Source of the DNA: Chitinophagales bacterium
GTDB lineage: Bacteria > Bacteroidota > Bacteroidia > Chitinophagales > LD1
Direction of reading: 5' to 3'
Assembly: GCA_016786765.1 (NCBI GenBank)
Contig: JAEUUZ010000022.1
Span: forward strand, 98,443-148,294
DNA: 49,852 nt
A program made the translations under genes and the position numbers. The notes beneath the pieces were generated by a model, which ran no database searches, had not been told where the DNA came from, and worked only from the letters and a program-made list of their open reading frames with translations. This document shows, piece after piece, positions 1-49,852 of this stretch (positions within the stretch are counted from its first letter, which is position 1; each line of letters starts with the position of its first letter).

Positions 1-925
1 GTAATGAGGCCAATAAGTTACCTTTTGATTCTACGATTTTAATGCCGCATTTTTCGTTGATGCGGAGTGCTAAAATTTTTGTCGACACGCTATCGCTATT
101 CACAAAACCTTTATCGGTGCTCAAGTGAATATCGCTAGTAAGGAGGTGATTAAAGTCGATTCGTTTTTCTACAGCAGGTTTGAAGGTTTTATCGAGCGAA
201 AAACTTCCTTTATTGATGTCGATGCTATTCCAAGAGATATACCAATCTTTTGGGAGAAAGGTAAACGGAACGGTATCTATTCTTTTCGCTGTAGTATCAA
301 ATTGTATAAATCGAACAATAGGTTTATTTAACTCTAGGTGGTTGAGTTCCACTTTCTTTTTGCCGATATCAATCTTGTTCAGTGTAAGCGTCAAATCTTC
401 GATGCTGGTGAATACGGTTGATTTATCTTTATTGTTTTTCAACTTAAACACCAGGCCACTGGTAGTGAATTTTTTGAGTGACGTATACCAGTTGAAGGGT
501 AATGAAGGCTTCGTGGAATCAACAGCAGTTACATTGGCTGACGCAAAAAGTTTGGCTAAATCGAGCGAACCATCTTCGTTGATGGTCAGATTTATTTTTC
601 CGTTTTTGAGGTTAATGGCATCCACCTCTACTTTTTTGTTGAGTAAACTCCAACTGTTAAGATCAACATATAAGGTTGATACGGCAATTAACGTATCTCC
701 GTTTTTCTTCCCTAGGTAAAAATCGTTAAGGCTGATATCTTCGAACATATTCCAACCAAAGGAGCCTATTTTTACTACTGCATTGGTCCGTTCGCTGAGT
801 ATGGTGGTGGCTTTTTGTACTAAATAGTTTTGCACGGTAGGGTAGCGCACGATGAAAGAGATGAGCCCACCCGTAAGCAGAATCACCAATAAAAACACAC
901 CTAATATCGTTACAAATTTTTTCAA
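1..925 (-). CDS. TamB/AsmA-like envelope protein, N-terminal part (runs off the left edge)
   Basis: An uninterrupted minus-strand frame runs from about 925 to the window edge (308 codons seen). It starts LKKFVTILGVFLLVILLTGG, one N-terminal membrane helix (residues 4-26), followed by a beta-rich sequence with the texture of AsmA/TamB proteins, such as the segments VQKATTILSERTNAVVKIG and WNMFEDISLNDFYLG. Members of this family span the periplasm from the inner membrane and help build or feed lipids to the outer membrane; Bacteroidota members usually exceed 1,400 residues, so most of it lies outside. No ATG lies near the frame's beginning; TTG at 923-925 is the most likely start. It is divergent from tsaD with only 39 bp between them. 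The family assignment rests on architecture and sequence texture rather than a catalytic motif. Confidence 0.7.
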   Translation of the reverse strand, partial: MKKFVTILGVFLLVILLTGGLISFIVRYPTVQNYLVQKATTILSERTNAVVKIGSFGWNMFEDISLNDFYLGKKNGDTLIAVSTLYVDLNSWSLLNKKVEVDAINLKNGKINLTINEDGSLDLAKLFASANVTAVDSTKPSLPFNWYTSLKKFTTSGLVFKLKNNKDKSTVFTSIEDLTLTLNKIDIGKKKVELNHLELNKPIVRFIQFDTTAKRIDTVPFTFLPKDWYISWNSIDINKGSFSLDKTFKPAVEKRIDFNHLLTSDIHLSTDKGFVNSDSVSTKILALRINEKCGIKIVESKGNLLASL

Positions 926-949
926 CCCTTTTTTCCTGATGCAAAATAT

Positions 950-957
950 TAAATTTG
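950..957 (+). promoter_or_regulatory. Bacteroidota-type -7 box of tsaD
   Basis: TAAATTTG is an exact match to the TAnnTTTG -7 box used by the Bacteroidota primary sigma factor. It ends seven bases before the tsaD ATG, so the transcript would have almost no leader. No clear TTG/TTTG -33 element sits at the usual distance, so this is a candidate only. Confidence 0.4.
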
Positions 958-964
958 GCAAATA

Positions 965-1963
965 ATGCCTGTACTATTAGCCATCGAATCATCTTGTGAT
1001 GATACTTCAGCCGCCATTTGCAAAGATGGCAAAATTCTTGCCAACATTACTACTTCGCAAGCGATTCATATCGAGTGGGGTGGGGTAGTGCCGGAATTAG
1101 CGTCACGAGAGCATTTGAAGAATATTGTGTTTGTAGTGGATGCGGCTATAAAACATGCAAAAATTCATAAAAACGAGATTGACGGGATAGCGTTTACACA
1201 AGGTCCGGGTTTAATTGGAGCCTTAATGGTAGGCGTTTCTTTCGCTAAAGCCATAGCTTTGGTGTTGGATATTCCGTTAATTTCGGTGAACCATATGCAG
1301 GCTCACGTAATGGCCAATTTTATTGATGCTGAGCCTGCTTTTCCGCATTTGTGTTTAACGGTTTCGGGCGGACATACGCAAATTGTATTGGTAGAATCGC
1401 CTAACAAAATGCGGGTAATTGGCGAAACTATTGATGACGCAGCCGGTGAAGCCTTTGATAAAACAGCAAAAATTCTGGGATTGCCTTACCCCGGAGGACC
1501 TTTGGTAGATAAGCACGCGCAGCAAGGCAATCCGTTGCGTTTTAAATTTCCGGAGGGGAAAGTGGAAGGCTTGAATTTCAGCTTTAGCGGCTTGAAAACG
1601 GCCGTGTTGTACTTTGTGCGCGATCATATAGTAGAAGAGCCGGATTTTGTAGTCAACAATATGGATGATATCTGCGCATCCATTCAGCATACCATTATTG
1701 CGGTGTTGATGAAAAAAATTACTATGGCTGCTGAAATGCACGGTATTACTACTATTACCTTAGCCGGTGGCGTTTCGGCTAATTCGGGCTTACGAAGTGC
1801 GTTGCAACAACTGGGCGAAACCAAGGGTTGGAAAGTGCATATTCCTGCTTTTCAATATTGTACGGATAATGCCGGGATGATTGGTATTGCCGGGTATTAT
1901 AAGTTTTTAGAAAAGGATTTTTGCGATCAAACGGTGGAGCCGATTGCACGATTGGGGATATAA
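965..1963 (+). CDS. tsaD: tRNA N6-adenosine threonylcarbamoyltransferase TsaD
   Basis: This is the universal enzyme that transfers the threonylcarbamoyl group from threonylcarbamoyl-AMP to A37 of ANN-decoding tRNAs, working with TsaB and TsaE in the cytoplasm. The 332-residue length is normal for the family. Visible signatures are the N-terminal AIESSCDDT, ASREH near residue 46, the metal-binding HMQAH (His110 and His114), the nucleotide-binding SGGHT (134-138), AGGVSANSGLR and CTDNAGMIG near the C-terminus. The start at the ATG following a good -7 box places the conserved IESSCD motif seven residues in, as in other members. It is divergent from the TamB-like gene; the next gene begins 63 bp downstream and looks functionally unrelated. 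Confidence 0.97.
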   Translation: MPVLLAIESSCDDTSAAICKDGKILANITTSQAIHIEWGGVVPELASREHLKNIVFVVDAAIKHAKIHKNEIDGIAFTQGPGLIGALMVGVSFAKAIALVLDIPLISVNHMQAHVMANFIDAEPAFPHLCLTVSGGHTQIVLVESPNKMRVIGETIDDAAGEAFDKTAKILGLPYPGGPLVDKHAQQGNPLRFKFPEGKVEGLNFSFSGLKTAVLYFVRDHIVEEPDFVVNNMDDICASIQHTIIAVLMKKITMAAEMHGITTITLAGGVSANSGLRSALQQLGETKGWKVHIPAFQYCTDNAGMIGIAGYYKFLEKDFCDQTVEPIARLGI

Positions 1964-2026
1964 TTCCGATTTTGCATTTTAGCCGTTGTTTTCGTACTTT
2001 CACTTTATTACTTTAAATCGAAAACT

Positions 2027-2236
2027 ATGTTGAATATGCACCCCAAGTACATTACTGATGAGCAAGGAAACAAAGTTTCTGTATTGCTCAGTATTAAAGA
2101 ATTTAATGCCATACTCGAAGACTTGGAGGAGTTGGATGATATTCGGATGTATGATGAGGTAAAAACACTGCAGGAACCTTCTGTTCCCATTGACGAGGCA
2201 TTTAAACAAATAGAGACAAGTCGAAAGAAAAAATAA
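2027..2236 (+). CDS. RelB/Phd-like antitoxin of a type II toxin-antitoxin pair
   Basis: A 69-residue acidic protein with the pattern of small antitoxins: an N-terminal strand ending YITDEQGNKVSVLLS, a helix IKEFNAILEDLEELDDIRMYDEV, and a flexible charged tail ending SRKKK. The helix motif EFNAILEDLEELDD is typical of antitoxins annotated beside RelE-type toxins in Bacteroidota. The stop codon overlaps the ATG of the downstream RelE-like reading frame by one base (TAATG), the usual coupling in such operons. Antitoxins of this kind bind and neutralise the toxin and repress the operon. ATG at 2027 is used; a second ATG at 2036 would remove three residues. The partner toxin is interrupted, so this antitoxin may now be an orphan. 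Confidence 0.75.
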   Translation: MLNMHPKYITDEQGNKVSVLLSIKEFNAILEDLEELDDIRMYDEVKTLQEPSVPIDEAFKQIETSRKKK

Positions 2237-2490
2237 TGGCTTATGAAATCTCTATTCAGAAACGAGCGATAAAAGTACTTCAAGAAATGGATGAACCTTA
2301 CTTTTCTGCTTTGAAATCTGCCATTTACAAGTTAGCAGAAAACCCTCGGCCTGCCGGTTGTAAGAAGTTAAAGGGACGAGAGGGTTAAAGGATTCGTGTT
2401 GGCGATTATCGTGTTATTTACGACATTTATGATAGTCGTTTGGTGGTAGAAGTGATTGCTTTAGGGCATCGAAAGGATATTTACGAATAG
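2236..2490 (+). pseudogene. RelE/ParE-family toxin interrupted by an in-frame stop
   Basis: Reading from the ATG at 2236 gives a RelE-type mRNA interferase: MAYEISIQKRAIKVLQEM, then KLAENPRPAGCKKLKGREG, a TAA stop at 2386-2388 (codon 51), and then in the same frame RIRVGDYRVIYDIYDSRL and VIALGHRKDIYE to a TAG at 2488-2490. The two halves join without frameshift into a full-length 84-residue toxin, including the RVGDYRVIY core and the C-terminal GHRKDIY motif of the family. Relatives usually have Tyr or Trp at the interrupted position (family knowledge), so a single base change, such as TAT or TAC to TAA, would explain it. The truncated product lacks the catalytic core. A sequencing error is possible; a recoding event is unlikely, since TAA ends many genes here. 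Confidence 0.85.
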
Positions 2491-2532
2491 GCGATTACTC
2501 CTATTTTCATTAATTTTTCACAACAAGGCCAC

Positions 2533-2562
2533 TTTTTGTAGTCCATTCGCGAATTACCTTTA
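2533..2562 (+). promoter_or_regulatory. Candidate promoter of the sensor kinase gene
   Basis: TTTG at 2535-2538 is followed after 16 bp by TACCTTTA at 2555-2562, one mismatch from the TAnnTTTG -7 box. It lies 13 bp before the kinase ATG at 2575, so the leader would be very short. Pattern match only. Confidence 0.35.
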
Positions 2563-2574
2563 TTTTCGATTATT

Positions 2575-4158
2575 ATGAATCCACGCTATATCAATTTTAT
2601 CCTTATTTCTATTTGCGTTGCCCTGTTGGGCTTGGTTGTTATTCAAGTCAATTGGGTGAAACAAAGTTATAAGTTGCGCGAAGATCGATTCGATCAAGAG
2701 GTTTCGTTAGCCATGAGTAACACCACGCACAAACTAGAGCTGGATGAAGCCGAGAACTATTTTAAAAGTGCCGGTATTCCTAACTTTCAGAAAACAGTGT
2801 CGAAGATGTACGACACTATGCAATCGATGCGACAGATTAATGAAAACTTCATGCTGATCGATTCTATCGGGCAAAATGCCATGAAGTTTGGCTTTAGCGA
2901 TACCACAGGCGCCTTTGTTTCTAAGTTTTTTGGTTCGGTTACCTACTTACAGGAAAAAGCAGAGCAGATTCAAAAGCAAGCGTTAGACGTTACGCATTTG
3001 AGCGACCCGAAGGAGCGTGAACGAAGAGTTATCGAACAGCAATTTGTGAAGTATAATCGCTTTTTTGAGGAATTGGCGGTAAAGTTTATGCTCGATGATA
3101 AATGCCTAAGCGAGCGAATTGATACTCTTTTGTTGAATAAGTTGTTAGCGAATGAATTGAAAAATTCGGGCGTAGACCTTGATTACAAGTTTGCGTTGTT
3201 TGATGATTTCTCCACAGAACCTATTGTTGGGACCTTGAAGAATATTTCCAAAGCCGATGTGGAGCAATATTATTCTATTCCTCTCTATGCCAACGATTTT
3301 TATCGTAATTCGGGTTTGTTGGTGGTGAGCTTTCCGCATAAAACAAATTATATCTTGCAATCGATGTGGCTAATGATTGCTACTACATTGGCTTTTATTC
3401 TTATCATCCTTACTTCATTTGGCGCTTCGTTCTTCATTATCTTCCGTCAGAAAAAAATCGATCAGCTAAAAAATGATTTCATTAATAATATGACACACGA
3501 GTTTAAAACCCCTGTGGCTACCATTTCTTTAGCCAGTCAGATGTTGAAAGACGATGAAGTGATTAACAACACTACGCGTATCAGACGCTATGCCGATATG
3601 ATTGAAGAGGAGAACAAACGTTTAAGTGGGCATATTGAAAATGTGTTACAGGCAGCTCGCTTCGATCGTGGCGACTTCACATTAAAAATCGAGAAGATTG
3701 ATATGCATGATTTGTTGGAAGATATTGTTTCTTCTCTTCAGTTTAGAGTGGAAAATGAGGGTGGAACGATAACACACGATTTTAATGCTGCAAAATGGAA
3801 CATTCAAGGCGATAAATTCCACTTAACAAATGGTGTTTACAATATTATTGAGAATGCTTTGAAATACCGTAAAGAGGATGCCCCTGAAATTAAAGTCTCA
3901 ACAACCAGTAATGCGAAGGGAATAACTATTGCGGTGCAAGACAATGGTATTGGAATTTCAAAAGAGAATCAAAAAATGATTTTTGAGAAGTTTTATCGTG
4001 TACCTACCGGCAATATACATAATGTGAAAGGGTTTGGTTTAGGCCTAAGTTATGTGAAAATTATTGTTGATGCCCATCACGGAACCATTGCGGTAAGCAG
4101 CGAACTCGGCAAAGGCAGTCGTTTTGAGGTGTTTTTGCCTTTCGCACATGTTCTTTAA
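2575..4158 (+). CDS. Membrane sensor histidine kinase, RprX-like
   Basis: A 527-residue class I histidine kinase. Helix 1 (residues 7-27) and helix 2 (about 262-290) bracket a periplasmic sensor of roughly 235 residues with no recognised fold. The dimerisation/phosphotransfer domain carries MTHEFKTP with phosphorylatable His308. The ATPase domain shows the N box NIIENALKYR, the G1 box DNGIGIS, the F box FEKFYR and the G2 box GFGLGLSYVK. The order kinase then OmpR-type regulator, and the resemblance of both proteins to Bacteroides RprX/RprY, suggest that family; the signal sensed is not evident. The stop lies 92 bp before the response regulator, and repeats in that gap suggest that the regulator has its own promoter. 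Confidence 0.92.
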   Translation: MNPRYINFILISICVALLGLVVIQVNWVKQSYKLREDRFDQEVSLAMSNTTHKLELDEAENYFKSAGIPNFQKTVSKMYDTMQSMRQINENFMLIDSIGQNAMKFGFSDTTGAFVSKFFGSVTYLQEKAEQIQKQALDVTHLSDPKERERRVIEQQFVKYNRFFEELAVKFMLDDKCLSERIDTLLLNKLLANELKNSGVDLDYKFALFDDFSTEPIVGTLKNISKADVEQYYSIPLYANDFYRNSGLLVVSFPHKTNYILQSMWLMIATTLAFILIILTSFGASFFIIFRQKKIDQLKNDFINNMTHEFKTPVATISLASQMLKDDEVINNTTRIRRYADMIEEENKRLSGHIENVLQAARFDRGDFTLKIEKIDMHDLLEDIVSSLQFRVENEGGTITHDFNAAKWNIQGDKFHLTNGVYNIIENALKYRKEDAPEIKVSTTSNAKGITIAVQDNGIGISKENQKMIFEKFYRVPTGNIHNVKGFGLGLSYVKIIVDAHHGTIAVSSELGKGSRFEVFLPFAHVL

Positions 4159-4211
4159 GGAATCTATAATGTGTTAAGGAATCAAAATTCCGTGTTTTAA
4201 ACTAAACTTTG
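4155..4211 (+). promoter_or_regulatory. Repeat-containing upstream region of the response regulator
   Basis: The gap between kinase and regulator holds two direct copies of TTAAGGAATC (4155-4164 and 4174-4183, start to start 19 bp) and a perfect palindrome GGAAT-CAAA-ATTCC (4178-4191) that overlaps the second copy. A -7-like TAAACTTTG (4203-4211) follows. The layout resembles an operator next to a promoter and would suit autoregulation by the response regulator, but the binding protein is inferred. Confidence 0.4.
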
Positions 4212-4250
4212 CCCCTCAAATGTTGTTAATTTAACAATTGAAAAAAATAT

Positions 4251-4946
4251 ATGAATATGTCTAAGAAAAAAATTCTTTTGGTTGAAGATGATACTAATCT
4301 CGGCAACTTATTGCTCGATTCTTTAGAAATAAAAAACTACGATGTTACCTTGAAGCGTAACGGTGAAGAGGGGTTAACCGAGTTTAAAAACGGAAAGTAC
4401 GATATGTGTCTTTTCGATGTAATGATGCCTAAAAAGGATGGATTTACGTTGGCAAAAGATGTTCGTAGAATTAACGGACAAGTGCCTATCGTTTTTCTCA
4501 CGGCTAAGTCATTGAAAGAAGACGCCATTGAGGGCTTGAAAATTGGTGCCGATGATTATATCACGAAGCCTTTCAGTATGGAAGAGTTGTTGTTGCGAAT
4601 GGATAACATTTTCAAACGATTGCCGAAAACAGAAGTAAGCGATCAAAACGAATTTAAAATCGGAAAATTCGATTTCAATAACACCAATCGTACATTAACA
4701 TTGGGCGGTAATTCTGTAAAGTTAACTACTAAAGAATCGGAGTTGCTGAAAATGTTGGCTTTGCATATCGATCGAGTGCTAGAGCGTGAAGTAGCTTTGA
4801 ATGCCGTTTGGGGAACCGACAGTTATTTTGCCGGAAGAAGTATGGATGTGTACATTGCTAAATTGCGTAAGTATTTGAAAGAAGATCCGAATGTAGAAGT
4901 GTTGAATATCCACGGAACAGGATTCAAAATGATTATCAAAAAGTAA
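4251..4946 (+). CDS. OmpR/PhoB-family response regulator, RprY-like
   Basis: A 231-residue two-domain transcription factor. The receiver domain (about 1-120) shows the acidic pair VEDDTN, the phosphoacceptor Asp56 in CLFDVMMPKKDG, the conserved Thr in VFLTAKS and Lys in YITKPF. The C-terminal winged helix (about 130-231) contains LTTKESELLKMLA and the recognition-helix region GRSMDVYIAKLRKYL. The receiver closely follows the RprY pattern of Bacteroides (VMMPKKDGFTLA, LKIGADDYITKPFSMEEL). It is the cognate partner of the kinase 92 bp upstream. The first ATG at 4251 is given; ATG at 4257 (MSKKKILLVEDD) is equally credible. A strong hairpin terminator follows 23 bp after the stop. Confidence 0.95.
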   Translation: MNMSKKKILLVEDDTNLGNLLLDSLEIKNYDVTLKRNGEEGLTEFKNGKYDMCLFDVMMPKKDGFTLAKDVRRINGQVPIVFLTAKSLKEDAIEGLKIGADDYITKPFSMEELLLRMDNIFKRLPKTEVSDQNEFKIGKFDFNNTNRTLTLGGNSVKLTTKESELLKMLALHIDRVLEREVALNAVWGTDSYFAGRSMDVYIAKLRKYLKEDPNVEVLNIHGTGFKMIIKK

Positions 4947-4969
4947 TCAATAGACTTTGGCTTAAATTG

Positions 4970-5002
4970 AAAAAGGGTTGCACGAAATTGCAACCCTTTT
5001 TT
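4970..5002. terminator. Bidirectional intrinsic terminator
   Basis: GGGTTGC (4975-4981) pairs with GCAACCC (4990-4996) around an 8-base loop; an A-run on the left and a T-run on the right extend the stem, giving U-tracts in both directions. It lies between the convergent response-regulator and endonuclease/phosphatase genes and can serve both. Confidence 0.85.
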
Positions 5003-5019
5003 ATTGGTGTTGAATGCGC

Positions 5020-5898
5020 TTATTGTAGCACAGTGTAAATTAATTTCGCATACAATGGCCAATGGTCGGAAAGTGGCAGTGAATCGTTGTTTTGGTAGTA
5101 GTAGCGACTGTCGTCTAACTGATAAGTAAGTGGAGTAAAAAGCACTTTATCATTGCTGCGATAAAATACCTTGTCAACTTTTTCGCAATCGAAAGCATTT
5201 CTATCCGGATCGCATGCAGTTAAGCTATTCCCTTTTTCAGGAATGCTTCCTTTGCGAATTAATTCTAACCATACATCTTTAAAGCCAAGGTCGAGCATCG
5301 TTTCAATACTATCGCCAATTCGGGTATAGCGCGAATTAAAATCGCCCATTACAATAACCGGTTTGTCTACAGAATGCGCTTTCATGTAATTTTGCAATTG
5401 CACTAAATTGTATTTTCGCGCCTCTTTTGCAATGTCGGTAGACCCGGCATTGGTGTGAATATTGTATACGTCTATAACAACACCCGGACTAATTTCTATT
5501 TGCGAATAGCTGAATCCTTTTGGCGTTAAACAATCTGTAGACGTGCAATTTGTCCATGCTTCTCGGTATAAATTTGTTATCGGAAATCGGGAGAAGGTAT
5601 TCAATCCATCGCCACCCGGAACACAGCCTGTTGTAGGTGTTATGTAGGGATGGGTAACATATTTTAATAACGAATCGTGGTAGCAGAAATCTTCTTGCAC
5701 ATTTACAATCTCATACTCATTCAACAAAGGCGCAATAAAGGATGTATAGGTTAGTGGATGCGAACTGGAAAGTCCCTCAGGCAATCCCGCAACATTATAG
5801 GCTAATAATGAAATGGTTCCGGTGCGTTTTTTTTCTTTTACGCAACCGTTCAGTAGCACTAAAAGGCCGGCTAAAATGAGTGTAGTTATTCTATTCAT
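5020..5898 (-). CDS. Endonuclease/exonuclease/phosphatase-family lipoprotein
   Basis: A 292-residue secreted protein. The N-terminus MNRITTLILAGLLVLLNGC is a lipoprotein signal with lipobox LNGC (Cys19). The rest has the EEP-fold motifs: NVQEDF (metal-binding Glu), GDFNSRYTR, and the C-terminal catalytic SDHWPLYAKL. The N-terminal LLAYNVAGLP is the LxxxNV strand of the family. EEP enzymes cleave phosphodiesters in nucleic acids or phospholipids (DNase I, sphingomyelinase). The surface-lipoprotein form and the segment around PGGDGLNTFSRFPI resemble sphingomyelinase/phospholipase-like members more than DNA-repair exonucleases, but the substrate is not established. It is a single gene, convergent with the response regulator and divergent from tonB. 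Confidence 0.82.
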   Translation of the reverse strand: MNRITTLILAGLLVLLNGCVKEKKRTGTISLLAYNVAGLPEGLSSSHPLTYTSFIAPLLNEYEIVNVQEDFCYHDSLLKYVTHPYITPTTGCVPGGDGLNTFSRFPITNLYREAWTNCTSTDCLTPKGFSYSQIEISPGVVIDVYNIHTNAGSTDIAKEARKYNLVQLQNYMKAHSVDKPVIVMGDFNSRYTRIGDSIETMLDLGFKDVWLELIRKGSIPEKGNSLTACDPDRNAFDCEKVDKVFYRSNDKVLFTPLTYQLDDSRYYYQNNDSLPLSDHWPLYAKLIYTVLQ

Positions 5899-5963
5899 TT
5901 TATTAAATTATTAAATGTGTTGGATAGAAACAATTTTTAGTGCATTTTTTTTTGTGACAATTC

Positions 5964-5991
5964 TTTGACAATGTTTTTTATGTAATTATTG
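5964..5991 (+). promoter_or_regulatory. Candidate promoter of the tonB gene
   Basis: TTTGACA starting at 5964 and TAATTATTG at 5983-5991, separated by about 15 bp, resemble the Bacteroidota TTTG/TAnnTTTG promoter. The box overlaps the TTG codon that would give an extended tonB start, which supports the ATG at 6025 as the true start. Confidence 0.35.
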
Positions 5992-6024
5992 CACTTGGTG
6001 CGTTTCCTTATAAAATCATTAATT

Positions 6025-6840
6025 ATGGAAACACGTAATGTTCTTTTCGAAAAAAAATATTTGAATATTATTTTCGACAACCGTAACAAAGAATACGGAG
6101 CCTACCAATTGCGAATGGAGTATGAAAAAAATATTGCCATTGCACTTTTTTCTACTGTTCTTTTACTTGTAGCTGTTCCTATCGCTATTAAAGGGTACGC
6201 TTATTTTTTTTCCACACATCAAACATTCAGAGCCTCCGGCCCAATCACGCTTACGGATGTTGATCTTATTATTCCGGATGTGTTAGTGGAGAAATTGAAG
6301 TCGGCTCCTCCAAAAGGAAATCCTCCAAAATCAGATGTTCAATCAACCATGGTTGTAACACAAAATGCAAACGAGCAACAACAAGATACAACACACCACG
6401 ATGATGTGCTGGCTATGAGCACTTCTGCCTCGTCATCAGATGGGCCAATAGGTGTTCCTACGGGTGAAGTTGGAGGTTCAGGAGCCATTGTTGTTGCTCC
6501 TGTACAACCCGAAGTTACTCCGCCTACCATCCGAGATTGGGTTGAACAAATGCCTGAATTCCCGGGTGGTGAAGAGGCTTTACTACGATTCATTAAAAAT
6601 CATTTGGAATATCCGGCACGCGAGCGCGAAGAGGGCATCAGTGGAAGCGCAATTGTAAGTTTTGTTGTGGATGAAAATGGCCAAGTAGTAAATGTAGAGG
6701 CCGTTCGTTCAACTACAAGAGGCTTCAAGAATTCTTCTGAATCGGTAGTCGCTCAATTACCGAAATTCAGACCCGGCAAACAATCCGGTAAAACTGTTAG
6801 AGTGCGTTTGAGTGTTCCAATAAAATTTCAAACACAATAG
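6025..6840 (+). CDS. Energy transducer TonB
   Basis: A 271-residue TonB-family protein that couples the proton motive force of ExbB/ExbD to outer-membrane receptors. The N-terminus METRNVLFEKKYLNIIFDNRNKEYGAYQLR is typical of Bacteroidota TonB, followed by one membrane helix (about residues 37-57), a Pro/Ser/Gly/Gln-rich periplasmic linker, and a C-terminal TonB domain (about 180-271) with FPGGEEALLRFI, YPAREREEGISGSAIVSFVVDENG and KFRPGKQSGKTVRVRLSVPIKF. The frame is open upstream to a TTG at 5989, but the ATG at 6025 gives the family's usual N-terminus. No exbB/exbD genes are nearby. Its stop codon abuts the stop of the convergent CDF gene with no base between and no terminator visible. Confidence 0.93.
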   Translation: METRNVLFEKKYLNIIFDNRNKEYGAYQLRMEYEKNIAIALFSTVLLLVAVPIAIKGYAYFFSTHQTFRASGPITLTDVDLIIPDVLVEKLKSAPPKGNPPKSDVQSTMVVTQNANEQQQDTTHHDDVLAMSTSASSSDGPIGVPTGEVGGSGAIVVAPVQPEVTPPTIRDWVEQMPEFPGGEEALLRFIKNHLEYPAREREEGISGSAIVSFVVDENGQVVNVEAVRSTTRGFKNSSESVVAQLPKFRPGKQSGKTVRVRLSVPIKFQTQ

Positions 6841-7824
6841 TTATTGAAGTCTGTGCTTTTCGTTGTTCATAATGTTTTCAACGGTCCAAGTCACTCTTTG
6901 TTTAAAGGGTGACTTTCTTTCGTTACAATCTTGCTTGTTGCAAATCTCACAGCAGAAAGGCATACAGCCATCCACATGAATAAAAAATTCAATACTATCG
7001 CCAAATTGATTGCGGATTAAATCGGTGAGTTTTTCATGCTCGGTATGGGCTTCATGTACATTCAGATACCAGGGTAACGTAAGATGACAATCGATATGCA
7101 AACTGCCTCCGTATTTAATCACCCGCACATTGTGTAAGTCCATCCAATTCGGAATCCTATTGGCCTCAAGAAAGGCCGCTAACGATTCCAATAAGGCTTC
7201 ATCCGCTTCATCCATAATTCCTGAAATGGATTCTCGTACAATTTTATAACCCATGTAAATTGTAATGCAGGCAAAAATTAAGGATACCGAGGCATCGAAC
7301 CATGTCCAATGCGTAAAATAAATAACTATCAAAGCCCCAATAACGCCTAATGTGTAGTATGTATCGGTGAGTAAATGTTTGCCACTGGCCACGAGTGCAA
7401 TTGATTTTTCTTTCTCCCCTTTCTTTACGCAATAGGTTCCGACACCATAGTTTACCAAAGCGGTAATGCCAATCAGTATCATTCCAATATCTAAGCTGTG
7501 TAAGGCTTCCGGATGAAAGAGTTGCTCAATGGATTTATACACAATCACCAATCCGGCAAATACAATTAATGCCCCTTCGATGGCGGCAGAAAGAAATTCA
7601 ACTTTGCCGTGGCCGTAGGGGTGATTTTTATCTTTGGGCAACGAAGCCAAATAAATACTGTATAAACCAATGAAAGCCGCAATAATATTCACGGTGCTCT
7701 CTAGCGCATCGGTTAGTACTGCAACAGAATGCGTGAATAAGTATGCGGCAAGTTTTAAACCGAACAATGCAATGGCAACAACCACAACAATTTTCTGCGT
7801 GCGGAATGTGGTTTGTTCTTGCAT
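6841..7824 (-). CDS. Cation diffusion facilitator (CDF) metal exporter
   Basis: A 327-residue inner-membrane metal/proton antiporter. Six helices are recognisable. Metal-site motifs include DALESTVNI in helix 2, the loop signature HPYGHGKVEFLSA, and KHLLTDTYYTLG in helix 5 with the HxxxD site. The cytoplasmic C-terminal domain (about 200-300) carries NVRVIKYGGSLHIDCHLTLP. The tail after it is unusually rich in cysteine, GCMPFCCEICNKQDC, suggesting an extra soft-metal site for Zn, Cd or similar ions; the substrate itself is not established. It starts 9 bp after the prfC stop, so the two are probably cotranscribed. The last base directly abuts the tonB stop. Confidence 0.92.
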   Translation of the reverse strand: MQEQTTFRTQKIVVVVAIALFGLKLAAYLFTHSVAVLTDALESTVNIIAAFIGLYSIYLASLPKDKNHPYGHGKVEFLSAAIEGALIVFAGLVIVYKSIEQLFHPEALHSLDIGMILIGITALVNYGVGTYCVKKGEKEKSIALVASGKHLLTDTYYTLGVIGALIVIYFTHWTWFDASVSLIFACITIYMGYKIVRESISGIMDEADEALLESLAAFLEANRIPNWMDLHNVRVIKYGGSLHIDCHLTLPWYLNVHEAHTEHEKLTDLIRNQFGDSIEFFIHVDGCMPFCCEICNKQDCNERKSPFKQRVTWTVENIMNNEKHRLQ

Positions 7825-7833
7825 AAGATATTG

Positions 7834-9429
7834 TTAAGCTCTTTCGGTTTTGAATTCGGAATTGAAATGGAATTCGATATCCGGATTATTACTAATCTCC
7901 ATATTCAAGAACCAATCGTTCGGTGCAAGATAAACGATATTGTCGTCTTTATCATGCACAATATTGGTGTGTTTGAAGCGAATAAAATCTTCCAGTTTTT
8001 GTTTGTTGGATGAACGCAACCAGCACGCTTTAGTCAGGTTAATCGGCTGGAAACGACACGATGCACCATACTCGTATTGCAAACGATATTGAATCACCTC
8101 AAACTGAAGTTCTCCAACCGTACCAACATATTTTCTGTTGCCCGGTTGCTGGGTAAACAGTTGTGCCACACCTTCGTCTGTAAGCTGCGTAATTCCCTTT
8201 TCCAATTGTTTCGATTTCATTGGGTCGGTGTTAATCAACTCTTTGAAAATCTCTGGCGAGAAGCTCGGAATACCGCGGATTTGGAAGTCTTCACCCTCTG
8301 TCATCACATCTCCAATTTTGAAATTTCCGGTGTCGTATAAACCTACCACATCGCCCGGGTAGGCTTCATCAATAATGTTTTTATCGGAAGCTAAAAACGT
8401 TACCGGCGTAGCGAAACGGAAATCTTTATTAATACGACAATGATGGAAATATTTTCCTTTTTCAAACTTTCCGGAAACAATACGCATAAAGGCAATTCGG
8501 TCGCGGTGTTTAGGATCGATATTCGCGTGAATTTTAAAAATAAAACCCACCATTTTTTGTTCGGTTGGTTCAATGAAACGCTTATCGGTTTCTCTGCCTC
8601 TCGGTGTTGGCGCAATTTCCAAGAAGGTGTCGAGCAATTCTTGTACACCAAAATTATTTACAGCCGAGCCGAAAAATACAGGTGCAACATCTCCGGCTAA
8701 ATAATCCTCAATTGAAAATGGGTCAAAAACGCCTTCAATTAACTCAACATCTTCTCTGAGTTTAGCGGCATCGCGCTCTCCTACAATTTTCTCTAATTCG
8801 CTGTCGTTAATATCGTTGAGGGTAATAATTTCATCGGAAACCTTTTGCGTAGAAGGCTTGAACAAGTTGATGTTTTTGCGATGCAAATTGTAGACCCCTT
8901 TAAAGGCGCTACCTCTGTTGATTGGCCACGACAAAGGCCTTGTTTTAATCTTCAACTCCTTTTCGATTTCCTCTAACAATTCGAAAGGATCTTGCCCCTC
9001 ACGGTCGAGTTTGTTGATGAATACAATCACGGGTGTTTTACGCATCGAACACACCTCCATTAATTTTCGGGTTTGTTCCTCCACACCTTTCACCGAATCC
9101 ACTACCATAATTACAGAGTCCACAGCGGTTAATGTTCTGTAGGTATCTTCTGCAAAGTCTTTGTGACCGGGCGTATCCAAAATATTGATGAGTTTATCGC
9201 GATATTCAAAACTCATTACCGATGTAGCCACCGAGATTCCTCTTTGTTTCTCGATTTCCATAAAATCGGAAGTGGTAGACTTCTTGATTTTATTCGATTT
9301 CACGGCACCCGCGGTTTGAATCGCTCCTCCAAAAAGCAATAACTTCTCGGTCAGCGTTGTTTTTCCCGCATCGGGGTGCGAAATAATGCCGAATGTTTTT
9401 CGTCTGTATAGTTCTTCTGTAAATCCCAT
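7834..9429 (-). CDS. prfC: Peptide chain release factor 3
   Basis: A 531-residue translational GTPase of normal length, which recycles RF1/RF2 from the ribosome after peptide release. The G1 motif [12 protein letters not shown] is at residues 18-29; G3 [11 protein letters not shown] and G4 NKLDREG follow; the EF-G-like domain II ([20 protein letters not shown], then [23 protein letters not shown]) and the RF3-specific C-terminal part ([16 protein letters not shown]) are complete. The [10 protein letters not shown] segment separates RF3 from EF-G. It heads a likely transcript with the CDF gene 9 bp downstream. The kinase gene upstream on the same strand ends 42 bp before this start. Confidence 0.97.
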
Positions 9430-9471
9430 AATTTGCTCGAATGAGCCGCAAAAGTAAAAAAAGAGCGCAGT

Positions 9472-11079
9472 TTAACGCGGTATTGTGAAGAATGCACTGG
9501 TGCCAAAACCTTCTCGGGATTCCACCCAAATTTTGCCACGGTGCTGTTCAATAATCGATTTGCAGATATATAAGCCTAATCCGTTGGCCGGATTTTCATC
9601 AAAACTAATTAAACGATAGAAAGGCTGGAAGATCTCTTGGTGGTACTTTTGGTCTATACCGATGCCGTTATCTTTCACACAGAAAATGGTTTCTGTAGGT
9701 TTGACATCCACCAATATTTCAATGAAACAGCGCTTGTCTTTTTTTCTGAATTTCACGGCATTTTCTATCAAGTGCGTGAACACCACCGAAAGCTTTCTTT
9801 CATCGGCTTGCACATCATGCATTGTCGATAAGTCAATCATTGCATCGGCAGCATCAATCTCTTTTTTCAATTGTTTAAATACCGATTCCAACACTGAACG
9901 CACATTTACCGTGCTTAATTTCAAGGGCTCATCATCGGATGACATGGCCATTTTCATGTTTTGCAACAGGTTATCCATGCGTTTCATTTCCGTAGAAATA
10001 ATCGACACATATTCGGCTCCTTCTTTGTTGACTTTGCGTTCTAGCAATTGAATGTAGCTCAAACTGGTACGCACGGGTTCTTTCAAATCGTGCGAGAACG
10101 CATTGATGAATTTGCCCATCGGGAAATTGTCGGCACGTTTTTCTGTTTTCGCATCGTGCAACATCAATAACTGATAGTCTTTGCCGGCAATGGTCATGCT
10201 TTCGATGTTGAACCCGAAACTTACTTTCGATGAGCGATGGATAATGAGCGGGTTTGTAGCATCTGTATTCAACGAAAACAATTGATCGAACGAAGAATAC
10301 AATTCCACATCTACCAACGTGTGATTCGCTTTCTCGTTGAAGAAAATTAAATGGTCGTTCTTGAAAATCAAGAATGGTGCATGGTCTACTATCTTCGACA
10401 TGCCCACCAACATATCCATTCCGGTTTCGGAAGTGGGATTGATGAATAAAATGACTTTGCCGTCTTTATCCGTTTTTTGAACAGTGTATTCGTGACCTTT
10501 GAGCGTTAATTCAAACGATTTGAGGGATAAGCCCAGGAATTGTTTGAGTTGGGTAAGCGATTCTTCATTCAATAAATGAAGGGCTTTGCTATTGTAATAG
10601 ATTGGTTTTTCGCCTTCGAATACAATAACAGGTTGCTGAATATTGTCGAAAAGATTATAGTTAGCGGAAGCATTTATTGGCGCTTGTTTCTGCTGACTTA
10701 ACTTCAATGCACTTTCCAATGTTTTTGGCAGATGAAACAAATTCAATTTGTTATTCAATACAAAATCAGAAGCATTCAATTGTAATGCTTTTTGCTTCAC
10801 TTCTTCATCCATGGCATTCGAAAATAATACCACCGGAATTTGCTGTTGCTTCATGAAGGTGTTGAACTTATCGAAGTCGCTACTGCCTTTCACCAATTCA
10901 GCATTCACCAAAATGGCGCCAATAGTAGAATCGTTCTGCACTTTGTAGATATCATCGATGCTGCTGATTGGTTTCAGCGCAAATTGAAAAGATTCTGAGC
11001 CAGGTTTCAGAAATCGTTTGATTTCTTCGACCTGTGTCAAATCCGATTCAACCACAATGATGTCTACGTTTTGTTTCAC
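9472..11079 (-). CDS. Histidine kinase with an N-terminal degenerate receiver domain
   Basis: A 535-residue soluble kinase with no membrane segment. Residues 5-125 have the alternating fold of a response-regulator receiver, but the phosphoacceptor position reads GAILVNAEL, with Asn59 in place of Asp, and the conserved Lys region is NNKL. Residues about 145-310 look like one or two PAS-type modules (FDNIQQPVIVFEGEKPIYYNSKAL; ILVGM-like and FLIFKNDHLIFFNEKANHTL). The kinase core has AFSHDLKEPVRTSLSYIQLLE (His330, the bacteriophytochrome-like subtype), LIENAVKFR, DNGIGID and NGLGLYICKSIIEQH. It lies 3 bp downstream of the ABC ATPase gene on the same strand, so it may be cotranscribed with it. 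The cognate regulator is not adjacent. Confidence 0.88.
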   Translation of the reverse strand: MKQNVDIIVVESDLTQVEEIKRFLKPGSESFQFALKPISSIDDIYKVQNDSTIGAILVNAELVKGSSDFDKFNTFMKQQQIPVVLFSNAMDEEVKQKALQLNASDFVLNNKLNLFHLPKTLESALKLSQQKQAPINASANYNLFDNIQQPVIVFEGEKPIYYNSKALHLLNEESLTQLKQFLGLSLKSFELTLKGHEYTVQKTDKDGKVILFINPTSETGMDMLVGMSKIVDHAPFLIFKNDHLIFFNEKANHTLVDVELYSSFDQLFSLNTDATNPLIIHRSSKVSFGFNIESMTIAGKDYQLLMLHDAKTEKRADNFPMGKFINAFSHDLKEPVRTSLSYIQLLERKVNKEGAEYVSIISTEMKRMDNLLQNMKMAMSSDDEPLKLSTVNVRSVLESVFKQLKKEIDAADAMIDLSTMHDVQADERKLSVVFTHLIENAVKFRKKDKRCFIEILVDVKPTETIFCVKDNGIGIDQKYHQEIFQPFYRLISFDENPANGLGLYICKSIIEQHRGKIWVESREGFGTSAFFTIPR

Positions 11080-11082
11080 CGA

Positions 11083-12879
11083 TTAGATTGTGGGTTGTAG
11101 GTTGGTAATACGCTGACGAATATGCTCCAATTCTCCTTTCGGAATGGCATTGATCAAGCGTTTGGTATAGTCTTGTTGCGGATTGTTGTAAATCTCATCT
11201 GCCGCACCCATTTCTTCGATTTTACCTTTGTTCATCACCACCATTCTATCGCTCATGAATTTCACTACCGATAAATCGTGTGAGATGAAGATGTACGTAA
11301 ATTTGAATTCTTCACGCAAGTGAATCAACAAGTTCAATACTTGTGCTTGCACCGATACGTCTAGTGCTGAAACTGATTCATCACAAATAATGAAACGCGG
11401 ATTCAATGCCAATGCACGGGCAATACAAATACGCTGACGTTGTCCACCCGAGAATTCATGCGGATAACGGCTATATTGTTCCGGTTTCATGTTTACTTTT
11501 TCAAGCAATTCAATCACCTTTTCTTTTCTCACTTTTTCGTTTTCATAAATCCCGTGAACACTCATTGGTTCTTGGATGGCATTGCCAATCGTCATTCGCG
11601 GATTCAACGAAGAATAAGGATCTTGGAAGATAATCTGCATGTGTCTGCGCATATCTTTCAAATCGCTGGCATTCATGTCGAGCAAGTTCTTGCCTTCGAA
11701 TAAAATTTCACCGCTTTCGGCAGGCGCTAAGCGCAATATGGTTCTACCCAATGTTGTTTTACCACAGCCCGATTCGCCTACCAATCCTAATGTTTCACCT
11801 TCTTGCACATTGAACGATACATCATCAACAGCCTTCACCCAATCGGTCGTTTTTCCGAAGAAATTCTTTTTCGAAGGGAACCATGTTTTCAAGTTCTTAA
11901 CTTCCAACAACGTTTTACCCGTTAACAAACGCTCTCTACGGGCATCTGTTTCTGCTTTTGAAATCACTTGTGCATTAATGGCTTCGCTTACAGAGGTAGG
12001 CAATTCAATAATTTGTCCGTTTTCTTCACGCATAAAATCGACCACCGTTGGTAGTTTGCGCAATCTGATTTTTAATGGCGGACGACATGCCAACAAACTC
12101 TTAGTGTACGGGTGTTTCGGGTCGCTGAATATATCCAAAACAGCACCTTGCTCCACAATTTTTCCTTTGTACATTACAATCACACGATCAGCGATTTCGG
12201 CAATAACGCCTAAGTCGTGTGTGATGAAAATAACCGAAGATTCAATTTCGTTACGCAATTGATTCATCAAATCGAGGATAGTAGCTTGAACGGTAACATC
12301 CAAGGCTGTTGTCGGCTCATCGGCAATCAAAATGTTTGGGTTGCACGACATCGCCATGGCAATCATTACCCGTTGTTTTTGTCCGCCCGAAAGTTGATGC
12401 GGATAAGCATCCAACACCCGCTGCGGATTAGGCAATTTCACCTTTTCGAACATTTTCAGCGTAATCTCATTCGCTTCTTTTTTTGTTTTTTTCTGGTGCA
12501 ACATAATGGCCTCAGCAACTTGATCACCGCAAGTAAATACAGGGTTCAAGGATGTCATTGGCTCTTGAAAAATCATGGAAATCTCGTTTCCACGGTACTT
12601 TCGCATGTCTTCTTCCGACAATTTTGTAAGGTCGATTTGCTTGCCGTCTTTGGTGTGGTAGATGATTTGTCCCGATGCTATTCGGCCCGGTGGATTGGGA
12701 ATCAACCGCATAATCGACAACGAGGTTACCGATTTCCCTGAACCCGATTCGCCCACAATACCGATGGTTTCACCACGATAAAGGGTAAAACTCACATCAT
12801 TCACCGCTTTCACATATCCGTCATCCGTTTTGAATTCGGTCACAAGGTTCTTCACCTCCAACAATAACTTTTTCTCCAT
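11083..12879 (-). CDS. Fused oligopeptide/dipeptide ABC transporter ATPase (DppD-DppF type)
   Basis: Two complete ATPase domains sit in one 598-residue chain. Domain 1 has Walker A GESGSGKS (43-50), signature LSGGQKQR and Walker B ILIADEPTT; it is followed by the peptide-transporter extension with HPYTKSLLACRP. Domain 2 has Walker A GESGCGKT, signature FSGGQRQR and Walker B FIICDESVS. The sequences match the DppD/OppD and DppF/OppF halves that normally come from separate genes and power peptide uptake. The permease and binding-protein genes are not next to it. Asp-Glu in both Walker B motifs is intact, so both sites should hydrolyse ATP. It heads the run toward the kinase gene 3 bp downstream. 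Confidence 0.95.
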   Translation of the reverse strand: MEKKLLLEVKNLVTEFKTDDGYVKAVNDVSFTLYRGETIGIVGESGSGKSVTSLSIMRLIPNPPGRIASGQIIYHTKDGKQIDLTKLSEEDMRKYRGNEISMIFQEPMTSLNPVFTCGDQVAEAIMLHQKKTKKEANEITLKMFEKVKLPNPQRVLDAYPHQLSGGQKQRVMIAMAMSCNPNILIADEPTTALDVTVQATILDLMNQLRNEIESSVIFITHDLGVIAEIADRVIVMYKGKIVEQGAVLDIFSDPKHPYTKSLLACRPPLKIRLRKLPTVVDFMREENGQIIELPTSVSEAINAQVISKAETDARRERLLTGKTLLEVKNLKTWFPSKKNFFGKTTDWVKAVDDVSFNVQEGETLGLVGESGCGKTTLGRTILRLAPAESGEILFEGKNLLDMNASDLKDMRRHMQIIFQDPYSSLNPRMTIGNAIQEPMSVHGIYENEKVRKEKVIELLEKVNMKPEQYSRYPHEFSGGQRQRICIARALALNPRFIICDESVSALDVSVQAQVLNLLIHLREEFKFTYIFISHDLSVVKFMSDRMVVMNKGKIEEMGAADEIYNNPQQDYTKRLINAIPKGELEHIRQRITNLQPTI

Positions 12880-13090
12880 TTTTTGATCAGTTGATAACGG
12901 ATAAAAATAGACTTATTATTTGATTTTTAAACCACAAAACGGGATTGCCCGAAAATGTGCATAAATATTCTGTTTGCGACCCGTTTGAACGGACATTTTT
13001 AGCCGAATTTGTGGAAATGCGAATGCGCTTATTCATTTTCGCCCGATATTGACTAATATTGGCTTTCAAAAATCAGCTAAACAATCAATT

Positions 13091-13963
13091 ATGCTACATT
13101 CGATGACCGGCTTTGGAAAAGCAGAAGGCGTTTTTAACCGCACCTCGTTGGTGTTGGAAATTCGTTCGCTGAACAGTGCTAAAGGCCTGGATTTGAACAT
13201 TAAATTACCTTCGCGCTATCGTGCCCTCGAAGCCGATTTCAGAAACGAATTAGCCGAAAAGTTGATGCGTGGCAAAATCGATTTATCGCTTTCGCAGAAA
13301 AATGGAGCTGATTTAGCAAGCATTAATATTCCTTTAGCCAAACAATTGTATGCCGAATTTAAAGCCGCAGCCGATGAGGTGAAAGCCGATTCATCCCAAT
13401 TGTTTTCAGCCATTTTGCAAATGCCGGAAATTCATGCCGCAGTGGAGCAAGAAATTAGTGACGAGGAAATGAAATTCTGTCAACAATTGATGGATAAAGC
13501 CATTCAGCAAATTTTGGGCTTCCGTGAAAAAGAAGGAGAGAGCATCACCAAAGATGTACAATTGCGTGTAGATAACATTGCTTCGTTGTTGCAGCAGGCT
13601 GTGGAAGAAGACAAACGTAGATTAGGCGACATCCGCACGAAGATGTTGGAGCGCATGGAAAATTTTATTTCTAAAGAAAAAATTGATGCCAATCGTTTTG
13701 AGCAAGAAGTGGTATTTTATTTAGAGAAATTGGATATCAACGAAGAGATTTCGCGGTTGGGTGCACACTTGTCGTTATTCAACGAAATTTTGAAAAGTAA
13801 CGATAATCAGTTGGGCCGAAAATTGAATTTTGTAACTCAAGAGATGGGACGAGAAATTAACACCATTGGGTCGAAGGCGAACGATTTTTCGATTCAAAAG
13901 CTTGTAGTTGGCATGAAAGATGAATTGGAAAAGATAAAAGAACAAACCAATAATATTTTATGA
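13091..13963 (+). CDS. yicC: YicC-family endoribonuclease
   Basis: A 290-residue member of the YicC/YloC family; E. coli YicC is an endoribonuclease that acts on small RNAs. The N-terminal hallmark MTGFGKAEG, then LEIRSLNSAKGLDLNIKLPSRYRALE, and the C-terminal block EEISRLGAHLSLFNEILKS...GRKLNFVTQEMGREINTIGSKAND are all present. The open frame extends upstream to a TTG at 13049, but the ATG at 13091 places MLHSMTGFGKAEG at the N-terminus as in the family. The gene is followed by a 4-base overlap (ATGA) with the next gene and then by gmk, the common yicC-gmk neighbourhood. Confidence 0.95.
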   Translation: MLHSMTGFGKAEGVFNRTSLVLEIRSLNSAKGLDLNIKLPSRYRALEADFRNELAEKLMRGKIDLSLSQKNGADLASINIPLAKQLYAEFKAAADEVKADSSQLFSAILQMPEIHAAVEQEISDEEMKFCQQLMDKAIQQILGFREKEGESITKDVQLRVDNIASLLQQAVEEDKRRLGDIRTKMLERMENFISKEKIDANRFEQEVVFYLEKLDINEEISRLGAHLSLFNEILKSNDNQLGRKLNFVTQEMGREINTIGSKANDFSIQKLVVGMKDELEKIKEQTNNIL

Positions 13964-14529
13964 TTCGCTTGCTGTTTTTTGTGGTTGCCATTACGCTCGC
14001 ATGCTCTTCAGTTGCACAAACGAAAGATTCAGTGTCCGAATACTATCGTTATCAATCGAAAGAATTTTCGTTTTCAATGTTATGTCCTAAAAAGTGGGAA
14101 GTTACCGAGAATATCAATGATGTAGTGCCTTTTATCATGGAAAGTCAGCAAGAAACACCACAGGATAATTTTAGAGAGAATGTGAATGCGGTGATTGAAA
14201 CGTCTATTGGCTATACCACCAATCAGTTTGTGGATTTGATGGTAAGTAAATTGCAGAATCGATTGGCGAATTTCAAATTGTTAGCCCGTGGAATGTCGGA
14301 AGATAATCCGTTGCACCCGGTTTGGATTATTTACGATAATGCAAAAGGGGCAATGCCATTGAAATTTTTGTCGTATTTCTATAAGGTGAACGGCAATATT
14401 GTGATTGTGACCGGCAGTGCAAAAATTGATGTTTTCGAGAAGTATTTGCCTACTTTTGATGTAGTGTGTAACTCGTATCAAATTACACCGGTGGAGGAAG
14501 TTCCTGTAAAAAATGGGAAAAAGAAATAA
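13960..14529 (+). CDS. Secreted protein of unknown function between yicC and gmk
   Basis: A 189-residue protein with a clear signal peptide (MIRLLFFVVAITLACSSVAQ, cleavage after about residue 20). The mature part starts with the pattern YRYQSKEFSFSMLCPKKWEV, which resembles proteins that bind or modify small ligands in a PsbP-like fold, but no family motif is decisive. The mature domain contains VIETSIGYTTNQFVDLMVSKLQ and NGNIVIVTGSAKIDVFEKY. Its ATG overlaps the yicC stop by four bases, so the two are translationally coupled. The link to yicC and gmk looks positional rather than functional. I do not recognise a specific role. Confidence 0.75.
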   Translation: MIRLLFFVVAITLACSSVAQTKDSVSEYYRYQSKEFSFSMLCPKKWEVTENINDVVPFIMESQQETPQDNFRENVNAVIETSIGYTTNQFVDLMVSKLQNRLANFKLLARGMSEDNPLHPVWIIYDNAKGAMPLKFLSYFYKVNGNIVIVTGSAKIDVFEKYLPTFDVVCNSYQITPVEEVPVKNGKKK

Positions 14530-14608
14530 TTTCCTGCATTTAGTTTTCAGTTTTCCATTCTAAATTTCATATTTACTCAAACAAAGCAAAAAACGGTTGA
14601 AATAGGTT

Positions 14609-15223
14609 ATGAGCGATGCACCACATATTGTAGATTTCGGGAAGAAAATTGTTGTCATCACTGCTCCATCGGGTGCGGGAAAGACCACTATTGTAAAGAA
14701 ACTATTATTGCAACATAAACACTTTGGGTTTTCCATTTCATGCACTACACGCGAGAAACGTGCGAATGAAGTGGATGGAAAAGATTACTATTTCATCAGT
14801 GAATCGGAGTTTCGTCAGAAAATTCAGAATAACGAATTTGCCGAATACGAAGAAGTGTATCCGGGTAAATTTTACGGTACATTGAAGAGCGAAATTGAGC
14901 GTTTGTGGCGCGACAGAAAAGTTGCGGTGTTTGATATTGACGTGAAAGGTGCAGTGAATTTGCAAAAGTTATACGATGAAAATTGTTTGACCGTGTTTAT
15001 TAAACCGGCCTCAAAAGAAGTGTTGTTGAATCGTTTGAAAGGTAGAAATACAGAGAATGCCGATACCTTGAAAAAGCGGATTAAACGTGCCGAAGAAGAA
15101 TTGCAGTACGAGCCAAAGTTCAAAAAAGTGGTGCCGAATGCCGATTTCGATATTGCCTATATGAATGTGAAAAATTGTATCAATGCGTTTTTAAAAAGTA
15201 ATTCACCAGCGGTACACCACTAA
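14609..15223 (+). CDS. gmk: Guanylate kinase
   Basis: A 204-residue cytoplasmic kinase that phosphorylates GMP to GDP. The P-loop VVITAPSGAGKTTIVKKLL is at about residues 13-31. The GMP-binding region reads SCTTREKRANEVDGKDYYFIS, with FYGTLKSEIE (YG contact) further on. The lid and adenine-binding part, FIKPASKEVLLNRLKGRNTENADTLKKRIKRA, is intact, and the length is normal. ATG at 14609 is supported by spacing to the P-loop. It lies 79 bp after the preceding hypothetical gene and 2 bp before apaG, consistent with one transcript. Confidence 0.97.
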   Translation: MSDAPHIVDFGKKIVVITAPSGAGKTTIVKKLLLQHKHFGFSISCTTREKRANEVDGKDYYFISESEFRQKIQNNEFAEYEEVYPGKFYGTLKSEIERLWRDRKVAVFDIDVKGAVNLQKLYDENCLTVFIKPASKEVLLNRLKGRNTENADTLKKRIKRAEEELQYEPKFKKVVPNADFDIAYMNVKNCINAFLKSNSPAVHH

Positions 15224-15225
15224 TT

Positions 15226-15612
15226 ATGACAACAGAAATAACTTCAGGTGTTGAGGTAAGCATTAATGCGAACTATTTGGCGGAGAAATCTCAGCCCGAT
15301 TACCTGCAATTTGTCTTTACGTATCATGTGTTCATCAAGAACAATAATAATTTTCCGGTGCAATTGTTGCGCAGAAAATGGGTGATTCAAAACGGAGTAG
15401 GGGAAGTGGAAATTGTGGAAGGCGATGGTGTAATTGGTCGTCAGCCGATTTTAAAACCTAACGAAAATCACGAGTATATTTCAGGTGCAGTATTGGCCAC
15501 ACCACTGGGTTTCATGCATGGATTATATTATTTTCAGCACAAAGAAACCGGAGCTATTTTTGAAGTGAAAATTCCACAATTTAAATTAGAAGCAACCGAG
15601 ATTTTGAATTAA
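15226..15612 (+). CDS. apaG: ApaG domain protein
   Basis: A 128-residue, single-domain ApaG protein, named from the E. coli gene linked to Co2+ resistance and Mg2+ efflux; the biochemical role is still uncertain, and the fold is fibronectin type III-like. The domain shows NNNNFPVQLLRRKWVIQNGVGEVEIVEGDGVIGRQPILKPNENHEYISGAVLATPLGFMHGLYYF, which contains the family's VxGxGVVGxQP-like and PG..Y.SG blocks. It starts 2 bp after gmk. The last four bases overlap the end of a convergent gene, whose stop lies in the same TTAA. Confidence 0.95.
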   Translation: MTTEITSGVEVSINANYLAEKSQPDYLQFVFTYHVFIKNNNNFPVQLLRRKWVIQNGVGEVEIVEGDGVIGRQPILKPNENHEYISGAVLATPLGFMHGLYYFQHKETGAIFEVKIPQFKLEATEILN

Positions 15613-16001
15613 TTCAATTGCTCTCTGTTCGCAGGTTCCCACACCTTTTCCGTTTCATAAGGAAGAAACACAAAGCTTGATTCTTCAGCTGTTGTAATGA
15701 AAATGCAACATTGCTCTAAGGGATCTTTGAAGTTTTTCCGAAATGCCGCTTGTTTATCTTCCAAAACTAATCCTTTGTTGGCAAACTCTTCCAAATGCGA
15801 GGCATTGAAGGTAAACGCACTGCCAATTTCCTCTCTTCTTAAAATGGGGATCCCTAAGTCAATATCTTGTTCTTCGAATACCGCAACAAAAATCGGATAC
15901 TTCGAAACTTCTTCATTCAATAGGGTTTTGGCCACTTTGTAAATGAAGTTTTTGCATACATTAAAATCTTCTTGTAAAACAGTTAAAACGTCTTTGTTCA
16001 T
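15609..16001 (-). CDS. Conserved-looking hypothetical cytoplasmic protein
   Basis: A 130-residue protein without signal peptide or membrane segment. I do not recognise the family. It is a mixed alpha/beta protein with two cysteines together (QCCIFITTAEE) and a run FVAVFEEQDIDLGIPILRREEIG. The ATG overlaps the stop of the upstream beta-barrel gene by four bases (ATGA), so it is the third gene of the operon that starts with the lipoprotein at 17430. A cytoplasmic protein coupled to two envelope proteins suggests shared expression rather than a known function. Convergent with apaG, with a 4-base overlap. Confidence 0.7.
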   Translation of the reverse strand: MNKDVLTVLQEDFNVCKNFIYKVAKTLLNEEVSKYPIFVAVFEEQDIDLGIPILRREEIGSAFTFNASHLEEFANKGLVLEDKQAAFRKNFKDPLEQCCIFITTAEESSFVFLPYETEKVWEPANREQLN

Positions 16002-16573
16002 GTTTTTGGTAAGTTTTTTACGCGTGGATGAAAATAGTATTGTAATCCAACACCAAATCCTATAGTAGAGTTCAAATTTTGTTTTTGTAATTTTTGTGCG
16101 GTGTACCCAATGGTGGTTTCAATACCCACTTGTTTCGATGCAAAATAAACAAAGCCTATGCCACCACCACCGGTTATTCCATCAACATTAGCGGAACCAC
16201 CGTTGATAAGGGAAGTAGAATTTACATAGCCGAATCGAGCGTAAATAAATGGTCTTATTTTTTCTTTAAGGAAATAGTACCGAATAAAAGGAATGAACGT
16301 GGTGTTTAAAAAGAAGCGATTTTTTCGGCCTTTGGCTTTATTATCGGATGTAGTGCCGATACCTATGGAAGCCCCTAATACCAAATTCTTCACTACAAAA
16401 TAGCCGAACGTAGGAGAGAAGTTAAATGTGGTAGTACGAAACGAATCTTGTTGATTAAAGTTTAAGCCCAAGGAGCCACCTATAATCATCGATTGCTGCT
16501 CTGTTTGCGCTGTGCTGTATTGCGCAACAAAAAGAAGTAAAAAGAGCGCCAGTATAAATCTTGACCGTATCAT
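15998..16573 (-). CDS. Outer-membrane beta-barrel protein
   Basis: A 191-residue protein with signal peptide (MIRSRFILALFLLLFVAQYSTAQ, cleavage near residue 23) and the alternating, Gly- and aromatic-rich strands of a small 8-stranded barrel: FNFSPTFGYFVVKNLVLGASIGIG, FIPFIRYYFLKEKIRPFIYARFGY and GGGGIGFVYFASKQVGIETTIGY. The chain ends in FGVGLQYYFHPRVKNLPKT, close to but not at a canonical terminal Phe. Operon position is second, with ATGA overlaps on both sides. Function is structural or porin-like at most; nothing specific can be said. Confidence 0.85.
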   Translation of the reverse strand: MIRSRFILALFLLLFVAQYSTAQTEQQSMIIGGSLGLNFNQQDSFRTTTFNFSPTFGYFVVKNLVLGASIGIGTTSDNKAKGRKNRFFLNTTFIPFIRYYFLKEKIRPFIYARFGYVNSTSLINGGSANVDGITGGGGIGFVYFASKQVGIETTIGYTAQKLQKQNLNSTIGFGVGLQYYFHPRVKNLPKT

Positions 16574-17430
16574 TTTACCAGTAATTCAACATTTTCTTTT
16601 TTCAAGCCGTCTTCCAAGATTTTGTTGTAGATATTGTCGATGAGAATAATTTTCTTTTTGTTCATCAACATTTCCTTGATTTGGTCTTTGATAGCCGGAA
16701 GTGGTGTGGCTTCTCCTTTTCGTTTAATATCAGCAACACGCACAAAAAAACTTTGGTCGTTATTTTTGAATTCACGGTAGGTTTCCGATTTGCCCAATGA
16801 AGCAATTTGTGCATCATCCATTAAAAAGTCGATAGTCATTCGATTGGACGTTTTCCAGATGCCATCAGTGATGTTATAGTTCTTCGAATACGCTTTGCAA
16901 TAGCCTTCTAAAGCGCGCTGTTCGTCTTCATTTCTGTTTTTGGAAAAGAGGGGTTTTATCTTCTCAAAGTCCTCCGATTCAGGATTGATGAACACATAAT
17001 TCACCAAATAGATATCGTTTTCCAATGCATAATTGCCTTTGTTTTTTTCGTAGTACGCATTAATCTCCTCCTCACTTACTGCCTTGTCGAGTTTGGTGCG
17101 TACCAATTCTTTTTCGTATTCGTAGAGGGTTAACGATTGCCGATAGGCTTCTACTTTCTTTTCTATACCCGCTTCATCACCGGCAATGTATTCCTGTGCT
17201 TTTTTGTAAAGGAGTTTTTTCTTTACCCATGATTCGGCATAGGAGGCAATGAGCTTGGCCGAGTCTTCTTGCGAAACACCCTGAACGAGCGGTTGTACAT
17301 CGGAAAGAAACAGAAATTCATCATACACACGTGCAATTACACGCTCATCTTGTGCTGCCCTATTTTTGCCAAAATATTTACAGCCCATCGCAAAAATGAG
17401 TATCCCGGAAAGTATAATTGCTTTTTTCAT
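16570..17430 (-). CDS. SurA-N-like periplasmic lipoprotein, possible chaperone
   Basis: A 286-residue lipoprotein: MKKAIILSGILIFAMGC has a lipobox AMGC (Cys17). The mature part is mostly helical and charged, with VIARVYDEFLFLSDVQPLV and LIASYAESWVKKKLLYKKAQEY, the pattern of the SurA N-terminal chaperone domain in peptidyl-prolyl isomerases. A parvulin catalytic domain is not recognisable, so it may be a chaperone-only relative. It starts an overlapping operon with a beta-barrel gene, which fits a role in outer-membrane protein handling. Located upstream of a terminator that belongs to the SOD gene. Confidence 0.75.
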   Translation of the reverse strand: MKKAIILSGILIFAMGCKYFGKNRAAQDERVIARVYDEFLFLSDVQPLVQGVSQEDSAKLIASYAESWVKKKLLYKKAQEYIAGDEAGIEKKVEAYRQSLTLYEYEKELVRTKLDKAVSEEEINAYYEKNKGNYALENDIYLVNYVFINPESEDFEKIKPLFSKNRNEDEQRALEGYCKAYSKNYNITDGIWKTSNRMTIDFLMDDAQIASLGKSETYREFKNNDQSFFVRVADIKRKGEATPLPAIKDQIKEMLMNKKKIILIDNIYNKILEDGLKKENVELLVK

Positions 17431-17462
17431 TTCGATTTAAAGTAATAGAAATTATAGGTAAT

Positions 17463-17495
17463 AAAAAAACCATTCCGATAAAGAATGGTTTTTTT
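17463..17495 (-). terminator. Intrinsic terminator after superoxide dismutase
   Basis: ACCATTC (17469-17475) pairs with GAATGGT (17483-17489) around a 7-base loop, extended by an A-run (17463-17468) and a T-run (17490-17495). It lies 20 bp past the SOD stop on its strand and before the lipoprotein start, so it separates the two minus-strand units. Confidence 0.85.
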
Positions 17496-17514
17496 GTTTT
17501 CGGAAGCGCAAAAA

Positions 17515-18126
17515 TTATTTTTTAGCGGCTTCAAATCTGCGGCTTACTTCAGCCCAATTAACTAAGTTGAAGAAGGCTGTAATATAGTCAGGTCTTCTGT
17601 TTTGATAATGCAAGTAGTATGCATGCTCCCAAACATCCAATCCTAAAATAGGTGTTCCAGGGCATTCCGACACATCCATTAACGGATTATCTTGATTTGG
17701 CGAAGAACAAACGCACAATTTGCCATCTGCTTTCACACACAACCACGCCCAACCCGATCCGAAACGGGTAACCGCTGCTTTCGTAAAATCTTCTTTGAAT
17801 TTTTCAAATCCGCCTAACTCTGCATCAATAGCCTCGGCTAATTTGCCGGTTGGAGCTCCACCCGCGTTAGGTGCTAAAATTTGCCAAAATAAAGAGTGGT
17901 TAAAGTGTCCACCACCGTTATTGCGTACAGCAACAGGGTATTTAGAAATGTTAGCCATCAACTCTTCCAACGATTTGCCTTCCATTTCTGTTCCGGCAAT
18001 AGCGTTGTTCAAGTTAGTTACATACGCTTGATGGTGTTTGCCATGGTGAATTTCCATGGTTTTAGTATCGATGTGTGGTTCTAAGGCGCTGAAATCGTAA
18101 GGCAACGCTGGTAATGTAAATGACAT
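17515..18126 (-). CDS. Superoxide dismutase of the Fe/Mn family (Mn-type residues)
   Basis: A 203-residue cytoplasmic enzyme that dismutates superoxide. It begins [34 protein letters not shown], has [13 protein letters not shown], and the C-terminal metal ligands in [18 protein letters not shown]. The second-shell residues that separate the two metal types are of the manganese kind: GGGHFNH (Gly) and SPNQDNPLM (Gln), whereas iron enzymes usually have Gln and Ala. Bacteroidota relatives are often cambialistic, so either metal could work. No signal peptide. Single gene with its own terminator. Confidence 0.95.
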
Positions 18127-18219
18127 AGTGTTTATTTTAAATGAATAAAAGTATTTGAATGCGAGTTTACATTGCTTTCGACAAAAAATGAACTTTAAAG
18201 ATGTAAGAAATGGTAAAAT

Positions 18220-20307
18220 TTACTTACTCGTCAACTTCACATAATCGATTTCGCCCGGATGATAGGTATACACAGCTTCGTTCAAAATGGCATTTTTGTT
18301 TAGGGTCATTGTTCGGAGACGTTCTTTGTTAAAGAGTTCCATTTGATCGGTGTAATGGATGCTGTTCGGCCGAGCAGAACTACCATAGGGGTTAATGCTG
18401 TAAATCTCCGGACCATCAATTCCCCATTTGGTGAACTGCATAAAACCATCGCCTTTATCTACTCGGTAAATTCCTTTTTTCTTGTCATACAAAACCACAT
18501 CCGATGCTCTTGGTACTTCCGAAAGTCCGGAAGCCGGTAAACTCACATTGCCGCGAATTAAGCGCTGCACATCACCCAGCGGCACTTGAATGGAACCGTA
18601 CTTTTCTTTCATGTAATCAACTGTCCATTGCAATGCTTCTACCGCCTGCTGTTCTGTAATTTTTTCGCGTCTAATCATGAGTAAACCAAATTGCATCGAT
18701 AATGTTTTTGCTAAATGCTTATGCACCAACATAGCAATAGTAGCTGCCTTACTATCAGCATCGCCACTTTTGTTCCATTGCTTCAGCATTTGAATAGCCT
18801 CGGCCAATGCCGGATATTTTGTTTCACTGAGTTGATACAACGAATCAAAATGTGATGCATACGACCCCACCGCTTTATAACTTTTGTTGTACTTTATGTC
18901 AAGGAACTCCGACCATTTCATTTTGCCTTGAATGCCATTAAGCATGGAGCCAAACAATTCGCCCCTATTGTATTCAAACAACTGTAAACCCGGATAAATA
19001 GGCTTATTCCAATTGCAGGTGTTACCTGTGGCATGCAAAGGGGTTTGATTACAGTTATAGACAAATCCGCACGATGGATTGATAATCGTAACTCTATCTT
19101 CGAAAGGAATAAGGCTGTTCCAAAGGTATGCAGAACTCGTAGAGGTAATCGGCAGATGCCAGTTCAATGCCGGATTCCGTTTCGGCAGTGCGCCATTGTT
19201 TTGATAAAAGATATTCCCTTTTTGATCGGCATAAATTACATTGAACTGCGTCATGCCTTCCATCTTCAACGCATCCATGTATTCGTTCATGTTTTGCGCT
19301 TTGTTGATGTTAAACCATTCTTCGGCTGCTTTTATGTTGTGATAAGCCGGGAAACGCAACGCATACGATTTGCCATGTGCTTTGAAAATGGGGCCGTAAA
19401 TTGAGGAGTATACTTTTTTAGTTACACCAAGCGTGATGCCCCCCAGCTTCACTTTTAATTTGGCTTTTCGACTGGTCATGGTATGCCACTCGTTTTCAAA
19501 GAAATACTTTTTGCCTTTCGTTTTTAATAAATAGATATCGCCCCAATTGTTGTAATTCACCGTATGCGTCCAACTCAGATGTTGATTCGTACCCACAAAA
19601 ATGCCAACGCCACCGGCAAATAAACCACCCATACAATCCCAGCCTTCTTTGCTGCTCACATGTGCTTCATACCAAGCAAATCTACCTTCAAGGGGTTGAT
19701 GCGAGTTCGATAAAAACCAGGTTTTCCCGTCTTCTGTTTTGGATGGCGCAATAACCATAGCATTAGAGCCGGTAGGTTCGTTGGGCGACATATACTGCTC
19801 AATGGCATTATCCTTAATCGCTTTTATCGCCAACCCTGTTCCGGCCATCAAAGTGAGCGTAAGGGTATAGCCCTTGATAATATCTTTAGGTGTTGTAGGG
19901 AAACCGGATTTTAGTAAAACTTCATTCGGGTGACTAATTGCAAAATCGTTTACCGCTTGTGCATAGGCTTCCAAAATCTTTTTAAAACTTGGAGAAATAT
20001 CTTGTTCATAATGTGCTTCTACAAAAGTATCGATAGAAAAAAGATGTAAGGCATAATCGAAAATCACGCCCGATTTTCCCTCTGCTGCACCTAGCTTTCC
20101 CTGCGCTGCTAATAATTGGTGTTGAATAGAAACAAAATCATCTTCGCAATGTGCCCATGCTAAGCCGTAAGCCGCTTCCGCATCGGTATTACCGAAGATA
20201 TGCGGAGTGCCAAAACTATCGCGGCAAATGGTAATGTTTTGTTTGTTGATTTGCGCATGGCTAAATATTGCCATGCAGCTTAAAAAGAGCATCAGATATG
20301 GTTTCAT
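18220..20307 (-). CDS. Penicillin acylase-family amidohydrolase (secreted)
   Basis: A 695-residue Ntn-hydrolase precursor with signal peptide (MKPYLMLFLSCMAIFSHAQ). The catalytic Ser181 follows the self-cleavage junction in EPTGSNAMVIAPSKTEDGKTWFLSNSHQPLEGRF. The alpha-subunit part ahead of it contains CRDSFGTPHIFGNTDAEAAYGLAWAHCEDDF, typical of this family. Known members cleave amide bonds in penicillins, cyclic lipopeptides or acyl-homoserine lactones; the substrate here cannot be read. Expected processing is periplasmic autocleavage into alpha and beta chains. Single gene, divergent from the nucleoid-associated gene. Confidence 0.92.
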   Translation of the reverse strand: MKPYLMLFLSCMAIFSHAQINKQNITICRDSFGTPHIFGNTDAEAAYGLAWAHCEDDFVSIQHQLLAAQGKLGAAEGKSGVIFDYALHLFSIDTFVEAHYEQDISPSFKKILEAYAQAVNDFAISHPNEVLLKSGFPTTPKDIIKGYTLTLTLMAGTGLAIKAIKDNAIEQYMSPNEPTGSNAMVIAPSKTEDGKTWFLSNSHQPLEGRFAWYEAHVSSKEGWDCMGGLFAGGVGIFVGTNQHLSWTHTVNYNNWGDIYLLKTKGKKYFFENEWHTMTSRKAKLKVKLGGITLGVTKKVYSSIYGPIFKAHGKSYALRFPAYHNIKAAEEWFNINKAQNMNEYMDALKMEGMTQFNVIYADQKGNIFYQNNGALPKRNPALNWHLPITSTSSAYLWNSLIPFEDRVTIINPSCGFVYNCNQTPLHATGNTCNWNKPIYPGLQLFEYNRGELFGSMLNGIQGKMKWSEFLDIKYNKSYKAVGSYASHFDSLYQLSETKYPALAEAIQMLKQWNKSGDADSKAATIAMLVHKHLAKTLSMQFGLLMIRREKITEQQAVEALQWTVDYMKEKYGSIQVPLGDVQRLIRGNVSLPASGLSEVPRASDVVLYDKKKGIYRVDKGDGFMQFTKWGIDGPEIYSINPYGSSARPNSIHYTDQMELFNKERLRTMTLNKNAILNEAVYTYHPGEIDYVKLTSK

Positions 20308-20471
20308 AGATTAGTGTTGACCGAATTTAAATCGATTCAAAACAAAAGCACTAAACATTCAACTAAGCATTATTTCTTTTCGGTGAACAACATTGTTGGT
20401 TTTTTGCTAATAACTATTGTATGACTCATAAAGTGTTGCAAAACATCTCCCAATAAATCTCCCAAACATTT

Positions 20472-20479
20472 TACTTTTG
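20472..20479 (+). promoter_or_regulatory. Bacteroidota-type -7 box of the nucleoid-associated protein gene
   Basis: TACTTTTG is an exact TAnnTTTG -7 box 23 bp before the ATG at 20503, in the divergent gap between the penicillin acylase and nucleoid-associated genes. No clear -33 element is present at the normal spacing. Confidence 0.45.
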
Positions 20480-20502
20480 GCGCTATTCCAAGATAATACA
20501 AC

Positions 20503-21546
20503 ATGAATTTAATTTTTACTGAAGCCCAATTGCAAGATTTTGTTGTGCATAAAGTAGGCAATAAAATAGCCGATGAACCTTGCTTTATTGCCAACGATGC
20601 CGTTGTGTGTGACGATCAACTCAAATCGCTTTTGTGTCAATATTTTTTGAACGCATTTCGCTCCGAAGAAGTGTATCGCTTCCATCACGATATGGATTTA
20701 TCCTACAACGAAGTATACTCTTGTGTGAAACAAGTCTTCGAAAATCCTGAAACGCTCTACGAACAATCCACCCATCTTGCCAAGCAACTCTACAACAAAA
20801 GCACGCACCCAAAAATCAAAGGAGGCGAATTCTACATGGTGTATTTTAAAGATTGCTCCCTCAATGGCGAACGCCACAATGCCGTGGGTTTGTTCAAGTC
20901 TGAAAACAAAGATACTTTCTTAGAAGTGGAGCAAGATACCGATGGCTTTATCATCGAAAGTCGCGAAGGGATTAACATCAACAAGCTCGATAAAGGCTGT
21001 TTAATTTTTGATAGCGAAGCCGAAAACGGTTATCTGCTCTCGATTGTAGACAACACCAACCGTGGCACTGAAGCACAATATTGGAAAGATGATTTTTTAA
21101 GTGTGATGGTACTCAACAACGAGTTTCATCAAACCAATCAGTTTTTAGGCATTGCCAAGCATTTTGTAACGCAACAACTCAACGAAGATTTTGTGGTCAC
21201 CAAAGCCGTGCAAATCGACTACCTCAACCGCTCAGTCGATTATTTTAAATCGCACGACACCTTCGATAAACAACAGTTTGAGGAGGAAGTATTTGGCGAT
21301 AACAATGTGATTCAATCGTTCCGCAAATTCGATGAAAACTATCGCACGCAAAACGAAGTAGAACTAGCCGATAGTTTCGAGATTTCCGCACAAGCGGTAA
21401 AGAAGCAAGCGCGCGTGTTCAAGAGCGTGTTGAAACTCGATCGCAACTTCCACATCTACATCCACGGCAGCCGCGAACTCATTGAGCAGGGTATTGACGA
21501 AAGCGGACGAAAATTCTACAAAATCTATTACGAAGAAGAGAATTAA
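20503..21546 (+). CDS. Nucleoid-associated protein (NdpA/YejK family)
   Basis: A 347-residue cytoplasmic protein with the pattern of the 37-kDa nucleoid-associated family: IFTEAQLQDFVVHKVGNK at the N-terminus, QLYNKSTHPKIKGGEFYMVYFKDC in the centre, and the C-terminal KAVQIDYLNRSVDYFKSHDTF and NFHIYIHGSRELIEQGIDESGRKFYKIYY. The family binds the nucleoid in E. coli; its molecular role is poorly known, and some members lie in mobile or defence regions. The gene is followed at 19 bp by the first copy of a hairpin repeat that can act as its terminator. Confidence 0.9.
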   Translation: MNLIFTEAQLQDFVVHKVGNKIADEPCFIANDAVVCDDQLKSLLCQYFLNAFRSEEVYRFHHDMDLSYNEVYSCVKQVFENPETLYEQSTHLAKQLYNKSTHPKIKGGEFYMVYFKDCSLNGERHNAVGLFKSENKDTFLEVEQDTDGFIIESREGININKLDKGCLIFDSEAENGYLLSIVDNTNRGTEAQYWKDDFLSVMVLNNEFHQTNQFLGIAKHFVTQQLNEDFVVTKAVQIDYLNRSVDYFKSHDTFDKQQFEEEVFGDNNVIQSFRKFDENYRTQNEVELADSFEISAQAVKKQARVFKSVLKLDRNFHIYIHGSRELIEQGIDESGRKFYKIYYEEEN

Positions 21547-21564
21547 AAAGCCTTACATTTGTTG

Positions 21565-21627
21565 TGCTGATGCGGGATGCCGGACTCACTCAATGTGACT
21601 TGATACAGGTTCCATCAGCATTTTTTT
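21565..21627 (+). repeat. Hairpin repeat, copy 1 (terminator-like)
   Basis: TGCTGATG (21565-21572) pairs with CATCAGCA (21613-21620), followed by seven T residues. The 40-base interior can fold further (TCAC-TCAAT-GTGA hairpin). The core 21568-21625 matches copy 2 at 22507-22564 at 56 of 58 positions, including the whole interior. Interior conservation goes beyond what a terminator needs, so the element may be a small structured RNA or mobile repeat that also ends transcription. Confidence 0.85.
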
Positions 21628-21675
21628 CTTTTCTTTTTTGGGGCGTGTTAACGGGCTTTACGCTCTAATCTTTGT

Positions 21676-21797
21676 CCCGCTATGAAGCGGCACAAAGGAT
21701 TTCCACTCCAATCCCGCACGCGGGCATACTGCTATTCTTCAAAATTATTTTCAAAACGTAATTGCGATCTAGCATCCGCGCTTGAGAAGCAATCTCT
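21676..21797 (+). repeat. Dispersed repeat, forward copy A
   Basis: The segment 21761-21794 is identical at 32 of 34 positions to the reverse complement of 22665-22698. The part 21675-21728 (core AGGATTTCCACT) also matches the reverse complement of about 22813-22866 with gaps and some substitutions. The two copies are therefore inverted and lie either side of the beta-flower gene. A spacer of roughly 30 bp here corresponds to about 115 bp in copy B, so one copy is rearranged. Confidence 0.75.
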
Positions 21798-21940
21798 CCT
21801 TGTCTCCCGCTGGCGGGGGGTAGGGGGTGGTTTTTCTCCAATGAAAATTTTACGCTGTTTCCAAACCACCAACCAAACCACACAAAAGCTTTCCTTTTAA
21901 AAAGAGTATTGTATTTTAGAAATCTAAACATAAATCAAAC

Positions 21941-22318
21941 ATGAAAAAGTTAATCAAAGCCACATTTGCAACGCTCTTGTTTTTGGTAGTCTCCAATTCT
22001 GCATCCGCTCAATGTAAAATGGACAGCGATGGCAAAACATTGCGCAATTCTAGCAATTCATCTATTGGACGAATCGACAGCGATGGTAAAACCGTTCGCA
22101 ATGCATCGAACAGTACGGTAGGACGAGTAGACAGCGATGGAAAAACCATACGTAATTCCAGCAATTCAACAGTGCTTAAAATCGATGGCAACGATATCAG
22201 AAATTCAAGCAATAGCACAATAGCTAAAATGAGCGATGTTACAAATAGCATAAAAGGCGCAAAACCGGAAGCTATCTATGTGGCATTGTGGTGGTTTTTA
22301 GTAAAAGGAAATAAGTAA
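21941..22318 (+). CDS. Secreted beta-flower-like repeat protein
   Basis: A 125-residue protein with signal peptide (MKKLIKATFATLLFLVVSNSASAQ, 24 residues) followed by a run of nearly identical 18-residue repeats, each DSDGKT-(L/V/I)-RN-(S/A)-SNS-(S/T)-(I/V)-G-R-(I/V), three full copies and a shorter one (DGNDIRNSSNSTIAKM). The mature chain ends in IYVALWWFLVKGNK. This pattern matches the small Bacteroidota proteins named 5-fold beta-flower, a fold recognised from structure prediction; I rely on memory for that name. Function is unknown. Repeats flank it on both sides, and its GC and codon use look ordinary. Confidence 0.8.
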   Translation: MKKLIKATFATLLFLVVSNSASAQCKMDSDGKTLRNSSNSSIGRIDSDGKTVRNASNSTVGRVDSDGKTIRNSSNSTVLKIDGNDIRNSSNSTIAKMSDVTNSIKGAKPEAIYVALWWFLVKGNK

Positions 22319-22333
22319 TAGCTTTCGCTTCTA

Positions 22334-22464
22334 GCGCGAGTGTTTTTCACTCGCGCCTATTGTTTACTTATCCTTTACCACTGCAAGCGAAACGCTTGTG
22401 GTAATTCTACAATACATGGAAAAAAGGACGTAGTCCCATACTTATGGCTTTACTTCAGACTACG
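22334..22464. repeat. Cluster of three hairpins
   Basis: First, GCGCGAGTG (22334-22342) and CACTCGCGC (22348-22356) form a perfect 9-bp GC-rich stem with a T5 loop. Second, TTACCA/CAAGCG and CGCTTG/TGGTAA (22375-22404) form a 12-bp stem with a 3-base bulge. Third, CGTAGTC (22429-22435) and GACTACG (22458-22464) form a 7-bp stem. They begin 16 bp past the beta-flower stop. The first could end its transcript, though the T-tract is poor. Three in a row suggest a repeat element or structured RNA. Confidence 0.65.
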
Positions 22465-22503
22465 ACAAATGGGAATATTTTAAAAATTTCAATACCTTTA
22501 CAC

Positions 22504-22565
22504 CGCTGATGCAGGATGCCGGACTCACTCAATGTGACTTGAAACAGGTTCCATCAGCATTTTTT
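22504..22565 (+). repeat. Hairpin repeat, copy 2 (terminator-like)
   Basis: GCTGATG (22505-22511) pairs with CATCAGC (22552-22558) and is followed by a T-run. The core is 56/58 identical to copy 1 and is in the same orientation, 939 bp downstream, so the two bracket the beta-flower gene as direct repeats. Only two positions differ (22513 and the T/A in TGAAACAGG). Confidence 0.85.
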
Positions 22566-22663
22566 ATTTACACTATCTACTTCAATCAATATACATCGAT
22601 GTCCTTCAAGGCTAAAATCCTTAGGGATGATGTGTGGTGTCACTAATCATAAGGAGGAAACAC

Positions 22664-22866
22664 AGATTGCTTCTCAAGCGCGGACGCTTGATCGCAATGA
22701 CGACCGCAGAATAATTCGTCTTTGCGAGGGAGGAACAACTGAAGCAATCTCTCCACAATTATTGCATCTTCGCACTGAAATGGCCTTGTAAATACAATGA
22801 TCATTTGAACCTGAATGCCGCGTGCCGGATGGCAGTGGAAATCCTTTTCCAGCTTCTTAGCGGGAA
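22664..22866 (-). repeat. Palindromic repeat and inverted copy B
   Basis: AGATTGCTTC (22664-22673) pairs with GAAGCAATCT (22741-22750), and CGCAATGACGA with TCGTCTTTGCG lie inside, making an imperfect ~87-bp palindrome. The left arm and the region 22813-22866 are the inverted copy of the repeat at 21676-21797. Palindromes with GATTGCTTC and CGCAATGACG arms are frequent as dispersed, REP- or MITE-like elements in many bacterial genomes (family knowledge); no transposase is encoded here. Confidence 0.7.
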
Positions 22867-23003
22867 AAGATTGCAACGAACAGCCGGTTACACGCCCAGA
22901 AAACACATTCACTAAACTGTGGCATTATTTATGTTAGCCCTAAGCAACCCGGTGTAGCCGAAATCAATCTTTTGAACTATATTCACGCCTTTAAAAATTA
23001 ACC

Positions 23004-26000
23004 ATGCCCAGAGGATTACTCTTCGCTTTTGTTTTGTTATCGAACCTAGTGTTTGGTCAGTCGGTGCCTTTTATTATCAAAGGTTCGGCTGTAGCCTACA
23101 CGGGTACCCCGCCATATCCGAACTACAGCGGTTGCGGTTGTTATCAAATTACCCCTAATCAGGCCAGTAAAGCGGGGGCGGTGTACAACAACAATCAAAT
23201 TGATTTGAGTCAGCCTTTCGATTTTAATTTCTGGGTTTATTTTGGAACGAATAGCGAGAACACGGCCAATTTGTTTAATCAAAATTCGGGTGCCGATGGA
23301 ATGGGTTTTGTGTTGACGCGCAATGTTTCGGGACTCGCAGCAGGCGGTGGGGGTATGGGTTTTGGGTATTTGCCCCATGCAGCGGATGGTTCGCAATCGT
23401 TGGCAGTGGAGTACGATATTTTTTCGAATCCGAAGACCTTTGCCAATGGAGGAAATTTTGACCCGCCCTATCCTTCTGCGATTACGCAATATGAAGGCAA
23501 TGAGATTGATCACGTGGCTTTAGATATTGATGGCGGTATAGATCACTGGCCGGGCAATCCGCCTGCGGTTCAAGCGAATGCCACCAACAAAAATATTGAA
23601 GATGGCGCGTGGCACACTACGCGTATAGTGTGGAATCCCACTACCCAAAACTTAACGGTTTATTTCGATGGCGTGCAGCGATTCACGTACACGTTTTCGG
23701 CTAATGTGGTATCGACTTATTTTACCGGAAACCCTTTGGTGAATTGGGGTTGGACAGGTGCTACCGGTGCAAAATTTAACGAGCAGCGCGTGTGCATGAA
23801 CTTTACCCCTAATTTTGTGGTGGTGAATGGCGCCAACAAAAAAGTATGTAGCAATGTGGTGCAGTTTCAAGATTCGAGTACATCTTCATTAAATAAAATT
23901 ATTGGTTGGGATTGGGATTTTGGCGATGCTTCGGCACATGCAACAACGGCTAATCCAACCCATACTTTTCCGGGTCCAGGCACCTACACGGTTACCTTGA
24001 TTATCACCGACCAATCGGGCTGTCAGGCTACAAAATCTTACCCGGTAACGGTTGCACCTATTACTATTGCCGGCACAGTAACTCCGATTACCTGTTCGGG
24101 CGGAACAAACGGAGGCGTAACGACTACGGTTAGCGGTGGTTCAGGAGTGTATACAAACTATACTTGGTCGAATGCGGCTACTACACAAAGCATCAGCAAT
24201 GTGGCAGCGGGCACATACACAATTACGGTGCAAGACAACACCGGTTGTACGAATTCAAATACCTTTACGTTGACCGATCCTGCGGCATTGGCTGGTTCGT
24301 TAAGTTCAAAAACGGATGTGGCTTGTTTCGGTCAGAGCACAGGTGCAGCAACCGTTTCAGCCACAGGAGGCAGCGGAACTTATACGGTGAATTGGGCACC
24401 GGGCGGCAAAACCGGTTTAGCGGTAACGGGCTTGAGTGCTGGAAGTTATACGGCTACGATTAGTCAGGCGGGTTGTCCGCAAACCGTGCAAGTGCCCTTA
24501 ACTATTGCACAACCGGCCACAGCATTAAGTGCAACATCGGCTGTAACAGGCGCTACGTGTACAGTTGGAGGAACGGCAACAGTAACACCATCGGGAGGAA
24601 CAAATCCTTATACTATTTTATGGAGCGATGGCAACACGAATTTAAATCGCACAAATTTATCGGCCGGTAAACACTATTTCACGGTAACCGATGGAGGAAG
24701 CTGTTCGTATGCCGATAGCGTTACGATTAGTTCGAGTTCATCGTTAACGTTTACGGTGCAAAAAGATGATCCGAGTTGTACGAATGGTTTAGCGAGTGGT
24801 AAAATTGTGTACACCGTTACGGGTGGTACTGCACCTTATACGTTTGCATGGAGTGCGAATACATCTAGCACAATCGATAGTGCCGTTAACTTATCGGCCG
24901 GAAATTACAGCACCACTATTACCGATAATTCGGGTTGTTCTGTCACTAATACAGTAACGATTAATCCGGCTGTGCAGGCGCTTTCGTTTACCGTAAACAC
25001 AGTGAATAAAAAATGTAACGGTGGAGTAAACGATGGGAAAATTCTATATGGTGTTAGTGGAGGAACATCGCCTTATACGTATGTGTGGAGCGCGAATGCA
25101 AGCAGCACGGTTGATTCTGCTGTGAATTTAGATGCAGGTATTTATGACGTAACCATTACAGATATGAATGGTTGTTCGGTAGCGAACTCCGCAACTATTA
25201 CACAACCAGCAATTGCATTGAGTATTGCTGCTTCGGGAAAACAAGATATTACTTGTTTTGGCGCGAATAACGGACAAGCCTCTATTACACTACAAGGTGG
25301 AACAACGGGCTACACTTATAGTTGGACGCCTGCTGTTACTTCCGGTGCAACGGCAAGTAATCTTTCGCCAGGAACATATACTGTAAGCGGAACGGATGCC
25401 AATGGTTGCTCTGTGACTACATCGTTTGCTATTGTTGAACCAACAGTGTTAAGTGTTAGTTCCTCCAAAACAGATTTAACCTGTAATCAGAGTGGCGATG
25501 GAAGCATAACTGTTAATGCAACAGGAGGCACACCTGCCTTTACAGGCTATACTTATGCATGGGTGCCTAATGCAGGTACAACAGGCGCTTTAACCGGATT
25601 GGCAGCGGGAACTTATCAGGTAACGGTAACCGATTCGATGAATTGTTCAGTGGTTGAAACTGTTGTTTTGACAGAGCCACAAGCCATTCAACTCACCGCA
25701 CAGGTAGTCGATGAACCTTGCTTTAATGATGCCAAAGGAACAATTACACCTGCTGCTAATGGTGGGGTGCCGAATTATATCTTCAGCATTGAAGTAGGAG
25801 GGACGTTTGTTCCTGCAACCGGAACTGCATTCAATTTATTACCTGCGGGAACTTACAATGTGAAAGTAACCGATGGCAATAGTTGTGAGCAAATCAATGC
25901 GTTTACGATTAATCAGCCTGCAGCGATATTGGCTACATTTGCGAACGATACCGTGAAATGTTTTGGTGAAAGTAATGGAGCTATTCATGCCCTCGCTAAT

Positions 26001-26690
26001 GGCGGAACTCCTGTGTATACCTATACATTTTCTAATGGCACACAAAACCAAACAGGCGATGCGACAAGTTTGAAAGCGAATACCTATACTGTTACAATTA
26101 CCGATGCTATGGGTTGTTCAATGGCCTATACTACTTTAGTGGAAGAGCCAGCTGCTGTTGCTCTTGTTGCTACATCGGTGTTGCCGGTGGATCTAACGTT
26201 GGGCGATTCAAAAGCATTGGAAGTTACATCAAACTACACCAATGCCGTATATCAATGGACACCTGCAACGGGCTTGAGTTGCACGAATTGTCCGAACCCT
26301 ACTGTAACCATCTACAACAGTTTAAAATATCAAGTTACGGCATCGGTAAGTCCGCATGGAAAAGTTTGTTCAGAACAAATCGCTTTCCCAGTTCAAGTAA
26401 CAAAGAATTACACCTTGTATGTGCCGAATGCATTCACTCCAAATGCCGATGGCATCAACGATTTATATGAAGTATTTGGCAATAAAAAAGCGTTGAAATT
26501 TATTGAGTTTATGGTGTTCAATCGTTGGGGAGAAATGATCTACAAATCGAATGACATCGACTTTACATGGGATGGTAAATACAAAGGCGATTTTGTGGGA
26601 ATGGGAGTGTATACATACCAATTGCATGCAACTTTTATGGATGGTTACAGCGATAGAGATTATAAGGGGACGATTACGGTGATAAGATAG
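23004..26690 (+). CDS. Large surface protein: L-type lectin, PKD, nine SprB repeats, CHU_C/type B C-terminal domain
   Basis: A 1228-residue secreted protein. Signal peptide residues 1-18 (MPRGLLFAFVLLSNLVFG). Residues about 19-275 form a legume/L-type lectin-like domain, with GADGMGFVLTRN, LAVEYDIFSN, EIDHVALDIDGG and WHTTRIVWNPTTQNLTVYFDGV. A PKD domain follows (GWDWDFGDASAHATTANPTHTF). Then nine SprB-type repeats of about 70-80 residues, each ending GxYxVTVTDxxGCS. The last ~90 residues (YVPNAFTPNADGINDLYEVFG to YKGTITVIR) are the gliding-motility-associated CHU_C domain, a type B T9SS signal. It is predicted to be exported by T9SS and act as an adhesin or matrix component; the carbohydrate is unknown. 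Confidence 0.92.
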   Translation: MPRGLLFAFVLLSNLVFGQSVPFIIKGSAVAYTGTPPYPNYSGCGCYQITPNQASKAGAVYNNNQIDLSQPFDFNFWVYFGTNSENTANLFNQNSGADGMGFVLTRNVSGLAAGGGGMGFGYLPHAADGSQSLAVEYDIFSNPKTFANGGNFDPPYPSAITQYEGNEIDHVALDIDGGIDHWPGNPPAVQANATNKNIEDGAWHTTRIVWNPTTQNLTVYFDGVQRFTYTFSANVVSTYFTGNPLVNWGWTGATGAKFNEQRVCMNFTPNFVVVNGANKKVCSNVVQFQDSSTSSLNKIIGWDWDFGDASAHATTANPTHTFPGPGTYTVTLIITDQSGCQATKSYPVTVAPITIAGTVTPITCSGGTNGGVTTTVSGGSGVYTNYTWSNAATTQSISNVAAGTYTITVQDNTGCTNSNTFTLTDPAALAGSLSSKTDVACFGQSTGAATVSATGGSGTYTVNWAPGGKTGLAVTGLSAGSYTATISQAGCPQTVQVPLTIAQPATALSATSAVTGATCTVGGTATVTPSGGTNPYTILWSDGNTNLNRTNLSAGKHYFTVTDGGSCSYADSVTISSSSSLTFTVQKDDPSCTNGLASGKIVYTVTGGTAPYTFAWSANTSSTIDSAVNLSAGNYSTTITDNSGCSVTNTVTINPAVQALSFTVNTVNKKCNGGVNDGKILYGVSGGTSPYTYVWSANASSTVDSAVNLDAGIYDVTITDMNGCSVANSATITQPAIALSIAASGKQDITCFGANNGQASITLQGGTTGYTYSWTPAVTSGATASNLSPGTYTVSGTDANGCSVTTSFAIVEPTVLSVSSSKTDLTCNQSGDGSITVNATGGTPAFTGYTYAWVPNAGTTGALTGLAAGTYQVTVTDSMNCSVVETVVLTEPQAIQLTAQVVDEPCFNDAKGTITPAANGGVPNYIFSIEVGGTFVPATGTAFNLLPAGTYNVKVTDGNSCEQINAFTINQPAAILATFANDTVKCFGESNGAIHALANGGTPVYTYTFSNGTQNQTGDATSLKANTYTVTITDAMGCSMAYTTLVEEPAAVALVATSVLPVDLTLGDSKALEVTSNYTNAVYQWTPATGLSCTNCPNPTVTIYNSLKYQVTASVSPHGKVCSEQIAFPVQVTKNYTLYVPNAFTPNADGINDLYEVFGNKKALKFIEFMVFNRWGEMIYKSNDIDFTWDGKYKGDFVGMGVYTYQLHATFMDGYSDRDYKGTITVIR

Positions 26691-26743
26691 GAATGCTTTA
26701 TGTGCTCGCTTCTAGATGTTAGTTTTAATTTCAATTCGTGTGC

Positions 26744-27136
26744 ATGCTTTCAGCAGTTAAAATTTATCGCGTTTTCAATGTGTTGATAGCTTGTGTATGG
26801 TTTGCTAATGGATTGCTGTGTAAAGTGCTTCATCTTGTTCCCCGTCACGAGCAGATTGTTGCACGGATTTTGGGCGAAACCTATGCACATCCTTTAACTG
26901 TTTTGATAGGATGTTCTGAAGTAGTGATGGGGCTTTGGGTGTTATCAGGATATAAGTCGAAATTCAATGCCATAGTGCAGATTGTAATTGTGTTGAGTAT
27001 GAATATACTTGAGTTTTGTATGGCTGCCGATTTACTACTATGGGGTAAATTAAATGCCTTTTTTGCCTTGTTGTTTGCACTGTTCGTTTATTGCGTTGCG
27101 TTTTATTGGAAAACCCAACCCTCAAAAAAAATATAA
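26744..27136 (+). CDS. DoxX-like four-helix membrane protein
   Basis: A 130-residue protein with four predicted helices, for example VFNVLIACVWFANGLLCKVL, HPLTVLIGCSEVVMGLWVLSG, FNAIVQIVIVLSMNILEFCM and LNAFFALLFALFVYCVAFYW. The pattern fits the DoxX-like family, whose biochemical role is poorly known. ATG at 26744 is preferred to the GTG two codons upstream. It heads a run of four genes with 1-base to 4-base overlaps or gaps: this gene, DUF2071, methyltransferase and a second 4-TM protein. The gap to the next gene is one base. Confidence 0.78.
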   Translation: MLSAVKIYRVFNVLIACVWFANGLLCKVLHLVPRHEQIVARILGETYAHPLTVLIGCSEVVMGLWVLSGYKSKFNAIVQIVIVLSMNILEFCMAADLLLWGKLNAFFALLFALFVYCVAFYWKTQPSKKI

Positions 27137-27137
27137 C

Positions 27138-27878
27138 ATGTTTTCTTTTTTGAAAAAGCATCCTTTTACTGTAGAGGCATTTTTCGAACACTCTGTGGTA
27201 CTTACGTTTGCCGTACCGAAAGCACAATTGGAAGCAATAATTCCGGAATGTTTGGCGTTAGATACTTTTCAAGATCAGTGGGCATTTGTTGCCATAGCGT
27301 TAGTCCAAACTAAGGGCTTAAGACCTAAGGGCTTCCCGATTTTTATGGGAAACGATTTTTTTTTGATTGGGTATAGAATCTTTGTTCGTTACACCAATAA
27401 TGCTGGTAAGCGCTTACGCGGTTTATATATTTTGAAGTCGGAAACCGACAAGCGTAAGATGGAATATTTAGGCAATCTTTTTACACAGTATAATTATTCC
27501 ACCACCGATATTACGCAGCAACAAACACCCAGTGAGTTAGTTATTCAATCCAAGCAATCTGATTTTCGATTAGCCTTTAGGGAGATTACAATAGATGCAA
27601 CACTTCCCCAAGGTTCACCTTTTGCAGATTGGAAAGAAGCACGACAGTTTGCAGGGCCATTACCCAATACATTCACGTATGATGCTCAACGAAAAGAGGT
27701 GCTTATCATAGAGGGGTTGAGAAAAAACTGGACACCAAAACCTTTGCAAGTGTTCGATTATCATTTTGCTTTTCTGGAAACTTTACCTATCGAAAAGCCT
27801 ATTTTAGCGAATGCGTTCATCATGCATAATATTCCTTATACTTGGAAGAAGGGACGAACAGAAATATGGAAGCCATGA
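27138..27878 (+). CDS. DUF2071-like protein
   Basis: A 246-residue cytoplasmic protein. The opening FTVEAFFEHSVVLTFAVPKAQLEAIIPECLALDTFQDQWAFVAIALVQTKGLRPKGFP and the centre NDFFLIGYRIFVRYTNN are like DUF2071/acetoacetate-decarboxylase-fold proteins (the family of YqjF), which are uncharacterised. A later segment, FVWN-free FAFLETLPIEKPILANAFIMHNIPYTWKKGR, ends the protein. ATG at 27138 follows the previous stop by one base; the open frame goes further upstream, but that part overlaps the DoxX-like gene. The stop overlaps the methyltransferase ATG (ATGA). Confidence 0.75.
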   Translation: MFSFLKKHPFTVEAFFEHSVVLTFAVPKAQLEAIIPECLALDTFQDQWAFVAIALVQTKGLRPKGFPIFMGNDFFLIGYRIFVRYTNNAGKRLRGLYILKSETDKRKMEYLGNLFTQYNYSTTDITQQQTPSELVIQSKQSDFRLAFREITIDATLPQGSPFADWKEARQFAGPLPNTFTYDAQRKEVLIIEGLRKNWTPKPLQVFDYHFAFLETLPIEKPILANAFIMHNIPYTWKKGRTEIWKP

Positions 27879-28612
27879 GGAAACCACTCCAAGGTATTCG
27901 AAATGTAATCGTGTTTAACTGGCATTATTATGTGATGTCACTTGGCATTATTCTATTGATATTGGTATTTACTCGCTATTTAAATCCAACTGCTCAAGTG
28001 CTGCTTTACTCGCTTTGTGGGCTAGTACTCTTCTCAGTAGTGGTATCGCTGCTGGTTACACTTTACATATACGATTTCTCGTCATTATATAGTTTGGAAT
28101 GGGTTGATATGGTTGATGATGACATCACCATTGTAAATATTCATGCAGGTTTTGATGAAACTTCAGCTCTGCTAAAAACTAAATTTCCAACAGCAACAAT
28201 ACATGTGTTTGATTTTTACAATCCGAAAAAACATACTGAAGTGTCTATCGAAAGGGCTAGGAAATATTTCCCATTCACTAATGATTCAATAGCTATTGAT
28301 ACTGCACAATTACCTTTACCCAACGGTGCTGTTTCCAAATTGTTTTTGATATTGGCTGCACACGAAATTCGGGATAAAGAAGAACAAGTGATTTTCTTCA
28401 AAGAAATACATCGCGTTTTAAAAAATGACGGAGCCATTTATGTGACCGAGCATGTAAGGGATATTCCTAATTTTTTCGCCTACACTATCGGGTGCTTTCA
28501 TTTTTTCTCACAACAACATTGGTTAAACGTGTTTCAAGCAGCGCAACTAAAAATGGCAAAGCAGATAAAAACTACACCTTTTATTACCACCTACAAACTT
28601 ACTAAACTGTGA
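27875..28612 (+). CDS. Membrane-anchored SAM-dependent methyltransferase
   Basis: A 245-residue protein. Two N-terminal membrane helices, VMSLGIILLILVFTRYL and VLLYSLCGLVLFSVVVSLLVTLY, precede a class I methyltransferase-like domain. The domain lacks a classical GxGxG loop; it reads ITIVNIHAGFDETSALLKTKFPTATIHVFDFYNP, then LPLPNGAVSKLFLILAAHEIRDKEEQVIFFKEIHRVLKNDGAIYVTEHVRD, the post-I and motif III pattern of this fold (LKxxGxxxxxE). The start ATG at 27875 overlaps the upstream stop; ATG at 27866 is an alternative. Substrate unknown; the DUF2071 and DoxX partners give no metabolite. Confidence 0.78.
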   Translation: MRKPLQGIRNVIVFNWHYYVMSLGIILLILVFTRYLNPTAQVLLYSLCGLVLFSVVVSLLVTLYIYDFSSLYSLEWVDMVDDDITIVNIHAGFDETSALLKTKFPTATIHVFDFYNPKKHTEVSIERARKYFPFTNDSIAIDTAQLPLPNGAVSKLFLILAAHEIRDKEEQVIFFKEIHRVLKNDGAIYVTEHVRDIPNFFAYTIGCFHFFSQQHWLNVFQAAQLKMAKQIKTTPFITTYKLTKL

Positions 28613-29034
28613 TGGAAATGCATTTGCATGTTATTGGGGTACTATTGATTTTATTAGCACTAGTTCATATTTTTTTTCCTTCCTATTTCGAGTGGAAAAA
28701 GGAATTACAGATGTTAAGTACAATCAATAAAGAAATGATGGTTGTTCATACATTATTTATTGCTTTAACCGTTTTTCTTATGGGGGTATTGTGTTTAACG
28801 TCTGCCCAAGAGCTAACGGAGACCGTGTTCGGTCAACGAATTGCTTTTGGTATAGCAGCATTTTGGATTGTTCGTTTGCTCATTCAGCTTTTTGGTTATT
28901 CTTCTATATTATGGAAGGGTAAAAGATTCGAAACGGTGATTCATATTCTCTTTACTGTTTTATGGTTTTACATAAGCACCGTTTTTGTGCTAGTTGCATT
29001 GGGAAGGTCAAACGAATGTGTTATCTTTTTCTAA
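28612..29034 (+). CDS. Four-helix membrane protein of unknown function
   Basis: A 140-residue integral membrane protein with four helices: LHVIGVLLILLALVHIFFPSYF, MMVVHTLFIALTVFLMGVLCLTS, IAFGIAAFWIVRLLIQLFGYS and VIHILFTVLWFYISTVFVLVALG. I do not recognise the family with certainty. The ATG at 28612 overlaps the methyltransferase stop by one base (TGATG). It is the last gene of the four-gene operon; no terminator hairpin was found in the 67 bp before the next gene. Confidence 0.72.
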   Translation: MEMHLHVIGVLLILLALVHIFFPSYFEWKKELQMLSTINKEMMVVHTLFIALTVFLMGVLCLTSAQELTETVFGQRIAFGIAAFWIVRLLIQLFGYSSILWKGKRFETVIHILFTVLWFYISTVFVLVALGRSNECVIFF

Positions 29035-29101
29035 TCTTTATAATCTCAGTTTTATGAATCGATAATTATTTCTACATTTATTTCAACCAAAATTAAAACA
29101 A

Positions 29102-29662
29102 ATGAAAAATCTATTGCTTATCGCATTACTCTGCATTGGAACATATGCCGATGCTCAATTAACGCTAAACAATGTAACACTGGCAGCTAAATTAAAAACC
29201 GACAAATCGGAGCTTGTGCTGAATGGAGGCGGAATTCGAAAAAAGGCATTTTTTAAAGTATATGTTGCCGGCTTATACACTACTGCAAAAAGTAATAATG
29301 CCGATGCTTTGGTGAATGGAGATCAAGAAATGGCAGTACGTTTACAGATTACCTCTTCGGTGGTAAGCAGCAGTAACTTATCTGAGTCTATTCGCGAAGG
29401 ATTTACAAAAGCTACGAAAGGCAATACGGCAGCTATTCAGTCGCGCATTGATGCGTTTATCAATACGTTTTCAAAGGAAGAAGTAAAAGAAGGTGATATT
29501 TTCACTTTAGTTTACATTCCGGGTGAAGGCGTGAAAGCATTTAAGAACGGTAAGTTTCAGAGTACAACAACCGGTATGGATTTTAAGAAAGCATTATTCG
29601 GTATTTGGTTAGGAGCCGATCCAGTAGATGCTGATTTGAAAAAAGGACTTTTAGGCAGTTAA
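29102..29662 (+). CDS. Secreted chalcone-isomerase-like protein
   Basis: A 186-residue protein with signal peptide (MKNLLLIALLCIGTYADAQ). The mature part has the chalcone isomerase-like pattern: LVLNGGGIRKKAFFKVYVAGLYTTAKSNN, MAVRLQITSSVVSSSNLSESIREGFTKA, GDIFTLVYIPGEGVKAFKNGK and KKALFGIWLGADPVDADLKKGLLG. Plant-type catalysis of flavonoids is not expected; bacterial relatives are thought to bind fatty acids or similar hydrophobic ligands, so the enzyme label is formal. A strong terminator follows. Confidence 0.88.
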   Translation: MKNLLLIALLCIGTYADAQLTLNNVTLAAKLKTDKSELVLNGGGIRKKAFFKVYVAGLYTTAKSNNADALVNGDQEMAVRLQITSSVVSSSNLSESIREGFTKATKGNTAAIQSRIDAFINTFSKEEVKEGDIFTLVYIPGEGVKAFKNGKFQSTTTGMDFKKALFGIWLGADPVDADLKKGLLGS

Positions 29663-29683
29663 GTACTGCTTTTTCATGATTAG

Positions 29684-29720
29684 AAAACGGAGGTTGGATA
29701 TAATTTCAATCTCCGTTTTT
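29684..29720 (+). terminator. Intrinsic terminator
   Basis: AAAACGGAGGTTG (29684-29696) pairs with CAATCTCCGTTTT (29707-29719), a 13-bp stem with one G-U pair and a loop of ten bases, followed by more T residues. It lies 21 bp past the stop of the chalcone-isomerase-like gene. Confidence 0.88.
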
Positions 29721-29829
29721 CATTTTTGACGGAATGCTATTTTCAATTTATTCATTTTTTGTTCCTTTGCATCCGCAAGAATAATCTTGTATTAAAACCA
29801 TTCATTAATCCCCATAATTCAACTTTTTT

Positions 29830-32127
29830 ATGGATATTTTTTCTTTCGTAGGGACTTATTATCCCTTTATTCTATTGGCCTTAGGGGCTTTGTTTGTTTT
29901 GTTTAATTCCTTTGTGAATGTAGGAGGCGATGAGCTGGCTACATTAGAAAGGCGGTGGCTCGGCAAAGAGATGGCCGATGGGAGAACCGTTGCCCTATCC
30001 GGAGAAGTGGGTGTACAAGCTAAAATTTTAGGTCCGGGTTTACACTTTATGTTGCCATTTATTTTTAAACCGGTTAAACATAAATATCTAGTGATTCGCG
30101 ATAGTCAGATTGGAATCGTTTATTCTATCACCGGTAAGTCGATTCCGCAAGGGCAGTTCATGGCTTCTTCAGTGGAGTCGGATATGTATCAAGATGGCGA
30201 AAAATTCTTGTTGAACGGAGGACAAAAAGGGCCACAAGTGGGTATTATTCCTCCGGGAGAGCATCGAATCAATCCGCATCTTTTTAATGTAAAGGTTACC
30301 AATGCCGTTTTTGTTGGCGAAGATGAAGTAGCTGTGGTGGAAGCCATAGACGGACAACCGATTGAAGCCGGTCGGATTTTTGCGAAACCGGTGTTGTGTG
30401 GAAACTTTCAAGATGGAGATGCATTCTTGAAAAATGGCGGACAGAAGGGGCCTCAAGTAAGTGTGTTAACTCCGGGTATCTATCGTATTAATACCGATTT
30501 GTTTAGTGTAGATATTCAGAAAGCAACAGTAGTGCCTGGTGGGCATATTTGTTTGGTTACGGCTATGGATGGCAATCAAATTCCGGACGGACGTTTGTTG
30601 GCTGATAAAGTAGAAGGTCATTCCAACTTTGAGAAAGGGGAGGTGTTTATTGCAACTAACGGACAGAAAGGTCGTCAGATTCAGCATTTGATGCCGGGAA
30701 CCTATCGTATCAATCCAAAGTTATTCTTGATTAGTAAGCCTATTGAATGGGTGCAATTGGAATCGGATGAAGTAGGTATTGTAACGATTTTGGAAGGTAA
30801 ACCAATTACCGATGCCAGCAAAATTGCGGCTGATGAGGTGCCGTTAGATGTACATCAAAACTATCAAGATACTGATGCGTTCTTGAAAGCAGGCGGACAG
30901 AAAGGGTTGCAGATTCCGGTGTTGCGTGCCGGTGCTTATGCTATTAATCCTTGGTTTGCTTCGGTGAAGAAACAAAAAATGGTAGAAGTAAAGATTGGTG
31001 AATGTGCTGTTGTAACAGGCTTTGTGGGCGATGAAGGCGTAGATACTTCGGATATGAATGTGAATGCAAAAATTGTTGATAACGGTAAAAAAGGAATTTG
31101 GAAAGAGCCGCTGGGGCCGGGTAAACATGCATTGAACTTAGAAATTTGCAAAGTAGATATTGTTCCTACCACACAAATCTTATTGAGTTGGGCCGATGAC
31201 GAATCGAGCTCACATAAGTTTGATGCGAATTTGAAAACGATAACGCTTAGAACTTCAGATGCGTTTAACGTGAACATGGATGTGCGCGTGATTATTCACA
31301 TTGCGATGGCCGATGCTCCGAAAGTAGTGGCTAACTTAGGTTCTGTCGATAACATGATTTCGCAAGTGTTGGAGCCTGCTATCAGTTCACACTTTAGAAA
31401 TGCGGCACAAGCAGTTCAAGCGCTGGATTTATATACGAAACGGGCCGAGTTGCAACAAAAAGCCAAAGAGCATATTCAGAATGTATTGAAGATTCACCAT
31501 ATCGAATCGAAAGATACCATGATTGCCGATGTAGTATTGCCGAAAGAGTTAACGAAAACGGTTACGGATCGTCAGATTGCAACGCAAGAGCGAGCCACTT
31601 TTAAAACCCAAATGGAAGCCCAAGAAGAACGTAAAAAATTAGAGAATGCAACAGCACAAGCCGATATGCAAAAGCAGGTAGTAGAATCGGAAAGGGGAGT
31701 AGAGATTTCGAAAAACTTAGCCGATGCAGCAATTCGCAAAGCGGATGGAGATGCAGAGGCTACAAAATTAAAAGCCAATGCCGATGCAGAAAACCAAAAA
31801 GTGTTAGCCGGAGCGCAAGCAGAAGCTATAAAATTGAAAGCCGGTGCCGATGCGGAAGCCATTCAGAAAACGGGTGAGGCCGAAGCAGGAATTATTTTGG
31901 AGAAAGGAAAGTCTACTGCAGAAGCTTACAAATTACAAGTCGATGCCATGGGTAAAGACAATTTTGGACAGTTGAAAATCATTGAGCAGATAGCGCAAAA
32001 CAACATGAAGTTGATTCCGGAAACCTTAATTTCAGGTGGCGGAGCAGGAGGTGGCAACTTGGAAAATATGATGGGAATTATGTTGTTGGAAAAGTTGACC
32101 GGAAAGAAGGAAGGCGATTCCAATTGA
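29830..32127 (+). CDS. SPFH-domain (flotillin-like) protein with six tandem N-terminal modules
   Basis: A 765-residue membrane-anchored protein: one N-terminal helix (residues 11-26), then six spaced modules each centred on GQKGxQxxxLxPGxYRINPxLF (near residues 56, 129, 202, 276, 354 and 418, spacing 64-78), an SPFH domain (about 445-565, TLRTSDAFNVNMDVRVIIHI), an Ala/Glu/Lys-rich coiled coil (about 575-700, QAEAIKLKAGADAEAI) and a Gly-rich linker before the C-terminal helix. SPFH proteins form large rings that organise membrane microdomains and control proteases or trafficking; ordinary flotillins have no repeats before SPFH. No NfeD partner is adjacent. A perfect terminator hairpin follows. 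Confidence 0.88.
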   Translation: MDIFSFVGTYYPFILLALGALFVLFNSFVNVGGDELATLERRWLGKEMADGRTVALSGEVGVQAKILGPGLHFMLPFIFKPVKHKYLVIRDSQIGIVYSITGKSIPQGQFMASSVESDMYQDGEKFLLNGGQKGPQVGIIPPGEHRINPHLFNVKVTNAVFVGEDEVAVVEAIDGQPIEAGRIFAKPVLCGNFQDGDAFLKNGGQKGPQVSVLTPGIYRINTDLFSVDIQKATVVPGGHICLVTAMDGNQIPDGRLLADKVEGHSNFEKGEVFIATNGQKGRQIQHLMPGTYRINPKLFLISKPIEWVQLESDEVGIVTILEGKPITDASKIAADEVPLDVHQNYQDTDAFLKAGGQKGLQIPVLRAGAYAINPWFASVKKQKMVEVKIGECAVVTGFVGDEGVDTSDMNVNAKIVDNGKKGIWKEPLGPGKHALNLEICKVDIVPTTQILLSWADDESSSHKFDANLKTITLRTSDAFNVNMDVRVIIHIAMADAPKVVANLGSVDNMISQVLEPAISSHFRNAAQAVQALDLYTKRAELQQKAKEHIQNVLKIHHIESKDTMIADVVLPKELTKTVTDRQIATQERATFKTQMEAQEERKKLENATAQADMQKQVVESERGVEISKNLADAAIRKADGDAEATKLKANADAENQKVLAGAQAEAIKLKAGADAEAIQKTGEAEAGIILEKGKSTAEAYKLQVDAMGKDNFGQLKIIEQIAQNNMKLIPETLISGGGAGGGNLENMMGIMLLEKLTGKKEGDSN

Positions 32128-32149
32128 TTTTTTTATAAGCTATTGATTT

Positions 32150-32194
32150 TCAGTCTATTTAGAGTTGCACTCTAAATAGACTGAAGTGTTTTTG
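32150..32194 (+). terminator. Intrinsic terminator (16-bp stem)
   Basis: TCAGTCTATTTAGAGT (32150-32165) and ACTCTAAATAGACTGA (32169-32184) are perfect complements around a 3-base TGC loop. A T-rich run (GTGTTTTTGTG) follows. It lies 22 bp after the SPFH stop. Confidence 0.85.
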
Positions 32195-32500
32195 TGTTAG
32201 TCTACTCTTTTAAAATTCGGTTTCGATGCGGAGAAAATACAAGAATTCGCATACTAGCTTTCAAAATGGCACTGGTTTGTGGTTTAGGCTTTGATACCAA
32301 TCCGATGAGTATTGAGATATGAGTATTTAAAAGGAACTTAATATTCTTTTCAATTATTTTATTTTCCAAAAGAAAACATTACGGAAAAATGTTATACGAC
32401 AAAATTGTGTATAAGTTATCTTTTTGTTAAAAAAACTAGACAGATTCGTGTTTTTTTTTTACACTTGTAGTCAATGTATAATAAAATAAAAAAACAAAAC
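32195..32500. other. Region upstream of the giant gene with a T10 tract
   Basis: No gene is credible in this AT-rich 306-bp stretch. It contains the T10 homopolymer at 32451-32460 that directly adjoins TACACTTG (32460-32467), a one-mismatch -7 box. A run of A/T-rich sequence and a short ATG-rich segment follow up to the giant gene's ATG. No -33 element is seen at the normal distance. Confidence 0.6.
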
Positions 32501-35500
32501 ATGATTAATTTGAAATCTACTTCAAAATCATTCCGAGTTTCTGCCTTCAAAACCATTTCATTATTTTTTGTAATGCTTACTGGTGTTGGGTTTACAAATG
32601 CCCAAACTGCTTCTTCGTATAACTTCTCGCAATCGAGTGGTTCATACACTGCAATTACAGGAGGAACGGCATATGCAGCTGCGGATAATGCTGTTTATGG
32701 AGGTACGGCAAATTTACTGCCTTTTTCATTTAGTTATTTAGGAACCAGTTATACTTCTTTCCGAATTAGTACTAATGGTTTTATTACTTTAGGAAATGCA
32801 ACAACGCCTAGTACTTCAAATTATACTCCATTATCTGGTACGGCTGCTTCATTAAATAACTGTATTTCAGCACTAGGATGCGATTTGAATTCTACTCCAC
32901 GTTATGAAGTACTTGGAACATCCCCAAATCGTATAGCAGTCATTCAATGGAGCGGGGTATATAGATATTCACCTGGTCCCGGCAGTACTGAAAATCTTAG
33001 TTTTCAAGTTAGGTTATATGAGACCTCAAATAAAATAGAAATAGTTTATAGTCCTACAACAGTGGTTGCATCTACTGCTATAGTTGGTCAGGTTGGAATA
33101 AAAGGCGCATCTAACGCAGATGTAAATAATGTTTCGTTTACTAATGCCACTTTAACAGGGTATACCTATTCTAGAAGTTGGGACAATTTAATCACCGCAT
33201 CAAGCAATGCAGATGCTGTGGTTATAGGAACCGGATTAGCTCCAGCATCTGGAACTACCTTAACATGGATGCCTGCAACGTGTGCGCAACCCACAGTAAC
33301 TGCCACGAGCACATCTGTAACATCTACCGGATTTACTGTGAATTGGACAAATAGTGCTACTTATGCTTCTGGATATAATGTGCGTTGGAGAAAAGTGGAT
33401 GAATTGCCAAGCGTAACCTCTTGGGCAACGCCAACAGTTGTAGCTGCAGGTAGTTCAAGTTATGCCATAACCGGCTTGTCAAATTCTACTTCGTATATAT
33501 ATAGTGTAGAAGGTCTTTGTTCCGGTTCATCACGAAGTAATTATTCAAAAGTAACTACTTCCAATACAACCAATGGAATTGGTTTGGTGCAAACATTAGC
33601 AGCTTGTCCGGGAGCGCCAACTGCATTGACTTCTTCTTCGATAGGAACAACTACTGCAACCATTAGTTGGACAGCCGCATCGCCTGCACCTGGAAGTGGA
33701 TATGAGTATTATTATAATACAACAGGTACAGCTCCAACCGGTTCTACTACGCCTTCCGGTTCTACTGCTGCAGGTATTGTAACTGCTAATTTATCCTCTT
33801 TAACTTCTGCCACTCAATATTATTATTGGGTTCGATCAAATTGTAATGGAACAGATAAATCGACTTGGACTGGATCTGGGACATTTACAACTGTTTGTTT
33901 ACCTGAAACTGCCCCAACTGCAGTTCAAACATTTGCTACATATACCGGAGCTGCACCTGCCCCAGTATGTTGGAGTGAAACAAAGGGTACTTTTGGTGCA
34001 TTTACAGGAACGGTGAGCGATTGGTTGCTCAAGGGTTCTGGATTTGCCAATGTTACTTCTTCAAATCCCGGAGTAGGTATTAACTTATATGGCGGTTCAT
34101 CTGGTACTCCTGACAATGATTGGATAATCTCTAATCAAATTGATTTAGGTGCTACACCGAGTTTGTATAGAGTATCCTATAAAATGGCGGTAACTACATA
34201 TAATGCAACTGGAAGTGTTACAACATTGGGCACACATACCGTTAAAGTAGTTGTTTCTACGGATGGAGGAACTACTTGGACTAGCGCTAATGTAATAAAA
34301 ACATATACTGGAGCGGCTACCTATAGTACTTCAGGTATAACGGAAACTGTAGATTTAACAGGTTATTCAGGTGTTGTAAAAATTGGTTTTTTAGCAACAA
34401 CGATTGGAACTACACCGGATATTGATTTTCATATTGATGACTTTAAAGTAGAATTAATTCCTACTTGTCCTAATCCTACTGCAGCAGCTGCAACTTCTGT
34501 AACGAGCAATTCCGCTATTGCGAATTGGTCGGGTGGAACAGGATCTTATATTATCGAATATGGAGCAACAGGCTTCACTCCTGGCACTGGGGCAACTGCA
34601 GGTGGCGGTACTGTAGTTACAGCTTCTGCCGGAGCTACAAATATAACGTTAACAGGTTTGTCTTCTTCAACAACATATCAATATTACGTTCGACAAGTTT
34701 GTTCAGGTCCTTCCTATAGTACAAACTCATCTGCAATTTCATTTACAACACTTTGTGGTGCATCAACGGCTCCAACAGCTGTGCAAACATTCGCAACATA
34801 TACAGGCTATGCTCCTGCTCCAACGTGTTGGAGTGAGGCTACAGGAACATTTGGTGCAGTAACGACAGCAGATGCAAGTTGGCTCTTAAAAACTTCCGGA
34901 TTTGCCAATGCTTCTGCATCAAATCCTGGAGTAGGAATAAACTTATATGGAGGTTCATCAGGTACACCGGACAATGATTGGATTATATCAAATCCTATAG
35001 ATTTGGGTGCTACAGCCGGACTTTATAGAGTATCTTATAAAATGGCAGTTACTACTTACAATGCTACAGGTACTGTTTCTACATTAGGTACACATACTGT
35101 AAAGGTTGTTGTTTCTACAGATGGTGGCGCTACTTGGTCTAACACAAATGTGATTAAAACATATACAGGTGCTGCATCATACAGCAATACCGGTGTTACT
35201 GAAACAATTGATTTAACAACTTATTCTGGTGTTGTAAAAATTGGATTTTTAGCAACAACGATTGGAACTACTCCGGATATTGATTTTCATATTGACGATT
35301 TTCTTGTTGAAGCAATACCGGCATGTGCTGCGCCTACTTCACTTAGCTCTTCATCTGTTGGAAACACAACAGCTACGATTTCTTGGGGTGCCGTAACCGG
35401 AGCGTCTTCTTATGATTGGGAGATTAGAACTACCGGTGCATGTGGAAGTGGATCACCTGTTCAATCAGGAAATACAGCAACTACTTCCGTGAATCTTACC

Positions 35501-38500
35501 GGATTAACGGCTGGTCAGACATATACTTATTGTGTGCGAACGGTTTGTGCAGGACCAACACAAAGTACTTACAATTCATCTGCTTTTACTACAACTCAAC
35601 CGGGAACAACATGTGCTAACCCAATTGTGGTAAATTCATATCCTTATACTTTATCGAGTAACTCTACCGGAATGGGTTTTGATATTGGAACACAAACGTC
35701 AACATGTAGCAGCAGTTATGGAGGTGGAGAAGACGTTGTTTTTCAATTGAACATCACCACTACTGGAACGTATTCCATCAACTTAACCAATACATCATCA
35801 TCAGGTTGGATTGGATGGTTTTTGAAAGACAATACAAACTGTGCAACAACATCTTCATCTTTGGGTTGTGCTGTAAGTGGTAGTGGTAACACTGCCAATG
35901 GCACATACACTTTCACCACTGCAGGTACCTATTATCTTATTATTGATTATTTTGCTACTCCTAATAATTCTGCATATACGCTTAACATCACCCCACCTTG
36001 TTCAGGAGCACCAACCGGAGGAACTGCATCAACAACAACGCCTTCTAGATGCCAGTCTCAAACAGCTGTATTAACAGTGAGTGGTCAATCTTCTGATGCA
36101 GGTATAACATATCAATGGCAAGTTTCATCTACTTCCGGATCAGGTTACGCTAACGTATCTGGTGGTTCAGGAGCAACAACTACAAGTTATACTACTGCAG
36201 CTTTAACTCCTGGTACCTATTATTATGTTTGTAAAACTACATGTACTGGAAGTGGATTGTCAACTCTTTCTGCTGAAGATACTATAGTTGTAACAGCCAC
36301 ACCTACTGTTAGTATTTCTCCTACCACCGCAAGTGTTTGTGGAGCTGCGAGTATTACGTTAACCGCATCAGGTGCATCTACTTATGCATGGTCTAACTCC
36401 GGAGGTTCAGCAGCAGCAGCAACTTTTAGTGGATTAACCGGGAACACTACTTATACTGTTACTGGAACTACTTCGGGCTGTACTGCTTCAACAACAAGAA
36501 CGGTTACCTTTTTCCCAAGTACAACAGGTACATTACCGCAGAATGTTGATTTTACAAGTTTTGCTGGAGGCAATTTGGCGACTCTATTTACTGGTTGGTT
36601 TGAAGCTTTAGGGATTCCACCATCCGGTACAACATCTTCATGGACAAGTGGAACATTTGCTAATGTTAGTGGTGCTAGTAATGCTGCTCAAATTGTATTA
36701 TCAGGAACTGCTAAAGATGGCTGGATTATCAGTCCCAATATCACACCAGCTGCATGTACCAAATTAACTTATACGTTAGCCTTGACGGCAAACGGAGCAA
36801 CAACTCCGGCTTTACTTCGATCTACTGATGAATATAAAGTGATGGTTTCTTCTGATTGCGGTGCTACATGGACTGCAGTTAGTTCATTCAATAGTTCAAG
36901 CATTATTTCTAACACCGGGCAATCTGAAACCGTAGATTTAGCTGCATATGCAGGTGTACCTATTAACGTTGCATTCTATGCCGTTACAACAAGTGCTACA
37001 GCTACCGGTGCAGTACAAGTACATATCGATAACGTAAGTATCAAAGATCAAGCGCCAGTAGATTTATCGGCACAATTATTAGTTGCTCCTAGTGTAGCCG
37101 GCTGTGTTGGCGGTGCAGCTGTGCCGGTTACTGTAAGAATCAGAAATGTGGGTTGTAACCCTATAACTTTTACCTCAGGAGTACCTGCAACAGTAACTAC
37201 CACTGTAGGATTACCTGGTGGGGGAACGAATGTACTTACAGGAACCGTTACTTCCGGAACTTTGGCTGTAAATGGAACTCTTGATGTAACTATGTCGGCT
37301 ACGCAAGCGATGTTAACAGGAGGTACTTATACCTTTACCTCAGTAGTTGCTATTACAGGTGATGGCGATGCAACAAACGATCAAAACGTGACTACAAGAG
37401 TGGTTTTAAGTAATGTATCTTTACCTCAAACGCTTGATTTTTCATCATTTACCGGTTCCGATTTAACTACATTTTATCCGAATTGGGCAGAGGCTTCAGG
37501 ACAACCATTGCCTTCAACAGCAGGATCTTCATGGTTAAGTACCTCCGGATTTGGCGGGGGTGCAAATGTTACTGCAAGAATCAATCTTTACTCAAATTTG
37601 AAGCGCGAATGGATTGTTGGACCTAAGTTCTCTGCAAGTGCTTGTTCATCTATTTCTTTTGATGCGGGCATTACTGATTTTGCCGATGTTTCACTTGCCG
37701 ATCCTTCAGGAATGACAGGAACTGACGATTCAGTGAACGTGATGGTATCTACAGATTGCGGAAGTACTTGGACAAGGATTTATTCTTTCAATGCCTCAAA
37801 TCAACCTATTTTTGCTTTAAATAATTACCAAGTAAGTTTAGCCGCATACAGTGGCCAAGATATTATCGTTGCCTTTTTTGCAACAGAGGGATCTATAGAT
37901 AATTCTCCGGATTATGATTTCCATTTAGACAATATTAATATCTCCAATAAAATACCGATTGATGCTTCGATAACTGCTGTTACAGCTCCTGCATCTTCTT
38001 TATGTGGTACTGCATCGGAAAACGTTATTGTTACATTAAAGAATGTTGGTTGTAATTCATTATCTTCTTTCCCTGTAACCGTTAATGTTACAGGAGCGGT
38101 AACTACGTCTATCTCAGGTACATACACTGGAACAATTGCACCTGATGCTACAGCAAGTTTTACAGTAGGTACATTAGATATGACGAGCGGAGGTACATAC
38201 AATTTTTCTGCAACGGTTAATACTGCCGGAGATGGTAATGCCTCAAACAATACTGCAACGCGAACAAGTATTACATTAAATCCATCTATTTCGATTACAC
38301 CTGCATCTGCAACTATTTGTAATGGGGGTAGTCAGGCGTTAACGTCAACAGTAGCTCCTGTTAACGCTTCCGATTCCATCCGTCCATTTGGATCTTCTTC
38401 AACTACAGCAAATTCAACAGGATCTGCTTTAGGACCAAATACGATGCAAGATTATTATGGTGGTTCTCGATTCCAAATGCTGTTTAAGCCAGCCGAGTTG

Positions 38501-41230
38501 ACGGCTGCAGGTTTAGATGCTACCTCATCGATTACTTCAATTACAAATTACCTTTCGGCAGTTGATAATACATATGCATTATTGAATTTGAAGATTAAAT
38601 TGAAACAAGTGGCTGCGGCATATACTTTGACATCAACTTTTGAGTCAGGTCTAACGCAAGTATATAATAATGCAAGCTACACACCTTCAATTGGCGCTAA
38701 TGCTTTCAGTATTACTCCTTTCGCTTGGGATGGAACGAGCGCTTTAATTGTAGAGTTTACTTATGGAAATGCTAATAATGGAAACCCTGTTACTGCAACA
38801 AATACTATGGTATATGGAACGACCTCTTTTGTAAGTTCTAGTTTATATCGCACAGATGTTTCAACAGCTGCGACCATTGAAGCTATTACTACTGCGGGTT
38901 ACACATATAGTTCTCGTCCAAACACTAAGTTTGGGTATACCAAGACATTGGTTCCTACTTGGACAGTTAGTCCAAGTTTATACTCAGATGCGGGAACAAC
39001 AACGGCTTATACAGGTACTCCTTTAGCTACTGTTTATGCTAAACCTTCTGCTACAACATCATATGTTGCAACAGTTTCAAATAGTGGATGTTCTTCTTCT
39101 GCAAGTCGTTCAGTTACTGTTAACCCTCGTCCTACTGCAGTAATGAGCGGTACAGCAAATATCTGTACCGGCTATTCTACTAACTTGAGTGTAGCCCTTA
39201 CCGGTAGCGGCCCATGGAGTATTACTTACACTGATGGCGTAACACCGGTTACTGTAACAGCAACCAGCAGTCCGAAATTGATTTCAGTTTCGCCTACTAC
39301 AACTAAAACATATACAGTTTCAGCATTGAGTGATGCTTTGTGTTCTGCAATTTCGGGCGATTTAACCGGAAGTGCAACAGTAACACCGGGTACAACTTGT
39401 ACATTAACATGGAATGGAACAACCAGTAACGATTGGAGCGATCCATTGAACTGGACTCCGAATGGATTACCGAATAGTTGTGCATCGAGCGTTTCTATTC
39501 CATCCGGAACTCCAAATAGTCCAATTGTTGCTTCGGCAATTAACATTGGCGATATGACAATTCAAAATGGCGCTCAGTTAACCTTAAATAACACATTGAG
39601 TTTATGCGGCAACTTAACAGGCGGCAGCTCAAGTAATGCATTGATTATCGGTACCTCAGAACTTCGCTTCATTGGCACCGGAGCACAACAAATTACAGGT
39701 AAAGTAAATGCGAATAAAGTTCGTGTGAACAATACCTCCACTGGCGTAACGGTAGTAGCTGCTGGAGACTTGTCGGTAAATACTGCATTGATTTTAGAGA
39801 AAGGAAACTTCGCCAACAGTGGGGTGGTAACGCTTAAATCAAATGCAAGCACAACGGCATACTTAGATAACTTTACAAGTACTACACCTGGAACGTACAG
39901 TGGTCCATTGACTGTAGAAAGATATGTAAGTAATACGGCTAATGGGTATAGAGATATCAGTTCACCGGTAACGGCAACTGTTGGAGGCCTATCAGACGAT
40001 TTTAGCATATTTGGAGCGAATGGGGTACAATGTTGGTATGCCTATAACCCATATCCGAACGTTCAGATCTACAATGAAAAGCTTACGATTGCTACCGGAG
40101 TTTACGATGAAGGTTTTGTGAGCTACACCGGTTTAACGAATCCATTAACAGCGATGTTAGGGGTTGCGGTTAGAACATACAATGGCGCACCCTATACCAT
40201 TGATTTAACGGGAACACCGAACACCGGAGCTAAATCCATCTACATCAACAAATCAACAACGGCTACCCCAACGGCCGATGGATGGAACTTAATTGGTAAT
40301 CCATACCCATCACCAATTACATGGAGTAGCTTAAAAGCGTTGAACGCTGGAAAAACAGACGGAAGTTATTATGTGTTTCATACAACGGGCGAGTACACAG
40401 GAAACTGGGGATCGCATAACGGAGTAACGGGAGTAAATGGCGCCACGAACGAAATTGCATCTACGCAAGGTTTCTTTGTTAAAGCTACAGCGGGAGGGGC
40501 ATTTAATGCCACCAACAGTGTTCGAGTAGCAAATGAAAACACAGTGTTCTACAAAACAGATGCCGTACAACCGGATGAGATTCGTTTGTTATTAAGCAAC
40601 AATGTGAACAGCGATGAAGTAGTAGCCTATTCTGATCCAAACGCTACCATGAACTATGATGCAGGTATTGATGCATTGAAGATGTCGGGGGGCAGTACAG
40701 TGTACATGAGCTACAAACACGCAGGTCAGGAGATGGCAATTAATGCGGTGGATGCGGTAACTGTACAAACAGAGTTTCCATTGGTATTATGGGCAAAAGA
40801 GACAGGTACTTATACGTTGTCGGCTACCGAATTGAACTTGACAGGCTTAGTGGCTTACTTGAAAGATGCAACAACGAACACATTAACCGATTTACGCAGC
40901 AATACAGCCGCTATTGAATTAACAGGTGGAGTAGCATCGGAGGGTAGATATTCCGTTGTGTTTGAAGAGGTGCAGAATCCAACAGGTATAGCGAATGTAA
41001 AAGAATCGAACATTCAGATTTATGCAACAGAAGGAAAGGTGATTGTGCAGCGATCGAGCAACAGCAATGCAAATATCACCATCACGAATTTATTGGGTCA
41101 AACGGTGGTAGAGACAACGTCTGAGACTAACCGTACAATCATTCCTGTAGACAACACGAATCCGTGGTATGCAGTGGTGAGAGTGCAAGAAGCAGGTAAA
41201 GTGAAAGTGAGCAAAGTGTTGATCAGATAA
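32501..41230 (+). CDS. Giant T9SS cargo protein with fibronectin-III and adhesin-like modules
   Basis: A 2909-residue secreted protein. Signal peptide is MINLKSTSKSFRVSAF plus hydrophobic TISLFFVMLTGVGFTNA. ATG at 32501 is chosen; an ATG at 32474 adds nine residues. Ser/Thr/Gly-rich modules follow: a beta-sandwich domain (about 25-255), fibronectin type III repeats (NSTSYIYSV, SATQYYYWVRSNC), two nearly identical cleaved-adhesin-like domains (PDNDWIISN...TPDIDFHIDDF, about 860 bp apart), Ig-like and choice-of-anchor-type domains, and the end ITNLLGQTVVETTSETNRTIIPVDNTNPWYAVVRVQEAGKVKVSKVLIR, a T9SS type A signal. Probably a secreted adhesin or matrix protein. It ends 40 bp before the PID-CTERM gene with no clear terminator. 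Confidence 0.9.
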   Translation: MINLKSTSKSFRVSAFKTISLFFVMLTGVGFTNAQTASSYNFSQSSGSYTAITGGTAYAAADNAVYGGTANLLPFSFSYLGTSYTSFRISTNGFITLGNATTPSTSNYTPLSGTAASLNNCISALGCDLNSTPRYEVLGTSPNRIAVIQWSGVYRYSPGPGSTENLSFQVRLYETSNKIEIVYSPTTVVASTAIVGQVGIKGASNADVNNVSFTNATLTGYTYSRSWDNLITASSNADAVVIGTGLAPASGTTLTWMPATCAQPTVTATSTSVTSTGFTVNWTNSATYASGYNVRWRKVDELPSVTSWATPTVVAAGSSSYAITGLSNSTSYIYSVEGLCSGSSRSNYSKVTTSNTTNGIGLVQTLAACPGAPTALTSSSIGTTTATISWTAASPAPGSGYEYYYNTTGTAPTGSTTPSGSTAAGIVTANLSSLTSATQYYYWVRSNCNGTDKSTWTGSGTFTTVCLPETAPTAVQTFATYTGAAPAPVCWSETKGTFGAFTGTVSDWLLKGSGFANVTSSNPGVGINLYGGSSGTPDNDWIISNQIDLGATPSLYRVSYKMAVTTYNATGSVTTLGTHTVKVVVSTDGGTTWTSANVIKTYTGAATYSTSGITETVDLTGYSGVVKIGFLATTIGTTPDIDFHIDDFKVELIPTCPNPTAAAATSVTSNSAIANWSGGTGSYIIEYGATGFTPGTGATAGGGTVVTASAGATNITLTGLSSSTTYQYYVRQVCSGPSYSTNSSAISFTTLCGASTAPTAVQTFATYTGYAPAPTCWSEATGTFGAVTTADASWLLKTSGFANASASNPGVGINLYGGSSGTPDNDWIISNPIDLGATAGLYRVSYKMAVTTYNATGTVSTLGTHTVKVVVSTDGGATWSNTNVIKTYTGAASYSNTGVTETIDLTTYSGVVKIGFLATTIGTTPDIDFHIDDFLVEAIPACAAPTSLSSSSVGNTTATISWGAVTGASSYDWEIRTTGACGSGSPVQSGNTATTSVNLTGLTAGQTYTYCVRTVCAGPTQSTYNSSAFTTTQPGTTCANPIVVNSYPYTLSSNSTGMGFDIGTQTSTCSSSYGGGEDVVFQLNITTTGTYSINLTNTSSSGWIGWFLKDNTNCATTSSSLGCAVSGSGNTANGTYTFTTAGTYYLIIDYFATPNNSAYTLNITPPCSGAPTGGTASTTTPSRCQSQTAVLTVSGQSSDAGITYQWQVSSTSGSGYANVSGGSGATTTSYTTAALTPGTYYYVCKTTCTGSGLSTLSAEDTIVVTATPTVSISPTTASVCGAASITLTASGASTYAWSNSGGSAAAATFSGLTGNTTYTVTGTTSGCTASTTRTVTFFPSTTGTLPQNVDFTSFAGGNLATLFTGWFEALGIPPSGTTSSWTSGTFANVSGASNAAQIVLSGTAKDGWIISPNITPAACTKLTYTLALTANGATTPALLRSTDEYKVMVSSDCGATWTAVSSFNSSSIISNTGQSETVDLAAYAGVPINVAFYAVTTSATATGAVQVHIDNVSIKDQAPVDLSAQLLVAPSVAGCVGGAAVPVTVRIRNVGCNPITFTSGVPATVTTTVGLPGGGTNVLTGTVTSGTLAVNGTLDVTMSATQAMLTGGTYTFTSVVAITGDGDATNDQNVTTRVVLSNVSLPQTLDFSSFTGSDLTTFYPNWAEASGQPLPSTAGSSWLSTSGFGGGANVTARINLYSNLKREWIVGPKFSASACSSISFDAGITDFADVSLADPSGMTGTDDSVNVMVSTDCGSTWTRIYSFNASNQPIFALNNYQVSLAAYSGQDIIVAFFATEGSIDNSPDYDFHLDNINISNKIPIDASITAVTAPASSLCGTASENVIVTLKNVGCNSLSSFPVTVNVTGAVTTSISGTYTGTIAPDATASFTVGTLDMTSGGTYNFSATVNTAGDGNASNNTATRTSITLNPSISITPASATICNGGSQALTSTVAPVNASDSIRPFGSSSTTANSTGSALGPNTMQDYYGGSRFQMLFKPAELTAAGLDATSSITSITNYLSAVDNTYALLNLKIKLKQVAAAYTLTSTFESGLTQVYNNASYTPSIGANAFSITPFAWDGTSALIVEFTYGNANNGNPVTATNTMVYGTTSFVSSSLYRTDVSTAATIEAITTAGYTYSSRPNTKFGYTKTLVPTWTVSPSLYSDAGTTTAYTGTPLATVYAKPSATTSYVATVSNSGCSSSASRSVTVNPRPTAVMSGTANICTGYSTNLSVALTGSGPWSITYTDGVTPVTVTATSSPKLISVSPTTTKTYTVSALSDALCSAISGDLTGSATVTPGTTCTLTWNGTTSNDWSDPLNWTPNGLPNSCASSVSIPSGTPNSPIVASAINIGDMTIQNGAQLTLNNTLSLCGNLTGGSSSNALIIGTSELRFIGTGAQQITGKVNANKVRVNNTSTGVTVVAAGDLSVNTALILEKGNFANSGVVTLKSNASTTAYLDNFTSTTPGTYSGPLTVERYVSNTANGYRDISSPVTATVGGLSDDFSIFGANGVQCWYAYNPYPNVQIYNEKLTIATGVYDEGFVSYTGLTNPLTAMLGVAVRTYNGAPYTIDLTGTPNTGAKSIYINKSTTATPTADGWNLIGNPYPSPITWSSLKALNAGKTDGSYYVFHTTGEYTGNWGSHNGVTGVNGATNEIASTQGFFVKATAGGAFNATNSVRVANENTVFYKTDAVQPDEIRLLLSNNVNSDEVVAYSDPNATMNYDAGIDALKMSGGSTVYMSYKHAGQEMAINAVDAVTVQTEFPLVLWAKETGTYTLSATELNLTGLVAYLKDATTNTLTDLRSNTAAIELTGGVASEGRYSVVFEEVQNPTGIANVKESNIQIYATEGKVIVQRSSNSNANITITNLLGQTVVETTSETNRTIIPVDNTNPWYAVVRVQEAGKVKVSKVLIR

Positions 41231-41270
41231 TGATCACTAAAAATTTATAATTAGAAATTCAAAAACAGAA

Positions 41271-41504
41271 ATGAACAAATCAATGAAGAAAGTATTTGCA
41301 ACAGTAATTGTAATAGTAGCAAGTGTAGCATTAGTATCTGCGCAGCCAGGTGGTGGTGGTGGTGGAAATCCGGGTGGTGGTCCGCCTCCGGGTGGTGGAT
41401 CAGGTGCACCTATTGATGGTGGCGCAACTATATTTATGCTATCGGTGATTGGCTATGCATATAAAAAGATTAAGGACAAAGAAACACAGGGTTTTAATGT
41501 TTAA
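41271..41504 (+). CDS. Small Gly-rich protein with PID-CTERM sorting tail
   Basis: A 77-residue protein made of a signal peptide (MKKVFATVIVIVASVALVSAQ), a Gly/Pro-rich linker (about residues 26-45), the tripartite tail GAPIDGG, a hydrophobic stretch (ATIFMLSVIGYAY) and basic KKIKDK. This is the substrate architecture for exosortase cleavage, with PID as the motif. Genes for a membrane partner and an exosortase follow at 44 bp and beyond, as in other PID-CTERM loci (family knowledge). Function is otherwise unknown; it could be a major cell-surface product because the linker is simple. ATG at 41271 or 41283 are both possible. Confidence 0.82.
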   Translation: MNKSMKKVFATVIVIVASVALVSAQPGGGGGGNPGGGPPPGGGSGAPIDGGATIFMLSVIGYAYKKIKDKETQGFNV

Positions 41505-41548
41505 GACATGTTTATGTCATAGTCTTTGATTTAAAATCTATAAGAATC

Positions 41549-42406
41549 ATGTCGGATGTTTTTACAAAAACAGATGAAGTTGACAATAGGCCTAAAAAAG
41601 GAGTAGTAGTAATCTACTCCTTTTTAGTTGCTACGCTTAACTTTATTGCTGTTGTTTTCGGTTACCAATTTTTTGTAGGGGTAATTAGTTACTTGTTGGG
41701 GTATGAAACCCATTTTTATTTTGGAAGAATTGTTTCTCAGCCTTTCATGGATGAGTATTGGAGTAATAATCGGGTTATTGTTATGTATGCCATTCCTCCT
41801 TTAGCATTTTTAAGTGCAGCTGTTTTTCTGCTTTCTCGTTTGTTGCCGAAAAAGACTGCAATCAATCGTATTGAATTTTACTTGTTCTGGCTAATAGTAT
41901 TTCTTGTGTTTTTTGTCACCACACAAATGACAACAGCTCCTATTTCTCTGTATTATAGGGATAGTCAGCTTTATCAAGGCTTACCTGTACTGATTTATTG
42001 GTTTAGGCTTCCAATTTTATCAAGCGTTGTATTGTTTTGCTTAGCCTTAGCCATAAATTTATTGGCAGGTTATTTTATCTATCCACTATTATTAAAGTTG
42101 GCACATACTGAGTATTGCTCTGAAGACCGACCTTGGAAAGGGAAAGTTGTTCGTTTGTATTTTGTTTACCCGTTATTGTTGGTTTTGATTGTTGCCATAA
42201 TTCTTGGCTATATGTATTCACTAGCCTATTTCTTGGTAATGTTACTGAGTAGTTTTTTATGGGGTTTTGGTATGTGGTTAAAAGATATTCATATGTATAG
42301 ATACGAGGGTATTTCCACCAATAGATTGTCGATAGAAATCGGATATAAGTTGCCGGTACTTGTATGCGTACTTGTTATTCTCATTCGGATTTTCTTAGCA
42401 AAGTAA
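41549..42406 (+). CDS. Polytopic membrane protein associated with the exosortase
   Basis: A 285-residue protein with seven or eight helices, e.g. VVVIYSFLVATLNFIAVVFGYQFF, VIVMYAIPPLAFLSAAVFLLSRLL, FYLFWLIVFLVFFVTTQ, LPILSSVVLFCLALAINLLAGYFIYPLLL and LYFVYPLLLVLIVAIILGYMYSLAYFLVMLLSSFLW. It sits directly between a PID-CTERM substrate and an exosortase, 4 bp upstream of the latter, and matches the 'exosortase-associated membrane protein' that I recall for such loci in Bacteroidota. No catalytic motif is visible. Codons 16-26 encode a terminator-like hairpin (see findings). Confidence 0.8.
   Translation: MSDVFTKTDEVDNRPKKGVVVIYSFLVATLNFIAVVFGYQFFVGVISYLLGYETHFYFGRIVSQPFMDEYWSNNRVIVMYAIPPLAFLSAAVFLLSRLLPKKTAINRIEFYLFWLIVFLVFFVTTQMTTAPISLYYRDSQLYQGLPVLIYWFRLPILSSVVLFCLALAINLLAGYFIYPLLLKLAHTEYCSEDRPWKGKVVRLYFVYPLLLVLIVAIILGYMYSLAYFLVMLLSSFLWGFGMWLKDIHMYRYEGISTNRLSIEIGYKLPVLVCVLVILIRIFLAK
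41594..41625 (+). terminator. Terminator-like hairpin inside a coding region
   Basis: AAAAAGGAGTAG (41595-41606) pairs perfectly with CTACTCCTTTTT (41614-41625) around a 7-base loop; the T-run doubles as a U-tract. It is an intrinsic-terminator-like structure at codons 16-26 of the membrane-protein gene, 90 bp after the PID-CTERM stop. Whether it works as attenuator is unknown. Confidence 0.6.
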
Positions 42407-42410
42407 TTGT

Positions 42411-42947
42411 ATGGAGAGTAAAACTTCATTGTTTAGAAGCGACAGTATTTTAATTCCGATTAAAATAGTTTCAATTTATATTGCATGGAAAATATTCCAT
42501 CACTTTGCTTCTGTTGAAAGTACTGGTTTAAATATCTTTTGGAAGCAACTATGTGAAGTTTTCGGAACAGCTTATGCTGTTATAACGGCTAAGATGTTAG
42601 TTCTATTTGGTCAGAAAGCCTATTCCAGCGGAATTAATATTTATTTAGCGCAACAAAAAGAAATTTGGGTGCAAGAACATTGTTTAGCCATTCCTGCTAA
42701 AGTAATATTTGTAGGTTCTATTTTATCGTTTCATGGAAAGTGGAAAGACAAGTTTTTGTTTATTGTAATTGGTTTGATGGGTATTATTCTCATCAATATA
42801 GCACGATTAATTTTTGTGTCTTTGGCATGGTTATATTTCCCATTATATTTTTTCGACATGAACCATTCTTTAATTTATGCTGTGCTTGCATATGGGTTCA
42901 TCTTTTTTATGATTAGATGGTGGATTAAAAGGCAGATAGGGAATTAA
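42411..42947 (+). CDS. Exosortase (probably XrtX-like)
   Basis: A 178-residue integral membrane protease/transpeptidase of the exosortase/archaeosortase family. The catalytic triad is visible as Cys91 in QEHCLAIPAKV, Arg132 in IINIARLIFVSLAW and His152 in DMNHSLIYAVLAYG. Five or six helices are predicted and the protein is shorter than the classical EpsH-type enzymes, as in small exosortases of Bacteroidota. The substrate gene is likely the PID-CTERM protein at 41271, with possible further substrates elsewhere in the genome. It lies 4 bp after the membrane-protein gene and 23 bp before the Crp/Fnr gene. Confidence 0.9.
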   Translation: MESKTSLFRSDSILIPIKIVSIYIAWKIFHHFASVESTGLNIFWKQLCEVFGTAYAVITAKMLVLFGQKAYSSGINIYLAQQKEIWVQEHCLAIPAKVIFVGSILSFHGKWKDKFLFIVIGLMGIILINIARLIFVSLAWLYFPLYFFDMNHSLIYAVLAYGFIFFMIRWWIKRQIGN

Positions 42948-42970
42948 TGGCCTTTACCTAAATTATACGA

Positions 42971-43555
42971 ATGTCTACAGATTTTTCATTAATTAAGAAC
43001 TTCTATAAACAGATGGTACCTGAGCTGCGAGATGAATCGTGGTTAGAATTGCAAAACATGTTTACAATACGGCATTTACGCAAGGGCGACTTTGTTTCTA
43101 AATCCGGTGAAATTGTAAAACAGGTTACTTTTTTTAATAACGGCTATGGTCGTTTCTATTACAATATTGATGGAAAGGAATCTGTTGGTGCCTTTTTTCA
43201 GAAAGGGGATTACATATGTGATTATGAAAGCTTTTTAACGCAAAAGCCGGGTCTTGTTAATATTGATGTATTAGCCGATTCAGAACTGATAGAGTTGAGT
43301 TTTGATAATATGCAGTATTCCTATAAACACTTTCCCGAGTTTCAAAAATTTGGACGTGTGATGGCAGAGTTTTTGTATTTAATGTTGAGTAGTAGAAATG
43401 CATCATTGTTATTAAAAACACCGGAGCAGCGCTACTTAGATTTTGTATCTAACTCACCACATTTGTTACAACTTGTTCCTCAGTATATGATTGCTTCTTA
43501 TTTGGGGGTAACCCCTGAAGCACTTTCACGTATTCGTAAGCGATTGAGTTCGTAA
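42971..43555 (+). CDS. Crp/Fnr-family transcriptional regulator
   Basis: A 194-residue regulator: a cyclic-nucleotide-binding-like sensor domain (LRKGDFVSKSGEIVKQVTFFNNGYGRFYY, FFQKGDYICDYESFL), a long dimerisation helix, and a C-terminal HTH (MIASYLGVTPEALSRIRKRLSS). The recognition helix contains EALSR, the ExxSR motif that in FNR reads TTGAT. There is only one Cys (in YICDYE), so no Fe-S cluster. The sensor lacks a clear cAMP-binding RGExx(S/T)SxxR signature, so the ligand is unknown. It is 23 bp after the exosortase gene and directly upstream of two FNR-like boxes and a receptor gene. Confidence 0.9.
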   Translation: MSTDFSLIKNFYKQMVPELRDESWLELQNMFTIRHLRKGDFVSKSGEIVKQVTFFNNGYGRFYYNIDGKESVGAFFQKGDYICDYESFLTQKPGLVNIDVLADSELIELSFDNMQYSYKHFPEFQKFGRVMAEFLYLMLSSRNASLLLKTPEQRYLDFVSNSPHLLQLVPQYMIASYLGVTPEALSRIRKRLSS

Positions 43556-43557
43556 TT

Positions 43558-43596
43558 TATTGATTCAGATCAATACTAGTTATTGATGTGAATCAA
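43558..43596 (+). promoter_or_regulatory. Two FNR-type palindromes upstream of the receptor gene
   Basis: Box 1 is TTGATTCAGATCAA (43560-43573), extended to 7-bp arms by TA/TA outside. Box 2 is TTGATGTGAATCAA (43583-43596). Both match TTGAT-N4-ATCAA exactly, centres 23 bp apart. They start 5 bp after the Crp/Fnr stop and end 68 bp before the receptor ATG at 43665. They suggest control of the receptor gene by the adjacent regulator or a paralogue; binding is inferred. Confidence 0.7.
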
Positions 43597-43664
43597 CGAA
43601 TTCAACAGATTGTGAAGCAGATATTTGTTTTGTGAAAAAATTAGCACAACAAAATCTGTTTAAT

Positions 43665-46031
43665 ATGCAAAAACGAAGTTTCTTCTCTTTCTTGTTTTTA
43701 CTTACATCGTCTGCGATTTGGGCACAAGCAGTTCAAACTGTTTATGGGTCAATTTCGGATAAGGTCTCGGAAGAGCCGCTTATAGGGGCGAATATCTATT
43801 TAGTTAACTCGAATCCGCCAATTGGAGCAACAACTGATGCGAATGGGAAATTTGAAATGCAGGTGCCGTTAGGGCGGCAAAGTTTTACGATTACTTATAT
43901 AGGCTATAAACCACAAACTGTTCCTGAAATTTTAGTTGCATCTGGAAAGCAAGTTGTTCTAGATGTAAAATTGGAGGAGCTTGTGAATAAAATGCAAGAT
44001 GTAGTGGTTTCCGCTGAAACAAGAAAGGATCGAGCGAATAATGAGTTCAGTGCAGTGAGTGCACGAACGTTTAGTTTGGAAGAAGTAACACGTTATAGTG
44101 GAGGAAGAAATGACGTTGGGCGCTTGGTTACAAATTTTGCAGGCGTGAATGCCAGCAATGATTCCAGGAATGATATTGTTGTTCGTGGAAATTCGCCAAC
44201 TGGTGTTTTATGGCGATTAGAAGGTGTGCCGATTCCCAATCCGAATCATTTTGCGACACTTGGAACTACGGGTGGTCCTGTAAGTGCATTGAACACAAAT
44301 TTGTTGAAGAATTCCGATTTTCTTACAGGGGCATTTGCAGCAGAATACGGTAACGCCAACAGTGGTGTGTTTGATGTTGGCTTTCGTTCGGGCAATACAT
44401 CGAAGCATGAGTTTTTAGTGCAATTAAACATGTTTAGTGGAGTTGAAGCAATGGCAGAAGGGCCAATGAACAAACGCAAGGATGCGAGTTATTTAATGAG
44501 CTATCGTTATTCTTTTGCCGGTATTGGAGCTGCATTAGGCATTCCGATTGGTACTGCTGCAACACCGCAATATCAAGACTTCAGTTTTAAGTTTGATTTG
44601 CCCAATAGCCGAAAAGCCGGTAAGTTCAGCGTGTTTGGTATTGGTGCGTATAGTTACATCAAATTTATAGGCAAGCAACTTACAACGGAAGATTTATTTG
44701 CAGATCCATACAGCGACCAATATGCAAAAAGTGGCTTAGGTATTATTGGTATAAAGCACAGTATTAGTGTTGGTAAGAATGGGTATATAAAAACGGTGTT
44801 AAGCGGAAGTATGGAAGCTTCTTTGTTTGATCAATATAGTTTTCCGGATAGTATGAATCGTCAGCATATTACACAAGTGCGAGATTATACCGGTACGATT
44901 AGACTAGCAAGTTATTACAACCGGAAGTTTAATAGCAAGCTGAGCCTGCGGGCCGGTTTAACGGAAGAAGTATATATATTAAATTCAAAACGTGATACAC
45001 GCGATGGTTTTCCGGATTGGGTGAATTTACGGAATACAAAAGGCGCTATGTCTTTAACGCAACCTTATGCACAACTTCAGTATAAACCTATTGGGCAAAT
45101 CACATGGAACGTTGGGGTGCATGGGCAATACCTTAGCTACAATAATACATGGAGTATAGAGCCAAGAACTTCATTGTCATACCAACCGCATCCTCGTCAT
45201 ACGATTTCATTTGCCTATGGTTGGCATTCGCAAATGCAACCTTTGCCCGTCTATTTTTATAAAGCACAAAACAGTGATGGAACATTTAACTACGATAACA
45301 AACAACTTGATTTTACACGCAGTCATCACATAGTGTTGGCTTATGATGTAAAGATTGCGGATGATTGGCGTATTAAACTAGAACCTTATATTCAGTTTAT
45401 TACAGGCGCACCTATTGAAAAGGTATCATCTTCTTATAGCGTATTAAATGCCGGAGCTAATTTTGTTTTTCCGGATAAAGGCTTTTTAACGAACGAAGGA
45501 CAAGGTCGAAATATGGGAGTTGAATTTACTTTAGAAAAGTTTTTCAGTAAAGGGTTTTACGGATTGCTTACGGCCAGTGTGTTTGATAGTAAGTATAAAG
45601 GAAGTGATGGAGTATGGAGAAATACTACATTCAACAATCGATACTTAATTAATTTTTTAGCAGGCAAAGAATTTAAAGTTGGAAAACAAAAGCGACATGC
45701 TATTACTACGGATTTGAAGTTTTCAACCAGCGGAGGGAAGTGGTACACACCTATTGATGTAGCTGCATCACAACTCGCTCATCGTGAGGTATTACAAGAA
45801 GATAAAGCGTTTAGTGAACAGTATCCATATTATCTTCGCTTAGACATAAAACTCGGTTTCCGTTTGAATGGTAAAAAAGGGAAAGTAAGTCATACATTTT
45901 ATTTAGATGCACAGAATGTAACTTTCCAAAAGAACATATTTGAACGAAGATTTAATTTGCAAACTGGGCAAGTGAACAATGTATATCAATTGGGATTCTT
46001 TCCTGATTTTATGTATCGAATTCAGTTTTAA
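43665..46031 (+). CDS. TonB-dependent receptor with carboxypeptidase-regulatory N-terminal domain
   Basis: A 788-residue outer-membrane receptor. The signal peptide is MQKRSFFSFLFLLTSSAIWA, followed by a CarboxypepD_reg-like domain (VYGSISDKVSEEPLIGANIYLVNSN, with GKFEMQVPLGRQSFTITYIGYKP), a plug domain (RNDVGRLVTNFAGVNASNDSRNDIVVRGNSPTGVLWRLEGVPIPNPNHFATLG) and a barrel that ends in FPDFMYRIQF with a terminal Phe, the outer-membrane insertion signal. ATG at 43665 is chosen over GTG at 43632 because the signal peptide begins there. No SusD partner is present; the substrate is unknown. Two FNR-type boxes lie upstream. It ends at a terminator shared with the convergent gene. Confidence 0.93.
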   Translation: MQKRSFFSFLFLLTSSAIWAQAVQTVYGSISDKVSEEPLIGANIYLVNSNPPIGATTDANGKFEMQVPLGRQSFTITYIGYKPQTVPEILVASGKQVVLDVKLEELVNKMQDVVVSAETRKDRANNEFSAVSARTFSLEEVTRYSGGRNDVGRLVTNFAGVNASNDSRNDIVVRGNSPTGVLWRLEGVPIPNPNHFATLGTTGGPVSALNTNLLKNSDFLTGAFAAEYGNANSGVFDVGFRSGNTSKHEFLVQLNMFSGVEAMAEGPMNKRKDASYLMSYRYSFAGIGAALGIPIGTAATPQYQDFSFKFDLPNSRKAGKFSVFGIGAYSYIKFIGKQLTTEDLFADPYSDQYAKSGLGIIGIKHSISVGKNGYIKTVLSGSMEASLFDQYSFPDSMNRQHITQVRDYTGTIRLASYYNRKFNSKLSLRAGLTEEVYILNSKRDTRDGFPDWVNLRNTKGAMSLTQPYAQLQYKPIGQITWNVGVHGQYLSYNNTWSIEPRTSLSYQPHPRHTISFAYGWHSQMQPLPVYFYKAQNSDGTFNYDNKQLDFTRSHHIVLAYDVKIADDWRIKLEPYIQFITGAPIEKVSSSYSVLNAGANFVFPDKGFLTNEGQGRNMGVEFTLEKFFSKGFYGLLTASVFDSKYKGSDGVWRNTTFNNRYLINFLAGKEFKVGKQKRHAITTDLKFSTSGGKWYTPIDVAASQLAHREVLQEDKAFSEQYPYYLRLDIKLGFRLNGKKGKVSHTFYLDAQNVTFQKNIFERRFNLQTGQVNNVYQLGFFPDFMYRIQF

Positions 46032-46047
46032 CTGCATTGTAATTTGA

Positions 46048-46082
46048 TAAAAAAATCCCGCCCTGATAACAGAACGGGATTT
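46048..46082. terminator. Terminator repeat, copy 1
   Basis: AAATCCCG (46053-46060) pairs with CGGGATTT (46075-46082), inner CTG with CAG, with A- and T-runs at the edges. It serves the receptor gene and the convergent T9SS gene, whose stop is just beyond. The sequence ATCCCGCCCTGATA also occurs at the terminator near 49260. Confidence 0.82.
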
Positions 46083-46086
46083 GGAT

Positions 46087-47727
46087 TTATCGGGTAAGTG
46101 CTATTTTAAACGTTGAAGCTAATCCTGCTTTTGTGTTAATATTAAGTAAGTAGTATCCATTAGATAGGAATTCAGGTAAGTGAAGAATGGTATGCTTCTC
46201 GTTTATTGCAGCTATTCCTTTGTTCACGGTATTGCCCAATACATCGGTAATAGTATAATCGATTTGATTCGCAGTTATATCCTCAAAGGATATGTTTATT
46301 TGTCCTAAGGAAGGATTTGGATATACACTAACTAATGGAGATGCTGAAAGTGCTTTGTCAATTGAAACTGTTTGTGTTTGCTGATTACAAATGCTGAACA
46401 ACTCTTCACCATTCGAGATATTTTGAGCGCCAAAGATTAAGCAATTATTCGATAAGTACATCGGCTTATTCGAAATAGTTATTGCATTGTTTGTTGTAAT
46501 GTTTTGGATGGATGATTCTGTTGATTTGAAAATTTTCAGTTCACCGAAACTGTTGTAGCCGTGAAAGTAAATGTAGTTTGACGTTAGCAGTAAATTTGAA
46601 GGGGATGATACACTCACACTCACAGGGAAACTGTATCTTGAAAATGTTGTTCCATTTAACGTATAAATCGAGTGAACACCATTTTGATCTTCCGCTAAAA
46701 TGGAAAGTTTGTTTTTGAAACTAAAGATTGCACTGGGATTTATTGGTCCTCCTGCTGAAGTCGTTTGTACAAGTTGTGTGCCTGCAACAGTTCCATTCGA
46801 TTTATATACAGTTCGATTGGAACCATCATACGCACTAAAGTAAAGGAGACCATCAAACACATACAAGTTATTTACATCTGGAGTAGCCGATGAGAAATTT
46901 GTTAGCCGAATTGTTCCTGCGGCAGTTCCATCAGTAACCCAAAGTTCTCTTCCATATATGTCATCGTATGCAGAAAAGAATACTTTGTTGTTTAATGTAG
47001 TTAGAAATGCCGGATTGCTACCAAACATTGGTCCTTGAGAATTATTCGTGTAAATATCTTTTACCAAGTATGTTCCGGCAGCGGTTCCATCTGTGCGCCA
47101 CAGCTCTGCTCCCGTTGAGTCGTTTCCTGCTCCAAAGTATACAACTCCGTTCATTTTCGTAAAGTACTTCTCAATGCTTGTATTTATCAATGCGTTTCCT
47201 GTTGGATTGATATCTTTTATCATATACGTGCCATTAGTGGTTCCATCTGTTATCCAAGGTTCAATAGCATGCATATCGTCATATCCGATAAAGATAAATT
47301 TACCGGGTGTCAATTCAATATTTGAAGCAAATACAATTGATGGAAATTCTTGTGTTGGGTCGAAGTCTTTGAGCAACGTTATATTCCCTGTTTGAACGTT
47401 TATCTTGTAAACGCTTTCCCCTATATTGTCGTTTAAGTAGCCTCCTGTAAATATCAAGTCGGACCCTGTTAAACCGATAAACGTACTTATAAAGAAGTAG
47501 TCGTCAGAAAATAGCTCTTTAGTGCCTCCTTGAGTACCATCCGATACAGCTATTCCTTTTCGCAAATCTGAGCTTTCAAATTGGAAGTAAATTTTATCCG
47601 AAGTTTTATAATTTGCCAATAATAATTCGGAACCGCTGGCTCCCAATCGAAATTCTTTTAGTAAGGATTGAGCATTTACGATTAGAGCCGAAAATAAAAT
47701 AAGGACAGATAGGTATGTTTTTTTCAT
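46087..47727 (-). CDS. T9SS cargo protein with WxxDGTxxGT repeats
   Basis: A 546-residue secreted protein. The signal peptide is MKKTYLSVLILFSALIVNAQ, selected by ATG at 47727 although the frame opens upstream to 47751. Repeats of the ELWxxDGTxxGT kind are visible, for example PWITDGTTNGTYMIKDINPTG, ELWRTDGTAAGTYLVKDI, ELWVTDGTAAGTIRLTNF and YKSNGTVAGTQLVQ, which form a beta-propeller-like fold in known relatives. The C-terminal SPLVSVYPNPSLGQINISFEDI and ITDVLGNTV are the type A T9SS sorting domain. Function unknown; probably a cell-surface or secreted propeller. Divergent from the 468-residue helical protein. Confidence 0.88.
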   Translation of the reverse strand: MKKTYLSVLILFSALIVNAQSLLKEFRLGASGSELLLANYKTSDKIYFQFESSDLRKGIAVSDGTQGGTKELFSDDYFFISTFIGLTGSDLIFTGGYLNDNIGESVYKINVQTGNITLLKDFDPTQEFPSIVFASNIELTPGKFIFIGYDDMHAIEPWITDGTTNGTYMIKDINPTGNALINTSIEKYFTKMNGVVYFGAGNDSTGAELWRTDGTAAGTYLVKDIYTNNSQGPMFGSNPAFLTTLNNKVFFSAYDDIYGRELWVTDGTAAGTIRLTNFSSATPDVNNLYVFDGLLYFSAYDGSNRTVYKSNGTVAGTQLVQTTSAGGPINPSAIFSFKNKLSILAEDQNGVHSIYTLNGTTFSRYSFPVSVSVSSPSNLLLTSNYIYFHGYNSFGELKIFKSTESSIQNITTNNAITISNKPMYLSNNCLIFGAQNISNGEELFSICNQQTQTVSIDKALSASPLVSVYPNPSLGQINISFEDITANQIDYTITDVLGNTVNKGIAAINEKHTILHLPEFLSNGYYLLNINTKAGLASTFKIALTR

Positions 47728-47842
47728 ATTTAGTAATTTGAATGCAAACATATTCTGGATGCTATTGATAGTGAATGTGAATTGTTTTGATTTGTGATAG
47801 GATTTGATTGAAATTTTGCCAAAAAAACTATATGGCTAGCTC

Positions 47843-49249
47843 ATGAAAACGTATAATCTGATAAAGCTTCTAAGCCCAAAAGATGTAGTAGCAATTGATT
47901 CGCTTGTGAAAGATAAAGGAAGAGACAGCCTTATACGGTTATGGAAAGCTGTGTTAAAACAAGACTTTAGTGACAAAAAAGCACAGCTTTTTAAGCTAAC
48001 GTTTCAAGAAGCCTATAGCAAAGAAAGAGACTATTTGTTACGCAATGAGCTCAGGCTTTTAAACGAAGTAATTACCCAATATATAGTTGAAGTAGATACT
48101 TTAAAAAAGTATAAGCACTCTGTTTTTATACTTTACCGTATGCTTGAAATGGGACATGTGAGCGATTTTGAGAATCTTTGGGATGAACAATTCAAAACAG
48201 CTGAGTTAATCAAAGATTATACGTTGATAAGCGAGCTATTGCAGCTAAAAATTAAATATGGCATAAAGTTCAAAGATGTATCCTTAAAAACGTATGAAGT
48301 GCTACAGAATCTTGCATTCCAAAAAAGGGAAGTTGATCATTTATTCGCACTTGAACAAACAGCAAAAAATGATATTTTAATTAATCATTCAACTTGCGTT
48401 TTAAAATCGTTATACCCACAGTTAAGTAAAGATTCCCGGCATTACGAACCTGACGAAGTGGATAGGCTTATACTGTTGTATTATTCGATTAAGGCTGAAA
48501 GCTACAGTGTTGAAGATAGCGAACGAATTTCAAAACTTGAAGAACTCATTGCGTTGCTCCCTAAAATTGAGCAGTATCGTCCTGAATTAATGATGGAAAT
48601 GCCAACGTTACTGGCTTCAATTGCATTGGCATATTTTCTTCAGCATAATTTTTTTGTTGCCCATCAGTACTATCAACGGGCAGTTTCACTTATAGATGAT
48701 AAGTCGATGCATGTTGATTTGCTTTTTAACTATTGTGTAAATCTAATTATGGTGGAGGAGTATGAAACCTGTATTGCTCTTAACATAAAATTTCGGGATA
48801 TTATTTTTGATAGCGAAAAATTGATGCACCGTTTTTTGTATTTTAATGCTATTGCCTATTTATTTATTGATAAAGCAAATTTTGCGTTTAATTTACTTAC
48901 AAATGATATTACTAAGCGCCCTGCTAATGAGTATTACTATTATCGAATGGTTTATGCTATGGTTTATCATCAACTTGGCGACTTTGATAATGCCCATCGT
49001 GAACTTACCAATATTAAGCAAAGTATGCGTTTTAGAAGTGATGCACAACTGAATGAAAAGCCGCTATTAAACCTGTTGCTGAATTTGGTTACACTTCATG
49101 CGCAGAGAGTAAATGCTTTAAAATTTAAGAATGCGTTGAAAAAGGTTGTAAGTGAGTATAAATCATTAGAGGAGCATTTTGAAAATTCTTCCATTGTTAT
49201 ATTGAGGTGGGTTGAAATACAACTGAAGAAATATGGAAGTGAAATTTGA
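47843..49249 (+). CDS. Helical protein of unknown function
   Basis: A 468-residue protein with no signal peptide or membrane segment and a strongly helical sequence. Segments such as LSPKDVVAIDSLVKDKGRDSLIRLWKAVLKQ at the N-terminus and ASIALAYFLQHNFFVAHQYYQRAVSLID and MVYAMVYHQLGDFDNAHRELTNIKQ in the C-terminal half read like TPR-type helical repeats. I do not recognise a named family. A cytoplasmic TPR-like protein next to T9SS cargo genes has no obvious link to them. The stop leads into the second copy of the convergent terminator. Confidence 0.75.
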   Translation: MKTYNLIKLLSPKDVVAIDSLVKDKGRDSLIRLWKAVLKQDFSDKKAQLFKLTFQEAYSKERDYLLRNELRLLNEVITQYIVEVDTLKKYKHSVFILYRMLEMGHVSDFENLWDEQFKTAELIKDYTLISELLQLKIKYGIKFKDVSLKTYEVLQNLAFQKREVDHLFALEQTAKNDILINHSTCVLKSLYPQLSKDSRHYEPDEVDRLILLYYSIKAESYSVEDSERISKLEELIALLPKIEQYRPELMMEMPTLLASIALAYFLQHNFFVAHQYYQRAVSLIDDKSMHVDLLFNYCVNLIMVEEYETCIALNIKFRDIIFDSEKLMHRFLYFNAIAYLFIDKANFAFNLLTNDITKRPANEYYYYRMVYAMVYHQLGDFDNAHRELTNIKQSMRFRSDAQLNEKPLLNLLLNLVTLHAQRVNALKFKNALKKVVSEYKSLEEHFENSSIVILRWVEIQLKKYGSEI

Positions 49250-49283
49250 TAAAAAAAATCCCGCCCTGATAGCAGAGCGGGAA
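49249..49283. terminator. Terminator repeat, copy 2
   Basis: TCCCGC (49259-49264) pairs with GCGGGA (49276-49281) around CCTGATAGCAGA, with A-rich flanks on both sides. Sequence ATCCCGCCCTGATA is shared with copy 1 at 46055, and both lie between convergent gene pairs that include a T9SS cargo gene. Confidence 0.75.
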
Positions 49284-49306
49284 AACAAAACACGGAATGA
49301 AAAATC

Positions 49307-49852
49307 TTATTCTTTCACGAAACGTTTTTGTATTGAACCATTTGTTGTATGAATGATTATGCTGTATGCCCCAGCTGCTAAATCGCTGATGTTGATTTGC
49401 TGTATAGCATTAGTTGTTACATTAATTTTTTGTCCGATAGCGCTGAAGAGTTCAACTCCTGTTACTTGCGCATCGGTTTCAATGGTGATAATATCTGTAG
49501 CCGGATTCGGGTAGAGGATTAAGCTGATATTGCTTAGATTTTCAATACCCACACCCGCTACATTCAATGCATTTGATATGCCTTTGCAACCATTGGCATC
49601 CGTAACTTCTACAGCGTATGTTCCGTTAGCAACTGCAGTGTAAGTTTGTGCATTTGCTCCACTGATTGTATTGCCATTAAGTTTCCATTGATAAGCCACA
49701 AAACCTGCAGAAGCACTTAAGTTGAAACCTGATGCAGAAGCGGTTACTGCTACAGCCGGACGAACAAACAAATTCAATGTTATTACTGAATCGCAACCTA
49801 CTGCATTTGGAATGGTTCTAGTGTAAGTACCCGTTGCACTCAATGTTTGAGA
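49307..49852 (-). CDS. C-terminal part of a T9SS cargo protein (runs off the right edge)
   Basis: The frame is open from the window edge to the stop at 49307; about 181 residues are visible, beginning SQTLSATGTYTRTIPNAVGCDSVITLNLFV. This phrase is typical of Ig-like repeats of Bacteroidota surface proteins, followed by a beta-sandwich (YQWKLNGNTISGANAQTYTAVANGTYAVEVTDANGCKGI). The end, ISLILYPNPATDIITIETDAQVTGVELFSAIGQKINVTTNAIQQINISDLAAGAYSIIIHTTNGSIQKRFVKE, is a full T9SS type A sorting domain. The apparent TTG start at 49843 is internal, not a true start. Confidence 0.88.
   Translation of the reverse strand, partial: SQTLSATGTYTRTIPNAVGCDSVITLNLFVRPAVAVTASASGFNLSASAGFVAYQWKLNGNTISGANAQTYTAVANGTYAVEVTDANGCKGISNALNVAGVGIENLSNISLILYPNPATDIITIETDAQVTGVELFSAIGQKINVTTNAIQQINISDLAAGAYSIIIHTTNGSIQKRFVKE

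Follow-up and report, generated by a model that had tools for sequence, protein, structure and literature searches.

A conserved exosortase module in Bacteroidota is linked to T9SS cargos carrying a RemA/RemZ-like domain

The genes for an exosortase, its PID-CTERM substrate and a polytopic membrane partner, found in the window (the whole analysed stretch of 49,852 nucleotides from a Chitinophagales bacterium), constitute a real and conserved module. Its conserved link is to the giant T9SS cargo gene located upstream and not to the regulator and receptor genes located downstream. The pairing of T9SS cargos with PID-CTERM genes is phylum-wide in Bacteroidota, suggesting that the T9SS and the exosortase, two sorting systems that have been studied apart, cooperate at the cell surface.

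The exosortase module and the upstream cargo

All features described previously for positions 41271–46031 of the window were recovered at the same positions, and the gene order proposed in the preliminary description (PID-CTERM protein, membrane partner, exosortase, Crp/Fnr regulator, two boxes and TonB-dependent receptor) agrees with the coordinates of the open reading frames. The PID-CTERM microprotein (77 aa; 41271–41504, + strand) consists of a signal peptide, a Gly/Pro linker of ~20 aa, a PIDGG motif, a transmembrane stretch and a basic tail, and thus has the full PID-CTERM architecture with a C-terminal P-x-D-G-G. It scores below the cut-off of 26 bits of the PID-CTERM model NF046080 (21.7 bits as a protein, 22.4 bits in the genome scan) and has no match in Pfam. 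Our own PID profile, which includes relatives and has the window sequence among its 38 rows, matches it with an E-value of 2e-12. The P, D, G and G residues are invariant in the 38 aligned tails, including that of the window. The polytopic membrane partner (285 aa; 41549–42406, + strand) is a conserved neighbour of the exosortase, for which we found no NCBIfam model and no significant Pfam match. The exosortase (178 aa; 42411–42947, + strand) passes the exosortase/archaeosortase superfamily model TIGR04178 (34.5 bits versus a cut-off of 23), and the catalytic triad assigned to it earlier, Cys91/Arg132/His152, is invariant in 31 out of 31 family homologues. The best-matching named subfamily is exosortase X, but the score against NF046081 (75.1 bits) falls short of the curated cut-off of 170. 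Scanning contigs with the single exosortase sequence yielded no relatives.

The giant T9SS cargo (2918 aa; 32474–41230, + strand) contains a signal peptide, fibronectin-III and Ig-like repeats (four Pfam fn3 matches), a RemA/RemZ-like pre-CTD domain and a T9SS-type C-terminal domain (CTD). This gene was mentioned in the preliminary description, although it lies outside the interval covered there. As had been noted, it ends 40 nt before the substrate gene with no clear terminator; indeed, none of the gaps from the giant gene through to the receptor gene contains a + strand terminator-like site, and a strong hairpin is found at 46053–46082, beyond the end of the receptor gene (46031). The pre-CTD domain (~350 aa, GNPYPSP...QGFFV; residues 2487–2832 of the giant protein, 39932–40969, + strand) is, as judged from alignment, common to the PID-paired cargos. 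Pfam models do not match this domain in any of 19 members and NCBIfam gives one weak stray match. Profile comparisons indicate that it is homologous to the corresponding domain of the Flavobacterium adhesins RemA and RemZ: profile A6 matches RemZ with an E-value of 6e-35 and RemA with 1.6e-27, and profile A8 matches RemZ with 1.5e-13. The profile used for the domain scan was built from the five closest sequences.

The CTD of the giant cargo is located at 40970–41227 (+ strand); the 75 residues that come after the pre-CTD domain are predicted to take the beta-sandwich fold of a T9SS CTD of type A. Folded from the single sequence, the C-terminal region had a pLDDT of 36.6, versus 90.4 for the AlphaFold2 model that included 65 relatives. 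The structure comparison was largely confined to the CTD (residues 355–432 of the model), which resembles the CTDs of RemA, RemZ, RgpB and NucA with Z scores of 9.0–10.2 and rmsd of 1.9–2.1 (RemA, Z 10.2 over 73 residues; RemZ, 9.9; RgpB, 9.4); it gave no clear fold for the pre-CTD domain. Since ordinary FnIII folds also reach Z scores of 8–9, the CTD assignment leans on the profile match and the relatives as well. Our own CTD profile matches the giant cargo with an E-value of 9e-6; TIGR04183, the model for type A cargos, does not match it, nor does any other NCBIfam model at an E-value of 0.01.

Cargo and PID-CTERM genes are paired across Bacteroidota

The order cargo, PID-CTERM, partner, exosortase recurs in six family relatives and again in named loci. 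Using our own CTD profile, we found a T9SS cargo directly upstream and on the same strand for 101 of the 140 PID-CTERM genes, with a median gap of 37 nt, versus 11/138 for downstream neighbours and 52/1013 for other genes of the same regions. Independent counts with TIGR04183 of NCBIfam give the same picture (upstream 36/60, downstream 3/59, background 9/122). Chance linkage of the two genes is ruled out by these neighbour counts. With separate profiles applied to eleven genomes, 51 out of 56 PID genes lie directly behind a cargo with the pre-CTD domain, and one genome carries 20 such pairs. When loci were picked by the pre-CTD domain alone, a PID motif was located within 700 nt downstream in 51 of 78, and just three PID motifs were found elsewhere; the domain profiles, derived from PID-paired cargos, are biased toward such cargos. 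Exosortase is encoded in nearly all PID-bearing genomes (72/73, versus 83/325 of the others). In one paired genome, G020, no exosortase was detected.

The pairing is not obligatory. Approximately a quarter of the PID genes have no T9SS cargo upstream, and many domain cargos have no PID gene (five out of seven in the genome of the window); the PID profile was also run on genomes with unpaired domain cargos. Thus, action in trans or other roles must exist. In the literature searched, we found no paper in which exosortase and PID-CTERM appear together and none that states the linkage of PID-CTERM to T9SS cargos, although the NCBI curators who named the domain may be aware of the neighbourhood.

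Crp/Fnr regulator, boxes and TonB-dependent receptor

The gene downstream of the exosortase encodes a Crp/Fnr regulator (194 aa; 42971–43555, + strand), which lies outside the conserved module. It matches the cNMP-binding domain PF00027 (29.2 bits, cut-off 27.5), whereas the Crp-like helix-turn-helix model HTH_Crp_2 remains below its cut-off (19 bits versus 27); overall, it belongs to the Crp/Fnr family. The regulator was correctly described as being of the ExxSR type, its recognition helix being EALSR. It has one cysteine in 194 residues and, therefore, no Fnr-type iron-sulfur sensor cluster, so that it does not qualify as an Fnr-like oxygen sensor. The two exact TTGAT-N4-ATCAA palindromes reported earlier, TTGATTCAGATCAA (43560–43573) and TTGATGTGAATCAA (43583–43596), are the sole exact sites within the window, versus 0.15 expected; at least two sites occurred in 2 out of 100 shuffles. 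Genome-wide, there are 21 such sites versus 11 for the reversed control. The boxes are followed by the gene for a TonB-dependent receptor with CarboxypepD_reg-like and Plug domains (43632–46031, + strand), likewise outside the conserved module. The true start of the receptor is likely the ATG at 43665, which coincides with the onset of its signal peptide.

The preliminary description viewed the exosortase module, the Crp/Fnr regulator and the receptor as one regulated sorting-and-uptake system. The two perfect boxes and the short gap between the exosortase and regulator genes (~24 nt, no terminator) are in line with this reading. However, while the exosortase, substrate and partner part of the proposed gene order is conserved, the Crp/Fnr regulator and the receptor accompany the module in this genome only: homologues of neither adjoin it in the other family loci retrieved or in the 79 named relatives. 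Family Crp/Fnr homologues adjoin unrelated genes, and the closest receptor (65% identity) is encoded in a genome without a detected exosortase. The neighbour order is thus not kept beyond the module, an outcome which the preliminary description itself had named as speaking against its view, and we consider a single system highly improbable. A direct link between the regulator and the exosortase was rejected, given that the neighbourhood is not conserved.

Together with its two boxes, the Crp/Fnr gene has the appearance of a unit of its own, specific to this lineage, that controls the receptor. The chances are slightly in favour of the ExxSR regulator binding both boxes and thereby controlling the receptor gene, possibly alongside transcription reading through from the exosortase operon; this arrangement is compatible with a function of the module in cargo display. 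Consistently, a second ExxSR paralogue of the same genome has an exact box shortly behind its stop codon, ahead of the next gene, and the two Crp/Fnr paralogues lacking the Glu have none. On the other side, the association of ExxSR with the box in 18 family homologues is not significant (2/7 versus 0/11, p 0.14), and the closest receptor relative has neither an adjacent regulator nor a box.

Proposed function and relationship to known systems

The analysis shows that cargos and PID-CTERM genes are paired, that the paired cargos share a domain, that the modelled C terminus of the window's cargo has a T9SS CTD fold, that exosortase co-occurs with PID genes and that its active site is conserved. 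We propose that the module is probably an adhesin-display cassette, in which the exosortase-processed PID microprotein serves surface display or maturation of the RemA-like cargo. Signal peptide and C-terminal helix would insert the microprotein in the inner membrane; cleavage at P-[IV]-D-G-G by the exosortase together with the membrane partner would then release or conjugate a Gly/Pro-rich peptide of ~15–25 residues. The product of this processing would act in trans on the cargo with which it is paired, most probably by retaining it at the surface, anchoring it or taking part in its maturation. The regulator gene, its boxes and the receptor would constitute a local unit apart from the cassette. 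In a narrower and unlikely variant, the processed peptide would be the membrane- or glycan-linked anchor of the adhesin, two sortase systems thus operating in sequence.

Alternatively, a PID peptide attached by the exosortase to a lipid or glycan might take the place of the anionic LPS of Porphyromonas and receive the cargo from a T9SS sortase once the CTD has been removed. We regard this as quite unlikely. The one-to-one pairing with T9SS cargos would fit such an acceptor, as would the short conserved Gly-rich linker, present in the window's microprotein and in each of the 14 closest pairs. Nevertheless, three PID genomes, among them the one with 20 pairs, have no PorU match above the curated cut-off, and predicted signal-peptide cleavage would leave an N-terminal Gln, a residue able to cyclise and thereby block the amine. 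The sub-threshold PorU of the genome richest in pairs also weighs against the display cassette. In F. johnsoniae, deletion of xrtF or its neighbour gives a table row identical to that of porU or porZ deletion, with sand colonisation reduced, biofilm much reduced and zorbs absent (PMC10936215). This resemblance speaks for the display cassette and would also suit an acceptor, although the xrtF phenotype could be indirect.

The dependence of biofilm on xrtF is also compatible with joint deployment in biofilm, whereby the PID microprotein would go to an exopolysaccharide and the T9SS adhesin would work in that biofilm too, neither acting directly on the other. Exopolysaccharide-export models match 11 of 59 downstream neighbours of PID genes, and a proposed PEP-CTERM model ties sorted proteins to exopolysaccharide (PMC7468200). 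Yet most pairs, including that of the window, have no adjacent polysaccharide gene, and the fact that PID genes pair one to one, and in multiple copies, with one particular cargo domain suggests a relation closer than a shared habitat, making joint deployment a less favoured, though appreciable, possibility.

Recurrent pairing of a defined cargo domain with an exosortase-tagged microprotein joins two questions, namely, what these exosortase substrates do and how T9SS cargos are retained on the surface outside Porphyromonas and its relatives, and makes both testable by one gene deletion. It is a plausible reason why the F. johnsoniae exosortase mutant resembles mutants of T9SS attachment genes. 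If the anchor variant were true, exosortases would give T9SS cargos a route of surface attachment in Bacteroidota without the Porphyromonas-type anionic LPS anchor.

Several known systems resemble parts of the locus. As in PID-CTERM/exosortase X (NF046080, NF046081), the tail comprises P[IV]DGG, a hydrophobic stretch and a basic end, and the enzyme belongs to the same exosortase superfamily with Cys/Arg/His, but both score under the curated cut-offs. The cargo shares a homologous pre-CTD domain, as far as profiles indicate, and the predicted CTD fold with RemA and RemZ of F. johnsoniae (type A T9SS substrates; PDB 8gl6, 8gl8); it has at least double their length and carries fibronectin-III and Ig-like repeats. 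In the window, a PID-CTERM gene lies directly 3' of the cargo gene. A T9SS adhesin gene followed by a dedicated partner gene is reminiscent of SprB-SprF and of type B cargos with a PorP-like shuttle (PMC9143113, PMC12618676). In the window, however, a tiny exosortase-tagged protein takes the place of the PorP-like outer-membrane barrel, so that the locus does not belong to type B; the CTD of its cargo, moreover, is similar to that of type A. XrtF of F. johnsoniae and its associated protein are, like T9SS genes, needed for surface colonisation (PMC10936215), but XrtF represents another exosortase subfamily. Finally, the regulator shares the ExxSR helix and TTGAT-N4-ATCAA boxes with Fnr-type regulators and differs from them in its single cysteine.

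Gene order in the window and in relatives

The gene of the PID-CTERM protein (77 aa) directly follows that of a giant T9SS cargo (32474-41230). Next are the genes of a polytopic membrane protein, an exosortase and a Crp/Fnr regulator; two exact TTGAT-N4-ATCAA palindromes (43560-43573 and 43583-43596) lie between the last of these and the gene of a TonB-dependent receptor. This is the order given in the preliminary description. The likely start codon of the receptor is ATG 43665, the first codon of its signal peptide. Between its gene and that of an ELWxxDGT-repeat protein with a type A T9SS sorting domain (46087-47751, minus strand) sits a strong hairpin (46053-46082). The tail of the PID-CTERM protein scores just under the model cut-off (21.7 of 26 bits). 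The exosortase passes the superfamily model TIGR04178 and falls below that of XrtX (75.1 of 170 bits); Cys91, Arg132 and His152, as claimed earlier, are present and kept in 31 of 31 family homologues.

We searched for the module of PID-CTERM gene, polytopic partner and exosortase in 30 genomes of the family and inspected the loci gene by gene. In six relatives, the giant T9SS gene is likewise followed by the PID-CTERM gene, then the partner and the exosortase, with one additional gene in one of them (L046); in a variant at two loci (L057, L059), the exosortase comes ahead of the partner. By contrast, neither a Crp/Fnr nor a receptor gene adjoins the module in the other family loci read or in 79 named loci. 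Family Crp/Fnr homologues adjoin unrelated genes. The nearest receptor homologue (65% identical) comes from a genome in which no exosortase was detected, and neither regulator nor box adjoins it. Thus, the order is conserved up to the exosortase, whereas the lack of conservation beyond it speaks, by the preliminary description's own standard, against one regulated sorting-and-uptake system.

We read the regulator, boxes and receptor as a separate local unit, in which the regulator would control the receptor. The ExxSR helix of the regulator suits TTGAT-N4-ATCAA boxes, as in Fnr. A second ExxSR paralogue in the same genome has an exact box, TTGATATAAATCAA (contig C10:21066-21079; L130:9067), just past its stop codon and ahead of the next gene, a layout like that of the window's boxes; no exact box accompanies the two paralogues that lack the Glu. 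Over 18 family homologues, the association between ExxSR and box is a trend that is not significant. Read-through from the exosortase into this unit is possible, since no terminator-like site was found between them.

Pairing of T9SS cargos with PID-CTERM genes

The upstream link between cargo and PID-CTERM gene extends far outside the family. Searches for PID_CTERM covered 398 genomes from the order plus 392 from the phylum, and we retrieved about 120 loci. Neighbours were scored with our own T9SS CTD profile, seeded with window proteins away from any PID gene and extended on non-adjacent genes only. With kinship among genomes ignored, the profile identifies a T9SS cargo as the upstream neighbour of 101/140 PID genes, versus 11/138 for downstream neighbours and 52/1013 for other genes of the same regions. 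These 101 cargos (median length 1035 aa) are all on the strand of the PID gene, at a median gap of 37 nt. The NCBIfam CTD model, applied to the first 60 loci, places a cargo upstream in 36/60, downstream in 3/59 and in the background in 9/122 (upstream versus background, Fisher p 4e-14, kinship ignored). In the phylum-wide sample, mostly from other orders and classes, 33/43 are paired. The curators of PID_CTERM may already be aware of this neighbourhood, and we judge novelty within the literature searched.

About a quarter of PID genes adjoin something other than a T9SS cargo. At a recurrent family locus (seven instances), the PID-CTERM gene lies behind a methyltransferase-like gene of ~130 aa, mostly with a 227-aa gene in front; without T9SS cargo, these loci are an exception to the pairing. 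At six other loci, the PID-CTERM gene lies between a giant cargo of 2600-3450 aa and polysaccharide-export-like genes.

The C-terminal region of paired cargos

A TIGR04183 search of the giant gave no match. A model of its C terminus (65 sequences, pLDDT 90.4) nevertheless supports a T9SS CTD: residues 355-432 superpose on the CTD of RemA (Z 10.2, rmsd 1.9), as well as on those of RemZ (Z 9.9), RgpB (9.4) and NucA (9.0). The fold alone is not proof, because generic fibronectin-III domains reach Z 8-9.

Alignment of paired cargos revealed a conserved region of ~350 residues ahead of the CTD, which in the giant spans aa 2487-2832 (nt 39932-40969). An invariant GNP motif and a QGFFV-like motif lie in it at near-constant distances to the C terminus. 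Among 19 members searched, there was no Pfam match and a single weak stray match in NCBIfam. A profile of this region, built like all our domain profiles from PID-paired cargos, matches two F. johnsoniae proteins, RemZ at E 6e-35 and RemA at E 1.6e-27. When domain and PID profiles were run independently on whole genomes, a domain cargo directly preceded 51/56 PID genes in eleven genomes; in one of these genomes (G348), 24 domain cargos and 22 PID genes make up 20 pairs. A genome at first scored PID-negative (G020) carries a pair at C8:212519-214062, and no exosortase was detected in it. In the reverse search, which took the domain as its starting point and covered named genomes (of Chitinophagales, Hymenobacter and others), a PID motif lies within 700 nt downstream of 51/78 cargos, and only three occur elsewhere in the retrieved DNA. 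Of the closest relatives, all 14 in which the end of the cargo is complete show the pair. Here 2 to 85 nt, mostly 2 to 33, separate the cargo stop from the PID start, and the Gly-rich linker (type QPGGGGGG or QPPGGGGG) is conserved.

Exosortases and a possible role of the PID-CTERM protein

Exosortases are found in 72/73 PID-bearing genomes of the order sample versus 83/325 genomes without PID (kinship ignored), which agrees with the link between cargo and PID gene. The search for further PID-CTERM genes in the source genome brought their total to three, two of them behind domain cargos, and there are likewise three exosortases. On contig C6 (240000-259500; C6:248883), a PID-CTERM gene lies 8 nt downstream of a 1968-aa T9SS cargo, with no exosortase nearby. 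The third (C17:14317) directly precedes the second exosortase and adjoins a predicted hydrolase, not a T9SS cargo. The third exosortase (C46:64587) has other neighbours, in a setting that recurs in the family: two more genes lie behind it, and there is no PID gene. T9SS PorU is present in this genome; no PorU above the curated cut-off was found in three PID genomes, including G348.

In PID proteins, a linker of some 10-25 residues joins the signal peptide to PIDGG, after which come a single membrane helix and a basic tail. Cleavage by both signal peptidase and exosortase would leave only a short Gly/Pro peptide, which might then act on the paired cargo. That it goes so regularly with a single class of cargo points to a role in the service of that cargo. 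Such a role would fit F. johnsoniae, in which the published table gives deletions of xrtF or its neighbour the same entries as those of porU and porZ: colonisation is reduced, biofilm is strongly diminished and zorbs are absent (PMC10936215). A similar arrangement is known for type B T9SS cargos, whose gene is followed by that of a dedicated PorP/SprF partner (PMC9143113, PMC12618676); unlike that partner, an outer-membrane barrel, the one described here is a microprotein.
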